Source: Armatimonadota bacterium
GTDB lineage: Bacteria > Armatimonadota > Fimbriimonadia > Fimbriimonadales > Fimbriimonadaceae
Assembly: GCA_016125185.1 (NCBI GenBank)
Contig: WGMG01000006.1
Location: 558,001-622,000, forward strand
Reading direction: 5' to 3'
DNA: 64,000 bases
The translations under genes and the position numbers were made by a program. Below the pieces are notes generated by a model, which saw only the letters and a list, made by a program, of their open reading frames with translations, ran no database searches and was not told where the DNA came from. Position 1 is the stretch's first letter, and each line of letters opens with the position of its first letter. This document shows, in pieces, positions 1 through 64,000 of this stretch.

Positions 1-738
1 TCCAAGAAGCAAAACGACATCATCGACACCTTCATGGTCCGCAAGCCAAAGATCCTGCTCGTCTCGCCCAACGACACGGCTGTGACCAAGTCGGTAGAGA
101 AGGCTTTTGACGCGGGAACGTCGGTCATTCTGCTGGATCGCGCCATCGAAGGCGACAAGTACACCTGCTACATCGGCGGCGACAACAAGGAAATCGGACG
201 ACAAGCCGGTCAATTCGTGGCCGACAAGCTCGCCGGTAAAGGCGTGGTGCTAATGATTCAGGGCATCGCCGACGCGACGCCGACCCACGACCGACGCGAC
301 GGCTTCATGGAAGTCATCAAGAAGTACCCGGGCATCTCGATCATCGATGGCGACGACTGCGGCTATCAGCGACAAAAGGCTCGCTCGTACATGGAGACCT
401 TCCTTCAGACCGGCAAACACATCGACTGCGTTTACGCCCACAACGACGAGATGGCGATCGGCGCTCGCTTGGCTTGGGATGCGGCGCATCCGAACGACAA
501 AGCCCCGCTCTTTGTGGGAATCGACGGATGCCAAAAGGAAGTGGTGAACATGATCAAGAGCGGCAAGCTCGACGCGACCTTCCAGTATCCGACGCCAGGT
601 GCGAAGGGAATCGAGATCGCGGCGGAAATCCTGAAAGGCAACATGCCGAAGGACAAGAAGATCATTCTGCCGACGGTTCGAGTGGATAAGGATTCGGCTG
701 ACAAGTACTTGGCGGACAACCCCAACCTCGCTCCGTAG
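1..738 (+). CDS. Sugar ABC transporter substrate-binding protein, 5' part missing
   Basis: The reading frame is open from base 1, so the gene begins upstream of the window; 245 residues are visible. The protein has the type I periplasmic-binding fold of the RbsB (ribose-type, Peripla_BP_4) family. Visible family features are a strand followed by SPNDTAV, the hinge-like LLDRAI segment, IGGDN, the HNDEMAIGA ligand-pocket motif and FVGIDG. The missing part should hold the signal peptide and the first beta-alpha unit, roughly 80-100 residues. It would deliver a monosaccharide to a membrane permease. The next two genes (glycosidase-like protein and sugar isomerase) follow within 7 bases of each other on the same strand, so this looks like a sugar-use operon. 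The substrate is not readable from the sequence. An RbsA-type ATPase lies convergently at 5321-6802. Confidence 0.88.
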   Translation, partial: SKKQNDIIDTFMVRKPKILLVSPNDTAVTKSVEKAFDAGTSVILLDRAIEGDKYTCYIGGDNKEIGRQAGQFVADKLAGKGVVLMIQGIADATPTHDRRDGFMEVIKKYPGISIIDGDDCGYQRQKARSYMETFLQTGKHIDCVYAHNDEMAIGARLAWDAAHPNDKAPLFVGIDGCQKEVVNMIKSGKLDATFQYPTPGAKGIEIAAEILKGNMPKDKKIILPTVRVDKDSADKYLADNPNLAP

Positions 739-744
739 GTCGAT

Positions 745-3474
745 ATGTTGACTTCAGCCCTCGCTCTCCAGGCAATTCTTCTGACGACCCAGAAGAAGCC
801 GATCATCGTTCAAGGAAAGGACGTAGCTTTGCGGCTCGACTTCGTGAACGGGGAATGGCTTGAAACCTTTCTTGCAAAGGATGAGAAAGGCAAGTTTCGC
901 GAGGTGCTGAAGTCGGCTACCTCCCAAGGATTACCCTTGGAGGAAGGGAAAACCGGCGTCACGGCGCTTTCGAGTCCGTCGTCGAGTTCACTTTTTGCTT
1001 CGGCGCCAACATTTGGATTCACGGATGCGAGCGTGGATAACTTGCAGTCTACGGGCACGCGCCGTCCCGTCTATCTGCACGTTGTCCGCAATGGCGTTCA
1101 TATTACGAAGGCCCTGTCGGTGCCATACACAGGTCACGAGATTAGGGTCAAATTGGAAGTACGCTTTGATGAAGCGCGACCCCAAATCGAATATCTATTC
1201 AACTCCTACGCCTTTGCGCCCGATGGAAAGACCATCAAGCAAGGTGGAATGCCGGACTCGACGTTCAGTCCAGGTTTGAGAAAGGAGAGCGACTTTGTCG
1301 TCGGAGATCACTTCTTCCGATCCCCGGCTATCAGTGCGCAGAAGGGAAGTCTGGCCGCCGTCCTGATTCCCGATGTCGAGAGCCTGAAGAAGGATCGGGT
1401 AATGCCGACCGTACTCGACCTCGACTGTCGTAATGGCGTCGTCGATGCGCCGCTGATGTCCTACGGATTCTGCGACTATCAACTTGCGGGTCATGTTTGG
1501 TACAGCCACGACCGCTCGATGGTGCGACATGTGCCGCAGACCCTGCACCTGGGCATGACGGTCATTGTCGATGCCCAAACCCGACCCTATTCGGCCCACG
1601 AATTGGCGGCCGACTACTCGTGGAAGGTCGGGCACGAATACTTCGACAAGATTCTGCCCCAGGCGATGCCGTTTGCCGACTACGCGAAGGTCTGCTATCC
1701 GGCGGTGTTCGATGAGCACTACGGCAACCAAAAGAACGGTTGGTTCGATGTCACGATCGACGGGAAGCCGTGCGGCGGCATCATGTCCGGTTGGGGCTGG
1801 CAGAACGGATGGGTGAGCTGGCAGGACTGGTTCAACAACCTTCGATCTGCATGGGGCATCCGCTGGTGGGGCCAAAAGCTGGACAAGCCGGATTGGGTCG
1901 ATAAGGCGGACAAAATGCTGAACTTGGCGCTCGCCGCACCGATGAATCAGGGCGCTTGTCCGACCACCTACATGAGCAAGGAAAAGCAGTGGAAGGGATG
2001 CTTGATCACTCCTACGAAGGACTGCTACTACGACCTGACCAACATGGCTTGGAAAGGGCTGTGGCTCCTCAAGTTTCTTGAGTTCAAGGACTGCCCACGG
2101 CGCCGCGATATCGACCGCGCTTGCTCCGAAATGGCCCAGTGCATCATGCGGTATCAGAACGCGGATGGCTCGTTCCCAACTTGGCTGACCAAAGACCTGA
2201 AAGTCGTACCCGTCCTCGATCACAGCGCCCAGACGGCCTTACCGGCCTGGTTCCTGGCCGAGATGGCGAAACTCCCGAACTTCAGACCCAACTACCGGGC
2301 CGCGGCCACCAAAGCCGCCGACTTCCTCGTCAAAAACGTCGTCGATCAACAACGCTACTACGACTTTGAGACTTTCTTCTCCTGCTCGCCGAAGGTCTGC
2401 ATGCAGACGGGAGCAACACTGGACAACCCAGACATGCACGATCCGCACACGCTTTGCCCGCCGCAAAACACGCTGTCGATGCAGTGGACGGCCGAGGCGC
2501 TACGCGGTGTTTCCGAATTGACCGGCGACAAGAAGTACATGCCCTACGCCCTCAGCGCATTGGACATGATGTGCCTGTATCAGAATGTGTGGCCCATCAG
2601 CTACCGGGTGACGGCGTATACCTACGGCGGATTTGGAGTTCAGAACTCCGACGGCGAATACGACGACGCCCGACAAGCCCAGTTTGGCGAGACCCTGTGC
2701 GACTTTGGCGCTCAGCTTGGTCGCCAGGACTATTTTGAGCGCGGCGTCGCCGCAACGCGGGCGACTTTGACCCTCATCAATCATCCGCTCCACGACGAGT
2801 ACGGCATCTATCCGAATCCGAACTATCCGCTTGGCATCGAGCCGGAGAATTGCGGGCACGGTGGGGACGATACTCAGGCCGGTCGTAGTGGCTTCGACTG
2901 GGGCGAGGGCTCTGGTCTGACGAGCATGGCCCTGTTGCTGAATAAGTACGGCGAAACATACAAGGCTAAGCGATGGAGTGTGCTGGTCGATGGCGGTTCG
3001 AAAGGCATCGACATGCTCAAGAAGCAGAAGCCGCTCACCGATCCGCATTGGGATTTCTCCGATTGGACGATGCTCGGCTGGCACATCGTGGGCGACTTTG
3101 CCGAGGTTCCGACCAACTCGGATCGCTTGGACTTCAATGCGGGCGGAAAGGACTTCGTCGGAACGTGCGAGAACGGGCACGGCGGCTTCCGCGATGAGTA
3201 CCGTGGCGTCATCGAATCGCCTCGGTTCCAGGTGACCAAGTCGACGATGGAGCTCTTGGTCGGAGGCGGATCTGGCAAAGGCGTATACGTCGAGCTGATC
3301 GACGTAAAGACCAAAGAGCAGTTGAAGGTCGAGCACGGCAACAATAGCGAGACGATGGACGAGCGAACCTGGGACATCTCCGGCTACAAAGGGCGAACCC
3401 TGCAAATTCGAATTGTCGACAACGAGACGGGAGGATGGGGCCACATCAACGTGGGCAACATCCGATGCCAATAA
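745..3474 (+). CDS. Large secreted glycosidase-like protein (alpha/alpha toroid plus C-terminal beta-sandwich)
   Basis: 909 residues, starting 6 bases after the binding-protein stop, with a short hydrophobic N-terminus (LTSALALQAILL) that could be a signal peptide. Residues about 330-750 are rich in Trp, Tyr, Cys and helical segments with patterns such as WGWQNGWVSWQDW and NADGSFPTWL, as in six-hairpin (alpha/alpha) glycosidases and lyases. The last 90 or so residues contain LVGGGSGKGVYVELID and a GGWGHINVGNIR ending. This resembles the C-terminal beta-sandwich module found attached to GH32-type and other secreted carbohydrate enzymes. I cannot assign a GH family or name catalytic acids. Position between a sugar-binding protein and a sugar isomerase supports a polysaccharide- or glycoside-cleaving role outside the cytoplasm. 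Confidence 0.7.
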   Translation: MLTSALALQAILLTTQKKPIIVQGKDVALRLDFVNGEWLETFLAKDEKGKFREVLKSATSQGLPLEEGKTGVTALSSPSSSSLFASAPTFGFTDASVDNLQSTGTRRPVYLHVVRNGVHITKALSVPYTGHEIRVKLEVRFDEARPQIEYLFNSYAFAPDGKTIKQGGMPDSTFSPGLRKESDFVVGDHFFRSPAISAQKGSLAAVLIPDVESLKKDRVMPTVLDLDCRNGVVDAPLMSYGFCDYQLAGHVWYSHDRSMVRHVPQTLHLGMTVIVDAQTRPYSAHELAADYSWKVGHEYFDKILPQAMPFADYAKVCYPAVFDEHYGNQKNGWFDVTIDGKPCGGIMSGWGWQNGWVSWQDWFNNLRSAWGIRWWGQKLDKPDWVDKADKMLNLALAAPMNQGACPTTYMSKEKQWKGCLITPTKDCYYDLTNMAWKGLWLLKFLEFKDCPRRRDIDRACSEMAQCIMRYQNADGSFPTWLTKDLKVVPVLDHSAQTALPAWFLAEMAKLPNFRPNYRAAATKAADFLVKNVVDQQRYYDFETFFSCSPKVCMQTGATLDNPDMHDPHTLCPPQNTLSMQWTAEALRGVSELTGDKKYMPYALSALDMMCLYQNVWPISYRVTAYTYGGFGVQNSDGEYDDARQAQFGETLCDFGAQLGRQDYFERGVAATRATLTLINHPLHDEYGIYPNPNYPLGIEPENCGHGGDDTQAGRSGFDWGEGSGLTSMALLLNKYGETYKAKRWSVLVDGGSKGIDMLKKQKPLTDPHWDFSDWTMLGWHIVGDFAEVPTNSDRLDFNAGGKDFVGTCENGHGGFRDEYRGVIESPRFQVTKSTMELLVGGGSGKGVYVELIDVKTKEQLKVEHGNNSETMDERTWDISGYKGRTLQIRIVDNETGGWGHINVGNIRCQ

Positions 3475-3480
3475 CCAACC

Positions 3481-5118
3481 ATGAGCTCCTACCAATTACC
3501 AACGGTCAAGAGTCCGCAGAAGGCGGGCCATAACGAAGTCATCTTGGTCGCCAGCGGCGACTGGCGTCTCGCGGCGAACCTGGTCGGCTGGCCGGAACAG
3601 CATGTCGTCGAGCAGAAGGTGATGGCGGCGTTTGCCGCCGAGGGCTACACCGTGCGCCGGGCCAACCCAATCGATCCTGAAAAGGGTCATGGCTTCATCG
3701 ACAGTCAGCGCATGGGCATGGACGTATTTGCTGGAATCGACCCCCACGCCAAGCTGATTGTGGTGGAGTCGGTGTGGCAGTATAGCCACCACGTGCTCGC
3801 CGGACTTCGCAACCATCAGGGGCCGATCCTCACGATCGCGAACTGGAGCGGAACCAATCCGGGGTTGGTTGGACTTCTGAACTTGAACGGCTCGCTGACC
3901 AAGATGGGCGTCAAATACAGTTCGATTTGGAGTCAAAACTTCGACGACGCGTTCTTCCGGCATGGCATCCACGAGTGGTTGGCAACGGGCAAGATCACCC
4001 ACGACCAGAGCCATATCCATTCGTTCGAGGGGCACCATTGCGGTTCGGATGAGCACCAGCTTGGTCAAGCTTTAGCGGCTGATGTGCGCCAGAACATGGC
4101 CATCTTTGGCGTCTTCGATGAAGGTTGCATGGGCATGTACAACGCGATCATTGACGACGAAATGCTGAACCGATGCGGCGTGTACAAGGAGCGGCTGAGC
4201 CAATCGGCGCTTCTGGCCGAGATGCAGTTGGTCTCGGAGGCTGAGGCCCTGGCCGTGTACCAGTGGCTTCTCGATCGCGGGATGAAGTTTGTGACCGGTA
4301 CCGACCCGGTGACCGACCTGATCGAGGCGCACATCGTCGGTCAGTGCAAGATGTACGTTGCGGCTGTGCGGATGGCGGAGCGGTATCGGTGCGACGCTAT
4401 CGGAATCCAGTATCAACTTGGCCTGGCCGACATGGCCCCGGCTTCGGATTTGGCGGAGGGAATGCTGAATAATCCCGATCGTCCGCCGGTGTTCCACCGA
4501 GAAACAGGCGAGGAGCTATACAAGGGCCTGGCTTTGCCGCACTTCAACGAAGTCGACGAGTGCGCCGGATTGGATGCGTTCGTCACGAATCGGGTGTGGA
4601 CGGCAATGGGAATGGACCCAAGCACGACGCTTCACGACCTCCGTTATGGAGAGGACTTTGATGGGCAGTTCGTGTGGGTCTTCCTGATCTCGGGCGCGGC
4701 TCCGGCCTCGCACTTCGTCGGCGGCTATGCCGGTGCGAGTAGCGAGCGTCAGCCGTCAATGTACTTCCGACTGGGTGGCGGGTCGCTAAAGGGCGTCTCG
4801 CGGCCCGGAGACGTGGTCTGGAGCCGAATCTACGTGATGGACGGGGCGTTGCACTGCGATCTCGGACTCGCCTCGGCGGTGTCGTTACCGCCCGAGGAGA
4901 CGGAGCGGAGGTGGCAGATCACGACTCCTGCCTGGCCGATCATGCACGCGGTTCTGCATGGCGTATCTCGGGACCAGATGATGGCGCGGCACAAGGCGAA
5001 CCATATCAACGTGGTGTACGCGGATAGCGCGGAGATGGCGAAGAAGGGATTGTGGGCGAAGGCGACGATGCTCCAACAGATGGGGATTGTTGTGCACCTT
5101 TGTGGCGATTGCTCGTAG
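3481..5118 (+). CDS. L-fucose/L-arabinose isomerase-like protein
   Basis: 545 residues, starting 6 bases after the preceding stop. It looks like a divergent member of the fucose isomerase fold family: an N-terminal Rossmann-like part that reads VLASGDWRLAANLVGWP-like sequence, a central region with FGVFDEGCMGMYNAIIDDEMLN where acidic metal ligands of this family lie, and a C-terminal FucI-like part with SAVSLPPEETERRWQI near its end. Family members interconvert aldoses and ketoses using a divalent metal. No leader peptide is seen, so the enzyme is cytoplasmic and would act on the sugar imported by the upstream binding protein. The exact sugar and even isomerase activity are inference. It is the last gene of the plus-strand group. 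Confidence 0.7.
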   Translation: MSSYQLPTVKSPQKAGHNEVILVASGDWRLAANLVGWPEQHVVEQKVMAAFAAEGYTVRRANPIDPEKGHGFIDSQRMGMDVFAGIDPHAKLIVVESVWQYSHHVLAGLRNHQGPILTIANWSGTNPGLVGLLNLNGSLTKMGVKYSSIWSQNFDDAFFRHGIHEWLATGKITHDQSHIHSFEGHHCGSDEHQLGQALAADVRQNMAIFGVFDEGCMGMYNAIIDDEMLNRCGVYKERLSQSALLAEMQLVSEAEALAVYQWLLDRGMKFVTGTDPVTDLIEAHIVGQCKMYVAAVRMAERYRCDAIGIQYQLGLADMAPASDLAEGMLNNPDRPPVFHRETGEELYKGLALPHFNEVDECAGLDAFVTNRVWTAMGMDPSTTLHDLRYGEDFDGQFVWVFLISGAAPASHFVGGYAGASSERQPSMYFRLGGGSLKGVSRPGDVVWSRIYVMDGALHCDLGLASAVSLPPEETERRWQITTPAWPIMHAVLHGVSRDQMMARHKANHINVVYADSAEMAKKGLWAKATMLQQMGIVVHLCGDCS

Positions 5119-5127
5119 GTGATCGTC

Positions 5128-5310
5128 GCCTCATCCGGTGCACGGGCTATGCCCGCTTACCGACTTCTCCATCCGGAGGAGTATCTTAGGTTCTAAGAAA
5201 GCCTTTCGATAATCACCATATCTCTGGTTCTTTAAGCGAGTTGTAATCTTGGCCAGCCATAGGTACTTCTCCGGATGGAGAAGTCGGTGAGGAAAGAACC
5301 GGATGAGGCG
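5128..5310. repeat. Inverted pair of a dispersed repeat between convergent genes
   Basis: Left copy (about 5128-5190) runs from GCCTCATCCGGTG to ACCGACTTCTCCATCCGGAG and GAGTATCTTA. The right copy (about 5258-5310) is the same sequence in reverse: TAGGTACTTCTCCGGATG, GAGAAGTCGGTGAGG, GAACCGGATGAGGC. Together they can form a long stem around a loop of roughly 70 bases, placed exactly between the stop codons of two convergent genes. It may work as a bidirectional terminator. Further single copies of this repeat occur at 22331, 26111, 44784, 46861 and 54918. Confidence 0.8.
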
Positions 5311-5320
5311 AAGGTGGGAC

Positions 5321-6802
5321 TTATGTCAGCCCGACCATCAGCCGAACGATTTTCTCTTCGGATGCCTCCTTGGTTGGCATCTCGGCCACGATGCGGCCCT
5401 CACGAAAGACGAGGATGCGGCTGGAGACTTGCAGGAGTTCTTGGAGCTCGGAGGAGACCATGATGATGGCTTTGCCTTGGCGGGCAATTTCGCGCACGAT
5501 CTCGTAGATTTCGGCTTTCGCGCCGATGTCGACACCGCGCGTGGGCTCGTCGATCATGAGGACGTCGCACTCGGCGGCAGCCCATTTGGCGATGACCACT
5601 TTTTGCTGATTTCCGCCGCTGAGGCCAAGCGTTTGGTATTCGGGCGAGGGGGCCTTGATGCGCAGGCGGTCGAAATACGTGACCGTCGTTTTGTTCTCCA
5701 GCAGGCGGCCAATGAAGCCAAGTTTGGCGAGACGCGGCAGGATGGGCAGGGTCATATTTTCGCGAATCTTCATGCCGAGCACGAGTCCATGGCGCTTGCG
5801 GTCCTCGGGGACGAGGCCCAGTTTGCGGCGGATGCCGGCTTGAGGATTGCCGAGGCGGTGTGGTTGGTCACCAAGCGTCACGGTTCCGCTGGCGTCGCGA
5901 TCGAGACCGAAGATCGACTCGACGACTTCCGTTCGACCCGCGCCAACCAGACCGGCCATGCCGAGGATTTCGCCTCGTCGAAGCTCGAACGAGACGTCTT
6001 CGAATTTGCCCGGACTTTGGAGGTTGTTGACCTTGAGAACGACGTCTCCGACAGGGATCGGCTCGGCGTTTTGGGCGACCAATTCCCGTCCGATCATAGC
6101 CGCGGCGAGGGTGTCGGGGGTGAATTCGGCGGCGGGTTTGGTAACGATGTGTTGGCCGTCGCGCAGGATCGAAATCTCGTCGCAAAGGCGGAAGATTTCG
6201 CTCATTCGGTGCGAGACGTAGATGCAGGTCACGCCGTCGGCTTTGAGTTGGTCGATGAGTTCGAAAAGCTGTTCGGATTCGGCGAAGGAAAGGGAAGAGG
6301 TCGGCTCGTCGAAGACAAGAATCTTGGCACCAGTGTGGAGCGCACCCGCGATTTGGACCATCTGCTGTTGAGCCACGGGCAGGCTTCCGAGCCGGACGGA
6401 GGGATCGACTTTGGCGTTGACGCGCGCAAGGGCCTCATTGGCGCGGCGCGTGATCTCGCGTCGTTGGACGAAGGCGCTTCGGTGGGGAAGATCGGAGAGG
6501 CAAAGGTTCTCAGCGACGGTGAGGTTGTCGCAGAAGAGCAATTCCTGGTGGACCATGCCGATCCCGGCCCGGGCGGCATCGGACGGATTGCGGATTTCGG
6601 TCTTGGATCCGCCGACGTAGATATGCCCTTCGTCGGGCGTCACTAATCCCGCAAGAATCTTTCCGAGCGTGCTTTTGCCCGCGCCGTTTTCGCCCATGAG
6701 GGCGTGAACGGAACCTTGGCGGACATCAAGGCTGACGTGGTCGAGCGCCTGGGTGCCAGGATAGGCTTTCGAGATTCCTTCGAAACGCACAGCGGTGGGC
6801 AT
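5321..6802 (-). CDS. Sugar ABC transporter ATP-binding protein (RbsA/MglA type)
   Basis: 493 residues with two fused nucleotide-binding domains, as usual for the monosaccharide CUT2 group. Domain 1 has Walker A GENGAGKST near residue 40 and Walker B ILVFDEPTSSLS. Domain 2 has the typical degenerate P-loop GLVGAGRTE, the LSGGNQQKVVIAKW signature and VLMIDEPTRGVD. The start is an ATG preceded by a strong AGGAGG ribosome site about 5 bases upstream (near 6808). It energises sugar uptake at the inner membrane. No permease gene is next to it in this window, and the only nearby binding protein is on the other strand (1-738), so the partners are inferred. The ATPase and that locus share one intergenic repeat. 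Confidence 0.93.
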   Translation of the reverse strand: MPTAVRFEGISKAYPGTQALDHVSLDVRQGSVHALMGENGAGKSTLGKILAGLVTPDEGHIYVGGSKTEIRNPSDAARAGIGMVHQELLFCDNLTVAENLCLSDLPHRSAFVQRREITRRANEALARVNAKVDPSVRLGSLPVAQQQMVQIAGALHTGAKILVFDEPTSSLSFAESEQLFELIDQLKADGVTCIYVSHRMSEIFRLCDEISILRDGQHIVTKPAAEFTPDTLAAAMIGRELVAQNAEPIPVGDVVLKVNNLQSPGKFEDVSFELRRGEILGMAGLVGAGRTEVVESIFGLDRDASGTVTLGDQPHRLGNPQAGIRRKLGLVPEDRKRHGLVLGMKIRENMTLPILPRLAKLGFIGRLLENKTTVTYFDRLRIKAPSPEYQTLGLSGGNQQKVVIAKWAAAECDVLMIDEPTRGVDIGAKAEIYEIVREIARQGKAIIMVSSELQELLQVSSRILVFREGRIVAEMPTKEASEEKIVRLMVGLT

Positions 6803-6870
6803 TTGCCTCCTAGTTTATTCCCATTGTGGTTCGGTTGAATGGCACAAAATGGCACGATTTTCGGGTGGGG

Positions 6871-7422
6871 ATGATTCGATTACCGAACGAGGCGGTGAAC
6901 TTGCCTTACGGTCTTTTCGTCATGCGAGATATGTTGGTGGTTGGGGAGGTGTCGGTTTCCAATCGGGTCCTGTTTTGGCTTGGCATTGTGCACAGCGCGA
7001 TGATTGTCAGTCCCTACTTCGTTTGCGAGAAATTGATGCATGGAGTTTGGGACCGAGACATGTGGTCTATGTTTGCCGTCGCTCAATCTGCGGCCCTGTT
7101 TTACGGGGCGGACTATATGAGCGGGCCCTTTTGGGTCCGAGTGATTACGAGCGCTGTTTATCGAATCCTTGTGGCGTGCTTCGTCGGCGGACTCTTTTGG
7201 AGATTCGGCTACCGGGACGTCTTCTTTTGGAATGGGACGTGCTTACCAACCTCGGGGCCATCGCTGGCTGTGGTTCCGCAGATCGAGGCGGTCCTACTCT
7301 TCGCGGCACCACCCTGCTTTTTACTCTTCGCTGGGTTTCGACGGTTGAAGGATTGGCCACCCGGTGCCCGCAAGAACGGCTGTGTGGAGGGTGGTGCTCC
7401 CGGCACAAAGGCGGTCTTTTGA
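6871..7422 (+). CDS. Hypothetical membrane protein, four predicted TM segments
   Basis: 183 residues when started at the ATG at 6871, which has GGGTGGGG just upstream; an in-frame ATG at 6826 lacks a ribosome site. Hydrophobic segments are visible around VLFWLGIVHSAMIV, MWSMFAVAQSAALF, YRILVACFVGGLF and AVLLFAAPPCFLLF, so it is probably an inner-membrane protein. The other reading frame over the same bases gives an Arg/Cys/Gly-rich product typical of a shadow and is not preferred. I do not recognise a family. It lies divergently from the RbsA-type ATPase and upstream of the rRNA promoters. Confidence 0.5.
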   Translation: MIRLPNEAVNLPYGLFVMRDMLVVGEVSVSNRVLFWLGIVHSAMIVSPYFVCEKLMHGVWDRDMWSMFAVAQSAALFYGADYMSGPFWVRVITSAVYRILVACFVGGLFWRFGYRDVFFWNGTCLPTSGPSLAVVPQIEAVLLFAAPPCFLLFAGFRRLKDWPPGARKNGCVEGGAPGTKAVF

Positions 7423-7456
7423 GCGTAGAAAGGATGATTGGCTAAAGTCAAAACGG

Positions 7457-7486
7457 TTGACAGCCAAAGATTTCAAGACGTATCAG
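7457..7486 (+). promoter_or_regulatory. rRNA operon promoter P1
   Basis: A perfect -35 TTGACA (7457-7462), an 18-base spacer and TATCAG (7481-7486) lie upstream of the stronger P2. Tandem promoters are common for rRNA operons. Confidence 0.5.
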
Positions 7487-7529
7487 CCGGACTCGAAGAA
7501 GCAATTTTTGGAAATTTCTTCACCAAACG

Positions 7530-7558
7530 TTGACATTGGCTTTGGGGGCTGGTATAAC
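7530..7558 (+). promoter_or_regulatory. rRNA operon promoter P2
   Basis: Perfect -35 TTGACA (7530-7535), exactly 17 bases of spacer, and -10 TATAAC (7553-7558). The T/A-rich stretch just upstream (7503-7520) could be an UP element. Predicted start is about 7565. This is the best sigma-70 promoter in the window and drives 23S-5S transcription. Confidence 0.85.
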
Positions 7559-7641
7559 TTCTCTTCGCCGCTGAATGATTCGCAAGAAAAAACAGCGACA
7601 ACGAAGAGGAAAGGGAAAGAGAAATCTTACCTAACCGAAGA

Positions 7642-7677
7642 AGTTCTTTGAAAGCCGCATAGAGTAGAGAAGCGCAT
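7642..7677 (+). promoter_or_regulatory. BoxA-like antitermination site and 5' arm of 23S processing stem
   Basis: AGTTCTTTGAAA (7642-7653) matches the boxA form seen in many rRNA leaders. Bases 7646-7677 also pair with 10674-10707 downstream of 23S, forming a stem of about 30 pairs with few mismatches, the usual RNase III substrate for 23S maturation. Confidence 0.75.
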
Positions 7678-7701
7678 CGAGCAACTCTGTAAGAGCTGCA
7701 T

Positions 7702-10651
<2,950 letters not shown>

Positions 10652-10673
10652 TGCAGCCCTTACAAAGTCGCTT

Positions 10674-10707
10674 GAATGCGCTTCTCTACGATGTGCGGCT
10701 CTCAAAG
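10674..10707 (+). other. 3' arm of 23S processing stem
   Basis: The reverse complement of this segment matches 7646-7677 almost completely (shared blocks CTTTGA, AGCCGCA, GTAGAGAAGCGCAT), so the 23S precursor is enclosed by a long helix. A second small hairpin, CTCAAAGGG with CCCTCTGAG (10701-10724), separates 23S from 5S. Confidence 0.8.
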
Positions 10708-10726
10708 GGCTTCGACCCTCTGAGAT

Positions 10727-10846
10727 TTCCGGGTGGCCATAGAGCGGAGGACACACCTGTTCCCATTCCGAACACAGCAGTTAAGCTCCGCATCGGCTGA
10801 GGTAGTTGCACCGCAGGGTGCCGCGAGAAAGGCGCGTTGCCCGGTA
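10727..10846 (+). rRNA. rrf: 5S ribosomal RNA
   Basis: About 120 bases. It contains GGTGGCCATAGAG, CACACCTGTTCCCATTCCGA, ACACAGCAGTTAAGC and the closing CGTTGCCCGG. The ends pair (TCCGGG with CCCGGT). It follows 23S by about 75 bases and is co-transcribed. Confidence 0.95.
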
Positions 10847-10854
10847 AAAATTTG

Positions 10855-10886
10855 AAAAAGCTCCCGAAAGGGGGCTTTTTTGTTTT
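10855..10886 (+). terminator. Intrinsic terminator of the rRNA operon
   Basis: AAAAAGCTCCC, loop GAAA, GGGGGCTTTTT, then a T run (TTTTTTGTTTT). It ends the 23S-5S transcript about 10 bases after 5S. Confidence 0.92.
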
Positions 10887-11028
10887 GAGGCCTTTGCCCT
10901 TTCGGTTGCGGCGCGGTAGTTGGGTTTTGCGCTTTGCACAGGCGGGACGCCTTTGCCCCCCAAAATTGTTGCCCCTTTACTTCGCCCTTGTACGTTTTCT
11001 ACTTCTATTCGATAAACGAGAAAGTTGC

Positions 11029-11034
11029 TATACT
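11029..11034 (+). promoter_or_regulatory. -10 box six bases before the start codon of the DUF2235 gene
   Basis: TATACT is followed by six bases and then the ATG at 11041. No ribosome site lies in between, so the mRNA is predicted to be leaderless. No clear -35 is seen. Confidence 0.5.
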
Positions 11035-11040
11035 GCCGCT

Positions 11041-12564
11041 ATGCAGTCTAGCTTCAAAGATAAATTTCTTTGTTCGATCTTTGGAAGGGTTTATTTGTAC
11101 GGGGTAGCAGTGGTTGGATCGCTGTCTCTGTGTCTATACCTAAGCCTCGTTATTTCCATTGTTTTGAGTCTGATTTGGGTGTTATTCGTACCCCTGAAGC
11201 GGTGGTTGGGCAACATTCCGTGGGGTAACGGAAAGTTGGGAGACCATTCTCTCTTAATGGTTCCCCTCGACGTCGTCGGAACGATCTCGATTTGGCTGTT
11301 GGCCTTTGTCATTGTCGTTGCAGTCATCGACAAGAAGAAAGAGTCGATGGCTGAGGAGGGATTGAAAGAGCGAGCCAGAGTGAAGGCGGAAAAACAGAAT
11401 GGAGAATCCAAGGCAGCGGTGGCTTCGAAAGGCTCGACGGCTTTAGCGAGCACAGTCGAAGTTGGCGCGAAGAGGCGAATTATTCTCTGCATCGACGGGA
11501 CGAACGACTTTGCCGCGACCCTCCCAACGCACGTCTATCGATTCTATTCGAACCTGAAATCTAACGACGACCAATTGGTGTACTACGATGGCGGTGTCGG
11601 GTCGCTGAAGGATACGACGGCGCTTTCTTCTTTCGGCCAGGAATTTGGTACGGCTTGGGACTTGGCTTTTGGCACGTCTTTGCGGCGGAACGTGTTGAGC
11701 GCCTACGAGTTCTTGATGGAGAACTATCGCGGCGACGATAAGGACGAAATTTACCTATTTGGGTTTAGTCGCGGGGCGTACGCCTGTCGAGTCTTGGCGG
11801 GAATGCTCAAGGCGTTTGGCATTTTGCCCAAAGGACACGAGAACCTTGCGCCTTTCGTTTGGCAGTCTTATTGCGAGCTGTCTCAGGGTGGTGGCTACGA
11901 TGCGGTGTGGCTCATGAAGTGCAGTATGCACATCCACCAAGTGCAGATTGCCTACTTGGGCGCGTGGGATACGGTGAGCTCGGTTGGCATCATTCGACAA
12001 CGGACCTTTCGGTACACGCGATCCTTACCGAATGTGGCGGAAGGGCGGCATGCGGTTTCGATCGATGAACACCGGAATATGTTCCCTGAGAATCCGATCG
12101 ATCCGGATTCGAAAGTCCAGGAAGTGTGGTTTGCGGGCAACCACCGAGGAGTTGGGGGCGGCGATAAGGCTTCTGTCGAGCTATCTCTGATTGCCTACAA
12201 CTGGGTGACAGAAGGCGTGAAAGGGAAGCTCGAATTCTACGAGAACCATTGTAATTTTAAGCCACCGGTCCCATCGGAAGCATCGGTGAAGGAAAAGCCC
12301 ATGAACGACTATGGGGTGGTTGCCCAATACATTTTTCTGGCCGGGTTCGTTCCGCAGAGGATCTTTACCGACTTTTGCGGGTGCATGGGGAACCGGTGGC
12401 ATTGGTTTCGGCTATGGCACGTGCGGAAGCCGGAGAACGCCAATATTCACGAGTCGGTGGTCGACCGGATCAAAGTGCATAAGGGGGCGTACTTCCCGAA
12501 CGCGGTCTTTTCGGGGAATGCGAGCAATTTCCAACCGAAGAATGGCAACAAAGTTGTGCCTTAG
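11041..12564 (+). CDS. Membrane-anchored DUF2235 alpha/beta hydrolase
   Basis: 507 residues. The N-terminus has two hydrophobic stretches (VYLYGVAVVGSLSLCLYLSL and about residues 78-100), then a charged Lys/Glu-rich linker, then a DUF2235 domain from about residue 140. Motifs of this domain are visible: IILCIDGTND at its start, the nucleophile elbow FGFSRGA with Ser near residue 243, GAWDT for the acid, and WFAGNHRGVGGG for the catalytic His. The family includes phospholipase-type effectors of type VI secretion (Tle1-like), but no VgrG, Hcp or immunity gene is nearby and this copy has TM segments, so an effector role is not supported. An upstream in-frame ATG lies inside 5S rRNA; the start at 11041 fits the -10 box at 11029. 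Substrate unknown. Confidence 0.8.
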   Translation: MQSSFKDKFLCSIFGRVYLYGVAVVGSLSLCLYLSLVISIVLSLIWVLFVPLKRWLGNIPWGNGKLGDHSLLMVPLDVVGTISIWLLAFVIVVAVIDKKKESMAEEGLKERARVKAEKQNGESKAAVASKGSTALASTVEVGAKRRIILCIDGTNDFAATLPTHVYRFYSNLKSNDDQLVYYDGGVGSLKDTTALSSFGQEFGTAWDLAFGTSLRRNVLSAYEFLMENYRGDDKDEIYLFGFSRGAYACRVLAGMLKAFGILPKGHENLAPFVWQSYCELSQGGGYDAVWLMKCSMHIHQVQIAYLGAWDTVSSVGIIRQRTFRYTRSLPNVAEGRHAVSIDEHRNMFPENPIDPDSKVQEVWFAGNHRGVGGGDKASVELSLIAYNWVTEGVKGKLEFYENHCNFKPPVPSEASVKEKPMNDYGVVAQYIFLAGFVPQRIFTDFCGCMGNRWHWFRLWHVRKPENANIHESVVDRIKVHKGAYFPNAVFSGNASNFQPKNGNKVVP

Positions 12565-12593
12565 CGGGCGGACTTTTCGGTAAATTCATGGGC

Positions 12594-13241
12594 ATGGTCG
12601 CACTTGCCCTCTCGCTTTGGCTTCAACAGTCCAAGGAGCCGCCGTTCTATCAGGACATTCAGAAGTTCGTGGCGGCGGACCGAAAGAATCCTCCCGCGAA
12701 AGGGCAGATTCTGTTTGTGGGCAGTTCGTCGTTCACGAAGTGGACCGACGTGCAGACCTATTTTCCGAAGCATAAGATTCTGAATCGCGGCTTCGGAGGA
12801 TCGACTTTGCTGGACGTGATTCGGTATCAAGACCAGATCATCTATCCTTACAAGCCGAGCGAGGTCGTGATCTACTGCGGCGAAAATGACGTCGCGGCGG
12901 GCGACAAGCCGGACGCTTACGTGGTGTACGATCGGTTCAAGACCTTGTACCAGGGCATTCGAAAGCATATGCCACGCACTCCGGTGGTGTTTGTTTCGCT
13001 CAAGCCGAGCCCGAGCCGGTGGGCGCTTCGGTGGAAGATGATTTCGGTGAACGGGTGGATTCGGGAGCAGGCGATGTCCGATCCGGGCTTGACGTTCGTG
13101 GACGTGTGGGAGGCGATGCTGGATGCCGACCGTCGGCCGAAAACGGACATCTTTTTGGAAGACAACTTGCACATGAACGCCAAGGGCTACAAGATTTGGC
13201 AGAAGCTGATCGAGCCGACGCTTTTGTTGGGGAAATCTTAG
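12594..13241 (+). CDS. Secreted SGNH/GDSL hydrolase
   Basis: 215 residues from the ATG at 12594; an ATG two codons earlier (12588) is also possible. TAAATT at 12581-12586 leaves seven bases to 12594, favouring that start. The N-terminus VALALSLWLQQ is signal-peptide-like but short. All four SGNH blocks are readable: Ser in FVGSSSF, Gly in RGFGGST, Asn in YCGENDV, and Asp/His in DNLHMN near the C-terminus. Enzymes of this fold hydrolyse esters of lipids or acetylated glycans. It follows the DUF2235 hydrolase by about 30 bases but has its own promoter-like box. Substrate cannot be told. Confidence 0.85.
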   Translation: MVALALSLWLQQSKEPPFYQDIQKFVAADRKNPPAKGQILFVGSSSFTKWTDVQTYFPKHKILNRGFGGSTLLDVIRYQDQIIYPYKPSEVVIYCGENDVAAGDKPDAYVVYDRFKTLYQGIRKHMPRTPVVFVSLKPSPSRWALRWKMISVNGWIREQAMSDPGLTFVDVWEAMLDADRRPKTDIFLEDNLHMNAKGYKIWQKLIEPTLLLGKS

Positions 13242-13292
13242 GTTCATTGCAACCTAGCGCGTTTCGGGTCCGAACTACTATAATGATCGAAC

Positions 13293-13781
13293 ATGAATCC
13301 TGAGCAGCCACCGTCGTCTGGATACTCGCAGTACCCCCGCGACCCAGGAATGGGTCCGTACGCACCATTTCAAGGAGACAAGATTTACGTCTTTGCCGAT
13401 GTAGCGCTTTTTGTGCTTGGGCTCATCATGACGTTCGTCTTTATGCCCGCCTTGACGCAGGCAAGCCTGGAGAATGCGCGGGCGCAAGGCGGGCCGCAAG
13501 CCGACCCAGCGCAGATTCAGACCTTCATGATGATTGCGATGGGATGTGGCTTCGTGGTCTGCATTCCGATTACGATCCTCATTTGGGCTAACATTTGGAA
13601 AGGGAAGAAGTGGGCCTTTATTGTTGCTCTCATTCTTGCCGCGCTTGGGATCCTCGGAAATATTCGAAATATGGTGGGGCCAGCGATGATGCTTGGGTTG
13701 TTTGGCATGGCCACAAGTGTCGCAAGGTTGGTCTATTGCACGCTCCGTGCGGCGAATAAGCTTGGTCCGCCGACCACTTAG
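13293..13781 (+). CDS. Hypothetical four-TM membrane protein
   Basis: 162 residues. A Pro/Tyr/Gln-rich cytoplasmic-looking N-terminus of about 28 residues precedes four hydrophobic segments (VFADVALFVLGLIMTFVF, GCGFVVCIPITILIWANIW, AFIVALILAALGIL, AMMLGLFGMATSVARLV). Small charged loops (KGKKW) fit a DUF-type inner-membrane protein. TATAAT at 13279-13284 lies eight bases before the ATG, so the mRNA may be leaderless. No family or function recognised. Confidence 0.6.
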   Translation: MNPEQPPSSGYSQYPRDPGMGPYAPFQGDKIYVFADVALFVLGLIMTFVFMPALTQASLENARAQGGPQADPAQIQTFMMIAMGCGFVVCIPITILIWANIWKGKKWAFIVALILAALGILGNIRNMVGPAMMLGLFGMATSVARLVYCTLRAANKLGPPTT

Positions 13782-13870
13782 ACTCTCATATTTCCCGAGC
13801 CAACAATTGGCAACTACGGCGGTGGGTGAAGCTCGAACGGCTTCACCCACTTTTCGTGTAATCTCCGCCT

Positions 13871-14650
13871 ATGATCCTCAGTGTTGAGCAGATTCGTTCC
13901 TTTCATCTGAATGGCTTCCTTACCATTCCCCAGCCCCTGTCGAGCGATGAGGAGTTGGCTTGGATGCGCGATGTTTATGATCGGATGTTTCAGCAACGTG
14001 GCGGTTGGGATTCGGGTGACCAATTCGACCTTGCCGGTACCGATGAAAAGGGGAAGGCTGAGTCCTTGCCGCAGATGTTAAATCCGGCAAAATACGCCCC
14101 AGAATTGACGGAGGGAAAGTACCTGGCCGTCGTCGACGAGATTGTGAAAGAACTCTTGGGCGAGGACGCGCAAGTTGGAATTGCCCACGCGATCTTCAAG
14201 CCAAGCGGGCACGGCGCTTCGACTCCGTGGCATCAAGACGAAGCCTATTGGGATCCTGGTTTTCAGTACAAATCGATTTCGGTGTGGATGCCGCTCCAGG
14301 AAGCAACGATTGAAAATGGTTGCCTCTGGTTCGTACCTGGTAGTCACGAGTGGGAAGTCCTGCCCCATCAGAGCATCGGGGGAGATGTGCGGGTCCACGG
14401 ACTGGAGATGATGGATACATCGGTGTGCAGTGGCGCGGTTGCCTGTCCTTTGCCACCCGGGGGAGTGACGATTCATCGAAACCGTACGGCCCACTATGCG
14501 GGCCCAAATACGTCGGATATCCCGCGGCGGGCGCTGATCATGATGGGCGGATTGGAGCAAAAACCATATCCGGGTGAACGGAGCTTTCCTTGGAATGACG
14601 TCAAGCAAACGGCGCGGGCGGAAAGGGCGGCCGTTGTTACGGGACCGTAG
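13871..14650 (+). CDS. Phytanoyl-CoA dioxygenase (PhyH) family protein
   Basis: 259 residues, the usual size for bacterial PhyH proteins, which are Fe(II)/2-oxoglutarate-dependent hydroxylases. The metal triad is visible: His121 and Asp123 in WHQDEAYWD and a distal His208 in HRNRTAHYAGPN. The core VWMPLQEATIENGCLWFVPGSH is a typical PhyH stretch. Cytoplasmic, with no signal peptide. Bacterial members act on varied small molecules, so the substrate cannot be inferred. It is a single gene; the minus-strand gene that follows converges on it with about 10 bases between the stops. Confidence 0.9.
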   Translation: MILSVEQIRSFHLNGFLTIPQPLSSDEELAWMRDVYDRMFQQRGGWDSGDQFDLAGTDEKGKAESLPQMLNPAKYAPELTEGKYLAVVDEIVKELLGEDAQVGIAHAIFKPSGHGASTPWHQDEAYWDPGFQYKSISVWMPLQEATIENGCLWFVPGSHEWEVLPHQSIGGDVRVHGLEMMDTSVCSGAVACPLPPGGVTIHRNRTAHYAGPNTSDIPRRALIMMGGLEQKPYPGERSFPWNDVKQTARAERAAVVTGP

Positions 14651-14660
14651 CTGGTCGAGC

Positions 14661-15275
14661 TTAAATTCGGAACCCGCCGCCTGACCTCATTTTGTCAATT
14701 TCTTGCTGGCTGGATTTCATTGTTTCATCCCACGTCATGAACTTCTTGGACTCAGGTTCAACACTTCCGGTAATGCCCATCTTTTTGAACTTGGGAACCC
14801 AACTGAGAACAAGCTTGTGCGAGGCAATGGCTCGGTTCAGGGTGCCTTTTTCTGATCGAACCATGTTGTGTGACGCCCAAAAGGCGAGGTCTGCAAATCC
14901 GGTCGTCGCCTTATATCCCGTGCTGAACTTTGCCACTACCGGTTCAAAAATGTAGGTGCGATTATTGAGCACCTCCATATCAGCCCCACCCGTTTCTCGA
15001 AATTTATAGGTGAGCGGGCACTTGGGATCCAGAATTCCGATCTTGTTTCCTTGTTGGTCATAGACACCCAGATTGGGCAAACTAGGCTTGGTTACAAGAA
15101 GCAGGAAATCTGAACAAGCCTTTGCTGTGACTCCCCTAATCTCATTTGGAGAGAGGACGGAGTACAGTTTCGCACCGTCTGAATTTGCAATTGCCTGACT
15201 AAACGCGGCCTTTGCCTGAGCTTGAGTCAGCTGGCCTTGGGGGCTCAATGCGATTAGTGAGGCGAAGAACAGCAT
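14661..15275 (-). CDS. Hypothetical secreted protein
   Basis: 204 residues from the ATG at 15275. The frame stays open further upstream into the next gene, but that extension is low-complexity Ser/Thr/Pro-rich shadow sequence. The N-terminus LFFASLIALSPQG is a short signal-peptide-like segment, so the product is probably exported. Residues about 20-60 (QAKAAFSQAIANSDGAKLYSVL) look like a small helical, SnoaL/NTF2-like or DUF4440-type beginning, but no family can be claimed. TACACT at 15282-15287 sits six bases upstream of the ATG, supporting this start and a leaderless transcript. Confidence 0.6.
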   Translation of the reverse strand: MLFFASLIALSPQGQLTQAQAKAAFSQAIANSDGAKLYSVLSPNEIRGVTAKACSDFLLLVTKPSLPNLGVYDQQGNKIGILDPKCPLTYKFRETGGADMEVLNNRTYIFEPVVAKFSTGYKATTGFADLAFWASHNMVRSEKGTLNRAIASHKLVLSWVPKFKKMGITGSVEPESKKFMTWDETMKSSQQEIDKMRSGGGFRI

Positions 15276-15281
15276 AGGAAC

Positions 15282-15287
15282 AGTGTA
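15282..15287 (-). promoter_or_regulatory. -10 box six bases before the start at 15275
   Basis: Read on the minus strand: TACACT, then GTTCCT, then ATG. No ribosome site fits between, so the mRNA is predicted to be leaderless. Confidence 0.45.
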
Positions 15288-15297
15288 ATGTATTTTC

Positions 15298-16485
15298 CTA
15301 AGGAGTCGAACCGTCTTTTGAGACCCGCCAAATCCTCCCGCCCCAATCGTCGGCGATGAGAAGACTGCCATCGTGCAAGAATGCCATTCCTGCCGGTCGG
15401 CCGTAGATGTCCTTGTTGGAGCCATCTGGGAGCCAGCCGGTGATGAAGGGTTCCCAGCGGCCGGTCGGGTGACCTTTTTCGTCGAAGATAAGGCGGATGA
15501 CTTCGTAGCCGTTGAGGTGGCTTCGATTTTGGGTGCCGTGGAGGGTGACGAGGGCGTCGCCCTTCCACGCTGAGAACATGGGGGACTCGATGAATTGAAT
15601 GTCGATCGGGCTGACGTGAGCGGGTAGTTCAAAATCCGGGCGGCGAACCTTCATACCTTTGGGAGGGGCGGTTTTGATCCGGTGGTCGCGATGGTAGCCG
15701 AAGTAGTAGTACGGCCAGCCGTAGTCATCGCCCATCGAGATCGAGGTGGTGAAGTCGGGCGGGAGGTCGTCGCCGAGGTAATCGCGCTCGATAACGTTGG
15801 CGTAAAGCTGATGGTTCTTGGGCTCGAACGCGAGTCCGACCGGATTGCGCATTCCCCTGGCGACGAGGGTTTTGTCACCGACGACTTTGCCGGTTGAATC
15901 GAGGTTGTAGCGTTCGATGACGGCGCGGCGCTCACCTTCGACGGCGACGTTTTCCTCGCTCCCGATGGTGAGGTAGAGCTGGTTGGCGGGCTCGTCGAGG
16001 AGGATATTGCGGGTCCAATGGTTGCGATAGCCGTCCTGGGGAATGCCGTCGAGGATGGTTTCCGCGTCGGCAGTTGGTTGACGCTGACCGGATTGGTAGG
16101 GCCAGCGCACGATGGAGCCGGTGTTGGCGACGTAGAGCGAGCCATAGGCGAACTGGATTCCGAACGGCATGAAGAGCTTATCGCTCCAAAGCTGGCGACC
16201 ATCGGCTTTGCCGTCGTGATCCGAATCCCAGAGAACTTGGACTTGGTGCGGGAGGTGCGGGTCTTTGACCTCGATTCGGGTTTGGACGACGAAAACGTCG
16301 TCGTTCGGGGCGACGGCGATCTTGCGAATCGCCTTCAGGTTATCTGCGAAGAGGTTGACCTTGTAGCCTGGTGGGACCTTGAGGAATGGCTTGGAAAAGG
16401 GGACGATTTTGGGGACGAGGATGACGCTTTTGGACGGGGCCGGAAGGTCCCGGTGGTAGAGCAAGAAGAGGAGTCCTAGTATCAT
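15298..16485 (-). CDS. Secreted sorbosone/glucose dehydrogenase-like beta-propeller protein
   Basis: 395 residues. An N-terminal hydrophobic segment (ILGLLFLLYH) suggests export or membrane anchoring. The rest is the PQQ-type soluble glucose/L-sorbosone dehydrogenase beta-propeller: PPGYKVNLFADNLKAIRKIAVAPNDDVFV at the start, WTRNILLDEPANQLYLTIGS in the middle, GMRNPVGLAFEP, GDDYGWPYYYFG, and the ending DIYGRPAGMAFLHDGSLLIADDWGGRIWRV. These pieces are standard for the family. Enzymes of this type oxidise sugars in the periplasm using PQQ or act as uncharacterised sugar-binding propellers. A good GGGGGTGA ribosome site precedes the ATG. The PQQ synthesis genes are not in this window. Confidence 0.88.
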   Translation of the reverse strand: MILGLLFLLYHRDLPAPSKSVILVPKIVPFSKPFLKVPPGYKVNLFADNLKAIRKIAVAPNDDVFVVQTRIEVKDPHLPHQVQVLWDSDHDGKADGRQLWSDKLFMPFGIQFAYGSLYVANTGSIVRWPYQSGQRQPTADAETILDGIPQDGYRNHWTRNILLDEPANQLYLTIGSEENVAVEGERRAVIERYNLDSTGKVVGDKTLVARGMRNPVGLAFEPKNHQLYANVIERDYLGDDLPPDFTTSISMGDDYGWPYYYFGYHRDHRIKTAPPKGMKVRRPDFELPAHVSPIDIQFIESPMFSAWKGDALVTLHGTQNRSHLNGYEVIRLIFDEKGHPTGRWEPFITGWLPDGSNKDIYGRPAGMAFLHDGSLLIADDWGGRIWRVSKDGSTP

Positions 16486-16503
16486 TGATCACCCCCATCC
16501 CAA

Positions 16504-16543
16504 CCCTTCCCCCTTTAGCTCCTGGGAGCGAAAAGGGGAAGGG
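16504..16543. repeat. Strong intergenic hairpin
   Basis: CCCTTCCCC and GGGGAAGGG form the outer stem, GCTCC and GGAGC an inner one. It lies between two minus-strand genes and resembles REP-type intergenic palindromes; it could also end transcription of the upstream aldolase gene. Confidence 0.65.
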
Positions 16544-16554
16544 CCGGACCTGCC

Positions 16555-17211
16555 CTAGAAAATGTTGAGACCGGCTTTGTTCCAGTCGTCGAGGAAGCGG
16601 GTGAGGCCGGAGTCGGTCATCGGGTGCTTGAAGAGCATCTTCATGGTCGAGAATGGCATGGTGGAGACGTGGGCACCGGCGCGGATGGCTTCGAGGACGT
16701 GGAGCGGGTGTCGGACCGAGGCGACGAGGACTTCGGAGTCGAAGCCGTAGTTGTTGACCATGTCAACGGTGTCGCGAACGGCGTCCATTCCGTCGGCGCC
16801 GAGGTCGTCGATGCGGCCCACGAAGTTGGAAATGTAAGTTGCGCCGGCCTTGGCGGCCATGAGGGCCTGGCTGACGGAGAAGACGAGGGTGACGTTGGTG
16901 CGGATGCCTTTGTCGGCAAGGGTGGTGACCAATTTGACGCCCGGCTCGATGAGGGGAACCTTGACGACGATCTGCTCGTGCCAACTCGAAATTTCGAGGG
17001 CTTCTTTCAGCATGTCGTCGTAGTTGGTGGCGACGACCTCGGCTGAGATGGCACCGCCGGGGACGAGTTCGCAAATCTTGAGAACGGTTTCTTTGAAGCC
17101 TTTTCCGGTCTTGGCGATGAGGGTGGGGTTGGTAGTTACGCCATCGAGAATGCCCCATTCCGCGGCTTGGCGGACTTCTTCGATATCACCGGTGTCGACA
17201 AAGAGTTTCAC
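16555..17211 (-). CDS. fsa: Transaldolase / fructose-6-phosphate aldolase family protein
   Basis: 218 residues, the normal length of the short FSA/TalC-type transaldolase. It begins KLFVDTGDIEEVRQAAEWG and contains DGVTTNPTLIAK, the Schiff-base Lys in IVVKVPLI, TNVTLVFSVSQALMAAKAGA, and SNFVGRIDD, all family hallmarks. It either transfers dihydroxyacetone units in the pentose phosphate pathway or cleaves fructose 6-phosphate; the sequence alone does not settle which. The start is GTG at 17211. TACACT at 17219-17224 lies seven bases upstream, suggesting a leaderless message with a GTG start. Confidence 0.93.
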   Translation of the reverse strand: MKLFVDTGDIEEVRQAAEWGILDGVTTNPTLIAKTGKGFKETVLKICELVPGGAISAEVVATNYDDMLKEALEISSWHEQIVVKVPLIEPGVKLVTTLADKGIRTNVTLVFSVSQALMAAKAGATYISNFVGRIDDLGADGMDAVRDTVDMVNNYGFDSEVLVASVRHPLHVLEAIRAGAHVSTMPFSTMKMLFKHPMTDSGLTRFLDDWNKAGLNIF

Positions 17212-17239
17212 GCTCTCTAGTGTATCTCAGCGGTGGCCG

Positions 17240-17759
17240 AGTTAGCAGAGTTGGCAGAGTTGGCAGTTTGCAGTCGGCAGTTGGCAGAGGGAGGTTGAGG
17301 TTGCAGTTTCCAGGTTAGCTTTTGTTGTGAAGAGAAAGAGGGCTGGTACGATTGAGCGCATGGGGCAGAATAGCTTTCAGGATTTGATCGTCTGGAACAA
17401 AGCTATGGATTTGGTTCCCAGGGTCTACGATTTGGTAGACCTTCTTCCGGCCAGTGAGAAGTATGGGATTGTCTCTCAGCTTTGCCGTGCAGTCGTCTCG
17501 ATTCCCTGTAATATTGCTGAAGGACATGGCCGACGCACGAATGGCGACTTCGCACGGTTTCTTACGATTGCGCTCGGTTCTTGTCGGGAGGTGCAGACTC
17601 TCATTCTTATTTGCCAGAGGTTGAATTATGTTGGGACGGAGGATTCTGTTTTGAAGCAGTGCGAAGAGGTAGCCAAGATGCTGACGTCCTTAATGAAGAA
17701 AGTCAAGGAGTCCTAGTTTTGTTCTTCTGCCGACTGCCAACCGCCGACTGCTAACTCTG
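17240..17759 (+). mobile_element. Four-helix-bundle gene framed by imperfect inverted repeats
   Basis: Left border 17240-17290 carries repeated AGTTGGCAG/TTGGCAGAG and CAGTCGGCAG units. Right border 17726-17759 carries the reverse complement (CTGCCGACTGCCAACCG, CGACTGCTAACTCTG). Shared end blocks are AGTTAGCAG and CAGTCGGCAG. Between them is one gene of the S23/four-helix-bundle family with lower GC than its neighbours. The right border ends at the base before the mnmE start codon. This is likely an acquired unit; no transposase is seen, so the mode of movement is unknown. Confidence 0.55.
17360..17716 (+). CDS. Four-helix-bundle protein (23S rRNA intervening-sequence / Avd-like family)
   Basis: 118 residues from the ATG at 17360. 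The sequence is a standard member of the S23 family: FQDLIVWNKAMDLVPRVYDL at the start, a central SQLCRAVVSIPCNIAEGHGR, FARFLTIALGSCREVQTLI, and a helical Lys-rich end. Members were first seen inside intervening sequences of 23S rRNA; relatives such as Avd bind nucleic acid in diversity-generating retroelements, but most copies are orphans of unknown role. No reverse transcriptase or variable repeat is nearby. TACGAT at 17347-17352 lies seven bases before the ATG. Codons are less GC-rich than in mnmE next door, in line with transfer. Confidence 0.88.
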   Translation: MGQNSFQDLIVWNKAMDLVPRVYDLVDLLPASEKYGIVSQLCRAVVSIPCNIAEGHGRRTNGDFARFLTIALGSCREVQTLILICQRLNYVGTEDSVLKQCEEVAKMLTSLMKKVKES

Positions 17760-19067
17760 ATGCCCTATTTCGACACGATTGTTGCCCCGATAACGGCCCC
17801 AGGTGGGGCGGTGGGGATTGTGCGTTTGTCGGGGCCGGGGGCGTGGGGGATTGCTTCGGAGGCGTTTTCGAATTTTCCCGCCGAGCCGGAAAGTCATCGG
17901 GCGTATTACGGGACGTTTGAGAACGGAGACGACGGGTTGCTTTTGCTTTTTGCCGAGGGGAAAAGCTACACCGGCGAGGAGGCGGCCGAGTTTCAGATGC
18001 ACGGCTCCTCGGTCTCGATGACGACGCTGGTGGATGAGCTGATCGAGCTTGGGGCGCGGATGGCGCGGCCGGGCGAGTTTACCGAGCGGGCGTTCATGAA
18101 CGGACGGTTGGACCTGAGCCAGGCGGAGGCGGTGGACGACACGGTTCGGGCCTCGACGAGGAAGCAGTTGGCGAGTGCGAACGCCTCGCGGATTGGGGCG
18201 CTTCGGGAGGAAGTTTCGGCCATCGAGACGAAGATCATCTCGCAGTTGGCAGGGGTCGAGGCGAGCGTCGATTTTAGCGAAGAGATCGGGGATATCGATC
18301 CGGCGATTGCGGTTTCGGCCCTGACCGAGTGTCGCGAGAAGTTGGAGTCGCTCGTGAGTCGAGGAATCCGGGGGCGGCTGGTTCGCGAAGGGATTCGGGT
18401 TGCGATCGTGGGTCCGCCAAATGCGGGGAAGTCGTCGATGTTGAACGCGTTGCTGGGGATGCAACGGGCGATCGTGACGCCGATCGCGGGGACGACGCGG
18501 GACTACGTCGAGGAGGCGTGCGAGGTCGGAGGGATGAAGTGCGTGCTGATCGACACGGCGGGCTTGCGGGAGTCGGATGAGGTGATCGAGTCGATGGGGA
18601 TCCAGCGAAGCCGCGAGTTGGCGGCGGACGCGGACCTGGTTTGGTATGTGGTGGATACGACGGTCGGTTTGACGCCCGAGGACGAGAGCGAGATCGACGG
18701 GTTTGAGGCGCCAGTTTGGCTGATTCGAAACAAGGTTGACCTCGATAGCCAAGAATCGGAGCCGGGCGGGCAGACGTTCTATCTGTCGGCTACGGCTGGA
18801 GTGGGGCTGGACTCCTTGGCGCAGGCGGTGGGTCGTTTTGGGGTCGATGTGTCGGGTGCGATTCCGAATCGGCGTCATATGGGGCACTTGGAGAGCGCTT
18901 CGGAGTCGATTCGGTTTGCGATCGAGGGATTTCAGGCCGAGCATCCCAGCGACTTGGTGGTGACGCACCTGCGGGTGGCGTTGTTTGAACTAGGATTGGT
19001 GACGGGCTCGACGGCGTCGCAGGACTTGTTGGATCGAATCTTTAGCGAGTTCTGTATAGGGAAATAG
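17760..19067 (+). CDS. mnmE: tRNA modification GTPase MnmE
   Basis: 435 residues, near the usual length of about 450. The N-terminal folate-binding domain opens with DTIVAPITAPGGAVGIVRLSG and includes GEFTERAFMNGRLDLSQAEAV. The inserted G domain has GPPNAGKSSMLNALLG (G1), GTTRDYVEE, DTAGLRES (G3) and RNKVD (G4). The C-terminus ends in the invariant FCIGK with its catalytic-site Cys. With MnmG it installs the (carboxymethyl)aminomethyl group on U34 of certain tRNAs. The start codon directly follows the right repeat of the preceding element, and no ribosome site is visible, so the native leader seems to have been replaced. Confidence 0.98.
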   Translation: MPYFDTIVAPITAPGGAVGIVRLSGPGAWGIASEAFSNFPAEPESHRAYYGTFENGDDGLLLLFAEGKSYTGEEAAEFQMHGSSVSMTTLVDELIELGARMARPGEFTERAFMNGRLDLSQAEAVDDTVRASTRKQLASANASRIGALREEVSAIETKIISQLAGVEASVDFSEEIGDIDPAIAVSALTECREKLESLVSRGIRGRLVREGIRVAIVGPPNAGKSSMLNALLGMQRAIVTPIAGTTRDYVEEACEVGGMKCVLIDTAGLRESDEVIESMGIQRSRELAADADLVWYVVDTTVGLTPEDESEIDGFEAPVWLIRNKVDLDSQESEPGGQTFYLSATAGVGLDSLAQAVGRFGVDVSGAIPNRRHMGHLESASESIRFAIEGFQAEHPSDLVVTHLRVALFELGLVTGSTASQDLLDRIFSEFCIGK

Positions 19068-19161
19068 AGGCGTAGAATGAACCAAAATGGCCCAAAATAT
19101 TGAGCCTAGTGAAACGATTTGAGTTAATGAACGTATAATGACTTGATAGTATTAGACTCAT

Positions 19162-21762
19162 ATGCGATTTGATAAGTTAACCCTCAAAGCCCAAGATGCC
19201 TTCCAGTCCGCCCAAACGGTGGCGGAGAAGATGCAACACCAGACCATCGATGCCGAGCACCTGATGCTCGCTCTGCTGTGGCAGGAAGGCGGATTGACGA
19301 AGCCGATTCTTCAGAAGCTGAGCATCGATGTTCCGCAGTTTACGAAGGAAGTGGAGGAGAATGTCGGCCAGCAGGCGAAGGTTGCCGGAGCGGCGAGCTA
19401 CGGCAGTTCGATTTCCAGTCGCCTTCAGACGCTTTTCCAGAATGCCTTTTCGGAAGCAGAGGCGCTGAAGGATGAGTACGTCAGCACCGAGCACTTTTTG
19501 CTGGCGCTGGCGGGTGACTCGGGCTGGCTCGGTAAGAACCTGCGAGCGGCGGGGGCGACGAAAGAGAACATTTTGGCCGCGATCACCGACCTGCGGGGCG
19601 GCAAGCGCGTGACCGATCCAGGTTCGGAAGACACCTACCAGGCGTTGGAGAAGTACGGCGTCGACCTGACGGCGAAGGCGCGAGCGGGCAAGCTCGACCC
19701 GGTGATTGGGCGCGACGAAGAGATTCGGCGCGTGATCCACGTTTTGAGCCGGCGAACCAAGAATAACCCGGTTCTCATCGGTGAGCCGGGCGTGGGTAAG
19801 ACGGCAGTAGTGGAAGGTCTGGCCCAGCGAATTGTGGCGGGCGACGTGCCAGAGTCTTTGCGCGATAAGTCCGTGATCACGCTCGATTTGGGCGCGATGG
19901 TGGCGGGCTCGAAGTTTCGCGGCGAGTTTGAAGAACGCTTGAAGTCGCTTTTGGACGACGTGAAGAAGTCCGATGGCCGCATTATCCTTTTCATCGACGA
20001 AATGCACACCTTGATCGGCGCGGGACGCGCGGAAGGAAGCATGGACGCGGCTCAGCTTTTGAAGCCGATGTTGGCGCGCGGAGAACTGCGATGTGTGGGC
20101 GCGACGACGCTGAACGAATACCGGCAGTACATCGAGAAGGACAAGGCGCTGGAGCGGCGGTTCCAGATGGTGCTGGTCGACGAGCCATCGGTCGAGGAGA
20201 CAATTTCGATCCTGCGCGGCCTCAAGGAGCGGTACGAGGTGCACCATGGCGTGCGCATCACGGACTCGGCTTTGGTGGCGGCGGCGACACTTTCGAATCG
20301 GTACATCACCGAGCGGTTTTTGCCGGACAAGGCGATCGACTTGATCGATGAAGCGGCGTCGAAGCTGAAGATCGAGATCGACTCGGTGCCAGCCGAAATC
20401 GACGAAGTCGAGCGGCAGATCACGCAATATCAGATCGACCGCGAGGCACTACGCAAGGAAGAAGACGAAGCATCGATGGAGCGGCTTGAATTTGCCGAAA
20501 AACGGATTGCGGAACTGACGGAGCAGGCGACGGGCCTGCGGGCGGTTTGGCAGAAGGAAAAGGATCAGATCGAGGTGGTTCGAGAGGCGAAAGCCGAGCT
20601 TGAAAAGCTGAAGCAGGAGCTTGAAACGGCCACGAAGAACGACGACTACGCCCGGGCGGGCGAAATTCAGCATGGTCTGATTCCCAAGGTCCAGACGCGC
20701 ATCAGCGAGGCTTCGGAGGCTTTGCAAGCCGTGCAATCCGAGGGCAAGATGCTGAAGGAAGAGGTCGAGAGCGAGGATGTCGCAGAGATCGTGAGCAAGT
20801 GGACGGGTGTGCCGGTTAGCCGCCTGCTTCAGGGCGAGATGCAGAAGCTTTTGAGCCTGGAGGAACAGCTTGAGAAGCGAGTCGTGGGTCAGCACGAGGC
20901 GCTGATTGCGGTTTCGGACGCGGTTCGTCGCAGTCGAAGCGGGCTCTCGGACCCGAATCGGCCAATTGGTTCGTTCATGTTTCTTGGTCCGACCGGCGTG
21001 GGCAAGACGGAGACGGCGAAGGCGCTGGCCGAACTACTGTTCAACGACGAAAAGGCGCTGTTGCGGATCGACATGAGCGAGTATGGCGAGAAGCACTCGG
21101 TCTCGCGTCTGATCGGTGCGCCTCCGGGATACGTTGGGTACGACGAGGGCGGCCAGTTGACCGAAGTCGTGCGGCGACGACCTTACTCGGTGATCCTGCT
21201 GGACGAGGTCGAGAAGGCACACCCCGAGGTGTTCAATGTATTGCTCCAGGTCTTGGACGACGGGCGTCTGACAGACGGTCAGGGGCGAACGGTCGACTTC
21301 AAGAATACGGTGATCATCATGACGAGCAACCTGGGGTCGCAGTACTACGGCGACCCGGTGAACGAGACCGACTTCGACGAGACGAAGCGCAAGGTCTTGG
21401 AAGAGGTGAAGCTGTACTTCCGGCCCGAGTTTGTGAACCGGCTGGACGAACTGATCGTGTTCCGCTCGTTGGGCATCAATCAGATCAAGGGCATCGTGGC
21501 GATCCAGCTTGAGGGCTTGCGCAAGCGACTGGCCGAGCGGCGCATGGACCTGGAGATCACGGACGAGGCGATGAGCCATCTGGCGAGCCGTGGGTTTGAC
21601 CCGGTGTATGGGGCGCGGCCGCTGAAGCGGGCGATCCAGAACGAGTTGATCAATCCGTTGGCGCAATTGGTGCTGAAGGGTGAGTTGCGGGACAATCAGC
21701 GGATCGAAGTGGATTTTGCCGATGGCGGGTTCACGTTCGAGACTCGGGATAAAGTGGCATAA
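19162..21762 (+). CDS. clpB: ATP-dependent chaperone ClpB
   Basis: 866 residues, the normal size. Clp N-domain repeats ([20 protein letters not shown] and [15 protein letters not shown]) come first, then AAA1 with Walker A GEPGVGKT and [12 protein letters not shown], a coiled-coil middle domain rich in Glu/Lys/Gln (about residues 410-525), then AAA2 with [19 protein letters not shown] and the GYVGYDEGG pore loop. It lacks the LGF/IGF loop of ClpA/ClpC-type proteins, as expected for ClpB. It solubilises aggregated proteins together with DnaK. Two possible -10 boxes lie upstream: TATAAT at 19134-19139 and TATTAG at 19150-19155, the latter six bases from the ATG. No heat-shock repressor site was recognised. 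Confidence 0.98.
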
Positions 21763-21878
21763 GGCCGTGGGGCGATAGTGCGGTCAGGGCCAATCTGCAT
21801 TGTGTCTCTGCGGACAACTTGGTGGGCAGGATGCCCACCGTCCTAGGATGCCGACCTCTCTTGATCTGGTTTCTTTGA

Positions 21879-21966
21879 GGCTTTTCCTTACAAGAGGTCG
21901 GGTTTGGCTGAATCACTGGTAACTCCCAGCGACTATGTCGTAGGCGTCGTTACCAGTGCCACCCCG
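21879..21966. repeat. 88-base palindromic element, copy 1
   Basis: Begins GGCTTTTCCTTA and ends at CCAGTGCCACCCCGG. Its core is an inverted repeat, CACTGGTAAC (21914-21923) and GTTACCAGTG (21949-21958), around CTCCCAGCGAC and GTCGTAGGCGTC. Confidence 0.85.
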
Positions 21967-22118
21967 GTTGGACCCCTTCAGGTCATTTCGCTTTGGTGCT
22001 CATTGATCTTGATTGGCCAGACGGGCTGTGCGACACTATAATTTGATAGGGACTATTTTCTGCGAGCGAGACGCTCGCAACTCTCAGTGGGCCTAACTCG
22101 TTTGTTCTGCTTTCTCTG

Positions 22119-22201
22119 TGGATTTTCCTCTCTCGTCGTTCCGCGCAGGATCTTGCGGAACGACACTCTCTCCTAATTTCCTTCGGAGAATTCGGAGAAA
22201 G
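22119..22201. repeat. Composite hairpin repeat, copy 1 (family B)
   Basis: CTCTCGTCGTTCCGC, then GCGGAACGACAC (first hairpin), then CTCTCCTAATTTCC, loop TTC, GGAGAATTCGGAGA (second hairpin). The same order recurs at 33651-33730; the second hairpin alone recurs at 36718-36752. Confidence 0.8.
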
Positions 22202-22208
22202 GTTATGG

Positions 22209-22296
22209 GGCTTTTCCTTAAGGAAGGTTGGGTTCGAATGAATCACTGGTAACTCCCAGCGACGGCGTCGCAGGCGTCGTTACCAGTGCCACCCGG
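22209..22296. repeat. 88-base palindromic element, copy 2
   Basis: Same layout as the copy at 21879, 330 bases downstream in the same orientation: GGCTTTTCCTTA, then CACTGGTAAC (22244-22253) and GTTACCAGTG (22279-22288). The inner loop differs by paired changes (ACTATGTCGTA against ACGGCGTCGCA). Confidence 0.85.
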
Positions 22297-22330
22297 GTTT
22301 TTGTTCGGCAAAACATGATCTTGGTACCAA

Positions 22331-22388
22331 TCCCCCGGTTCGCGCGTGCCTTGCTCACCGACCCCTTCGCCAAGGGGTACCTCCCTTT
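22331..22388. repeat. Dispersed CTCACCGA repeat (family A)
   Basis: CCCCCGGTTCGCGCG, then GCTCACCGACCCCTTC, GCCA, AGGGGTACCTCC. The GACCCCTT and AAGGGGTA blocks form a small hairpin. Belongs to the family described at 5128. Confidence 0.75.
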
Positions 22389-22459
22389 GTAGCTATCGAT
22401 ATAGATTTGGCGCTCTTGTAATAGCCTAGCGAACAGAGAATTATTTGAGGTGAAAGTCG

Positions 22460-22465
22460 TAGAAT
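22460..22465 (+). promoter_or_regulatory. -10 box six bases before the BMP lipoprotein start
   Basis: TAGAAT, six bases, ATG at 22472. No Shine-Dalgarno sequence can fit, so the ABC importer operon is predicted to start with a leaderless mRNA. Confidence 0.55.
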
Positions 22466-22471
22466 TGACCT

Positions 22472-23500
22472 ATGACTAAGTTCCTCAGTTTTCTGAGTTT
22501 GTCGGTGTTGGTTCTCGCTGGATGCAGCGGCGATAGTTCGAGCAGCAATAGTTCGGCGGGCGGCAATTCGGCGACGAGTTCAGCGGATTCGGGAACGAAG
22601 GGAGGAACCTTCAAGGTTGCGCTTTTGACTCCGGGACCGGTGAATGATTCGGGCTGGTGCGCGCTGGCTTACGACGGTCTGCAGGGCATCAAGGAGGACA
22701 TGGGGGCCGAGGTATCGAATCAGGTCGCGGTCGGCAACGACATCAAAGAAGCCATGCGGACCTACGCGCAGAAGGGCTACAACCTGGTGTTCGGGCACGG
22801 ATTTGAGTACAACGAGCCGGGCGTACAGGTGGCGAAAGACTTTCCCGACACGGTTTTTGTTTCGTCCTCGGGCAGTCTGACGGCGAAGAACGCGGGCGCG
22901 ATTCGATTTTATTTGGAGCAGTCCTTCTACCTGGCGGGTGTGCTGGCAGGCAAGGCGACGAAGACGAACGTGGTGGGCATGGTCGGCGGGCCGCAGGTGC
23001 CGTCGATCGAATCGACGTTCCACGCGTTTAAGGCCGGTGCGGAGTCGGTCAATCCCAACATCAAAGTTTTGGAGGCCTTCACGGGAGAAAACAACGATGT
23101 CGCGAAGGCCAAGCAAGCGGCGGAGCAGATGATCGGCCAGAAGGCGGACTTCCTTATTCATCAGGCGAACGGTGGCGCCCAGGGCGTCTTCAACGCCTGC
23201 AAAGAGGGGCACATTTGGGCTTTTGGGGCGAACATGAACCAGAACGACAACGATAGCGGCGTCGTGATCGGTTCGGCCGCCATCATCGCCCGCCCGGCTT
23301 TTCTGGAAGTTGCCAAACTCGTCAAGGAAGGGAAGTTTGACGGTTCGACCATTCAACTCGATATGCAAAAGGGTGCGATCGACTTTGTCTACAACGATAA
23401 GCTGAAGTCACAGTTGCCAGCGGACGCGATCGCCAAGGTCGACGAAGTCAAGAAGGATATTTTGTCCGGCAAGTTTGTGGTTCCCAAGGACAAGTTTTAA
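22472..23500 (+). CDS. BMP family ABC transporter substrate-binding lipoprotein
   Basis: 342 residues. A lipoprotein signal peptide ends at LVLAGC, with Cys17 as the lipidated residue, followed by a Ser/Gly/Asn-rich linker of about 30 residues. The mature domain is of the basic membrane protein (BMP/PnrA, Med) family: VALLTPGPVNDSGWCALAYDGLQG, a HGFEYNEP motif, FVSSSGS and QANGGAQGVFNACKEG. Family members bind purine and other nucleosides and hand them to an ABC permease pair. It is the first gene of an operon: ATPase 6 bases later, then two permeases and a tandem PTPS. The ligand here is inferred, not seen. Confidence 0.93.
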   Translation: MTKFLSFLSLSVLVLAGCSGDSSSSNSSAGGNSATSSADSGTKGGTFKVALLTPGPVNDSGWCALAYDGLQGIKEDMGAEVSNQVAVGNDIKEAMRTYAQKGYNLVFGHGFEYNEPGVQVAKDFPDTVFVSSSGSLTAKNAGAIRFYLEQSFYLAGVLAGKATKTNVVGMVGGPQVPSIESTFHAFKAGAESVNPNIKVLEAFTGENNDVAKAKQAAEQMIGQKADFLIHQANGGAQGVFNACKEGHIWAFGANMNQNDNDSGVVIGSAAIIARPAFLEVAKLVKEGKFDGSTIQLDMQKGAIDFVYNDKLKSQLPADAIAKVDEVKKDILSGKFVVPKDKF

Positions 23501-23506
23501 CCTCGA

Positions 23507-24901
23507 ATGGAGTCGGGTCGGGCCACGCTTTCGGTTAGCGGCGTCTCCAAGCGATTCGGTTCCTTGGAGGCGCTGAAGCCCCTCTCCGTCGACTTTCTGC
23601 CGGGCGAAGTTCACGCCGTCGTGGGCGAGAACGGAGCGGGCAAATCCACGCTGATGAACGTGCTTGGCGGCTTTTTGTCGCCGACGACGGGCTCCGTTTC
23701 GCTTGGGGGCGTCGAGCTTGCCAAGGGCGACCCCAAGCGGGCGCGAGCGATGGGGATCGAAATGGTCCATCAGCACTTCAAGCTGGTCCCGGCGTTTACG
23801 ATTCGCGAAAACCTGCTCCTGAGCCAGTACGGCATTCGGCAACGTGACATCGTCGAGATTGAGCGGCGAGCCAAAGCGTTTGGCTGGGAGATTCCCTGGG
23901 AGTCGCGAGTGCAGGATGTGTCGGTGGGCATTCAACAGCGGGTCGAAATTCTCAAGTGCGTGGCGACCCAGCCTCGGGTGATGATCTTCGATGAGCCGAC
24001 GGCGGTGCTGTCGGAGCGCGAGGTGGCAGAGCTGATTTCCTTCATGCGCGGGCTAGCGCGAGAAGGGAAGGTCGTGATCCTGATCGCGCATAAGATCGAG
24101 GAGGTTTTGTCGGCGTCGGATCGCATCACGGTTCTTCGACGAGGCGAGCACATTGGGACTCTGCCCTGTAGCGAGGCGGAACCAGCGCGACTGGTCGAGA
24201 TGATGGTGGGCGAGATGATGCCGTCGTCGGGTGGCCTTGTCGGGGCATCGATTGGCGGCAAGGCTTTTGAAATTTCTGGTGTCTTGGACGGAATATCGCT
24301 TTCGATTGGAGCCGGGCAAATCGTGGGGATCGGTGGTGTGGATGGGAACGGCCAGGTCGAACTCGCGGAGACATTGGCGGGCGTTCGGCGGTTGACGCAT
24401 GGTTCGCTCCGCTTCGAGGGCGAGTCGCTGAACTTCGGAAAGACTTATGTCGGTTACGTACCGCAGGACCGGCAGTCCGACGGGCTGGCGGTCGACCTGA
24501 ATCTGATGGAGAACATGGCGGTCGCGGGGCTGACCAACGGGGAGAAATTTTCGGCTACGCAGCAAGCGGAACGGGCAGTGCGGTTGATCGACGAGTTCTC
24601 GATCAAGGCCAAGTCGGGGTTGGATAAAGCGAGGCAACTGTCGGGTGGGAACCAGCAGAAGGTGATTTTGGCGCGGGTGCTGGACCAACGGCCGCGGATT
24701 TTGGTGGTGGTCAACCCGACGCGGGGGTTGGACGTGAAGGCATCGGCGTTCGTGCACGCGAGACTGCGTGAGGCGGCGAGCGCGGGAGCTTGCGTGGTGG
24801 TGTTTACGACGGATAGAGATGAGCTTTTTGCGATCTCGGATGTACAGTGGTTTATGTCGCGTGGGCGACTGTTTGCTAGCGAGGGGGAGGCTTTGGCCTA
24901 G
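23507..24901 (+). CDS. BMP-type (nucleoside) ABC transporter ATP-binding protein
   Basis: 464 residues with two ATPase domains, like YufO/NupO. Domain 1 has GENGAGKST (Walker A) near residue 45, VSVGIQQRVEIL (signature) and VMIFDEPTAVLSE (Walker B). Domain 2 has the usual degenerate loop GIGGVDGNGQVELAETLAG, the LSGGNQQKVILARVL signature and ILVVVNPTRGLD. In domain 2 the Glu after the Walker B Asp is changed, as is common in this family, so hydrolysis probably rests on domain 1. It is about 40 residues shorter than many homologues. The stop overlaps the GTG start of the next gene by one base. Confidence 0.92.
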   Translation: MESGRATLSVSGVSKRFGSLEALKPLSVDFLPGEVHAVVGENGAGKSTLMNVLGGFLSPTTGSVSLGGVELAKGDPKRARAMGIEMVHQHFKLVPAFTIRENLLLSQYGIRQRDIVEIERRAKAFGWEIPWESRVQDVSVGIQQRVEILKCVATQPRVMIFDEPTAVLSEREVAELISFMRGLAREGKVVILIAHKIEEVLSASDRITVLRRGEHIGTLPCSEAEPARLVEMMVGEMMPSSGGLVGASIGGKAFEISGVLDGISLSIGAGQIVGIGGVDGNGQVELAETLAGVRRLTHGSLRFEGESLNFGKTYVGYVPQDRQSDGLAVDLNLMENMAVAGLTNGEKFSATQQAERAVRLIDEFSIKAKSGLDKARQLSGGNQQKVILARVLDQRPRILVVVNPTRGLDVKASAFVHARLREAASAGACVVVFTTDRDELFAISDVQWFMSRGRLFASEGEALA

Positions 24902-25920
24902 TGAAGCAGTTCGCGCTGACGGTCCTGTTTTTGGTCGGCGTGCTGGTGCTGAGTTTTTTGGTGTTCGGGGTTCCGCTGGGCGAAGGGGCGAAACTGCTGG
25001 CGGAAGGGGCGTTTGGCGACAAAGTCGCGGTGTCACAGTCGGTGGTGCGAGCGACGCCGGTGCTGTTGACGGCGATCGGGATTACCGTGGCGTGGCGGGC
25101 AGGAGCTTTTAACATTGGCGGCGAGGGACAGCTTCTGATTGGGGCTTTGTTTGCGGCGACGGTGGGGAAGGCGATTTTGAATTCGGGGCTCGGGTTTCTT
25201 GGGTGCCTATTGATGCTTTTGGCGGCGGCGATTGGAGGGGCAGTTTGGTCGGGATTGGCGGCGGTTTTGTACCTAAAGCGGGGCGTGGATTTGGTGATCA
25301 GCACGATCCTGCTGAACTTCATCGGCGACAAGCTTTTGCTGTACTTCATCGAGGGACCGATTCGGAAAGCGGGGCAGACGGCGCCGCTGACGGACCAGAT
25401 TCCGGACGCGATGATGCTTCCGAAGTTTTCGCGGCAGAGCGATCTGCACTTGGGGATCTTCTTTGCGCTCATGGTGGCGCTGGCGGTGGGCTACTGGATG
25501 TTTCGAACGAAGTCGGGGTACTTCGCGAGGATTGTCGGGGCGAACCCGAGGTTTGCGCGGGTGAACCGGATCGACGCGGATCGGGTGAAGTTTCGGGCGA
25601 TGATTTTGAGCGGGGCGATTTGCGGGTTGGCGGGTGGCATTCAGTTTTTGGGAATCAACGGTCAGTTGGCGAGTTCGTTTTCGCAGCAGTACGGATTTTT
25701 GGGGATTCCCGTGGCGTTGGTGGGGGCATTGAATCCGTTTGCGGTGATTCCGTCGGCGTTGTTTTTCGGGGGATTGTTTGCGGCGACGAGCAATTTGTCG
25801 CGCTTCGGGGGGATCGGGAATTATTTCGTTTATGTGATCCAGGCGGGGACGGTGATTGGGTTGCTGTTGTTTAGAGCTGTGAGCGAGCGTCGGATCGCGG
25901 CGAAGGGGGAGGCGGCGTGA
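24901..25920 (+). CDS. BMP-type ABC transporter permease, subunit 1
   Basis: 339 residues starting with GTG at 24901, one base inside the stop codon of the ATPase gene. About nine hydrophobic helices are seen, with the BPD_transp_2 motifs of branched-chain/nucleoside permeases: GITVAWRAGAFNIGGEGQLLIGALFAA near residue 60 and FRAMILSGAICGLAGGIQFLG near residue 235. It corresponds to the YufP type. It pairs with the second permease at 26299. Normally the two permease genes abut; here they are separated by 378 bases of repeat sequence. Confidence 0.92.
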   Translation: MKQFALTVLFLVGVLVLSFLVFGVPLGEGAKLLAEGAFGDKVAVSQSVVRATPVLLTAIGITVAWRAGAFNIGGEGQLLIGALFAATVGKAILNSGLGFLGCLLMLLAAAIGGAVWSGLAAVLYLKRGVDLVISTILLNFIGDKLLLYFIEGPIRKAGQTAPLTDQIPDAMMLPKFSRQSDLHLGIFFALMVALAVGYWMFRTKSGYFARIVGANPRFARVNRIDADRVKFRAMILSGAICGLAGGIQFLGINGQLASSFSQQYGFLGIPVALVGALNPFAVIPSALFFGGLFAATSNLSRFGGIGNYFVYVIQAGTVIGLLLFRAVSERRIAAKGEAA

Positions 25921-26298
25921 GCGTCGGGAGCGGGAGAAGCGTGTTTGGCCAAGGTGTCAGCATTGACGGATTGACCACGAGTTTTTGCGGCGATAATCGC
26001 CGGGTCGCTTCCGCCTTTGCTAAAGCTCTGGCGGACGAGACGCTCCTTGGACTTTTGCGGTTGCGGGCCTATCCAGGGGGGATGAGGAATGAGTCTAGTT
26101 CAAGTACTGCGACTCCCTCGGTTCGCCCCGATTCACTTCGTTCATTTCCCTCGCAAGTTCGGCGGAGTGCAAAGCACTGGCTCACCGATCCCTCTCGCCA
26201 GAGGGATATCTTTCGCTCCCTTGGTCGCCACGATACTCTGGCTACCTTCTGTGACCCTCCGGGTCAAAAAGCGGAAAAGGTCGGGGGAGGGGCTTGAG
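25921..26298. other. Repeat-filled gap inside the ABC importer operon
   Basis: No credible gene. It contains a hairpin TCCGCC/GGCGGA around GCTAAAGC (26010-26035) and a family A repeat copy (26111-26215) with GGTTCGCC, CTCACCGATCCCTCTC, GCCAGAGGGATATCTTT. Two open frames cross it but code for repeat-derived peptides. An in-frame ATG at 26089 would extend the next gene by 70 residues of non-family sequence and is rejected. Confidence 0.75.
26111..26215. repeat. Dispersed CTCACCGA repeat, long copy (family A)
   Basis: GACTCCCTCGGTTCGCCCC, a 45-base insert containing GATTCACTTCG, then GGCTCACCGATCCCTCTCG, CCAGAGGGATATCTTTC. The CCCTCTC/GAGGG part forms a hairpin. It lies between two genes of one operon. 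Confidence 0.7.
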
Positions 26299-27165
26299 AT
26301 GATTTCGCTTTTCCAGGTTCTGAAGTATTCGGCGCCGGTGGCGTTTGGGGCCGTGGGCGAGTCGGCAGTTCAGCGGTCGGGAATCATCAATGTCGGATTG
26401 GAAGGCTTGATGTTGAGCGCGGCGTTTGCGGCGACGGTGGCCTCGGATAAGACAGGTAACCCTTGGATCGGGTTGGCGGCGGGAGTGGCGGTGGGCGTAG
26501 CGGTCGCTCTGTTCTTGGGCATCCTCACGATTCGCTATGCGTTGGACCAAATCGTGGTGGGGACAGCCATCAACCTTTTAGCCCTCGGAGTGTGTGGGAC
26601 GCTATTTGAGAAGCAGGGGGCGACCGGCAAGCTGCTGAACCTGCCCGCGATTCCGCCTCTTTTCGGCAAGTTTGACGTGATCCTACTCCTCTTGATCGTG
26701 GCATCGGCGGGATTGGGGTACGTGCTGTACCGGACGCCATTCGGATTGAAGCTACGGGCGGTGGGCGAGTATCCGCCCGCGGCAGAGGCGGCAGGATTCT
26801 CGCCAGCGAAGATTCGGTATCAGGCGCTTGTTATTGGCGGGCTATTCGGCGGGCTAGGCGGGGCCTATTTGGTGTTGGGCGTGGCGCAGTCATTTGCGAC
26901 GGAGATGGTGGCGGGGCGGGGATTCATCGCGATCGCCTTGGTGACGTTTGCTCGATGGCGCCCGTTCGGAATTCTGCTTTCGGCGATGCTACTGGGGTTC
27001 TTTGAGGCGTTGCAGTTCAGCCTGCAGTTGGACGGAAGCAATATTCCGCGGTCGCTTTTGTTGGCCTTGCCGTATGTTGCCACGCTTGTGATTCTGGTAT
27101 TCGTAGGAAAGGGAACGCGCGCGCCGCAATCGCTTGGCACGGCGCTGGACGGAACGGACTCATGA
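26299..27165 (+). CDS. BMP-type ABC transporter permease, subunit 2
   Basis: 288 residues from the ATG at 26299, which follows a GGGGGAGGGG ribosome site. It begins SLFQVLKYSAPVAFGAVGES, then VQRSGIINVGLEGLMLSAAF, the motif that marks YufQ/NupQ-type permeases, and has about eight hydrophobic helices and FSPAKIRYQALVIGGLFGGLGGA near residue 175. With the 24901 gene it should form the membrane channel of the importer. Its stop codon overlaps the start of the PTPS gene (ATGA), so the two are translationally coupled. Confidence 0.92.
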   Translation: MISLFQVLKYSAPVAFGAVGESAVQRSGIINVGLEGLMLSAAFAATVASDKTGNPWIGLAAGVAVGVAVALFLGILTIRYALDQIVVGTAINLLALGVCGTLFEKQGATGKLLNLPAIPPLFGKFDVILLLLIVASAGLGYVLYRTPFGLKLRAVGEYPPAAEAAGFSPAKIRYQALVIGGLFGGLGGAYLVLGVAQSFATEMVAGRGFIAIALVTFARWRPFGILLSAMLLGFFEALQFSLQLDGSNIPRSLLLALPYVATLVILVFVGKGTRAPQSLGTALDGTDS

Positions 27166-27983
27166 AAGTCGCGATGACGAGAACGGTGAGCTTTAGTAGC
27201 GGGCATCGCTTTTGGTTCGCTCACCTGAGCGACGAGGAGAACCGGCGATTGTTTCCCGGCTGGGGCTCGCCCTACAACCACGGCCACAACTACCAGTTGG
27301 ACGTGACGGTGGAAGGGATGGTGAACCGGGAAACGGGCATGGTTGTGAACATCAAGGACATCGACGCGATTCTGAAGAGTCGGATCGTGCCGGAGTTCGC
27401 GCAGAAGAGCATCAACGACGAGGTGCCGTATTTTGCGACGCATACGCCCTCGCTGGAGAACATGATGCCCTACCTTTGGCGAGAGATTTTGGAGGCGGGC
27501 CTGCCGCCCGAGGTGCAAATGACCTCGCTTCGGCTGGAGGAATTGCCCAATTTTTACGGAGAATACGACGGAATGAAGACGACGATCACACGGATCTATG
27601 AGTTTGCGGCAGCCCACCGGTTGCATGCGCCGGGGCTTTCGGATGAGCGCAATCGGGAGCTGTTTGGGAAGTGCAACAACGAGGCGGGGCACGGGCACAA
27701 CTATGTGCTGGAAGTGACGGTGAGCGGCCAACTGGACGAGACTACGGGGATGATGTGTTCGATCATCGATGTGGACGCGGCGGTGGGCCGGGAAGTAGTG
27801 GATCGCTATGACCACAAAAACTTCAACTGCGACATTCCCGAATTTGAGGGCAAACCGACCACTTCGGAGTCGATCGCCGAGATGATTTTCTCCCGTTTGG
27901 ACGGGCATATCCCGGCGACGCTGGAGCGGATTCGGCTGTGGGAAACGCCTCGGAGCGTTTTCGAAGTTTGTAAAAACTCTTAA
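27162..27983 (+). CDS. Fused tandem 6-pyruvoyl-tetrahydropterin synthase / QueD-like protein
   Basis: 273 residues made of two PTPS-fold domains. Domain 2 (about 143-273) is complete: zinc ligands His152, His177, His179, catalytic Cys171 in FGKCNNEAGHGHNY, Asp217-His218 in YDHKNFN, and Glu261 for pterin binding. Domain 1 (about 3-140) keeps the zinc ligands His15, His40, His42 and the Glu near 126, but has Trp34 at the Cys position and Ala80-Gln81 at the Asp-His position. It may therefore bind a pterin or a 7-deazaguanine precursor without turning it over. PTPS-fold enzymes act in biopterin, folate or queuosine synthesis. The ATGA overlap with an importer permease suggests a link between uptake and this enzyme. 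Confidence 0.9.
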   Translation: MKVAMTRTVSFSSGHRFWFAHLSDEENRRLFPGWGSPYNHGHNYQLDVTVEGMVNRETGMVVNIKDIDAILKSRIVPEFAQKSINDEVPYFATHTPSLENMMPYLWREILEAGLPPEVQMTSLRLEELPNFYGEYDGMKTTITRIYEFAAAHRLHAPGLSDERNRELFGKCNNEAGHGHNYVLEVTVSGQLDETTGMMCSIIDVDAAVGREVVDRYDHKNFNCDIPEFEGKPTTSESIAEMIFSRLDGHIPATLERIRLWETPRSVFEVCKNS

Positions 27984-28109
27984 AACGGTGAGCCGATTTC
28001 CTTGCTTCCCTCGTCAAATGAAGTAAGGCAATGGTAGCTACCGTAAGCAAGGTGGTAAGGACGGTTCCGCCCCAAATGTGGCGGGATACGATAATACGTT
28101 CGACGCAAA

Positions 28110-28152
28110 CTCCGATTTTCGGAGAGCTCGGACGCGTGCGTGTCCGGGCTCT
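28110..28152 (+). promoter_or_regulatory. Two adjacent hairpins in the HNH gene leader
   Basis: CTCCG/CGGAG (28110-28124), then AGAGCTCGGAC/GTCCGGGCTCT with an 8-base loop (28123-28152), followed by TCTTGCTTT. A -10-like GATAAT lies at 28090-28095. The two stems share two bases and could be alternative structures, or the second may terminate transcription from upstream. Confidence 0.4.
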
Positions 28153-28202
28153 TCTTGCTTTAAGGGGTGCCATTTCCTTGGTTTTTAGAGAGAGGAAGGA
28201 AA

Positions 28203-28742
28203 ATGGCGTTGCATGACGTTTTAGTACTAAACAGCAATTATGAGCCGCTGAATGTTTGCAACGTTCGGCGCGCAATCTCTTTGTTAGTTCTCGGGAAGGC
28301 CGATGTGATCGTACATCGGGACGAGCCGATTATTTCGGCGGGTGGAGAACTGGAGTCGCCAGCGGTTTTACGGATGAAATACCAAGTTAAGAGGCCTTTG
28401 CCGCAGTTGCGGCTGTCTCGTCATGCCGTACTTGCCCGCGACAACTATACATGTCAGTATTGCGGCGTGCGAGCGAAGGACATGACGATCGACCACGTGG
28501 TTCCGCGTTGGGTCGGCGGTCCGCACACGTGGGACAACTTGGTGGCTTGTTGCCGCCGATGCAACCTGAAGAAGGCGGATAAGACGCCTCAGCAGGCGAA
28601 CATGACGCTGAAGCGGAAGCCTAGGCGGCCGAGCTTTGTGCCGTACCTGTCGCTACCGATCTACCTGAAGGCGCAGAGCCGGGACGAGTGGCGGGACTTT
28701 TTGCCCTACTTCCCAGAAGTTCAGGCCGTTTCGGTTGCCTAG
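28203..28742 (+). CDS. HNH endonuclease family protein
   Basis: 179 residues from the ATG at 28203, which has GAGAGGAAGGAA directly upstream; an ATG 12 codons earlier has no such site. The protein matches the common stand-alone HNH type that begins with VLVLNSNYEPLNVCNVRRAI. It carries a zinc-binding CQYCG, the HNH core IDHVVPRWVGGPHTWDNLVACCRRCN (His in DHV, Asn in WDN, second Cys pair CCRRC), and a basic tail. Such proteins are widespread in bacterial genomes without a clear role in restriction or repair. No partner gene is seen here. Confidence 0.92.
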   Translation: MALHDVLVLNSNYEPLNVCNVRRAISLLVLGKADVIVHRDEPIISAGGELESPAVLRMKYQVKRPLPQLRLSRHAVLARDNYTCQYCGVRAKDMTIDHVVPRWVGGPHTWDNLVACCRRCNLKKADKTPQQANMTLKRKPRRPSFVPYLSLPIYLKAQSRDEWRDFLPYFPEVQAVSVA

Positions 28743-28746
28743 TTGT

Positions 28747-28770
28747 GGGTACCCCCTAAAGGGGGTATCC
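28747..28770 (+). terminator. Hairpin after the HNH gene
   Basis: GGGTACCCCCT and AGGGGGTATCC form a 10-pair stem with a two-base loop 4 bases after the stop codon. The T run is weak (TTAACC), so it is only a likely terminator. Confidence 0.55.
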
Positions 28771-28819
28771 TTAACCTGTTCCTGGGTTTAACTCCATGGA
28801 TGGAACAGGACAATCAGGC

Positions 28820-30094
28820 ATGAATTCTCTCGTTATTCGGGGTGGCCGAAAGCTTTCCGGCGAAATCGAAGTTTCTGGAAGCAAGAACATCGCCCTCGCA
28901 ATTTTATCGTCCGTCGTGTTGGCCGAAGAGCCCGTGGTCTTGCGCAACGTTCCGCGCATCAGCGACACCGAAATTAAAGCTCAACTGCTCGAGGTTTTTG
29001 GAGCCAAGGTTCGGTGGGAGGACGACTCGCTTTACATCGACTGCTCCGAACTGAGAGCGGGAGAGGCGGACGAAGAGATGGTCCGCTCGATTCGAACTTC
29101 TTTCTACATGGTCGGTCCGCTTTTGGCGCGTATCGGCAAGCTGGATATGCCGGCTCCGGGCGGCTGTAAGATCGGGGCGCGACCGGTCGATCTGCACCTG
29201 AAGGGCCTGCACGCCTTGGGTGCGACGATCGACTTGGACGGCGGCGTCTATCGGGCGTCGGCGGAGAAGCTGAGGGGAACCGAAGTTTATTTGGACAAGC
29301 CGAGCGCAGGCGCGACTCAGCACATCATGAGCACGGCGGCGCTGGCACACGGCACAACGACGATCACCAACGCGGCGATGGAACCCGAAATCGTGGCACT
29401 GGGTCATTTTCTGAACCGCATCGGCGCGAATGTGGAAGGCGCGGGAACGTCCAGCATCACGATTCAGGGCAAAAAAAGCCTGAGCGGCGGGACGTACAAG
29501 ATTCCGGCCGACCGCATCCAGGCGGGCACGTTCCTGCTGGCGGGCGCGATCACCGGTGGCGACGTGACGGTGAAGGACATTTTGCCGGAGGACCAGACGG
29601 CGGTTGTGAACAAGCTTCGCGAGGCAGGAGCGATGATCGAGACCGGGGCGGACTGGGTTCGCGTTGGGGCTCCGAGCCGACTTCAGTCGGTTAACGTGAT
29701 CACGATGCCGCATCCGGGTTTTCCGACCGACATGCAACAGCCGATGGCGGCGACCCTTTGCGTGGCCGAAGGGACGTCGATTGTGGAAGAGACGATTTAT
29801 GAGAGCCGAACCGGGCACATCTCGGAATTGAACCGAATGGGAGCCAAGATTCGGCAGGACGGAAGCAGTGCGGTAATCCAGGGGGTCGGCGAGCTGAGAG
29901 GCGCAACGGTGCACGCTTCGGACCTGCGCGCGGGCGCGGCTTTGTGCTTGGCCGGACTGGTGGCGCACGGCGAGACCGTGGTCAAAAATGTACACTTTAT
30001 CGACCGAGGTTATGAATCCATCGAGAACTCCCTACAATCTCTCGGGGCCGATATTCTCCGGGTTGGGACGGAAGGTACTCTAGCTGAATATTGA
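28820..30094 (+). CDS. murA: UDP-N-acetylglucosamine 1-carboxyvinyltransferase
   Basis: 424 residues from the ATG at 28820; the ATG at 28796 would add eight residues. MurA transfers enolpyruvate to UDP-GlcNAc, the first committed step of peptidoglycan synthesis. The N-terminus is SLVIRGGRKLSGEIEVSGSKN, with the catalytic Cys in APGGCKIGARPVDLHLKGL. HPGFPTDMQQPMAA and the ending FIDRGYESIENSLQSLGADI are invariant family blocks. The Cys is present, so the enzyme should be fosfomycin-sensitive; organisms with Asp at this site are resistant. It overlaps the mreB start by four bases (TTGA). Confidence 0.97.
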   Translation: MNSLVIRGGRKLSGEIEVSGSKNIALAILSSVVLAEEPVVLRNVPRISDTEIKAQLLEVFGAKVRWEDDSLYIDCSELRAGEADEEMVRSIRTSFYMVGPLLARIGKLDMPAPGGCKIGARPVDLHLKGLHALGATIDLDGGVYRASAEKLRGTEVYLDKPSAGATQHIMSTAALAHGTTTITNAAMEPEIVALGHFLNRIGANVEGAGTSSITIQGKKSLSGGTYKIPADRIQAGTFLLAGAITGGDVTVKDILPEDQTAVVNKLREAGAMIETGADWVRVGAPSRLQSVNVITMPHPGFPTDMQQPMAATLCVAEGTSIVEETIYESRTGHISELNRMGAKIRQDGSSAVIQGVGELRGATVHASDLRAGAALCLAGLVAHGETVVKNVHFIDRGYESIENSLQSLGADILRVGTEGTLAEY

Positions 30095-31110
30095 GATTCG
30101 TTCCGCGGATAGCCGTCGACCTCGGCACAGCTAACATCCTCGTCTATCGAAGTGGCAAGGGCATCGTCTTGAGCGAGCCTACGGTTGTGGCCGTCAACAC
30201 CTCGACCGGAAAGGTTTTGGCGGTTGGGAACGACGCCCGCGAGATGATCGGACGAACGCCGGCGAACATCACCGCGATTCGGCCGATGAAGGACGGCGTG
30301 ATCGCCGACTACACCACGACGCTGATGATGATGAAGCACATCATCGAGAAGACGTGCGGGTCTCGACTCCCTTTTAAGTTTGCTCCCGATACGCTGATCT
30401 GCGTTCCGGCGGGCGTCACCAACGTCGAGCGACGGGCCGTCATCAAGGCGGCGAAGGAAGCCGGGGCCGGGCGAGCGATGACCATCGAAGAGCCCTATGT
30501 CGCGGCGATCGGCGCAGGTCTGCCCATCGAGTCGGCGGGCGGCAACATGGTCGTCGATATCGGCGGCGGAACGACGGATATCGCGGTGCTTTCGCTCGGT
30601 GGAATCGTGACGTCGCAGAGCATCCGGGTGGCGGGTAACAAGATGGATGAGGCGATTCAGAAGCACATCCGTAACGCGTACAACCTGATGATCGGCGAGA
30701 TGACCGCGGAAGAGATCAAGATCGCGCTGGGATCGGCGTATCCGGCCACGCAAGAGGCGAAGATGGAAGTCCGCGGTCGAGACATGATCCACGGCTTGCC
30801 GAAGACGATCGAGATCAGCAGTATTGAGATCCGCGAGGCTTTGAACGAGCCGGTGCGGCAGATCGCCGAGAAGCTGTGTCACGTGTTGGAAGAGACTCCT
30901 CCGGAGTTGGCGAGCGACGTCATCGAGCGGGGAATCACGCTGACGGGTGGCGGCGCGCTTTTGAGAGGATTGGATCGATATCTGCAAGATGTGACGCAGA
31001 TTAATGTCCGCGTGGCGGATAATGCACTTACCTGCGTGGCCCAGGGAACGGGCCAGGCGATCGAGCGAATCAACTCGATCAAGTCGAGCGGAGCGTTGAC
31101 GGAACTATGA
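30091..31110 (+). CDS. mreB: Rod-shape-determining protein MreB
   Basis: 339 residues, normal length. The actin fold motifs are visible: phosphate 1 IAVDLGTANILVY, the connecting segment, phosphate 2 MVVDIGGGTTDIAVLSLGG, and the adenosine motif LTGGGALLRGLDRYL. The start is TTG at 30091, overlapping the murA stop codon; no ATG exists near the N-terminus in frame. It forms membrane-bound filaments that guide side-wall peptidoglycan synthesis, so the cell should be rod-shaped. MreC and MreD are not adjacent, which is less usual. Its stop overlaps the next gene (ATGA), so murA, mreB and the 31107 gene are coupled. Confidence 0.97.
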   Translation: MRFVPRIAVDLGTANILVYRSGKGIVLSEPTVVAVNTSTGKVLAVGNDAREMIGRTPANITAIRPMKDGVIADYTTTLMMMKHIIEKTCGSRLPFKFAPDTLICVPAGVTNVERRAVIKAAKEAGAGRAMTIEEPYVAAIGAGLPIESAGGNMVVDIGGGTTDIAVLSLGGIVTSQSIRVAGNKMDEAIQKHIRNAYNLMIGEMTAEEIKIALGSAYPATQEAKMEVRGRDMIHGLPKTIEISSIEIREALNEPVRQIAEKLCHVLEETPPELASDVIERGITLTGGGALLRGLDRYLQDVTQINVRVADNALTCVAQGTGQAIERINSIKSSGALTEL

Positions 31111-31655
31111 AGTACCTCGCCATTTTGGTCTCTCTTCTTCTTTGCGGGCTTGCCTTTGGGCAGGGCGACGACAGCGGGGTGAAAGACCCCAAGATGAAGC
31201 AACCGAAGGTTATCAAGGCTACAACTGCGCCGGTGACCCATGCGGAGGCACAGAAGACGTTTGATAAGATGTGGGCGGCGATGGCGAAGGGTCTGAAGGT
31301 TAAGGGCTCGAATCCGGTCGCTTTGGCTTCGGATGCCAAGCCGATCACCAAGAACGAGGTTTTGGCGGCGATGCAGAAGGTTGTCGATCAGGTCACGCCG
31401 ATGTTCAAGCGCTCGGCGACTCCGGCGGCATTTGTTCCGGCTCGATTCCGAAAGGACTTCGACCAGACGGCTTTCACGAAGTTGGTGAAAGACGGGTTTG
31501 TGATGCCTTACGGCCCGCTGGTGACGGGTTCCAATGAGACTGTTTCCACGCACGATTTTGGCGACGCAGTCGGCACCTTGATGGTGCGGATCTCTGATCT
31601 AGTCCATCTTCCTTCACGCAAGTACAGCCCGGCGTTGATGGACGGCGGCAACTAG
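31107..31655 (+). CDS. Hypothetical secreted protein coupled to mreB
   Basis: 182 residues. A clear signal peptide (KYLAILVSLLLCGLAFGQ) is cut at about residue 19. The mature part is Lys-rich and contains two stretches that look like distant S-layer-homology-type helices (THAEAQKTFDKMWAAMAKGL and KLVKDGFVMPYGPL with DFGDAVGTLMVRISDL); that similarity is weak and only a suggestion. The gene overlaps the mreB stop by ATGA and its own stop overlaps the convergent GH127 gene by four bases. A role in the envelope is inferred from the signal peptide and coupling only. Confidence 0.65.
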   Translation: MKYLAILVSLLLCGLAFGQGDDSGVKDPKMKQPKVIKATTAPVTHAEAQKTFDKMWAAMAKGLKVKGSNPVALASDAKPITKNEVLAAMQKVVDQVTPMFKRSATPAAFVPARFRKDFDQTAFTKLVKDGFVMPYGPLVTGSNETVSTHDFGDAVGTLMVRISDLVHLPSRKYSPALMDGGN

Positions 31656-33526
31656 TTGTGCCGTAACCAGACCTGCATGTAACTGGGACCTTTCGCGTTC
31701 CAGGTTCGGTAGGGGATCAGGTTGACGGTGCCCACGCTGGCGTCGGTGTCGGCGAATTCATCGTATAGTGGCTGATCTTCGTCAAGCGAGTCCGAAAGGC
31801 TGGTGGCCTGGAGGACCGGCGAGCCATCGAGGGCTTTGTTGCCGGGCTGGCGGATTTCCTCGCCGAGATCGAACACCTTGAACTGCGGAGCGTTTTCGAG
31901 TTTGACTTCTTCGGCGCAGTAGATCGAGGGGCCGTAGGACACGGCAAGACGGCCGACGTTGTCCATGACGAGCGGGTGCGACTGGTTCACGCGCACCGTC
32001 ATTTCGAAATCGAGCTCGATGGAGGTGTTGTGCCAGTCGTGGCTGAAGACCATGAAGCCGTCTTCGTACTCAGCGCCTTCGGTCGAGTCGGGGAAATCGA
32101 CGTTGACCTCGTCACTCCAGTCCGGGATTCGAACGGCGAGTTTGACCGCATGTTTGGCCTTGCCGGAGAGGGTGAGCGAAACCTTGCCGTTGTGCGGATA
32201 TTGGCTCTGGATTTTGAGGGTGAGACCGCAGGAGAGGGCGTATTCGCCATCGACGGGCATGCCGATATAGACGGTGTCATCGGACTCCCAGAGGGCGTAT
32301 TGCACGATGCTTCCGACAAAGCGGGCGACGTTGGGCGGGCAACAGGCGCAGGTGAACCACGGTGCGCGCTCGTGGCTTTTGCGGCTTTCGAGCGGGTTGT
32401 CGTAGTAGTAGAGTGTGGTGTCGAGGCTGACGCCGCTGAGGACGCCGTTCATGGTTACGCGCTCGACGATGTCGAGGTATTCCGAGTTGCCGTTGGCTTC
32501 GAACATGCGGCGGCCCCACATGGCGAGCGCGATTCCGGCGCAGGTTTCGGCGTAGGCGTTGAGGTTTGGTAGGTCGAAGTCATCGGTAAAGCCCTCGTTG
32601 TCGCCGGTGCTGCCGATGCCGCCGGTGATGTACATCCGCTTGGTAGTCAAGTTCTCCCAGATGGTCTGGAGGGCGTCGAAGAGGCCCTGATCCTCACGTC
32701 GGGCGGCGCTCATGGCGGCGGCGGCGTACAGGTAGGTGGCGCGGACGGAGTGTCCGACGATCTTGGTCTGCTCTCGGATCGGCTTATCGTCTTGGGCGTA
32801 GGCGCCGTCGTAGTGGCCGTTCTTGAGGATGAGGGCGTTGGCGTGGCGGAAATACTCTTTTGTCTCAGGGTCCTCGACTTCGGGTTCGAAGGGGGAGGGA
32901 CGCTGTCCACGGATGTCGATCATCCAGTCGGCAAGCTCGGCGTATTGGAGGTCGCCGGTCGCCTCGGTGAGGCGGTAGAGGGCGATTTCAACCTCGGGGT
33001 GGCCGCAGAAGCCCTTCTTTTTGTCGGGTCCGTAGAGCGATTTAATGTGGGCGACGGCTCGCTTGGAGACTTCGAGGAGGCGACTGTCACCGAGGTTCTG
33101 GTGGAGGGCGACGGCTGCTTCGAAAAGGTGCCCGAGGCAGTACATCTCGTGCATGTTGACGAGGTTGCGCCACTTGTAGGTCGGGAGGTTGAGCTGGACG
33201 AGGGTGAAGAGGTAGCCGTCGTCGGCCTGGGCTCCTTCGATGGCCTTGATGGCGGTGTCGATGACCTCGGCAACTTTGGGGTTGGGGCGGAGCTTTTGGA
33301 TGTAGGCCGCGCCCTCGAGCCACTTGTAGACGTCGCTATCGTTAAACCGCAGTCCTTCGTGGGTGCCGGTTTCCTTTCGAGCGACCCGGTAGAAGTTTTC
33401 GAGCCGTCCGGTAGAGATGATTTGATCCCACTGGCTGAGGATGCCTTTTTCGGAGAATTCGTCCAGGTATCGACCCCAGAAGCCGGTGATCGAGTTGACT
33501 TGGGAGAGGGCGATGGGACGAATCAT
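31652..33526 (-). CDS. Glycoside hydrolase family 127/146-type beta-L-arabinofuranosidase
   Basis: 624 residues, the usual size. The start PIALSQVNSITGFWGRYLDEF and the middle YITGGIGSTGDNEGFTDDFDLPN are typical of DUF1680/GH127. The zinc-binding cluster typical of the retaining enzyme is present as WFTCACCPPNVARFVGSIVQYAL, preceded by a Glu/Tyr-rich segment where the other ligand and catalytic residues lie. These enzymes remove beta-linked L-arabinofuranose from plant-derived glycans. No signal peptide is visible, so it probably acts on imported oligosaccharides. TATCCT lies ten bases from the ATG. It is a monocistronic minus-strand gene. Confidence 0.92.
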   Translation of the reverse strand: MIRPIALSQVNSITGFWGRYLDEFSEKGILSQWDQIISTGRLENFYRVARKETGTHEGLRFNDSDVYKWLEGAAYIQKLRPNPKVAEVIDTAIKAIEGAQADDGYLFTLVQLNLPTYKWRNLVNMHEMYCLGHLFEAAVALHQNLGDSRLLEVSKRAVAHIKSLYGPDKKKGFCGHPEVEIALYRLTEATGDLQYAELADWMIDIRGQRPSPFEPEVEDPETKEYFRHANALILKNGHYDGAYAQDDKPIREQTKIVGHSVRATYLYAAAAMSAARREDQGLFDALQTIWENLTTKRMYITGGIGSTGDNEGFTDDFDLPNLNAYAETCAGIALAMWGRRMFEANGNSEYLDIVERVTMNGVLSGVSLDTTLYYYDNPLESRKSHERAPWFTCACCPPNVARFVGSIVQYALWESDDTVYIGMPVDGEYALSCGLTLKIQSQYPHNGKVSLTLSGKAKHAVKLAVRIPDWSDEVNVDFPDSTEGAEYEDGFMVFSHDWHNTSIELDFEMTVRVNQSHPLVMDNVGRLAVSYGPSIYCAEEVKLENAPQFKVFDLGEEIRQPGNKALDGSPVLQATSLSDSLDEDQPLYDEFADTDASVGTVNLIPYRTWNAKGPSYMQVWLRHN

Positions 33527-33650
33527 ATGATAGGGAAGGATACCGCTTTGGGTCAGGGCGAAGGGCTCGCTTCGCTAGGGCAAGGGCAGCGAGAGCGGGG
33601 GAAGCGAGATGGCCTTTACCTAGTCAGGCTTAAGAACCTAGTCGTCCAGC

Positions 33651-33730
33651 GGATTTTCGCCTCTCGTCGTTCTGCGCTTGGGTTGCTGAACGACACTTTC
33701 TCCAAATTTCCTTCAGAAATTTGGAGAAAG
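33651..33730. repeat. Composite hairpin repeat, copy 2 (family B)
   Basis: CTCTCGTCGTTCTGC, GCTGAACGACAC, then CTTTCTCCAAATTTCC, loop TTC, AGAAATTTGGAGAAAG. It matches 22119-22201 in order and spacing, with compensating changes in the second stem. The rest of the 250-base gap holds nothing recognisable. Confidence 0.8.
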
Positions 33731-33776
33731 CCTTTGCCGCTCGTTACTTCTCTCGCTGGCTTTGCCGCTTCTTCCG

Positions 33777-34337
33777 CTACTTGTTGTAGTTCGGTTCCCA
33801 GTCGCCTTTGCCGCCGGGGAGGAGATCGAGGAGGCCCCACAGCGCGCAGTAGTCGTCGCCAGGGCCGAAGTAGGATTGGGCGTGGCGGGTGATCGAGCCA
33901 TCGGCGTTCTTCTTGAGGGCGGTAACACCGGGCCAGGTGCCCCATTCGGCATCGAAGCCAAAGTCTTTGACCAGCGAGGTGCCGTCGAGGCTGACACACG
34001 GGAATTCCCAATCTCGGCTTCCGGTGAACTGAGCCATTTTATGCGCGGGATCGGGTGAGGTGAGGACGAAGGCGCACTTGGTCTTGAGGTACGGCCAAAA
34101 CGCATTGAAGCCATCGGCCCAGAGCGTGCAGTACGAGCAACCGGAGCCCATGTTGTGGATCAGAAGCATCTCGTCGTATTCGCCGAAGAGATCGGACAGC
34201 TTGACCGAAGTGCCATCGGCGCGCTTTAGTTCGTAATCCTGGACGGGGTCGGCTGGGGCAGAGCGGCGGAGTTCGGCCAATCGAACTTTTTGTTCCTCGA
34301 TTTCCTTTTCGAGGGCTTTGATTTCTTCGGTGATCAT
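33777..34337 (-). CDS. DUF899 family thioredoxin-like protein
   Basis: 186 residues from the ATG at 34337, two bases from the stop of the YciI gene; a longer start would overlap that gene. After a helical Glu/Lys-rich N-terminus it has the DUF899 pattern: LSDLFGEYDEMLLIHNMGSGCSYCTLWADGF, with a CSYC redox-like motif, then SRDWEFPCVSLDG and a DDYCALWGLLDLLPGG ending. The fold is thioredoxin-like; members are cytoplasmic and of unknown function. It is the last gene of a minus-strand cluster with a YciI-type protein and a beta-lactamase-fold hydrolase. Confidence 0.85.
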   Translation of the reverse strand: MITEEIKALEKEIEEQKVRLAELRRSAPADPVQDYELKRADGTSVKLSDLFGEYDEMLLIHNMGSGCSYCTLWADGFNAFWPYLKTKCAFVLTSPDPAHKMAQFTGSRDWEFPCVSLDGTSLVKDFGFDAEWGTWPGVTALKKNADGSITRHAQSYFGPGDDYCALWGLLDLLPGGKGDWEPNYNK

Positions 34338-34338
34338 C

Positions 34339-34665
34339 TTAGTTGGTATTGTGCGGGTTTTCGCAGAGGAGCGCAACCCGGTAGGGCTGTAGTTCCGCGG
34401 TCATGACGCCGTTGACGATGGCGGGGTCGCTATCGACGATGCTCTGGGCTTCTTCGTCGGATTCGGCGGCGATGATGCCGATGCCGATGGTCTTTTCGAC
34501 AGGGCCGAAGGTGCGACCGGCGAGGAGCATTTTGCCCTCGGCCACAAGCCGTTGGCAGTAGGCGAAATGTTCGCCCACGACCCGGGTCTCCTCGTCGGTA
34601 AGCCCGTCGGAAAGCATTTCGTAGCGGGTTGGGCGCAAGACGATGAGGTGGGGCCAGCGGTTCAT
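34339..34665 (-). CDS. YciI-like protein
   Basis: 108 residues from the ATG at 34665, which overlaps the stop codon of the upstream hydrolase gene (ATGA). The dimeric ferredoxin-like YciI pattern is seen: LIVLRPTRYEML, VGEHFAYCQRLVAEGKMLLAG with the conserved His, and IGIGIIAAESDEEAQSIVDSDPA near the end. YciI relatives are small enzymes or ligand-binding proteins, mostly uncharacterised. Coupled translation with the upstream hydrolase and tight spacing to the DUF899 gene indicate one operon. Confidence 0.85.
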   Translation of the reverse strand: MNRWPHLIVLRPTRYEMLSDGLTDEETRVVGEHFAYCQRLVAEGKMLLAGRTFGPVEKTIGIGIIAAESDEEAQSIVDSDPAIVNGVMTAELQPYRVALLCENPHNTN

Positions 34666-36041
34666 TTTTTGTCTAGGTCGGCGGTCCGAGCGATGGAATA
34701 GATTTTGCCGTCTTCGGTGACCTGGAAGTCTACAATCCAAGTGGTTTTGTCGTCGTAAACGCGGTAGCGGAGGACGGTATCCGGCTTCTCGGGATGGCTA
34801 GAGATGAACTCCATCTTCTTGGTGTTAACGCAGTTGGCGAAGGTCGGCAGGACCATTCGTCCGCGCCCGGTGGCGAGGCGAAGTTGCATGTCCTCGTGGA
34901 AGCGCGGACTCTTGATGTCGCCCTTACCGAGGTCGATGAGTCCGGCCATGAGCTCCTCGGTTTCCTTGGGGTTAGGATCGGTGGTCGAGATTTGCGGCTT
35001 GCGGACCAGGCTCGGATCCATGATGCGGGCGATGCCAGCAGCGAAGCCGTCGCCGCCCACCGGATAGAGGTTACACAGCATGTAGATTTCGATCCGCTGT
35101 TTGGGGAAGGTGGAAATGGTGCCCGAGAAGCCGACGGAGTTGCCGCCGTGGGTGATCTGCGGCGAGCCCTCGATCGAATTGGTCATCCACCCGGCACCAT
35201 AGCCGGTCTTGCGTCCGCTGGTGACGAGTGAGGCGGTCTGCATGAACCTGACTGTGCTTTTTTTGACGACCTTTCCAGCTTCGAACTCCTCGGTCCACTT
35301 GCGAAGGTCGTCGACGGTTGAGAACTCGCCGCCATCGGAGGGAGTGGGCGAGACGCCGCCGGTGCCCGCGTCCTGAAGCTTATTTTCGATAAAGAAGTAG
35401 CCGGTGGCGCTCCGTTCGGGAAGAGGTTTTCCTGCCTCTTTGAAGCCGGTGTCGGTGAGGCCAAGCCGCTTGAAGACCCGCTCGGTGGCGATTTCACGGT
35501 AAGGCTTGCCGATGATTTTTTCGAGGATGAGGCCGAGGATGACGAAATTAGTGTTCGAGTACTGATACATGCGTCCCGAAGGGAAGTCGAGGTCGAGTTT
35601 GTACATCGTGTCCTTCCAGGTTTGCTGGTTGTAAGTGTCCATGAGGCCGACGCCGGGCACGAGCGCGTAATCCGGGAGGCCGGACTGATGGGAGATCAGT
35701 TGGTGGACTGTGATGTCCTTCCATTTTTCGGGGAAATCGGGGAGGATGTCTTTGACCTTTTGGTCGAGCTTGATCTTGGTCTGCTCGACCAACTGCATGA
35801 TGAGTGCGGCGGTGTAGGTCTTGCCGATGGAGCCGATGTCGAAGCGGTCGGTGACTTGGGTTGGCGTCTTCTTTTCGTCGTTCGAGACTCCGTAGGCTTG
35901 CTCCTTGAAAGTCTTGCCGTCTTTGACGATGAGGAGGGCGAGGCCGGGGATGTGCTGGCGCGCCATCTCGGATTCGACGTATTGGTCGATGGCGTCCTTT
36001 TGAAGGACGGAGAGAGGAAGGACGAGCGAAGCGAGAGTCAT
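34662..36041 (-). CDS. Secreted beta-lactamase-fold serine hydrolase
   Basis: 459 residues. The N-terminus TLASLVLPLSVLQ is a short signal-peptide-like segment. The class C beta-lactamase / esterase (Pfam Beta-lactamase) fold is clear: nucleophile SIGK near residue 71, the YSN motif in YQYSNTNFVILGLIL, and a HGGNSVGFSG motif in place of KTG. After about residue 340 an extra C-terminal domain of about 110 residues follows, as in many family members of the serine hydrolase / peptidase S12 group. The substrate may be a D-peptide or an ester; antibiotic resistance should not be assumed. GTAATC lies six bases before the ATG. Confidence 0.9.
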   Translation of the reverse strand: MTLASLVLPLSVLQKDAIDQYVESEMARQHIPGLALLIVKDGKTFKEQAYGVSNDEKKTPTQVTDRFDIGSIGKTYTAALIMQLVEQTKIKLDQKVKDILPDFPEKWKDITVHQLISHQSGLPDYALVPGVGLMDTYNQQTWKDTMYKLDLDFPSGRMYQYSNTNFVILGLILEKIIGKPYREIATERVFKRLGLTDTGFKEAGKPLPERSATGYFFIENKLQDAGTGGVSPTPSDGGEFSTVDDLRKWTEEFEAGKVVKKSTVRFMQTASLVTSGRKTGYGAGWMTNSIEGSPQITHGGNSVGFSGTISTFPKQRIEIYMLCNLYPVGGDGFAAGIARIMDPSLVRKPQISTTDPNPKETEELMAGLIDLGKGDIKSPRFHEDMQLRLATGRGRMVLPTFANCVNTKKMEFISSHPEKPDTVLRYRVYDDKTTWIVDFQVTEDGKIYSIARTADLDKK

Positions 36042-36086
36042 CGAACTGATTACCGTGGGCTGGTGGTGGATGGTTCCCGAGCGTTA

Positions 36087-36563
36087 TTACCAAGCGTCGA
36101 GGTCATCGCCGAGGAGTCCGCGATAGGTGACGAGTTGGGCGGTGTGATACCACTCATGGGCGGCGATGTTCCTCAGGACTTCGCTTCTTGGGCATTCGGT
36201 TAGGCGAAGGGCCTCCCACCACTTTTCGGGGCTTTCGACGTTTATTTCGAGTTCATCCTCGGTCATCGAGTCGATGTAGGCGAAGGTGGTTTCGCGGATA
36301 TTAGCGAGGACGGCTCTGGATTCAGTGAGGGTGGTGGTTTCTAGGTCGAAGGAGGGCGGATCGTCGTCTGGCCAGGTTCCGGTCTTGAGCCAGATGACGG
36401 CTTCGCGGTCTTTGTCGGCGATTTCGAGGATTTGTCCGGAGACGGTTTTTAGTCCGGGATTTGGACACCAATTCATTTGGTCGTCGGTGAAGCGGTCGAG
36501 GGTTTTGTCGAGGTCTCGGCGCACGGAGTTGAAGCGTGCTTTGAGGAGTTCGTGCGTGGTCAT
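36087..36563 (-). CDS. DinB family protein
   Basis: 158 residues, a four-helix bundle of the DinB/YfiT type. It starts HELLKARFNSVRRDLDKTLD, has WCPNPGLKTVSGQILEIADK with a conserved Trp and Ile region, and the metal-site HEWYHTAQLVTYRG near the C-terminus. The family includes metal-dependent thiol transferases such as bacillithiol transferases; many are of unknown function. CAAAAT at 36570-36575 lies six bases upstream of the ATG, suggesting a leaderless transcript. It may head the minus-strand cluster running to 33777. Confidence 0.9.
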   Translation of the reverse strand: MTTHELLKARFNSVRRDLDKTLDRFTDDQMNWCPNPGLKTVSGQILEIADKDREAVIWLKTGTWPDDDPPSFDLETTTLTESRAVLANIRETTFAYIDSMTEDELEINVESPEKWWEALRLTECPRSEVLRNIAAHEWYHTAQLVTYRGLLGDDLDAW

Positions 36564-36597
36564 GAGTTCATTTTGCCACGTCGATGTTTGGCGAATT

Positions 36598-36720
36598 GGC
36601 CCTCACCCGTCTCCTGACATGGGTCAGGAGACACCCATCCATTTTTGCTTTGCGAGGAATCAGAGCGGGACCTTGCGGACTGGCCCTCACCCGTCTCCTG
36701 ACATGGGTCAGGAGACACCC
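36598..36720. repeat. Tandem pair of a 39-base palindromic repeat
   Basis: GGCCCTCACCCGTCTCCTGA followed by CATGGGTCAGGAGACACCC occurs at 36598-36636 and again at 36682-36720 without a mismatch that I can see. Each copy can fold (TCTCCTGAC with GTCAGGAGA). Confidence 0.85.
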
Positions 36721-36752
36721 TCTCCCAATTTCCTTCGGAGAATTAGGAGAGG
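36718..36752. repeat. Hairpin repeat, copy 3 (family B, second half only)
   Basis: CCCTCTCCCAATTTCC, loop TTC, GGAGAATTAGGAGAGGG. It matches the second hairpin of the copies at 22119 and 33651 and lies just after the stop of the permease gene (minus strand). Confidence 0.75.
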
Positions 36753-36762
36753 GTTTTGGTTC

Positions 36763-37992
36763 TTACTCTCGTCGCAGCGCGACGATGGGGTCGAGGCGAG
36801 AGGCAGAGAGGGCAGGGTAGAAGCCGAATATGACGCCAATGAAGGCGGAGAACATCATGGCTCCAACGGCTGCCGATAGCGGGAACGGGGTGGCGAGGCC
36901 GCTTTCATTCGGCCATTTCATCTGCTGAGTGGCTAGGGTGACCACGGTCCCGAAGCCGTAGGCGATGCCCATTCCAATCAGGCCGCCGACGAGCGCAAGG
37001 GTTGCGGATTCGACGATGAATTGGAGCAAGATGAGGCTTCGCTTTGCGCCGAGCGCCTTCCGAAGGCCAATCTCACGCGTCCTCTCGGTGACCGATACCA
37101 GCATGATGTTCATGATGCCGATACCGCCGACAAGGAGGCTAAGTGCGGCGATGGCGGAGAGGAGCAGGCCCGCGGAGGCGATGAGGCTGTTGAAGACACC
37201 AAGGATGGATTCGGCGCTATCGACTCGGTAGATCTTCTTGTTTCCGCTTTTGAGCATCAAGGCTTTCCAGATGTCGTCCATCGCGACGTCGGGTTTGACG
37301 CCATCCTTTGGCGTGGCCTGAATGTAGTTGAGCTTGTTGCCGCCGACCCATTTGCTTTGGGCGGAGGTGTAGGGAATATAGATGTCCTTGCCGTTGGATT
37401 GGCCAAAGATGGTCTGCTTTTTGGCGACGCCGATGACCTCGACGGTGATGCCGGCCAGCGTGATCAGTTGGCCTTCGGCGGGATTGCTCCCAAATAGCTG
37501 GGTCTTGACGTCGATGCCGATAACGGCCACGTTGGCGCGGTCGTCGACCTCTTCCTGCGTGTAGAATCGACCGCTTTCGAGTTCGGTACCGTTGAGCTTA
37601 AAGGACTGGATGCTACCGCCGTAGACGCGCGGACTATCGAGAGTTTTGTCCTCGAAGGTCGCCTTTTGGGCGGGCACCATCACGGACGGCGAAATGATAT
37701 CGAGGCTGGAACATCGGTCGCGCAGGTACTGCAGATCGTCGGTCTTGAGGCCGTCGAATTTGCCCATCGACTGACCGCGCTGGCGAAAACCGGGGTCGAA
37801 CATGATGGTGATGGTCTTTGCGCCGATCTTGCTGAACTGGTTGGTCATGTACGACTGAAAACCGTTCGAGATCATGACCGTCATTGTGACGGCCATGACC
37901 CCGATGATCACGCCAAACATGGTGAGGAATGCACGAAGCTTGTGGAGCCGGAGCATGTCGAGCGCGACGAGGACGCTCTGTAACAGGCTCAT
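36763..37992 (-). CDS. MacB/FtsX-type ABC transporter permease
   Basis: 409 residues in the arrangement of MacB-type permeases: a first TM near residues 20-42 (LHKLRAFLTMFGVIIGVMAVTM), a large periplasmic domain of about 230 residues (MacB_PCD), and an FtsX domain with three TM helices at the C-terminus (ALSLLVGGIGIMNIMLVSVTERTREIGLRKALGA is the family hallmark), ending ALSASRLDPIVALRRE. The family is mechanotransmissive and moves lipoproteins, peptides or antibiotics out of the periplasm. Its ATPase partner is not in this window. The start overlaps the adaptor stop by ATGA (37989-37992), so the two are coupled. Confidence 0.93.
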   Translation of the reverse strand: MSLLQSVLVALDMLRLHKLRAFLTMFGVIIGVMAVTMTVMISNGFQSYMTNQFSKIGAKTITIMFDPGFRQRGQSMGKFDGLKTDDLQYLRDRCSSLDIISPSVMVPAQKATFEDKTLDSPRVYGGSIQSFKLNGTELESGRFYTQEEVDDRANVAVIGIDVKTQLFGSNPAEGQLITLAGITVEVIGVAKKQTIFGQSNGKDIYIPYTSAQSKWVGGNKLNYIQATPKDGVKPDVAMDDIWKALMLKSGNKKIYRVDSAESILGVFNSLIASAGLLLSAIAALSLLVGGIGIMNIMLVSVTERTREIGLRKALGAKRSLILLQFIVESATLALVGGLIGMGIAYGFGTVVTLATQQMKWPNESGLATPFPLSAAVGAMMFSAFIGVIFGFYPALSASRLDPIVALRRE

Positions 37993-39719
37993 TTCTTGTC
38001 TCCGCCGCCTTTGCTGGCACCACCGCCTCCACTATTTCCGCCATTAGCACCGTTTCCACTTCCGTTGCCGTTTCCGCTACTGCTGTTGTTGCTACCGGAC
38101 GAGTCGTCATCCGGGCCCATCTGCATGAAGCCCTTGCGGCTTGGTCCCTTGAATTCCGGTTTGACGACCTTGTCGCCTTCCTTGACGCCATCGAGGATTT
38201 CGATACGGCTGCTGGTGACGAGTCCGACCTTCAGCTTCTGGCGCTGAGGCTTGGACTTGGGATCCTTGGGGTTGGCGGCGGGGAAGTAGGCGTAGTAATC
38301 GTCGCCGTCCTTCTCGGTGTATTCGATGGGCAGGAAGATGACATTCTTCTTGCTGGCCACGGGCATGGTGCATCGGGCGCTCATACCGGACTTGAGGGCC
38401 GGGTCGACGTGGTCGAGCATGATTTCGACCTCGTACTTGACGACGGTGTCGCTGCCGACAAGAGTTGTGGTGCCTTCGACGACCTGTCGAGCGGGAGCGA
38501 TTTTGCTGATCTTGCCAGTGAGGGTCTTGCCGGGAATAGCGTCGACGTTTATATCGGCGGGCATGCCGATCGAGAGTCGGGCGACGTCGATTTCGTTAAC
38601 GGCGAGCTTGACTCGCATCTGAGTTCGGTCCTCGATGCGAACGATGGTGCTACCGGAGCCGAACTGGCCAAGACCCGTGGCGTTTTCACCCTCCTGCAGG
38701 AGCCGCTTGGTGACGATGCCGGCGATTGGGGATCGGACCTCGGTCTCGCGCATCAGACGCTCGGTTTCGGCGAGCGAGGACTGCAACTGCATGACGGTGG
38801 CTTCGTTTTGAAGTTTGCCTTTTTCCAGCAGAGCAGGGTCGGCGAGGCCAGCCTGAGCCGATTCGAGTTGAGCTTTAGCGGTCGCGAGGTCCTGCTGCTT
38901 GGTTTTGAGGGTGTAAAGGTTGGCCTGGGCGCGCTTGAGGGCGGCGCGGTTGGCCTTGATGGTCTCCTCGGCGCGGGCGAGGTCGGCGGCGAAGCCGGCA
39001 TCGGTGCGGTCGTAGGCAACCTTAGCCTCGAGATAGCGGGAGCGGGCGTTGTCCAGCGTGAGCTTGGCGGATTCGACGACCTTGGCGGCGACATAGCCCT
39101 GCTTTAGGAGGTCCTGCTGTCGGTTGTAGTCGATCTCGGCATTCTTGAGGTTTTGATCGGCCTGATCGAGGTTGGACTTGGCGGTCGCGAGTTGGGTTGG
39201 TTGAGAATTCTTGACGAGGCGGTCTCGATCCTGGATCGAGGCTTCGAGATTGGCCTGGGCTTGAGCGATGTCGGCCTGGAGCAGGGTAGGCGACGTTTTG
39301 AGTTCGAGTTCAAGCTGGGCGACTCTGGCCTGGGCCTCTTCGACGGATGCCTTGGCGGTCTTCTTTCTTTGCGCGATCTCGATGGAGGCGCGGTCCACCT
39401 GGCTTTGGGCGCCCATCAACTGAGCCTTGTTCGAGTCGAGCTGGAGTTGAGTCGGCTTGGGGTCGATGACGGCGAGGAGATCACCGACTTTGACGACGGA
39501 CCCTTCGTCTACATAGAGCTTAGCGATTCGGCCAGTGACTTGTGGTTTCGCTTCGACGGTTTTGACGGCTTCGACGGTGCCGGTTTCGATAATCGTAATT
39601 GAGACATCACCCCGCGATACCGTCAGCGGTACCTCGGGTGCGGCTTGTTCACGCTTGCCGCAACCAACAACGGCAAGCGCCAAAATGCCGACAGCAACCA
39701 TGCTTGAGTAATTCTTCAT
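37989..39719 (-). CDS. Lipoprotein periplasmic adaptor (HlyD/MacA type)
   Basis: 576 residues, longer than the roughly 400 typical. A lipoprotein signal peptide ends at LAVVGC. A biotinyl-lipoyl half-motif (GRIAKLYVDEGSVVKVGDLLAVID) is followed by an unusually long alpha-helical hairpin (about residues 80-330, rich in Ala, Gln, Glu, Lys and Arg), the returning half VRSPIAGIVTKRLLQEGE, and beta-barrel and membrane-proximal domains. The last 50 or so residues are a Ser/Asn/Gly-rich low-complexity tail ending in a Lys pair. It probably bridges the downstream permease to an outer-membrane channel. The long hairpin suggests a long reach across the periplasm. Neither an ATPase nor a TolC-like gene is next to it. 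Confidence 0.92.
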   Translation of the reverse strand: MKNYSSMVAVGILALAVVGCGKREQAAPEVPLTVSRGDVSITIIETGTVEAVKTVEAKPQVTGRIAKLYVDEGSVVKVGDLLAVIDPKPTQLQLDSNKAQLMGAQSQVDRASIEIAQRKKTAKASVEEAQARVAQLELELKTSPTLLQADIAQAQANLEASIQDRDRLVKNSQPTQLATAKSNLDQADQNLKNAEIDYNRQQDLLKQGYVAAKVVESAKLTLDNARSRYLEAKVAYDRTDAGFAADLARAEETIKANRAALKRAQANLYTLKTKQQDLATAKAQLESAQAGLADPALLEKGKLQNEATVMQLQSSLAETERLMRETEVRSPIAGIVTKRLLQEGENATGLGQFGSGSTIVRIEDRTQMRVKLAVNEIDVARLSIGMPADINVDAIPGKTLTGKISKIAPARQVVEGTTTLVGSDTVVKYEVEIMLDHVDPALKSGMSARCTMPVASKKNVIFLPIEYTEKDGDDYYAYFPAANPKDPKSKPQRQKLKVGLVTSSRIEILDGVKEGDKVVKPEFKGPSRKGFMQMGPDDDSSGSNNSSSGNGNGSGNGANGGNSGGGGASKGGGDKK

Positions 39720-39781
39720 CCCTTTCCCTACCTAACCAATATGGAGGATACGCAGAATCGGTTGCAAGGGTGCCGTAAGAC

Positions 39782-40834
39782 CTAACGAAAACTCCACACT
39801 TTATGCGGGTCGGGCGGGAGCTTTTTGTTATCGGGGACCATCAGGTACACGGTTCGGTCGGAATAACACCAGGCGCGCTCGAAATCGTCGCGCTTGTAGG
39901 TTTTTCGGACCCCGGTTTTGAAGGCAGGGTCGTTGAAAATGGGAGTGCCGTCGTCCTGAAAACCGACGACAATGACGAGGTGGCCGCCCTGGCGACCGGT
40001 GTTTTTGCCTTCGAGGATGTCGAGGCTGACGGAGCAGGCGACGGGAATTCCGGCTTTTGTGAGCATTTCCAGGTCTTCGATGGAGGTGAAGCGGGAAACG
40101 CAGGCGCGGAGGCCAGAGAAGGAACCGAAGTAGGCGGTGTTGAAAGGCCAGTTTCCCGCGCCGTCGTAGACGGGATCCCAGACATTGGCTTCAACCTCGG
40201 GCACATCGTGGTCGATTTCGGGTCGCTTCAGGACCTTAGAATAGTGCCAAAGGAGCATCGAAGTGCTGGTGGCGGAGCAGAGCACGCCGCCGTTCGGGTA
40301 GTTGTTTTGGGCTCGCTGGGGGACGTCGGTGAGGCTTCCCCAGTAGGGACTGGTGGGCCAGCTTTCGTACTCGTGGACGGTTGAGGTGTCCGAAAAGCAA
40401 AGCGTAAGGAGCTTGAGTTTGGGCTGAGGGCTTTGTCCGCGGGACTTGAGGGTGACCTTGAGGTCAACCGAATCGGTGGGCTTTGCGGCGCGGAAGGTGT
40501 CGGTGAGGACGTTGCCATCGTCGTCCTTCTGCTTTTCGGTGCTTTGTCGGGGCGACCAGTCTTTGTCGCCGGACCAATCGCCGAGCACGAACCATTTGCT
40601 CTTGCCGGTCGGCGTGTTGACGCGGAGCTCGATGCGGATGGCGCCGTTGGCGGCGTTGTCGAAATTCCAACTGGGGATGACCTCGTTGAAGGTGATTCCG
40701 GGTTTAATGTTATTGAATTCGCGGTGGACTTCGCCGGTCTCGGGGAAGTTGACGCGGAGCGGAACACGCACTAGGCGAGCAACGGAAGGGGTGTTGGCGA
40801 GGGCCGCAAGGCCAAGGGCGACTGCACCGACCAT
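39782..40834 (-). CDS. Secreted C39-like cysteine peptidase family protein
   Basis: 350 residues with a signal peptide (VGAVALGLAALANTPSVA). The first half is a beta-rich domain (residues about 30-160). The second half is a C39-type papain-like peptidase domain: Cys in NGGVLCSATSTSMLLWHYSK, His in GRQGGHLVIVVGF, and the third residue in FNDPAF. The layout matches the peptidase_C39_2 family found in secreted proteins, which differ from bacteriocin-processing ABC transporters by lacking TM and ATPase parts. Substrate unknown. TAAAAG lies six bases from the ATG, a weak -10 candidate. Confidence 0.85.
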   Translation of the reverse strand: MVGAVALGLAALANTPSVARLVRVPLRVNFPETGEVHREFNNIKPGITFNEVIPSWNFDNAANGAIRIELRVNTPTGKSKWFVLGDWSGDKDWSPRQSTEKQKDDDGNVLTDTFRAAKPTDSVDLKVTLKSRGQSPQPKLKLLTLCFSDTSTVHEYESWPTSPYWGSLTDVPQRAQNNYPNGGVLCSATSTSMLLWHYSKVLKRPEIDHDVPEVEANVWDPVYDGAGNWPFNTAYFGSFSGLRACVSRFTSIEDLEMLTKAGIPVACSVSLDILEGKNTGRQGGHLVIVVGFQDDGTPIFNDPAFKTGVRKTYKRDDFERAWCYSDRTVYLMVPDNKKLPPDPHKVWSFR

Positions 40835-40929
40835 ACGTTTCTTTTACCCGATCTCCTACTACCCGTAGCAAAAAGGAATTCGGTTCGTGTAATATCTATA
40901 GTTCGCGGGCTTCCGCGTGAAACTTTGTC

Positions 40930-41541
40930 ATGGCGACTTATCGAGGAAGAAAAACTGACATTTGCCGAGCTGTCGGCTACGATATCTGGGGACGGCCGAA
41001 GAGCCCTGCCTCCAAGCGTGCCTATAAGGTTGGCCAGCACGGCCCTAACCAGCGCGACAACAACCGACGTTCGGAGTATGGCGAGCAGCTTTTGGCCAAG
41101 CAGGTCATCCGCCGCTACTACAACATGCTCGAGAAGCAGTTCTCGAACACATTCCGAAAGGCTCAGCGAATGAGCGGCAACACCAGCCTTAACTTCCTTC
41201 GCCTCCTTGAGATGCGACTTGCGACGGCGGTTTGGCGACTTGGCTATGCGAAGACGATCTTCCAGGCCCGCCAGATGGTCAGCCACTGCCACGTTCTCGT
41301 CAACGGCAAGGTTGTGAACATTGCTTCGTTCCAACTGAAGGTTGGCGACGTGATCGAGGTTCGCGATCGAAAGTCGAGCCGAGACATCGCGAAGAACAAC
41401 CACTTCGAAGCCGCTGCGGTTCCGGCCTACATGGAAGCCGACGTCCAGCACTTCAAGGGCAAGGTTATCGCCTTGCCGGAGCGTGAAGACTTTCCGAAGT
41501 TCTTCCAAGAACAGCAGGTCGTCGAGTTCTACGCACGTTAA
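40930..41541 (+). CDS. rpsD: 30S ribosomal protein S4
   Basis: 203 residues, normal length. It begins ATYRGRKTDICRAVGYDIWG and contains the S4 RNA-binding domain ARQMVSHCHVLVNGKVVNIASF, plus YGEQLLAKQVIRRYYNMLEKQF. It lacks the four-Cys zinc knuckle at the N-terminus, so it is the zinc-independent form. S4 nucleates assembly of the 16S rRNA 5' domain. It stands alone, outside the alpha operon where it often lies with rpsM, rpsK and rpoA. A terminator follows. No S4 autoregulatory leader was recognised in the 95-base upstream gap. Confidence 0.97.
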   Translation: MATYRGRKTDICRAVGYDIWGRPKSPASKRAYKVGQHGPNQRDNNRRSEYGEQLLAKQVIRRYYNMLEKQFSNTFRKAQRMSGNTSLNFLRLLEMRLATAVWRLGYAKTIFQARQMVSHCHVLVNGKVVNIASFQLKVGDVIEVRDRKSSRDIAKNNHFEAAAVPAYMEADVQHFKGKVIALPEREDFPKFFQEQQVVEFYAR

Positions 41542-41562
41542 GATTTCGTCGTCAAAGTTTCG

Positions 41563-41596
41563 AAAAGCCTCGGCCTGTGTGGTCGGGGCTTTTTTG
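41563..41596 (+). terminator. Intrinsic terminator of rpsD
   Basis: AAAAGCCTCGGCC, loop TGTGT, GGTCGGGGCTTTT, then a T run. It starts about 20 bases after the stop codon. Confidence 0.92.
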
Positions 41597-41637
41597 TTCG
41601 TCATTTAGTTTGGAATGTAAAATACAAAAAAACATTG

Positions 41638-41643
41638 TATAAT
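41638..41643 (+). promoter_or_regulatory. -10 box of the PIN cassette, six bases before the ATG
   Basis: TATAAT, then ACTTAC, then ATG at 41650: a perfect -10 with no room for a ribosome site. The inverted arms TGTAAAATACA and TGTATAATACTTACA (41616-41649) overlap it and could be an operator for the antitoxin-like product. Confidence 0.65.
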
Positions 41644-41649
41644 ACTTAC

Positions 41650-42147
41650 ATGGCTAAGCTTCATAGCGGAAGAACTTTGCGAATTGCCGATGAAGTGTTT
41701 TTGGTCGTCGCGACACTCCACCATGAGAACCCGGCAGTCCTAGATTTTTCCAACTCAGAAATTCTTGAGAAGGCTCAGGAGATGAAGCTCAGTGGTGCCA
41801 TTCGCGCTGGTTTTATGACACATGTAAGTTCGCACTGTGTTGCGAACAAAAAGCCGAGCCCAGATAACGAGCAGATGTTGTTTGCCACGGGCCATGGCCG
41901 TCGTCGTCTCTTGCAGAAGACTGATGTGGTCCATCCAATGCGGAATGGTCGAATCTTTCCGAATTTGGCCGACATCGATCCAGAGTTCTTTGAGCTTGTC
42001 GAATGGGCAAAGCAAAGGTATGAGAGTTCCGGTAGGGCCAAAAGCAAGTTTTCTGGCTTGCTGGGGCTGGCAGGTACGGGACGAGAGCTGTGGGCCAACG
42101 AGCACGCCGACGAGTATGTTGCTCGGTTGAGGAGCGATTGGGAGTGA
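41650..42147 (+). CDS. Putative antitoxin-like protein of a PIN-domain cassette
   Basis: 165 residues from the ATG at 41650, which lies six bases after a perfect -10 box. An ATG five codons earlier would be inside the promoter. No named family is recognised. The protein has a Leu/Glu-rich N-terminal half (FSNSEILEKAQEMKLSGAIRAGFMTHVSSHCV), which could form a helix-turn-helix-like or winged unit, and a central RRRLLQKTDVVHP segment. Its last base pair overlaps the GTG start of the PIN gene, the usual antitoxin-then-toxin order. At 165 residues it is longer than VapB antitoxins (about 80). Antitoxin status rests on gene order, spacing and the operator-like repeat, not on homology. Confidence 0.6.
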   Translation: MAKLHSGRTLRIADEVFLVVATLHHENPAVLDFSNSEILEKAQEMKLSGAIRAGFMTHVSSHCVANKKPSPDNEQMLFATGHGRRRLLQKTDVVHPMRNGRIFPNLADIDPEFFELVEWAKQRYESSGRAKSKFSGLLGLAGTGRELWANEHADEYVARLRSDWE

Positions 42148-42569
42148 GCCGCGTCTTCTTTGACACCAATCTGTTTATTTATTTGATTGAGAACGTTGGT
42201 CCGCTAGGAGAGTCAACGATCGATTTGGTTCGACGCATGGAAGCGCGAGAAGACGACTTGGTTACTTCAGCTCTGACTATCGGTGAGGTGTTCGTAAAAC
42301 CCATAGCTCAGAAGAGTGCTGCTCTGCTAAGCACGTATCAGTCCTTCCTTGGCTCGGGTGAAATTGAGGTCGTCAGCTTCGATCAGAAGGCGGCGCTTAT
42401 CTACGCACAAATCAGGCAAGACAGAGCCATCAAGTCTCCAGACTCCATCCAGTTGGCGTGCGCGGCGGCCGCCCAGTGCGACTTGTTTGTGACCAACGAT
42501 GAAAGGCTGAGCCGGAAGGTGATCCCAGGGATTCAATTCATCACTTCGCTGGAGCGGGTTCCGATCTAG
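42144..42569 (+). CDS. PIN-domain RNase (VapC-like toxin)
   Basis: 141 residues starting with GTG at 42144, overlapping the upstream stop codon (GTGA). An in-frame ATG at 42090 would lie deep in the upstream gene and adds non-family residues. The PIN fold carries its four acidic residues: Asp in VFFDTNLFIYL, Glu in LTIGEVFVKP, Asp in SPDSIQLACAAA, and Asp in VTNDERLSR. VapC-type toxins cleave tRNA or rRNA when freed from their antitoxin. The 3' end overlaps the convergent gene at 42541 by 29 bases. Confidence 0.9.
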   Translation: MSRVFFDTNLFIYLIENVGPLGESTIDLVRRMEAREDDLVTSALTIGEVFVKPIAQKSAALLSTYQSFLGSGEIEVVSFDQKAALIYAQIRQDRAIKSPDSIQLACAAAAQCDLFVTNDERLSRKVIPGIQFITSLERVPI

Positions 42570-43545
42570 ATTCGCAACGACGTTTGATCTCTTCCATCAC
42601 TCTGCGGTGAACCTGCTCGACAACGGTGTTGTTGATAAGTCCCCAATACCAGGCAGGGAAGAGATTGTAGCGGTACCGACTGGTCCCGATAAGTCTTGTG
42701 CGACCGTTGCCCAGGTCAATGAGCTGAAATTCGCCCCATTCGACATCGAAATAGCCGTGTTCATGTGGCGCGTGGACTTGGCCGAAAGGATTCGTTTCCT
42801 TGAGTGGCGGGGGCGTTTCGACGACGTCAAAACGAAGTCGTTTGAATGGTTCGACCTCGGTGACGATCTCGGTCATCGTGCCGGTCGAAAGGACGCACTC
42901 GCGCTTCGCACCAACTGTGTTTGCCTCCGAACACACTTCTGTTGGGTAGGCAACACCCGTCCTCAGCACGAGACTCTTGGGTGCCTCAAGGGTCTTAAGG
43001 TTAAAGAGGTATGGCCAGATTGCCTCCTTCGGCGCCTTGATGACTAACTCGGTAGATTCAGATTGATGGACGACTGGTTCGCGATGAAAGCAGGTCGAGA
43101 CCGCGATAATAGGAAGCATCGGGACTATCGATACCATCATGGGCTTATTCTTGCCGAACTGGGATTGAACATAACAACCAAGACGAGCTCCGAGAGCCAT
43201 ACACGGGTAGGCGATTGGAAATGCCATGAGCATGCAGACAATGCCTTCGAGGACAAAAACGAGAAGTAGAAGAGTAACGCACAGGTAAATCCATAAAGCA
43301 ATGTGCCAGATTCGCCATGTTTCATCGACAGACTTGCGAAACGCATACAGCCCGGCGGTAAAGCCGGCAAATACGGGCACGACTATAAAGAGGCCGTAAC
43401 CATACAAGCTGGCAGACTGGCCGCTTTCCCTAATAATTGCGTAACAGAGGATCGCAAGGGCACCGCCGCAAAGGGTGCCAATCAGCCCACTAACGGCGTC
43501 GTCGTCGCTACGACGATTTGAGCGATAGGCTTTGTTATTGCGCAT
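42541..43545 (-). CDS. Membrane protein with C-terminal SRPBCC-like domain
   Basis: 334 residues from the ATG at 43545 (an ATG at 43563 overlaps the -10 region). Four hydrophobic segments lie in the first 150 residues (LIGTLCGGALAILCYAII, GYGLFIVVPVFAGFTAGLYAF, IALWIYLCVTLLLLVFVLEGIVCMLM, SIVPMLPIIAVSTC). Residues about 165-325 resemble a START/SRPBCC lipid-binding domain: SESTELVIKAPKEAIWPYLFN, followed by the FDVVETPPPLKE and FQLIDLGNGRTRLIGTSRY beta strands. The ligand-binding part probably sits at the membrane face. Function unknown. The promoter lies next to the 34-bp palindrome at 43569. Confidence 0.75.
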   Translation of the reverse strand: MRNNKAYRSNRRSDDDAVSGLIGTLCGGALAILCYAIIRESGQSASLYGYGLFIVVPVFAGFTAGLYAFRKSVDETWRIWHIALWIYLCVTLLLLVFVLEGIVCMLMAFPIAYPCMALGARLGCYVQSQFGKNKPMMVSIVPMLPIIAVSTCFHREPVVHQSESTELVIKAPKEAIWPYLFNLKTLEAPKSLVLRTGVAYPTEVCSEANTVGAKRECVLSTGTMTEIVTEVEPFKRLRFDVVETPPPLKETNPFGQVHAPHEHGYFDVEWGEFQLIDLGNGRTRLIGTSRYRYNLFPAWYWGLINNTVVEQVHRRVMEEIKRRCESRSEPAPAK

Positions 43546-43551
43546 ACCTGC

Positions 43552-43582
43552 ATCATAACTCAAATGTGTTCAGTAATTTCAA
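43552..43582 (-). promoter_or_regulatory. Promoter of the SRPBCC membrane gene
   Basis: Minus strand: -35 TTGAAA (43582-43577), 19-base spacer, -10 TATGAT (43557-43552), six bases, ATG at 43545. The -35 box lies inside the 34-bp palindrome, which would let a protein bound there block RNA polymerase. Confidence 0.5.
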
Positions 43583-43602
43583 TTATAATTGAAATTACTG
43601 AA
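43569..43602. promoter_or_regulatory. Perfect 34-bp palindrome, likely operator
   Basis: The arm TTCAGTAATTTCAATTA (43569-43585) is followed at once by its exact reverse complement (43586-43602). It is AT-rich, unlike its surroundings, and lies between the kynureninase stop and the promoter of the next minus-strand gene. There is no loop and no T run, so a terminator is unlikely; an operator for a dimeric or tetrameric repressor is the better guess. Confidence 0.85.
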
Positions 43603-43609
43603 TTTTGTG

Positions 43610-44779
43610 CTACAGTGTTACTTTGCTGAGTAAGTCGGGGCCGAAGCGGACGAAGTCGCCGCGGGCATCGGTGACGATTCCTTGTGTGCGGAGGTTGTCG
43701 CAGAGTTTGGGGGCGTCGTCCGAATGGACGAGGGCGTAGGCTCCCCAATGCTTAGGATTTTGAGGTTGGAAAACCTCTAGGTCTCGACGGCGCAGGCTTT
43801 CGCGGATTGAGTCGAGGAGTTCGAGCGTGTAGGCGCGGATTCTCTCGACGCCGACTTTGTGGGTGAATTCGAGTCCGGGAGTGGCTTGGTAGGCGGTGAG
43901 GACCGGCGGGGTGCTTTCGAGCCAGCCATCGCCACCGGGCCAGGTGTCGGCGGTCTCCGGTCGCAAGTATTGAAACGTATCCTTTTTGGCGAACCATCCA
44001 GTGTCGAGCGTACGACGGCCCTCGGCGAGGATGCGCGGGTGGATGGCCAGGTAGCAGGCTCCGGGGCCGCCGCGGAGATATTTGTAGCATCCGCCGATGC
44101 AGAAGTCCGCATCGAAGGCGTTCATCGAGAAAGGGAAGACGCCGATGGCGTGGTAGACGTCGAGAAGGACCAGCGCCCCGCAGGCATGGGCTTTGGTGAC
44201 GACCTGGTCGAGGTCTTGCAGAACTTGGCCGGTGCCGAAGAAGACGGCGGAGACGACGACGAGATCGGTGGAGTCATCGATGGCTCGTAAGATGTCGCTG
44301 GCCTGGAAAGTGGGTACGGGGCCTTCGGCGTCTCTGGGCTCGATCCAGCGAACGGTAGTACGGCCCTGCTGGGAGTAAGTTTTAAGGATAAAGTCAATGC
44401 TGTCGAACTCGCCTCGGGTGGTGACGACGTTGATTTTGCGGTCGCCTGGGAAAGAGTTAAGGACGGCGCGAAGGCCCTGCCCGGCGGAGGTCTTGGGGAC
44501 AACGGCACTCGGATCGTTGAGGTCGAGGAGTTTGGCGATGAGGGACCGATATTTGTGGGCTTCGCCCATCCAGTGCTCGTCGGACCAGGCTTCGTCGAGT
44601 TTGTCGGCCCAAAGCGCGGCTCCACGGGCGATATTGTCGAATGTCTGATCGAGCGGGCGTCCGAGGGAATGATTGGCGAGGTATTCGACGCCTTCATGGG
44701 CTTTGAGGACGCGTGAGAAGAGGGGCCGGATTTCGCGGTCGACGAGGTCTTTTTTCAGCGGGCAATTTGGTAAGTTCAT
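43610..44779 (-). CDS. kynU: Kynureninase
   Basis: 389 residues, near the usual 400-415. It cleaves kynurenine to anthranilate and alanine with PLP. The fold-type I aminotransferase features are visible: YLANHSLGRPLDQTF near the start, VVPKTSAGQGLRAVL, LLDVYHAIGVFPF with the PLP-contacting Asp207 and His210, and the Schiff-base Lys233 in IGGCYKYLRGGPGACYLAIHP. Tryptophan 2,3-dioxygenase is encoded on the same strand at 45911-46744, upstream, with an opposite-strand gene in between. Kynurenine formamidase is not here. A GGTGAG ribosome site precedes the ATG. Confidence 0.95.
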   Translation of the reverse strand: MNLPNCPLKKDLVDREIRPLFSRVLKAHEGVEYLANHSLGRPLDQTFDNIARGAALWADKLDEAWSDEHWMGEAHKYRSLIAKLLDLNDPSAVVPKTSAGQGLRAVLNSFPGDRKINVVTTRGEFDSIDFILKTYSQQGRTTVRWIEPRDAEGPVPTFQASDILRAIDDSTDLVVVSAVFFGTGQVLQDLDQVVTKAHACGALVLLDVYHAIGVFPFSMNAFDADFCIGGCYKYLRGGPGACYLAIHPRILAEGRRTLDTGWFAKKDTFQYLRPETADTWPGGDGWLESTPPVLTAYQATPGLEFTHKVGVERIRAYTLELLDSIRESLRRRDLEVFQPQNPKHWGAYALVHSDDAPKLCDNLRTQGIVTDARGDFVRFGPDLLSKVTL

Positions 44780-45199
44780 TTCGCACTCACCCGGTTCGCC
44801 GCCAGGTTGTGTGTGGGACTACAATCTTTCATGTGGCGGCTCACCGGCCTCTCCATCCAGAGAGGCATCTTTGTGTGGCCATACTTGTACGCGCTTAGCA
44901 TATCAACTTTGCTATCCAGAGAATACTCGTTTCCAGGAAGACGACTCTGTCGGTTTCGGCTGATGTCGCCCTCCCCGATGCGGTTCTAGGTTTCATGGAT
45001 GCAGTCGCGAAAGTCTCCATAACTAGTGTGTCGTAAACACTCTGCCAGCCAGCAGGAGTTGTCACACTTGAGCGAACGCGGAGAGAGGTTAGGTGAGTTG
45101 AGTCGAAGACGTTCGGGGCTAAGCAATCAGGTTTTGAGAGTTAATAAAAGTTCCTTCTTGATTATTTCCTCGACACCCAGTAGTATTGAGAGAGAGGTT
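44780..45199. other. Gene-free region before the PEP-CTERM gene
   Basis: About 420 bases. It holds a family A repeat (44784-44872) and nothing else I can name. The open frame that reaches back to 45026 on the plus strand is not signal-peptide-like and is treated as non-coding before 45200. Confidence 0.6.
44784..44872. repeat. Dispersed CTCACCGA repeat (family A)
   Basis: CACTCACCCGGTTCGCCGC, an insert, then GGCTCACCGGCCTCTCC, ATCCAGAGAGGCATCTTTG. The GCCTCTC/GAGAGGC part forms the hairpin. Confidence 0.7.
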
Positions 45200-45904
45200 A
45201 TGTTCCTTAGAATGAGAAATGCAAAGCTTTACTTTGGTGCGCTAGTCACATTGGCTACGACAAGCGCTTTCGCTCAAACGGTCTATTACGGTGGGGATTG
45301 GAATGGTGGAAATAATTTGGAGGCTCAGTATAACTATGTGTCCGAATCCTTCAATTCAGTTGTCTATGATGACTTTACGTTGACCTCGCCGAACTCAATT
45401 GATGGAATTTTTGGCAACTTCATTGATGACACCGGAACATTTTCGTCTCACCAGCTTTACTGGGAAATTCGATCTGATATTTCGGCTGGTAATGGCGGAA
45501 CGCTCGTCCATGCCGGCACGATTAGCTCGGCAACGGTGACAGGAACCGGAATATTTAACGGCAATGTTCCGATCAATCGGTACGAAAGTGCAGTCGATCC
45601 TTTTGTCTTGTCGGCAGGCACCTACTTTCTAGGAATAGCCGTTAACCATCCGCCCGATCAAACATTTCTGTGTGCGACTTCAGGGCAGAATTCGGTAGGA
45701 ATTCCATTCCAAAATGGCAACTCATTTTGGAATGCTCCAGGGCTCTTTGAGAATTTCTCACCGACATCGGACCTCTTTGGCCATCCAGTCGATTTCTCGA
45801 TGGGACTCAAAGGTTCTGCTGTCGTACCAGAGCCTACGTCTCTTGTCGCTCTAGCGTTCAGCCTTTCGGTTTTCGCGAGAAGAAGAGCCAAAGTCTCCAA
45901 ATAG
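45200..45904 (+). CDS. PEP-CTERM sorting domain protein
   Basis: 234 residues from the ATG at 45200, which follows GAGAGAGAGG; an ATG four codons later is also possible. A signal peptide (LYFGALVTLATTSAFAQ) is followed by a beta-rich mature domain of about 170 residues, with a YYGGDWNGGNN start. The C-terminus is a PEP-CTERM anchor: VPEPTSLVALAFSLSVFARRRAKVSK (VPEP motif, TM segment, Arg cluster). Such proteins are exported and processed by exosortase, often in exopolysaccharide producers. The codons are less GC-rich than in the flanking kyn genes. The domain is not recognised beyond the anchor. It separates kynU from the TDO gene. Confidence 0.9.
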   Translation: MFLRMRNAKLYFGALVTLATTSAFAQTVYYGGDWNGGNNLEAQYNYVSESFNSVVYDDFTLTSPNSIDGIFGNFIDDTGTFSSHQLYWEIRSDISAGNGGTLVHAGTISSATVTGTGIFNGNVPINRYESAVDPFVLSAGTYFLGIAVNHPPDQTFLCATSGQNSVGIPFQNGNSFWNAPGLFENFSPTSDLFGHPVDFSMGLKGSAVVPEPTSLVALAFSLSVFARRRAKVSK

Positions 45905-45910
45905 GGCCGG

Positions 45911-46744
45911 TTACTCCAAATCTTTATCTTCGACCTCGGTTCGGACGGACCAGAGTTCGGGGAAGAGGTGGACGCGGGTGCGTTCGCGTAGATAGGACGC
46001 GCCTGGCGAGCCGCCGGTGCCTTGCTTGAATCCGATGATTCGTTCGACGGTCTGCATGTGGCGGAACCTCCAGAGTTGGAACATCTGGTCGATGTCGATC
46101 AGTTTTTCGCACATCTCGTAGGCCGACCAGTGTAAACGTGGGTTGTCGTAGATCTTTTTGAAGACGCCGACGAGGGCCTTGCATTCCTCACGCTGGACCG
46201 AGAAGTCGCGTTCGACGCATTCCTTGGGAATGTCGATGCCTTTTCGGTCGAGGTGGCGGAGAAATTCTTCGTAAATGCTTGGGTTTTGGAGGTCGGTTTG
46301 AAGCTGAGAATAGATCTCGGGGCGCTGTTTGAGCTGTTCGAGAACCTGCTTATCCTTGTTGCCCAGAATGTATTCGATCGTACGGTATTGGTAGGACTGG
46401 AATCCGCTGGCGCGGCCCAGGCCTTTGCGAAAGAGCGCGTAGTCGCTGGGGGTCATGGTTTCGAGCACGGCCCACTGCTCGAACATCATGCGCATGATCT
46501 GCTTAACCCGCGAGAGTACTTTGAACGAGGGTTCGAGCTCGTCGGATTGGATGCACGAGAGCGCCATCCTCAGTTCGTGGACTACCAGCTTCATCCAGAG
46601 CTCGGAGGTTTGGTGCTGGATGATGAACAGCATCTCGTCGTGCTGTTTGGATTTCGGCTTTTGGGCCGAAAGGATCGGATCGAGGCAGAGGTATCCGCCG
46701 TAATCCGATTCGCTGGTGAGTCCTAGTTGGGGTTTTTGCGACAT
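45911..46744 (-). CDS. kynA: Tryptophan 2,3-dioxygenase
   Basis: 277 residues, normal for the bacterial enzyme. It is a heme protein that opens the indole ring of tryptophan to give N-formylkynurenine. Signature pieces: YGGYLCLDPILSAQ, the substrate-site HQTSELWMKLVVHELR, RASGFQSYQYR, WRFRHMQTVERIIGFKQGTGG with the heme-ligand His, and SYLRERTRVHLFPELW. The downstream step catalysed by kynureninase is encoded at 43610. The stop lies six bases from the convergent PEP-CTERM gene stop. CTAACT/TAACTA lies 7-8 bases before the ATG as a possible -10. Confidence 0.97.
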   Translation of the reverse strand: MSQKPQLGLTSESDYGGYLCLDPILSAQKPKSKQHDEMLFIIQHQTSELWMKLVVHELRMALSCIQSDELEPSFKVLSRVKQIMRMMFEQWAVLETMTPSDYALFRKGLGRASGFQSYQYRTIEYILGNKDKQVLEQLKQRPEIYSQLQTDLQNPSIYEEFLRHLDRKGIDIPKECVERDFSVQREECKALVGVFKKIYDNPRLHWSAYEMCEKLIDIDQMFQLWRFRHMQTVERIIGFKQGTGGSPGASYLRERTRVHLFPELWSVRTEVEDKDLE

Positions 46745-46860
46745 TGCAGGTTAGTTAGAAGGGTACCGGGTTGAGATCGGGATTTGGTGTTTTCTGGGTT
46801 GGTCGAGAGTTTGGTGTCGGCGGCAATCATGCGGTTCGCTCCAAATTGGCTTTGCCTTTC

Positions 46861-46922
46861 CTCTCATCCGGTTCGTCGTCGCTAACTCCTCACCGACTTC
46901 TCTATCCAGAGAAGTATCTTAT
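46861..46922. repeat. Dispersed CTCACCGA repeat (family A)
   Basis: CTCTCATCCGGTTCGTCG, then CTCACCGACTTCTC, TATCCA, GAGAAGTATCTTATG. GACTTCTC pairs with GAGAAGTA. It is very close to the copies at 5128. Confidence 0.8.
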
Positions 46923-47095
46923 GAGGTCGGAAACTCACAGTCTCCATTTGAGCGAAATGTGGTCGGTTCACTTTATTTCCGTGTCTCCGTGCCGGTGTAC
47001 TTTGAACCTCAGAACCTCTGCCTGAGGATTCAAAAGGTGTGCTCTGGCCTCAGCAGTAAGGTTGCGGTTCAACGATCCACGTGGCCCGCGAGATT

Positions 47096-47117
47096 AGGGC
47101 GAGACAAGTCTCGCCCT
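47096..47117 (-). terminator. Hairpin after lysS, possible terminator
   Basis: Minus strand AGGGCGAGAC, two-base loop, GTCTCGCCCT, about 30 bases after the lysS stop codon. No T run follows, so it may be only a REP-like palindrome. Confidence 0.4.
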
Positions 47118-47143
47118 TGAAAGCGCCGATAAATTCGCGCACT

Positions 47144-48688
47144 CTAGTCTTCGGCTTCCACTTCTGCGCCAGCCGAGTCCGGGCGCATGTACGGGAACAG
47201 CAGGATTTCGCGCAACGTGTTCGAACCCGTCAGCATCATCGCCATGCGGTCGAGGCCGATGCCACAACCGCCGGTGGGCGGCATGCCGCACTCCAGCGCG
47301 TACAGGAATTCCTCATCCATCGGGTGGGCTTCCTCATCTCCAGCGGCGGCTTCTTCGACTTGAAATTCGAACCGTTCCCGCTGGTCGATCGGGTCGTTGA
47401 TTTCGCTGAAGGAGTTGCACACTTCGGCGCACAGAATGTAGCCCTCGAAGCGCCGCGTGAACCGAGGATCGGAGGGATCCTTTTTGGCGAGCGGTGAAAT
47501 CTCAAGCGGGTAGCCGATGACGAACGTCGGCTGGATGAGCGTCGGCTCGACGTAGACCTCCAACAGTTTTTCGAGGAGGCCACCGAGGTTTCGCTCCTCG
47601 CCGGGAACCACGCGCTTACCGGTGACCGGGTTCATGCGAGCGCCGGGGCCTAGGGCCTCGACGGCCGTCGAAAGCTCTAGCAACTGCTCGCGGTACACGC
47701 CCGCGTGCTTGGCGATCTCGTCGAGCATATCGACGCGAGCCCACGGCTTGCCGAAGTCGATGGTCACGTAGCCATCCTCGTGCGGAATGTCGATCGAAGT
47801 GTTGCCGAACACGCTGAACGCCACGTACTTGAAGCAGTTCTCGACGTGGGTCATCATGTCCTCAAGGTTTGCGTAGGCCTCGTAGAACTCCAGCAATGTG
47901 AATTCGGGGTTGTGCTTGTAGCTGACGCCCTCGTTGCGGAAGACGCGCCCAATCTCGTACACCTTCGGCACATCGCCGCAGATGATCCTCTTGAGGTAGA
48001 GTTCCAGCGAAATGCGGAGCTTAACGTCCACGTCGTACTCGTTGTAATGGGTGACGAAGGGCCGCGCCGCCGCACCGCCGGCTTCTTGCTGAAGGAGCGG
48101 CGTTTCGACTTCGAGGTACCCGCAGTCGTTGAAGTACGACCGAACGGCCGATACGATTCGGGCTCGGTTGAGGAGCTTGACGCGCCCTTCCTTGTTCGCC
48201 ATCAGGTCGAGGTGACGATGGCGGTTTCGGATTTCGACATCCTGCAGGCCGGAGAAGACGTGGCCGTCCTTTTCCTTACCGAGCGGAAGCGGGTGAAGCG
48301 CCTTGCTAAGCGGGTGGAACTTGGAGACGTGGATGGACTTCTCGCCGGTCTTGGTGACGAACAGCTCGCCTTCGACGCCGATGTGGTCGCCAAGGTCGAG
48401 AAGCTTGTAGGCTTCGTAGGCGTCTTCGCCTAGTTCATCCTTACGGAAGTAGGCTTGAATTTTGCCGTCGCCGTCGCTGATGTGGGCAAAGCCAGCCTTG
48501 CCCATGTCTCGGTAAGAAGCGATGCGCCCCGCGAAGGAAACCGGAGCCCCTTCGGTAAAGTCATCGAGCAGTTTATCGGCCGATTTAGGAGTGTCCCAGC
48601 GCTCGACTTTATACGGGTCGAACCCTAGTTGACGCAGGCGCTGGAGCTTGTCCAGGCGAATATCCCAAATAGACTCTTCGTTGCTCAT
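47144..48688 (-). CDS. lysS: Lysyl-tRNA synthetase, class II
   Basis: 514 residues, normal length. The N-terminal OB-fold (SFAGRIASYRDMGKAGFAHISDG) binds the anticodon. The class II catalytic core has motif 2 VYEIGRVFRNEGVSYKHNPEFTLLEFYEAYA and motif 3 GCGIGLDRMAMMLTGSNTLREILLFPYMRPD. It charges tRNA-Lys. It follows the site-2 protease gene by 18 bases and dxr before it, all on the minus strand, so co-transcription is likely. The C-terminal tail is acidic. Confidence 0.98.
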   Translation of the reverse strand: MSNEESIWDIRLDKLQRLRQLGFDPYKVERWDTPKSADKLLDDFTEGAPVSFAGRIASYRDMGKAGFAHISDGDGKIQAYFRKDELGEDAYEAYKLLDLGDHIGVEGELFVTKTGEKSIHVSKFHPLSKALHPLPLGKEKDGHVFSGLQDVEIRNRHRHLDLMANKEGRVKLLNRARIVSAVRSYFNDCGYLEVETPLLQQEAGGAAARPFVTHYNEYDVDVKLRISLELYLKRIICGDVPKVYEIGRVFRNEGVSYKHNPEFTLLEFYEAYANLEDMMTHVENCFKYVAFSVFGNTSIDIPHEDGYVTIDFGKPWARVDMLDEIAKHAGVYREQLLELSTAVEALGPGARMNPVTGKRVVPGEERNLGGLLEKLLEVYVEPTLIQPTFVIGYPLEISPLAKKDPSDPRFTRRFEGYILCAEVCNSFSEINDPIDQRERFEFQVEEAAAGDEEAHPMDEEFLYALECGMPPTGGCGIGLDRMAMMLTGSNTLREILLFPYMRPDSAGAEVEAED

Positions 48689-48706
48689 AGGCTTGAGCCT
48701 AAGAGT

Positions 48707-49930
48707 TTACTTGTTTGTCGCGTCGGGAGTATTCGTGGCTGGCGTGTTGGGAGCGTCGTTGTCGGCGGTTGTGGTCGGCTTCTTACCGGTGCCGACGATC
48801 AGGTTCTCCTTTCCGGGAATGACGTACTGGACCAAGTCCTTGTAGTTTCGGAAGAGGAAGAGGCTGATGATGAGGGCAAGGCCCGCTAGGAAGAACTTCA
48901 TTTGAGCCTGCATCGAGATTCGCTTTCCTCGGCGGACGACTTCGATGAGGGCGAGGAAGATTTGGCCTCCATCGAGTGGACCGATGGGGAGCAGGTTGAA
49001 GATGCCGAGCGAGATACTGATGAGGCCGGTGATCTCGAAAACGGTGGAGAATCCACTTTGAACGGCTTCTTTGGTGATGACGGCCATGCCGACGACGCCT
49101 GTGGAGTTGTTGACCAGCACTTTGGGTTGGGTGAACTTCTTCACCATCATGCTGACCTGTTGGATCGGCAGCTCGGCGGCTTGTTTCATGGCACCGATGA
49201 GGCCGACGTTGACTCTATCCACGCCGAAGTTGACGCCCACCAGATATTGCCTTTTCGTGTCGCCGGTCAGAAGACCATCCTGGTCGAGCGATGGCGATTC
49301 TTCGTCGGAAAGCTTGGGCGTGATCGGAATGTGGAGGACCGACTTGTCGCGAGAAACCTCAAAGTCCAGCGGGCGGGTGCCGTCGAATTGGCGGATGCGA
49401 TAGATCGCATCCAACTTGCTTTCGACCTTGTGTCCATTGATGGAGAGGACACGGTCGTCGACTTTCAGTCCAGCCGCTGCCGCCGGTTCGCCCTTCACGA
49501 CCTCGCTGACTTTGTTGCTTGGGACTAAGTCGCCGTTGGTGGTGTAGAGGGCGACCAGCACGACCCAACCGAAAAGGAGGCTGAAGATGGGACCGGCAAG
49601 GAGGACGACGATTCTCTGCCAAGGGCCCTTGGTGTAAAAGCCGCCACTGGTCTGAACTTCATTACCGTCGTCGTCGGGTTCCATGCCGACGATCTTGACG
49701 AAGCCGCCGATGGGCCAGGCGCGAACATTGAAGAGGGTTTCTTGCTCCTCGCCGTCGTCGGTTTTGTACCGTCGTCGGCCAAAGGTTTTGAGGATGGGAC
49801 GGCCCATGCCGATGGAAAACTCGGAGACGCCCATGTTGAAAAATCGAGCGGCAAGATAGTGCCCCAGTTCGTGCACCGAAACGAGGATGCAGAACATCAG
49901 AACGAGCACGATACCAGCCAGGAGGTTCAT
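48707..49930 (-). CDS. rseP: RIP metalloprotease (RseP/site-2 protease)
   Basis: 407 residues from the ATG at 49930, which overlaps the dxr stop (TGATG); an ATG at 49936 is an alternative. The site-2 protease fold is clear: HELGH in ILVSVHELGHYLAARFF within the first TM, a PDZ domain (about residues 120-200 with VVKGEPAAAAGLKVDDRVLSINGHKV), and the third catalytic ligand in NLLPIGPLDGGQIFLALIE. Four TM helices are expected. It cleaves membrane proteins such as anti-sigma factors. The C-terminal 30 or so residues are a Thr/Asn/Pro-rich tail, absent from many homologues. The dxr-rseP pair is a common bacterial arrangement. Confidence 0.95.
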   Translation of the reverse strand: MNLLAGIVLVLMFCILVSVHELGHYLAARFFNMGVSEFSIGMGRPILKTFGRRRYKTDDGEEQETLFNVRAWPIGGFVKIVGMEPDDDGNEVQTSGGFYTKGPWQRIVVLLAGPIFSLLFGWVVLVALYTTNGDLVPSNKVSEVVKGEPAAAAGLKVDDRVLSINGHKVESKLDAIYRIRQFDGTRPLDFEVSRDKSVLHIPITPKLSDEESPSLDQDGLLTGDTKRQYLVGVNFGVDRVNVGLIGAMKQAAELPIQQVSMMVKKFTQPKVLVNNSTGVVGMAVITKEAVQSGFSTVFEITGLISISLGIFNLLPIGPLDGGQIFLALIEVVRRGKRISMQAQMKFFLAGLALIISLFLFRNYKDLVQYVIPGKENLIVGTGKKPTTTADNDAPNTPATNTPDATNK

Positions 49931-51033
49931 CAACATGCAGGGATTCCCAGGGTTTGCCGGACCAAAGCTCGGGCTTCGACATCGGCGTCCAATATGGATT
50001 GTAACGTCGGAAGCGCCGGGGAATGTTCCGACATAGCCTTTTCTACTACGGTCGAAATCTCTAAAAAGCCGCACTTGCCTCGTAAAAAGGCGGCGACGGC
50101 CTCTTCATTGGCGGCGTTCATGGCGGCAGGCATGGTGCCGCCGATGGTGGCTGCGCGACGCGCGAGACCGAGTGCAGGGAAGGTGTCTTCGTCCGGTCGC
50201 TCGAAGGTGAGATTTGGGGTGTCGGCGGGATCCCAGTTCTTGAGATCGTTCGGGTTTCGCTCGGGATAGGTGAGGGCGTAGAGGATGGGAAGGCGCATGT
50301 TGGGCCACCCCAGTTGGCCCAGAACCGAGCCGTCGGAGAATTTCACCATTGAGTGGACAATACTTTGGGGGTGGACGACGACCTTGACCTGGTCGATCTC
50401 CACGCCGAAGAGCCATTTGGCCTCGATCATCTCCAGGCCCTTGTTCATGAGGGTAGCGGAGTCGATGGTGATTTTGCCGCCCATGTTCCAGGTCGGGTGG
50501 TTCAGGGCCTGCTCGACGGTAATGTCCTTGAGATCGTCGCGAGTCTTGCCTCGGAACGGACCGCCGCTAGCGGTGAGAATGACCTCGCGAACCTGATCGG
50601 GTCGGTAGCCTTGCAGGCACTGGAAGACGGCGCTGTGTTCGCTGTCGATGGGGGTCATGGCCACGCCATGCTGCTTCAACAAGGGCATGACGATCTCGCC
50701 GGCGGCGACCAAAACCTCTTTGCTGGCGAGGGCGATATTCTTGCCCGCTTTAATGGCTTCGAAGGTGGGAAGCAGGCCGATGACGCCCGCCACCGAAACC
50801 ACCACAATATCGGCGCTTTCGAGGGTGGCGAGATCGACCAAAGCGTCCATTCCATCTCGCTCGAAGAGGACGGTACTCTTTACTTCGAAGCGTCGGGCCT
50901 GCTCGTCCAGCAACCCTTCATTCCGCGCTGCCGCCAAGCCGACGACTTCAAATTCTTTCGGAAACTGCTGGATGATATCCAGAGTCTGTGTGCCGATACT
51001 TCCCGTCGAACCAAGGATAACGACACGTTTCAT
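49930..51033 (-). CDS. dxr: 1-deoxy-D-xylulose 5-phosphate reductoisomerase
   Basis: 367 residues, a little shorter than the usual 390. The NADPH-binding start VVILGSTGSIGTQTLDII, the ASKEVLVAAGEIVMP motif, the metal/substrate site PIDSEHSAVFQCLQG and the loop HPTWNMGGKITIDSATLMNKGLE are invariant. It makes 2-C-methyl-D-erythritol 4-phosphate in the MEP pathway of isoprenoid synthesis; fosmidomycin targets it. CAATAT lies six bases before the ATG, a weak -10 candidate. It is the first gene of the dxr-rseP-lysS group. Confidence 0.97.
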   Translation of the reverse strand: MKRVVILGSTGSIGTQTLDIIQQFPKEFEVVGLAAARNEGLLDEQARRFEVKSTVLFERDGMDALVDLATLESADIVVVSVAGVIGLLPTFEAIKAGKNIALASKEVLVAAGEIVMPLLKQHGVAMTPIDSEHSAVFQCLQGYRPDQVREVILTASGGPFRGKTRDDLKDITVEQALNHPTWNMGGKITIDSATLMNKGLEMIEAKWLFGVEIDQVKVVVHPQSIVHSMVKFSDGSVLGQLGWPNMRLPILYALTYPERNPNDLKNWDPADTPNLTFERPDEDTFPALGLARRAATIGGTMPAAMNAANEEAVAAFLRGKCGFLEISTVVEKAMSEHSPALPTLQSILDADVEARALVRQTLGIPAC

Positions 51034-51104
51034 TCAGGAATATTGTGGCACTTATCTGAGGTTGGGGGAATTCCAGCCGAACTAACCAGAAGGAGGAGAA
51101 TCTC

Positions 51105-51338
51105 ATGTCGAATTCAGTTGAAATCTGCAATCTCTTGAATGAAGCCGCGAAGTCCGGCGTCGTCGTGCGAATTCGATATCCGGGCCACGATAAGGTGTCT
51201 GCGAAAGTGGGCGAAATCGGGTCCGATTGGGTGGAATTGGCCACCCTCTCCGATGCGAGACACAAGGGTGGCGAGCGATGGTTCAAGATTGCCTTGATCC
51301 AGGAAGTCTCGACGCCCGAATCTGCGCCGACTCCCTAG
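51105..51338 (+). CDS. Small hypothetical protein
   Basis: 77 residues with a strong AGAAGGAGGAGA ribosome site. The sequence VEICNLLNEAAKSGVVVRIRYPGHDK, then KVGEIGSDWVELATLSD, suggests a small beta barrel like an Sm-like or WYL-type ligand pocket, but this is a guess. It is divergent from dxr and its stop overlaps the convergent gene at 51335 by four bases. The good ribosome site and clean length support a real gene. Confidence 0.7.
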   Translation: MSNSVEICNLLNEAAKSGVVVRIRYPGHDKVSAKVGEIGSDWVELATLSDARHKGGERWFKIALIQEVSTPESAPTP

Positions 51339-51859
51339 TTCTGCCCGTTATCAAACGGGCTTGGAATCTTCCGCCTGGGCGATCTTGGGCTTAGGCGGAA
51401 GTCATATCCCGAATTGAGGATGAAGATCGTCGCGATCGCCGACACGAACGGGTTGTAGCCCATCCCCGGAAACATTTGGAACATCCACGACCAGAAAAGA
51501 AACGTGAAGATGATCAGCCCTAACCTGAATCCGGTGCGCTTGATCATTTCGACGAGCGGCGTCATGCGATCGCCGTAGACGCGGCGGACGAATGAGGAAA
51601 GGAAGATGACGAAGAACACAATCGCCAGAACCCATTCGCCGGTGCTGAGCGGTTCGCTCTTGGAGTGGCTGGATAGGTTGGTGAAGTTCGTGTTGAAGAG
51701 AAACGCGAGGTAGATCGCGTAGGCGAGGCATCCGATTCGGATGAGGGTCGAGGACAGGACGCTGAGGACCTGCTTGCCCCGCGACGGCAACGGGTTGACT
51801 TTGCCGAGGATATCGGCGATTTCCGCGATCAGTTGTTCTCTTGTAGGTTCGGTCGGCAT
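51335..51859 (-). CDS. Hypothetical four-TM membrane protein
   Basis: 174 residues. An N-terminal soluble helix (REQLIAEIADILGKV) is followed by hydrophobic segments near residues 33-54, 75-93, 113-133 and 138-152, with a basic loop RRVYGDRMTPLVEMIKRTG. The C-terminus is basic and Pro/Ser-rich. An AAGGGGAT ribosome site precedes the ATG and TAGAAT is a possible -10 further upstream. No family recognised. Confidence 0.65.
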   Translation of the reverse strand: MPTEPTREQLIAEIADILGKVNPLPSRGKQVLSVLSSTLIRIGCLAYAIYLAFLFNTNFTNLSSHSKSEPLSTGEWVLAIVFFVIFLSSFVRRVYGDRMTPLVEMIKRTGFRLGLIIFTFLFWSWMFQMFPGMGYNPFVSAIATIFILNSGYDFRLSPRSPRRKIPSPFDNGQN

Positions 51860-51906
51860 CTTGTCGATCCCCTTTATTCTATGCCAAAAGGTAATCTCTC
51901 ATTGCA

Positions 51907-53196
51907 TTGAACCAGGCTGATCCCCGCTTTCGACTCACCGACTCATTGGCCCGGGAATTGGCGGATCGGTTCGGCACTCCTCTGTATGTCGTCGATGAAG
52001 CGTCGGTGCGCGATCGAGTTCGGCAGTATCGAACGGCGCTTTCCGCGCTCTATCCCAAAACCGAGTTGAGCTTTGCGAGCAAGGCGAACTCGACGCTGGC
52101 GGTGCTGAAAATCGTTCGACAAGAAGGCGCGACCATCGATGTCGCGAGCGAGGGCGAACTCCGGGCGGCGATGCTGGCCGGAATTCCGGCTTCGGATTGC
52201 CACCTGCATGGCAATAACAAGAAGCGCGAAGAGATTCGATTTGCACTAGAGCAGGGCGTTAGCCACGTCGTGATCGACCATTTTGGCGAGATCGAAATGG
52301 TGGCCGAGCTGCTTGGCGAGTTTCCCACCCGGTTCTTGCTACGGCTTGCGCCGGGGGTTGATCCCAAGACGCATTCGCGCATCTCGACGGGGCAATCGGA
52401 CACGAAGTTTGGATTCAACATCGCGGACGGATCCGCCGAAAAGGCGTTGGCTCGATGTCTGGAGCTAGGTATTCCGGTCGATGGCATCCACTGCCATGTG
52501 GGTTCGCAATTGCTAGACGATGAGGCGCAGAGCGCGGCGGGCGAGTTTCTAGCGGAATTTGCGGTCGCAATGAAGCAGCGGCACGGGGCCGATTTTCAGC
52601 ACATCATTATCGGTGGCGGGTTGGGAGTGAAGTACACGGCGAAGGACGATCCGCTCTCCATCGAGGAGTATTGCCGCCGAGTGGTCGGCGCGATGAAGCC
52701 GATTTTGGAAAAGCACGGTCTGCATCCCGCGCTGGGCATGGAACCGGGGCGGAGCATTGTGGCCGAGGCGGGCGTGACGCTGTACACGGTTGGCGTGGTG
52801 AAATCGGTGCCGACGGCACCGGGCAAAACACGCACATATGTGGCGGTCGACGGCGGCTTGAGCGACAACCCACGTCCGGCGATGTACGAAGCGAAATACG
52901 ACGTGGAGGCCATCGGGCATGTGCCAGGCGAGACCATGACGGCCACGGTTTGCGGCAAGCACTGTGAAACGGACAACTTGTTCGTGGACGTAGAAGTTCC
53001 GAAGGACATCGTCGCTGGGGACCTGCTTCAGGTTCTCACGACGGGCGCCTATAACTCCACGATGGCGAACAATTACAACCGATACCTGCGACCCGCGACG
53101 GTCCTAATTCGTCAGAATGGAAAGGCCGAACTGGTCGTTCGGCGGGACTCATGGGAAGAAATGTTTGATAAGGAAGCGGTGCCGGGAGATTTGTAA
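51907..53196 (+). CDS. lysA: Diaminopimelate decarboxylase
   Basis: 429 residues starting with TTG at 51907. No in-frame ATG lies near the N-terminus. PLP-dependent alanine-racemase fold: RFGTPLYVVDEASVRDRVRQY at the start, the PLP-Lys in LSFASKANSTLAVLKI, HGNNKKREEIRFAL, the HCHVGSQ-like GIHCHVGSQLLD, EPGRSIVAEAG, and the catalytic Cys segment ATVCGKHCETDN. It makes lysine from meso-diaminopimelate. It is followed directly by an M50 protease gene (one base of overlap with its stop) and trpS, all on the plus strand. Confidence 0.96.
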   Translation: MNQADPRFRLTDSLARELADRFGTPLYVVDEASVRDRVRQYRTALSALYPKTELSFASKANSTLAVLKIVRQEGATIDVASEGELRAAMLAGIPASDCHLHGNNKKREEIRFALEQGVSHVVIDHFGEIEMVAELLGEFPTRFLLRLAPGVDPKTHSRISTGQSDTKFGFNIADGSAEKALARCLELGIPVDGIHCHVGSQLLDDEAQSAAGEFLAEFAVAMKQRHGADFQHIIIGGGLGVKYTAKDDPLSIEEYCRRVVGAMKPILEKHGLHPALGMEPGRSIVAEAGVTLYTVGVVKSVPTAPGKTRTYVAVDGGLSDNPRPAMYEAKYDVEAIGHVPGETMTATVCGKHCETDNLFVDVEVPKDIVAGDLLQVLTTGAYNSTMANNYNRYLRPATVLIRQNGKAELVVRRDSWEEMFDKEAVPGDL

Positions 53197-53897
53197 TGTT
53201 CAGTCGATTTGATCCTTATCAGATAGTCTTTAGCCTGCTTGTTTTCATCCCGGCGATTGCGATTCACGAATTTTGCCATGCGAAGTTCGCCGATATGGCG
53301 GGCGACATGACCCCACGCGCGCAAGGACGCGTCACGCTGAATCCGTTGGCTCACCTGGACCCGATCGGCACGATCATGATCGTGATTTCGTCGATGGCTG
53401 GTTTCGGCATTGGGTGGGGAAGGCCAGTTATGGTCAACCCTTCGAAGATGAAGAATCCGCGATGGGATCACTTCATTTCGGTCATCATGGGGCCGGTTTC
53501 GAACCTGGGCCTGGCGCTGGTCTGCGCAATCCTCATCAAGTCGGGATTGGCGGATCGGGAAGCCTTGTCGGGGCTTGGCGAAACGGGGATGAGCTTTGGC
53601 CGCGCCGCGTTTGCGAGCGGCAGTGCATTTTTCTCGCTCTATGTGCTGATGTCGTTCATCATGAACCTCAGCCTTTTCTTCTTTAACCTGATTCCGCTGG
53701 GGCCGCTCGACGGGCACTGGTTGGTTGGCGCGTTTCTGCCGCCGCAGGCAAGAAATAGCTGGTACCGGTTCTGCCACGGGCCGGGAATGATCATCTTCCT
53801 GATTCTCGTTCTGATTCCGGCCGGAAACTTCAACGTCATTGACTGGTATTTAGGCACAACCGTTGGTACCACGATGCGCCTGATGCTGGGTATATAG
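53196..53897 (+). CDS. Site-2 protease family (M50) membrane protein
   Basis: 233 residues. The zinc-site HEFCH lies in AIAIHEFCHAKFADMAGD near residue 26, followed by the partner motif RVTLNPLAHLDPIGTIMI and the third ligand in NLIPLGPLDGHWLVGAFLPP. About five TM helices. This is the small bacterial YdiL/Rv-type M50 group without PDZ, distinct from the RseP at 48707. Targets are unknown. It overlaps the lysA stop by one base, and trpS follows within 5 bases, so all three probably share a transcript. Confidence 0.93.
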   Translation: MFSRFDPYQIVFSLLVFIPAIAIHEFCHAKFADMAGDMTPRAQGRVTLNPLAHLDPIGTIMIVISSMAGFGIGWGRPVMVNPSKMKNPRWDHFISVIMGPVSNLGLALVCAILIKSGLADREALSGLGETGMSFGRAAFASGSAFFSLYVLMSFIMNLSLFFFNLIPLGPLDGHWLVGAFLPPQARNSWYRFCHGPGMIIFLILVLIPAGNFNVIDWYLGTTVGTTMRLMLGI

Positions 53898-53902
53898 TTA
53901 CG

Positions 53903-54901
53903 GTGAGCGACAATAAGCGAATCTTAAGCGGCATGAGGCCCACCAATCAGCGTGGCCTCCACATCGGGAATTATGAGGGCGCCTTGCGAAACTGGGTGGA
54001 CCTTCAGAACCAGGGCTATACGATGTTCAGCATGGTCGCCGATTGGCATGCGCTCACAACCATGGACGAAACATCGCAGATCGGCAAGATCACGATCGAG
54101 GTAGCCAAGGATTACATTGCGGCAGGGCTGGACCCGGCCAAATCTCCGATTTTCGTACAGAGCCATGTGCCGGAGCACGCCGAGCTTCACCTGCTTTTCA
54201 GCATGATCACGCCGCTGGGCTGGTTGGAGCGGACGCCGACGTACAAGGAAAAGAAGGACGAGATGGAGGGTGCGGAGCGAGAGCCTTATGGGCTTCTGGG
54301 CTATCCGGTTCTGCAGACGGCCGACATTCTGCTGTATCGTCCCTACGGCGTTCCGGTGGGGCGCGATCAGGCTCCTCACTTGGAGATCGGCAACGACATT
54401 GGTCAGCGGTTCAACCGGTTGTTCGGCAAGGACGTTTTTCCGGTCTACAAGTACCTAATTCCAGAAGATGAGAATCGGGCGAAGCTGCCGGGCCTGGATA
54501 TGCGCAAGATGTCGAAGTCGTACGACAACTGCATCTACATGAGCGATACTGCCGACGAGACGGCGGCGCGGATCAAGAGCGCATTTACGACGCCGACGAA
54601 GATCAAAAAGACCGATCCGGGCATCCCCGAGGGGTGTGCGGTGTGTCAGTACCTGAAGTTGTATTCGCCGAACTGGGAGACCTGTTGGGAAGAGGATCGG
54701 CAGGGCTTGCGCGGGTGCATGCAGAACAAGACGGAGTGCATCGAGGCGGTCAACGAGTATTTTCGCCCGATGCGGGAGCGACGGGCCTCGTACAGCGAGG
54801 ACGACATTCGCGACGTTCTGCGCGATGGTGCCGAGCGGGCTCGGGCGGTGGCGGCGGAGACGTTGGACGAAGTGCGAAGCGTGATGGGCCTGTTGGTTTA
54901 G
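53903..54901 (+). CDS. trpS: Tryptophanyl-tRNA synthetase
   Basis: 332 residues, normal for the bacterial class Ic enzyme, starting with GTG at 53903. Class I signatures: the HIGH-like LHIGNYEGAL near residue 19 and KMSKS as MRKMSKSYDN near residue 200. The central PVLQTADILLYRPYGVPVGRDQAPHLEIGNDIGQRFN is a typical Trp-site segment. It charges tRNA-Trp. It lies at the end of the lysA-M50-trpS group. Confidence 0.97.
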   Translation: MSDNKRILSGMRPTNQRGLHIGNYEGALRNWVDLQNQGYTMFSMVADWHALTTMDETSQIGKITIEVAKDYIAAGLDPAKSPIFVQSHVPEHAELHLLFSMITPLGWLERTPTYKEKKDEMEGAEREPYGLLGYPVLQTADILLYRPYGVPVGRDQAPHLEIGNDIGQRFNRLFGKDVFPVYKYLIPEDENRAKLPGLDMRKMSKSYDNCIYMSDTADETAARIKSAFTTPTKIKKTDPGIPEGCAVCQYLKLYSPNWETCWEEDRQGLRGCMQNKTECIEAVNEYFRPMRERRASYSEDDIRDVLRDGAERARAVAAETLDEVRSVMGLLV

Positions 54902-54917
54902 CAGCAGGCCGGTCGGC

Positions 54918-54968
54918 TATCCCCCGGTTCACTTCGTTCACCCTCCACTTGGCGGAAGGGTATCTCCG
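54918..54968. repeat. Dispersed repeat copy, diverged (family A)
   Basis: TATCCCCCGGTTCACTTCG, then TCACCCTCCACTTGGCGGA, AGGGTATCTCCG. It keeps the CCCGGTTC and GGGTATCTCC ends of the family. Confidence 0.6.
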
Positions 54969-55101
54969 TTTGGTTGGATACAGTGAATGGCTTGAACGCA
55001 AACCTCCGGCTCGCAACGAGATGTCGCTTTGGGTGTTTGAAGCGAAACCTCGCTTGAGTTTGGGGTCGCTTCGCTCCGTGGACTCTGACTGTTCCCATTT
55101 C

Positions 55102-55144
55102 TATCCCAGCCCTTGGAACGCAATGCATTCCAAGGGCTGGGATA
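55102..55144. repeat. Perfect 17-bp inverted repeat
   Basis: TATCCCAGCCCTTGGAA (55102-55118), nine-base loop, and its exact reverse complement (55128-55144). Confidence 0.85.
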
Positions 55145-55153
55145 AGCTGAAAC

Positions 55154-55170
55154 GGGCTTTCAGCCCTTTT
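55154..55170 (+). terminator. Hairpin with T run downstream of trpS
   Basis: GGGCT, loop TTC, AGCCC, TTTT; the wider arms GCTGAAA and TTTCAGC can also pair. Probably ends the lysA-M50-trpS transcript together with the stem just upstream. Confidence 0.5.
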
Positions 55171-55240
55171 GGGCCGCCAAATTCCGGAGGGTGTCCAGCA
55201 ATCGCCAGCGGCATCGTCTGACTAGACGACCTTCAATACT

Positions 55241-56365
55241 CTATGGCCCTAGGTGGAGGAGGTAGTAGTCGCCTTTGACGTGCTCGGGGTCGATGACGTC
55301 TTCGACCAGTAAGTCGCCATTACGAGCGGCCCGGATCATAACGGCAATCCCGGTGGCGCGGGGCCATCCGTCAAGGTCGTTGAGAATAGCGACCTTGTCG
55401 CCTCGCCAAGCGACCTGCTTTTGCTTCAGCGGATCGCCGTCGGTGACGAAGCCAATGACCGTACCATCATTGAGCATGGCGGTGACGTAGGAGTCGCTGA
55501 ATCCGTCGGGAATGGGCAACTCCTTCCAATCTTTGCCGTCGAGGCGAAACGCTCGCGTTGGTCCGCCGTCGGGGCCGAAGGTTCCGATGACTGCGCCTTT
55601 GGTTTGGGCGATCCAGCGGACCAGTGAATAGCCTTTGGGCGTGTCGACGGTTTCCACCTTGCCGTTTTCGCAAAGCATGAGCACATCGCGATTTTCAGAC
55701 GAGGACTGATGGTGTTCGCGGAACCAGATATCGGCATTATCGGTGGTGCCGCAGACGGCGAGAAAGTAGCCGGATTCATACAGAACCCTGCTGGAGACGA
55801 TAACATCTTTCGCCGATTTTGAACTCGGAATGGGTTCTCGGGTGTGCTTCTCGAGAACGATGCGAAACTTGGTCTTAGAACCTGGTGAGGGGACGAGTCG
55901 AGACATGAGGAGCGAGCCGTCATTCTCGAATAGATTGCGGGTGGGTGCACTTATTCGAAAGGCCGCATGGAAGGAATTGGAGGCGATGTCGGTGCCCAGA
56001 TTCGCCGTGTTGACCATGTCCACCAGCCTGCCATCGGGGGTGAGCTGCGGGTAGACGTTCTCCGGGACGGTATCCAGCATCTTCTCGGTTTCGTCCTTCA
56101 GTAGCGAGTAGTGGTGGCCCTTTATGGAGTTCTCGGTCGTGCAGATGACGCTGCCATCGTCGGACATGGCGATCGGCTCTCTGACCATGCCGCTCTTGCG
56201 AGTGAGTTTTGGTGCGAAAGTGCCGGAAGGAATGACGACCGAGGCCTTCGTCGATGGAGCGGAAATCGCCGTCTTTGGTCCTGGACTGCTGGCCGAGGGT
56301 GAGCATCCAGCAACGGAGAGGGTGCAAAACAGCAGTCCGGCGAAGGGCAAGTTTCGGGCAAACAT
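55241..56365 (-). CDS. Secreted paralogue C (lipoprotein) of a tandem family
   Basis: 374 residues with a lipoprotein signal peptide ending at LSVAGC. The body contains repeated beta-rich stretches with Asp/Gly turns (AMSDDGSVICTTEN, PQLTPDGRLVDMV), which suggest a beta-propeller. The C-terminal 70 or so residues (GTVIGFVTDGDPL, WRGDKVAVLNDLDGWP, ARNGDLLVED, DYYLLHLG) match the ends of the genes at 56389 and 57672, so these three are tandem paralogues. No known domain can be named with certainty; HAF-type extracellular repeats are the closest resemblance. It is the last of the three on the minus strand. Confidence 0.75.
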   Translation of the reverse strand: MFARNLPFAGLLFCTLSVAGCSPSASSPGPKTAISAPSTKASVVIPSGTFAPKLTRKSGMVREPIAMSDDGSVICTTENSIKGHHYSLLKDETEKMLDTVPENVYPQLTPDGRLVDMVNTANLGTDIASNSFHAAFRISAPTRNLFENDGSLLMSRLVPSPGSKTKFRIVLEKHTREPIPSSKSAKDVIVSSRVLYESGYFLAVCGTTDNADIWFREHHQSSSENRDVLMLCENGKVETVDTPKGYSLVRWIAQTKGAVIGTFGPDGGPTRAFRLDGKDWKELPIPDGFSDSYVTAMLNDGTVIGFVTDGDPLKQKQVAWRGDKVAILNDLDGWPRATGIAVMIRAARNGDLLVEDVIDPEHVKGDYYLLHLGP

Positions 56366-56388
56366 GGCGATGACAGGTTTTGCGCAGT

Positions 56389-57675
56389 TTAGTGAACCGC
56401 GATCACATAATAATCGCTTCCGCCGCTTATGAGGTCAGTGATATTTCGGATCGCTAGGTCACCGCGCCGGGAAGCGCGATCGACGAGGGCAAGTTGGCCG
56501 TGCTTGGGCCAACCCGGCTGATCGTCCAAGACGGCGAGTTTGTCGCCTCGCCAAAGGACATGCTCGACCTTTTGACCATCCCACGTCGAAAGGTAGCCGA
56601 GGATAGTTCCGTCGCTGAAAATCGTTTGGACGAACGAGCAGTCAAAGCCATCCGGCATGGGTAATTCCTGCCAGGACGAACCCGTCCAGGAGAACGAGCG
56701 GAAGGGAAGTCTTCCGTGAAGGATGCCAAATGTTGCGGCGATCTGATCTCCGGTTGCGGCGACTCGATTGATGGCCTCGTATTGGTCAGGGAAGGGGAAT
56801 TCCTCCTTTTCGCCTTTTTCGAGGCGGTAAAAGCGGTCTTTACCCAGGGCAATCGATCCTTGATGGTCCACCAGCCAGATGCGATCGCGATCATCGACGC
56901 AGAGAATTCCGATCAGGTCTTCGGACGCGAACTGCTCTTCGCTTGAGAGGATCTTGTTGTAATAATTGCCGACATTAACTGCCACTCCAGTCCCAGCTTG
57001 GGGAGCAGGAGCGGGTCGAACACCGTTGGCGGGCATGGGGACGGCGAGCATCGCACCCCCTGCCCGAGGAGGCGGGTCGATGTTGGTCACCTTTCGCGTT
57101 TGCACCAGCAGCGTGTAATAGTCCTTGGTGAAAGCCTGGTGCTTTGGATCGACTTCCTTCCCCTCGACGGGACTTGCAATTGAGTTGGGAGCAATGTTCT
57201 TTTGGACGATTACCCCCTGACCGGTGGAGAGAAATTTTGAGCGTCCGTCGGATTCGTTAAAGGGGAAAATGTTGGGTGAGATGCCAGAATTGGTGGCGAC
57301 TCGCACCGACTGGGTAAGACTGCCGTTCGGAAGCAAGTGCTCGACGACAGTGGGGTCGGGTGCCTTGACCGTTTTGTGATCGCCCTCGCGGTAGAGTTCG
57401 TACTCTCCTTTCTTTTCGTTAGCGAGGAAGAGGAAATCGCCATGATCGCTCATCGAGGCAAGAGGTAATTGGGGCAGATCTGAACGGGCGAGCGTCACTT
57501 CGAATGACCCGCTGGGTTTGATGCGGGGCCGGTCTTCTGGCGGCGTAGCCGCATGGAAGTTGGGCCGTCGATCATTGCCGCGATCCACTAATTGGGCTTT
57601 TACGGCCAAGAACGACGCACCGAGAACGGCGGCACCGACGAGCGGCCAGACAATGGTTCGAATCGAAGCGCTCAT
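56389..57675 (-). CDS. Secreted paralogue B of a tandem family
   Basis: 428 residues. An N-terminal membrane anchor or signal segment (IVWPLVGAAVLGASFLAVKA) precedes a Pro/Arg-rich linker and a beta-rich body (SMSDHGDFLFLANEKKGEYELY, IGILCVDDRDRIWLVDHQGSI). The C-terminal block GTILGYLSTWDGQ, VLWRGDKLAVLDDQPGWPKHG, RASRRGDLAIRNITDL is shared with its neighbours. Its start overlaps the stop of the 57672 gene (ATGA). A Gly/Pro-rich insert near residue 210 (PPRAGGAMLAVPMPANGVRP) is absent from the others. Function unknown. Confidence 0.75.
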   Translation of the reverse strand: MSASIRTIVWPLVGAAVLGASFLAVKAQLVDRGNDRRPNFHAATPPEDRPRIKPSGSFEVTLARSDLPQLPLASMSDHGDFLFLANEKKGEYELYREGDHKTVKAPDPTVVEHLLPNGSLTQSVRVATNSGISPNIFPFNESDGRSKFLSTGQGVIVQKNIAPNSIASPVEGKEVDPKHQAFTKDYYTLLVQTRKVTNIDPPPRAGGAMLAVPMPANGVRPAPAPQAGTGVAVNVGNYYNKILSSEEQFASEDLIGILCVDDRDRIWLVDHQGSIALGKDRFYRLEKGEKEEFPFPDQYEAINRVAATGDQIAATFGILHGRLPFRSFSWTGSSWQELPMPDGFDCSFVQTIFSDGTILGYLSTWDGQKVEHVLWRGDKLAVLDDQPGWPKHGQLALVDRASRRGDLAIRNITDLISGGSDYYVIAVH

Positions 57676-58829
57676 GGTTGAATCTTTAGCAGATAGTTGT
57701 CGCCGGTCCCGGAGGCGGTATCTGTGATGTTACGTACGTAAAGATCGCCTCGGCGAGTTGCCTGAACCACATATGCGACCTGACCGTTTTTGGGCCATGC
57801 CTTCAGATCGTTCAGTACGGCGACAGAATCGTCCTTCCAAATAACCTGTTTGGCGTGCATGCGGTTTGAGTCCGTGATGATGCCGAGGATCATGCCGTTA
57901 TCGAGTACCTTTTGAACGAACGAGAAGACGTACTCGGATGGCATTGGGAGTTCCTTCCATCCTCCGTCCGCAGTCTGAATAAACGAGCGAATTGGCTCGA
58001 TGTTAGCGTGGTCTCGGAAAGTTGCAGTCACGATCTTGTCGTTCGAGGCGACACGCTCGACGATTTGGTACTTCGGCGGCATTTGAACCGGAACAAGCTT
58101 TTTGTGCTCCAGTCGGAAGAGGTTGTCGCGCAATTCTTCCTTGTCGCCAATGGCTTCTTTGATCCAAACCAGGTTGTCATTAGGTCGGTCGAGGATGACC
58201 AGCGAGTTGTGGGAGCTAAAGTAGGTCTCGCCGTCGCCTTTGAGGCGGTCGAGCTTTAGGACGAAATTGGGAACGCGCTTCTTCGGTTCGTAATGGACGT
58301 TGAGGATGGAGCCGTCGTCGTTAACGCGTCGGAAAAACCGGATTTCGTTGTAACCGGAGATCATCGGGCCCGAAATGAACCGCGATTGCGAGGTTGGCCC
58401 CGCTTGGGAGGGGATTCGACGTTTGATGACCTCGCCGTCTGTGGAAAGAAAAAGTCGATAGTCGGACGGGAAGACGCCGAGGTCCTCCTGTTTTCCTTTG
58501 TACATGTGGAAGTACTGGCGAATCTTTGAGTGTTCGGTGGAAGAGAAAAACAGGAAGTCGCCGCGATCGTTCATGTCGGCGATGGTGTATTGGCTCATCG
58601 TCGAGCGCTTGAGGTCGGGAGTAAAGCTGGATTTCGGCGCGATCGGCGGCCGGTAGCTACGAGGTGGCGGCGGTGGGTAGCTGCCGATCATGTCCAGTGT
58701 CGGCGGCGGATCGAAGGAAACTCGGCCACGGTCAGGGAGAAAATAGCGCACAGCCCCAAGGGCGGCGGCCACGCCAACCGTCGCAAACAAAAGAACCTTT
58801 AGGCGGTCATATTCAACGCCGCGTTCCAT
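57672..58829 (-). CDS. Secreted paralogue A of a tandem family
   Basis: 385 residues; the first gene of the three. GGGGGTGAG directly upstream of the ATG at 58829 is a strong ribosome site. An N-terminal TM segment (LKVLLFATVGVAAALGAVRYF) anchors it; then a Pro/Ser-rich linker (PPPPPRSYRPPIAPK) and a beta-rich body with MNDRGDFLFFSSTEHS and LVILDRPNDNLVWI. The C-terminal block GMILGIITDSN, VIWKDDSVAVLNDLKAWPKNGQ, ATRRGDLYVRNITDTA is the family mark. Function unknown; likely a periplasmic or surface beta-propeller. Confidence 0.75.
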   Translation of the reverse strand: MERGVEYDRLKVLLFATVGVAAALGAVRYFLPDRGRVSFDPPPTLDMIGSYPPPPPRSYRPPIAPKSSFTPDLKRSTMSQYTIADMNDRGDFLFFSSTEHSKIRQYFHMYKGKQEDLGVFPSDYRLFLSTDGEVIKRRIPSQAGPTSQSRFISGPMISGYNEIRFFRRVNDDGSILNVHYEPKKRVPNFVLKLDRLKGDGETYFSSHNSLVILDRPNDNLVWIKEAIGDKEELRDNLFRLEHKKLVPVQMPPKYQIVERVASNDKIVTATFRDHANIEPIRSFIQTADGGWKELPMPSEYVFSFVQKVLDNGMILGIITDSNRMHAKQVIWKDDSVAVLNDLKAWPKNGQVAYVVQATRRGDLYVRNITDTASGTGDNYLLKIQP

Positions 58830-58910
58830 GTCTCACCCCCATAGAATCAGACGAAACGTCCACTAGAAAGGATACTCGGTTGGCCGCACTGGTTAAAATG
58901 CTAGGTACCG

Positions 58911-61541
58911 ATGCGATTCCTCGGATGCCTCGTCCTGTTTGTAGCCGCAAGCTCCATGGCCCAGTTTTCTCCGAAGGAAACACAAATGATCGCCGATACG
59001 TTGAGCGTTGGCGGGTACACGGTGGACGATCTGCAGTTTGCCAGGCAGAGCTTTGTGCCCCAGTTTGGGCTGGACCTCTGCAATAAGGCGCTCGCTTCGC
59101 CGATTTCTGGGGCGGAGTCGATCATGGCCCTGCACGCGAAAGCCGACACCAGTACCCAGTCAATGCTGACGACGATCATCAGCGATTGCTTCAAGGACAC
59201 GAATCAGTCGTTCAACCACGTCGCCATAACCGGCCCTCTGAAGAATGCGGCTCTCCTCCCCGAAGAGCTTCGACAGCCGGTGGCTGACCTGGTCAGCGCA
59301 ATCTCGACGGCCAACGCGCAAATCAAGGATGCGACCTCCAAGTTGACGCCGGAAGAGAAGCGGGCGATCATCGAATCGCTGCCGCAATGGGCGGCGTTGG
59401 GGACGGACATTCCGTTCGAATTTGTTTCTAAGCCGAAGATTTCACAGGAGTCGCTGTATGCGCTTTTGGCCAAGGTCAACCTGCCGATGATCCGGAATGC
59501 GGCGCTGGAGCTCGATCACGAGGTTCAGGACGCCTTGCCGAAGATTCGCCTTGCGGCGGCGGCGGGATGGAAAAGTCGAGCGATCTTTTCCGAGAACGGC
59601 GTGAATGTCGAGGTCGCGGGCGTTAACGACGATCTGCACGATACGCGGAACTCGCACCTCTGCATCGACCTGGGTGGGCGAAACCGGTACACGGGCCGCT
59701 ATGGTGCCGGGATTGGCTACGCCAGTGTCGTGATCGACTTGGGGAGCGACATTAAGTCCGACTTTCCCGACGCGTCGGCGGGAGTGGGAATTCTGGGCAT
59801 CGGGGAGGCGATCTTCGAGGGCGCACGGCCCGATTTGATTGCGAAGAACATCGCTTTTGGCTCTGGGTTGGCGGGAGTTGGCGTCATTAAGGTCGATCAA
59901 GCGTTTCGCATGGAATCTCGGTCGTTGGGGCAGGGATTCGGCATGTGCGGGATCGGCCTGATGATCGGAAGCAAGGGGTCGGATACTCAGAAGATTGGGT
60001 ACCTGGGGCAAGGCGCGGGAATGATGGGCGGCGTTGGATGGCTCTTTAATCCGGCTGGTAATGATCGCTACCGTGCGGGTGGGCTGGTGCCGGACGGCAT
60101 TTCCCGACAAGGTTTTCTCTGCCGCGCGCAAGGCTACTGCGGCATTTTGCCGGGCGGAATGGGACTGCTGACGGATAACGACGGCGACGACCTCTACGAA
60201 GCAGGCGCAGAGTCGCAGGCGAGCGCGAGCGGTTGCGGCATCGCAAGCCTATACGACCTGGAGGGTGAAGACGCCTACTTTGTGCATCGCAAGGGACAGG
60301 CGTTCGCGGAAGACGAGGGCGTGGCGATGCTTTTCGATATGGCGGGGGACGACGTGTATATGGTTCGAGAGAATCAGTGTCATGCCTACGCGGTGGATCG
60401 GAGCGTGGCGCTGGTGCTCGATCGGGCGGGGAACGACGTGGTGGCGGCGCACGACAGCGAGCCAGCGACGGCGCAGGAAGGCTCGGTGGCGATCTATTTG
60501 GATGCCGAGGGCTCGGATACGTTCGCGGGCCCGGTCGGGGTAGGTGTAACGGTGGATGGCCGATTTGGTGTCGGCCTTTTTGCGGACTTCGGTGGCGATA
60601 ACAAGATTGCATCTGGCCCTGGCCCGGGGGCGGCGGTTTACCGCGATCATGCGATTGCCTACAACGGCGAAGGTGGGGTGAGCGATGAACTTCCATCCTT
60701 GCCGCGGGCGGGCTCGATCCATGCCAGCGACGATGAAATCGACGACCTTTGGGAGAAGGTGCAAGCGAGCGGGAAGGACGCCTTTGAGGCGGGCAGGAAG
60801 CTGAATGGGATTGGTCAGCCCGCGTTTGAGCGTTTTTGCACCAAGTTTGCTGAGCATTCGACGCCTCGGTCTCGCCGAGTGGCGGCGAGCATCGTGAGTC
60901 AGGTCCCAGGAGCCCGAAAGGTGCTGGCGGATAAGGCTTCGATTGCGAAGGACTTTGCCGAGCGGGCGCTTTTCGAAGTTGCGACGTTGGCGAACTGTCC
61001 GGACCTGCGGACATACATTGGTCCAGCCCTGCAGAACGAGGCGACGCGGCGCATGGCGACGCGATACGCGGCGGCAATCGGGGCAACCGAGTTCATCGAT
61101 CCCATTTCCGGCCTGGTGCTGGCGGGCGATGCCCTGACGGCGCAAGACGCGGTGATCGCGATCGCGAAACTGGGCGACGCGAAGCTGGTTTCGACGATGG
61201 AGTCTCTGATGCAGACTAAGGATTTAGTCATCCGAGAGCAGGCCATCCAGTTCATTGCTAAGTATCCGCGCGGTTTGGAACTCGGCAAGCAGATGATGGG
61301 ACGGAGTGACGAGCATTCGCTGATGACCGGAATCGAACTGCTGGGGGCGGTGGGCACCGATGAGGCGCTCCGATTGGCGGGATCGGGACTCAATTCGACT
61401 TACAAAAACGTGAAGGTCAAGGCATTGACGACCCTGAGCGGGCGAGTGCCGGAGTCTTATCGGGCGCGGGTCATTGAGTTGACGAAGGATCCGAACCCAA
61501 TGGTGGCGGCAGTGGCGCGCGGCGTCGATATTGGGCGATGA
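58911..61541 (+). CDS. Large secreted repeat protein with 27-residue units and C-terminal HEAT-like region
   Basis: 876 residues. A signal peptide (RFLGCLVLFVAASSMAQ) is followed by a helical N-terminal part (about 20-215). Between about residues 375 and 575 there are six or so units of about 27 residues with the pattern G-V-A-x-L-x-D-x-x-G-x-D-x-Y; examples are GMGLLTDNDGDDLYEAG, GIASLYDLEGEDAYFV, GVAMLFDMAGDDVYMV and SVALVLDRAGNDVVAA. Glycine-rich stretches with similar spacing lie before them (AGVGILGIGEAIFEGA). Residues about 610-876 look like HEAT-type helical repeats (TAQDAVIAIAKLGDAKLVSTMESLM, EALRLAGSGL). The units may form a calcium-binding beta solenoid. Function unknown. TAAAAT lies 11 bases before the ATG. 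Confidence 0.8.
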   Translation: MRFLGCLVLFVAASSMAQFSPKETQMIADTLSVGGYTVDDLQFARQSFVPQFGLDLCNKALASPISGAESIMALHAKADTSTQSMLTTIISDCFKDTNQSFNHVAITGPLKNAALLPEELRQPVADLVSAISTANAQIKDATSKLTPEEKRAIIESLPQWAALGTDIPFEFVSKPKISQESLYALLAKVNLPMIRNAALELDHEVQDALPKIRLAAAAGWKSRAIFSENGVNVEVAGVNDDLHDTRNSHLCIDLGGRNRYTGRYGAGIGYASVVIDLGSDIKSDFPDASAGVGILGIGEAIFEGARPDLIAKNIAFGSGLAGVGVIKVDQAFRMESRSLGQGFGMCGIGLMIGSKGSDTQKIGYLGQGAGMMGGVGWLFNPAGNDRYRAGGLVPDGISRQGFLCRAQGYCGILPGGMGLLTDNDGDDLYEAGAESQASASGCGIASLYDLEGEDAYFVHRKGQAFAEDEGVAMLFDMAGDDVYMVRENQCHAYAVDRSVALVLDRAGNDVVAAHDSEPATAQEGSVAIYLDAEGSDTFAGPVGVGVTVDGRFGVGLFADFGGDNKIASGPGPGAAVYRDHAIAYNGEGGVSDELPSLPRAGSIHASDDEIDDLWEKVQASGKDAFEAGRKLNGIGQPAFERFCTKFAEHSTPRSRRVAASIVSQVPGARKVLADKASIAKDFAERALFEVATLANCPDLRTYIGPALQNEATRRMATRYAAAIGATEFIDPISGLVLAGDALTAQDAVIAIAKLGDAKLVSTMESLMQTKDLVIREQAIQFIAKYPRGLELGKQMMGRSDEHSLMTGIELLGAVGTDEALRLAGSGLNSTYKNVKVKALTTLSGRVPESYRARVIELTKDPNPMVAAVARGVDIGR

Positions 61542-63025
61542 GAGCGGTTCATAGTTTGGTTCTTGCGGTTGTACTGATCGGTTGTGCGGGGCCATCGAAG
61601 CTGCCACCTTCTCCTTTGCGGGCACTGGTGTCGAAGGGACCAAGCGACGAAAAGATTACATCGATCCAGTTTGAGCCTCCAGCCACGTCGACTGTCGATC
61701 GAGCAGGCAAGAAGACGATTTGGGTCCCGTCCGGGTACAAATCGGAAGGAGAGGAAAAGCTTGGCTTTGCCAAGGCTGAGAAGCTTCCTGAAGCTACGGA
61801 ACGGGCAAAAGCCATGTTGCCATCGATCCACCTTGGTGGTCCGAGCGAAATGAGCGTGCAGTTCGACGAGATGGTGGCCATCGTTCAAAGGGCTCCAGCT
61901 ACGGCCGATTTTCCGATCGAGAAGTACGGGTTAGGGCCGTTTGGTCTGACGAACGACTTGTACTTCGGACATACGTTTTGGGACCTCGACGTTTGGATGG
62001 TGCCAGCGTTTTTGTTCATCAATCCAAGTGCGGCCAAGTCCGCCGCCGATTATCGCCTGGACCGCGCGGCCCAGGCACGACGGAACTTCAACGAGTGGGC
62101 GAAAGGGAAGAGCGAGGCTTTTGAACTGGGTGGGATGATGTTCCCATGGGAGTCGTCGGTCTCGGGCCGGGAGGTGTGCATCCAGAAGACCCGAAATCAA
62201 CAGCATATTTCGGGCGACGTCGTCTGGGGTTTGACGCAATGCGAGGCGTTTGGGTTGGCCAACCCGACGGCAGTAGCGGACGTCACGCGGGGCGTGGCGC
62301 AGTTCTACGGCATGCGATCAAAACAGACGGCAAGGGGACGAGAGATTCTCGATGTGACTTCGCCCAACGAGAAGTTCGAGGGCGACAACGACCTCTACAC
62401 GAACTTGCTGGCCGAATGGTGTTCGAATGGACGGCGATGGAGCCCCAGGCCAACCTACTATTTGCCGAAGGACCAGCAATCGCTCCTGAACTACGACAAC
62501 GACCCGATGCGGGACTACCAGCAGGCGGCGGGGCTGTTGGCGATCTATCCACTTCAATATCCGGAGGCCGAGCGCGAGGCGAGGACGATGCTAGAGCGGT
62601 TTGGCGACAAAATCAGCCCGAACGGGCCAGCGATGGGGCACAGCGTGGTTGCGACGATTTGGGCGAGACTTGGTGAGCCCGAGAAGGCGTACGCGGCGTG
62701 GCTGGATAGTTGGAAACCGTACACGGACAATCCGAACCACTACTTTTCGGAACGGCGGAAGGTGCTTCGCGCCTACTTTTATACGGGCGCGGCAGGGGCG
62801 ATCAATACGGTCATCTACGGCTTCGCCGGATTTCGAATCGACCGGATTCCGTTGCCGGGCGCGAAGTGGACGAAGCAGTTGAAGTCTGGCTGGTGGCTGA
62901 GCGTCAAGCCGTGCGTTCCGAAGGAGATCGGGCAGATTTCGATGCGAGGAATCGTGCTGGACGGCAAGCTTTACGATTTTTCCATGTCGAGTAACGGTGA
63001 TTTTTCGGTCAAGCCGAGGGTCTGA
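61538..63025 (+). CDS. Hypothetical lipoprotein coupled to the repeat protein
   Basis: 495 residues whose start overlaps the preceding stop codon (ATGA). A lipoprotein signal peptide ends at VVLIGC. The mature part is largely alpha-helical with many Trp and Tyr residues (FWDLDVWMVPAFLFINPSAAKSAADYRLDRAAQARRNF, PWESSVSGREVC, YNDPMRDYQQAAGLLAIYPLQYP in broken form). This resembles the (alpha/alpha)6 barrel of GH65/GH15-type or kojibiose-phosphorylase-like proteins, in particular WDLDVWMVPAFLFINP. The C-terminal part is beta-rich. I cannot place it in a named family with certainty. An acid-trehalase/glycosidase-like role is possible. Confidence 0.7.
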   Translation: MRAVHSLVLAVVLIGCAGPSKLPPSPLRALVSKGPSDEKITSIQFEPPATSTVDRAGKKTIWVPSGYKSEGEEKLGFAKAEKLPEATERAKAMLPSIHLGGPSEMSVQFDEMVAIVQRAPATADFPIEKYGLGPFGLTNDLYFGHTFWDLDVWMVPAFLFINPSAAKSAADYRLDRAAQARRNFNEWAKGKSEAFELGGMMFPWESSVSGREVCIQKTRNQQHISGDVVWGLTQCEAFGLANPTAVADVTRGVAQFYGMRSKQTARGREILDVTSPNEKFEGDNDLYTNLLAEWCSNGRRWSPRPTYYLPKDQQSLLNYDNDPMRDYQQAAGLLAIYPLQYPEAEREARTMLERFGDKISPNGPAMGHSVVATIWARLGEPEKAYAAWLDSWKPYTDNPNHYFSERRKVLRAYFYTGAAGAINTVIYGFAGFRIDRIPLPGAKWTKQLKSGWWLSVKPCVPKEIGQISMRGIVLDGKLYDFSMSSNGDFSVKPRV

Positions 63026-63035
63026 GCGGGTATTC

Positions 63036-63041
63036 TATCCT
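63036..63041 (+). promoter_or_regulatory. carA: -10 box six bases before the carA TTG start
   Basis: TATCCT, then TTTAGT, then TTG at 63048. TATTCT at 63031-63036 is an alternative. No ribosome site fits in the gap. Confidence 0.45.
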
Positions 63042-63047
63042 TTTAGT

Positions 63048-64000
63048 TTGAAACGCTATCTCCTCCTCAGCGACGGCTCTATTTACGAGGGAACCGCCCT
63101 AGGAGCATCGGCCGATTCTGTAGGTGAGGTGGTCTTCAATACGGGGATGACCGGATACCAGGAAATCCTCACCGATCCCAGCTACGCCGGCCAAATGGTC
63201 ATGCTGACCTACCCGCTCGTCGGCAACTACGGCATCAACGACGACGATTTCGAATCCGACCGCATCCAGGTTTCGGGATTTATCGTGAAAGAAGCCTGCG
63301 ACGACCCGAGTAACTGGCGATCCGAGAAGACCCTCCATCAACTCCTTTGCGAGCGCGGCGTGACAGGAATTCAGGGATTGGATACCCGAATGATCACCAA
63401 GCACATTCGGAGCGCGGGCGTGACGATGGGCGTGATCTGCGACGACCCTGTGGCGGGCAAGCAATCGCTGGAGAGCGCGGATCGGTACGACGATAGCGAC
63501 TTTGTGTACCAAGTGACAACCAAGGATTCGTACAAGTACGGTCCTTCGGGGCGAGAGTCGCTTGAGGAACCGGACGCCGAGGGTAGACCTCGACTGGTGG
63601 TGCTGGACTGTGGTCTAAAGTTCAACATTCTCCGACGGTTCTGGAGTGCAGGCTGTCAGCCGATTGTGGTTCCTTGCCACGCAAGCGTCGAAGAAATTTT
63701 GAACCATCGACCGGACGGAATCTTGCTGAGCCCTGGCCCGGGTGACCCGAAGCGGCTTCAGCCGGTCATCGAGACGGTGAAGAAGTTGATCGGGGTTCGA
63801 CCGATCTTTGGCATCTGCCTTGGAAACCAGTTGCTGTGCCATGCCGTCGGCGGCGAGACGTACAAACTGAAGTTTGGCCACCGGGGAAGTAACCACGCAG
63901 TTCGCGACCTGGAGACGGGCAAGGTGACGATAACGAGCCAAAACCACGGCTATGCGGTCGACCCAGATTCGTTGAACGGCACTCGGGCGATGGTGACGCA
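63048..64000 (+). CDS. carA: Carbamoyl-phosphate synthase small subunit, 3' part missing
   Basis: The frame runs from a TTG at 63048 off the end of the window, giving 317 complete codons of about 370 expected. It starts LKRYLLLSDGSIYEGTALGA and contains GEVVFNTGMTGYQEILTDPSYAGQMV, the interaction domain hallmark, then LDTRMITKHIRSAG, the LVVLDCGLKFNILRR start of the class I glutaminase domain, LSPGPGDP, and the nucleophile Cys in IFGICLGNQLL. The catalytic His region SQNHGYAVD is also present. It feeds ammonia from glutamine to CarB for pyrimidine and arginine synthesis. There is no ATG at the N-terminus, so TTG is the only good start. Confidence 0.96.
   Translation, partial: MKRYLLLSDGSIYEGTALGASADSVGEVVFNTGMTGYQEILTDPSYAGQMVMLTYPLVGNYGINDDDFESDRIQVSGFIVKEACDDPSNWRSEKTLHQLLCERGVTGIQGLDTRMITKHIRSAGVTMGVICDDPVAGKQSLESADRYDDSDFVYQVTTKDSYKYGPSGRESLEEPDAEGRPRLVVLDCGLKFNILRRFWSAGCQPIVVPCHASVEEILNHRPDGILLSPGPGDPKRLQPVIETVKKLIGVRPIFGICLGNQLLCHAVGGETYKLKFGHRGSNHAVRDLETGKVTITSQNHGYAVDPDSLNGTRAMVT

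Follow-up and report, generated by a model that had tools for sequence, protein, structure and literature searches.

The pathway made up of FolE, PTPS-II and sepiapterin reductase occurs in animals and in certain bacteria, Synechococcus among them. Synthesis of tetrahydrobiopterin (BH4) takes three enzymes, FolE, PTPS and sepiapterin reductase (PMC5041015), and, by its title, Burgisser et al. 1995 (cited in PMC2229834) describes an intersubunit catalytic triad in PTPS. QueD (6-carboxytetrahydropterin synthase) belongs to the same T-fold family and has the same zinc site. BMP/PnrA nucleoside importers (PnrA, BmpD, BmpA, Lbp) consist of a lipoprotein, an ATPase with two ABC domains and two permeases. 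AtzT (6pi5, 6pi6, 6pii), which binds guanine and 2-hydroxyatrazine, holds its planar heterocycle between aromatic rings; guanine lies between a Tyr and a Trp and is contacted by Glu165 and Ser97 (PMC6834077). How pterins cross bacterial membranes was given as unknown in a 2026 review.

Here we describe an Armatimonadota operon in which an importer of the BMP type is joined to a tandem PTPS. It lies in a 64,000-nucleotide stretch of DNA, the window, from a 4.52-Mb genome that is 96% complete. The locus and its relatives share with the BH4 pathway its three enzyme families, whose genes adjoin in many of the relatives. They differ from it by a fused, tandem PTPS in which the first domain is degenerate, and by an attached transporter. 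The five genes, we propose, make up the transport and PTPS portion of a BH4-type operon whose importer serves for a pterin, a joint reading to which we assign a probability of roughly 0.55.

Operon structure and conserved gene order

The operon and its flanking hairpin contain the following features.

22472-23500, + strand: BMP-family lipoprotein, the substrate-binding protein (linked type: Trp62, His109, Glu112, Asn254); PF02608, E 4e-47
23507-24901, + strand: ATPase with two ABC domains; PF00005 (ABC_tran), E 2e-46, in two stretches
24901-25920, + strand: permease 1, GTG start; PF02653 (BPD_transp_2), E 1e-33
25921-26298, no strand: 378-bp non-coding insert between permease 1 and permease 2, missing from genomes G220 and G173
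26299-27165, + strand: permease 2, ATG start at 26299; PF02653 (BPD_transp_2), E 2e-36
27162-27578, + strand: tandem PTPS, domain 1 (residues 1-139); zinc His and pterin Glu retained, catalytic Cys and His gone
27579-27983, + strand: tandem PTPS, domain 2 (residues 140-273); complete PTPS-II-type active site
28121-28154, + strand: terminator-like hairpin 3' of the PTPS gene, a 15-pair stem followed by a T-rich tail; consensus match only

Pfam confirmed all five genes of the original prediction, namely the BMP lipoprotein, the ATPase, the two permeases and a PTPS with two domains (E 9e-53), the last coupled by an ATGA overlap in which the PTPS ATG, at 27162, comes before the last base of permease 2, at 27165. 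The lipobox of the lipoprotein is LAGC, with Cys18. Packing of the importer genes is not tight throughout: the 378-bp insert separates the permease genes of the window genome, which in the close relatives G220 and G173 share a 4-base overlap. A 38-bp stretch of the insert recurs elsewhere in the window genome (L223). This insert is repeat-rich, as is the leader at 21763-22471, which contains a 94-bp repeat pair (21876-21969 and 22206-22299) with more copies at 33651 and 36714. Sigma-70 promoter matches were at chance level in number.

A protein search with the tandem PTPS (E <= 1e-10) returned matches in 116 of the 251 genomes of the phylum, a few single-domain ones counted in. Within the same family, permease 2 or the full transporter set lies immediately 5' of PTPS in 35 of the 38 genomes examined, the exceptions being G204, G196 and G216. 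In other families the transporter adjoins PTPS in 15 of 40 further loci, which represent seven families (f4, f8, f10, f11, f16, f19, f37), and one additional f16 locus has the transporter 2.9 kb from PTPS. That one gene order recurs across many genera and in several families excludes chance adjacency and a trait of a single genus, so the conserved neighbourhood that the prediction had named as its check is borne out. Families f3 and f25 and most of f16 have the tandem PTPS with no adjoining BMP, and the importer is thus not required for the pathway. The pairing of a BMP importer with a tandem PTPS was not found in the literature searched, in which subscription journals were mostly not included.

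At one locus (L221 5816-11053, genome G007) the order is BMP-ATPase-permease-permease-FolE with no PTPS, and G007 encodes phenylalanine hydroxylase. Here the transporter stays with a pterin gene even after loss of the tandem PTPS.

The tandem PTPS and its pathway

Foldseek searches with an AlphaFold model of the tandem PTPS (pLDDT 95.8) ranked rat, human and worm PTPS at the top, with 8e-15 for PTPS against 1e-9 for QueD. Domain 2 matched mammalian PTPS 1b66 with an E-value of 6e-29, whereas QueD 4ntm reached only 1e-6. This domain has the residues by which PTPS-II is recognized: three zinc His, the catalytic Cys, the Asp-His pair and the pterin-anchoring Glu (motif CNNEAGHGHNY; Asp217-His218; Glu261). 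In an alignment of 90 rows, into which some genomes entered twice, His152, His177, His179, Cys171, Asp217 and Glu261 are present in every row and His218 in 88. Domain 2 is PTPS-II-like by these residues and, by its matches, nearer to the PTPS of the BH4 pathway than to QueD. The zinc histidines of domain 1 are retained in 79, 80 and 88 of the 90 rows and its pterin Glu in 85; Trp or another residue replaces the catalytic Cys, and the catalytic His is usually Gln or Gly. Domain 1 is a catalytically degenerate copy that probably has a role in assembly or binding.

Because the PTPS triad spans subunits, one domain can supply half a site. The tandem PTPS of Poribacteria (L117-L133, L171) has a first domain that lacks the Cys and keeps the Asp-His pair, and a second domain that has the Cys and has mostly lost the His; the domain 1 pattern of Bacilli (L114-L147) and cyanobacteria (L153-L172) is the opposite. 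Such reciprocal loss of half-sites would fit catalysis across the domain interface. The Armatimonadota protein (27162-27983 in the window) keeps Cys and Asp-His together, in domain 2 only. In Acidobacteria each PTPS domain has a gene of its own, the two genes following one another and in most cases both encoding catalytic residues (L137 4358-5200, L143 6998-7891, L146 983-1915, L155 6995-7912, L161 6998-7951), an arrangement that likely represents a stage preceding fusion.

Directly 3' of PTPS, relatives have FolE (GTP cyclohydrolase I), an SDR or, in family f16, FolE2. Three loci (L036, L040, L044) read PTPS, FolE, SDR, and in the last two the transporter genes precede these in a single run. 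The orders PTPS-FolE-SDR and FolE-PTPS-SDR, with a tandem PTPS and no adjoining transporter, are also found in Chloroflexi, Poribacteria, Bacilli and Acidobacteria. The operon FolE clears the NCBIfam equivalog cut-off, and a profile of the operon SDR found sepiapterin reductase 2bd0 as the best of 550 PDB sequences (E 6e-52). Phenylalanine hydroxylase, absent from 12 genomes with the tandem PTPS, is present in 50 of the 62 with it and in 1 of the 16 without (Fisher p 5e-8, kinship ignored). Counted by family, the figures are 6 of 10 with the tandem PTPS and none of the 9 whose representative genomes all lack it (p 0.011). In G191 the phenylalanine hydroxylase gene stands beside PTPS-FolE in divergent orientation. 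A BH4-type pathway is thus very probable in relatives with the full operon, and the distribution points to a biopterin-type pathway that is widespread among Armatimonadota and also occurs in several further phyla.

The window genome departs from this layout, with neither FolE nor a sepiapterin reductase gene beside its PTPS. It has FolE2 at C4:164575, unlinked to the operon, in the place of FolE; genome searches found no FolE in it or in its family, nearly all members of which have FolE2. No clear ortholog of the operon SDR was found in the window genome, where the best match reached 152 bits, while a true operon copy scores 316. PF01329, the enzyme that recycles the used pterin, is present. 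We considered whether loss of GTP cyclohydrolase creates the need for an imported pterin and rejected this on the FolE2 of nearly all family members, with the exception of G216. That genome, 100% complete, has a linked BMP set, PTPS and phenylalanine hydroxylase (L232 4516-13581), and neither FolE nor FolE2 was detected in it; it could depend on imported pterin.

In four Bacilli loci (L115, L127, L129, L147) two more conserved genes without a known role come after FolE-PTPS-SDR, and adenylating-enzyme-like proteins and large multidomain proteins are encoded close by. These surroundings are perhaps a natural product cluster.

The binding protein and its candidate ligands

The nucleoside contacts of BmpA, listed in a 2026 structure paper (PMC13325309), were mapped onto the BMP proteins with Phe27 anchored on the KSFN motif. 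After anchoring, every listed position of BmpA bore the stated residue, which supports the mapping. We compared 47 BMPs of the linked type (42 without identical ones) with 28 canonical BMPs from the same genomes. In BmpA numbering, all 47 linked proteins have Ser, Gly or Ala for Asp98, Asn for Asp225 and Ile, Leu or Val for Lys242, whereas the three ribose-contact residues are intact in 28 of 28 canonical BMPs. Phe151 is likewise replaced in 47 of 47, Phe27 is Trp wherever aligned, and position 176 is variable. The linked proteins have the BMP fold and Pfam domain overall and retain Asp24 and the first aromatic platform position, and they lack the ribose contacts and the Phe27/Phe176 aromatic pair of the nucleoside importers. 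The residues found instead form a new, invariant pocket of Trp62, His109, Glu112 and Asn254 (window numbering). Since the ribose contacts are replaced by residues that are conserved in turn, the linked BMP is predicted to be specific for a single type of compound, other than a nucleoside bound in the conventional way.

Glu112 aligns with Arg77 of BmpD, which lies in a loop flanking the base-binding site (PMC7093131). An acidic residue at a 2-amino-4-oxo edge would suit pterins, and guanine too. The AlphaFold model of the lipoprotein (pLDDT 89.8) gave AtzT, Lbp and BmpD as best Foldseek matches, and PnrA and RfuA were also matched. AtzT likewise has no ribose pocket; its identity is about 30% and its gene context is different. 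Most of the same genomes encode a canonical BMP with an intact nucleoside pocket as a separate protein. One ABC transporter shared by both BMPs was considered, given that the canonical BMP gene has no adjoining transporter genes; the idea is countered by a second BMP-type ATPase and permease pair in the window genome (G000:C6:17194-18820).

Outside the phylum, the linked signature was found in only four Poribacteria among 39 genomes with a tandem PTPS (344-371 bits). In these four the linked BMP adjoins a molybdopterin oxidoreductase gene, not the PTPS operon. A tree forcing all linked rows together was not worse than the free tree (p-AU 0.75), which is compatible with a single clade of linked BMPs. 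At one of the Poribacteria loci (L299 4577-7273) the oxidoreductase beside the linked BMP is formate-dehydrogenase-like, and its reading frame is broken in two close to the active-site position, perhaps by a selenocysteine TGA.

The original prediction described the enzyme as PTPS/QueD-like and the ligand as a pterin, a deazapurine or a related nucleoside. Were the tandem PTPS the QueD of this genome, with an importer that salvages queuosine precursors, one would point to the window genome itself, where QueC is present and the tandem protein is the only detectable PTPS-family member. We regard this as very unlikely. QueD is a single short domain with different motif spacing, and a separate QueD-like protein accompanies the tandem PTPS in 31 of 38 family members, its gene standing beside QueC in G148; in several genomes, G013, G027, G062 and G208 among them, the tandem protein occurs and a real QueC does not; domain 2 is PTPS-II-like; and an Rfam search found neither a preQ1 riboswitch nor any other Rfam family in the operon region. 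The QueD and deazapurine part of the prediction is not supported by these observations, and queuosine as the main role was rejected on the separate QueD-like proteins and the genomes without QueC. The proposed search of the window genome for queuosine and folate genes succeeded in part, yielding QueC and FolE2 and neither FolE nor a separate QueD; there, QueD may be encoded in a gap, or queuosine synthesis may draw on the tandem PTPS as well or on a different enzyme. An ordinary nucleoside transporter that shares the operon with PTPS fortuitously would accord with the BMPs of known ligand, which are mostly nucleoside binders (PMC13325309, PMC7093131), and with the name of the Pfam family, PnrA-like. 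Given the replacements at the three ribose-contact positions and Phe151 in 47 of 47 linked proteins, the intact canonical BMP in most of the same genomes and the second permease pair and ATPase, it is extremely unlikely.

Two further kinds of ligand were considered. Guanine or a similar free base, feeding the GTP pool for pterin synthesis, shares the 2-amino-4-oxo edge with pterins and would fit a pocket that has lost its ribose contacts and kept an aromatic platform, and the best Foldseek match, AtzT, is a guanine-binding BMP. However, the guanine contacts of AtzT are not kept, the Glu165 position being Ser or Pro in nearly all linked BMPs and Ser97 also not conserved; moreover, GTP is made in every cell, and a dedicated importer for its supply is less expected within a small cofactor operon. 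Import of guanine, the main alternative to a pterin, is thus rather unlikely. Another planar cofactor or vitamin (a flavin, B6 or a molybdopterin-related compound) is brought to mind by RfuA, a riboflavin binder of BMP fold, among the fold matches, by a putative B6 transporter as the best NCBIfam match and by the oxidoreductase neighbours in Poribacteria. The B6 scores of 111-324 bits fall far under cut-offs of 400-670, and the recurring neighbours in Armatimonadota are pterin genes, so that we consider such a ligand quite improbable. The linked BMPs lack ribose contacts in genomes that also hold a canonical BMP with a nucleoside pocket, which favours pterin import. A pterin-type ligand fits the gene context and the remodelled pocket, and this portion of the original proposal stands; its deazapurine alternative is not supported, and a nucleoside is disfavoured for want of ribose contacts in all linked BMPs.

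A proposed route for pterin synthesis and uptake

From the gene content, conserved order, residue patterns and co-occurrence that we observed, we infer which activities the enzymes have, what the end product is and, above all, which ligand is transported. A GTP cyclohydrolase, FolE beside PTPS in many relatives and FolE2 elsewhere in the window genome, would form dihydroneopterin triphosphate, which domain 2 of the tandem PTPS would convert to 6-pyruvoyl-tetrahydropterin, with domain 1 probably contributing to assembly or binding through its retained zinc and pterin-binding residues. An SDR of the sepiapterin reductase type would finish the tetrahydropterin, to be used by phenylalanine hydroxylase and recycled by pterin-4a-carbinolamine dehydratase. 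The lipoprotein, ATPase and permeases would bring in a ring compound that presents a 2-amino-4-oxo-pyrimidine edge; the likeliest is an unconjugated external pterin, which would feed or replenish the tetrahydropterin cofactor pool. The known substrate of PTPS is a triphosphate made inside the cell. An importer whose ligand is handled by this very enzyme, as originally suggested, is therefore literally unlikely; more probably, the importer delivers a pterin that enters at a later step of the pathway.

Judged by gene context and pocket, a pterin is the likeliest cargo of the importer, at about even odds. Somewhat more tentatively, and at slightly less than even odds, the operon may represent a dedicated bacterial ABC importer for unconjugated pterins, the first of its kind: a BMP subfamily with a remodelled pocket, inherited with a biopterin-type pathway in Armatimonadota and with relatives in Poribacteria. 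These bacteria would then both make and scavenge tetrahydrobiopterin-like cofactors. A bacterial pterin importer is a kind of transporter not yet known, and the Armatimonadota operon offers a testable candidate. It supplies a named, purifiable protein with a residue signature, by which the question of pterin transport becomes directly testable.
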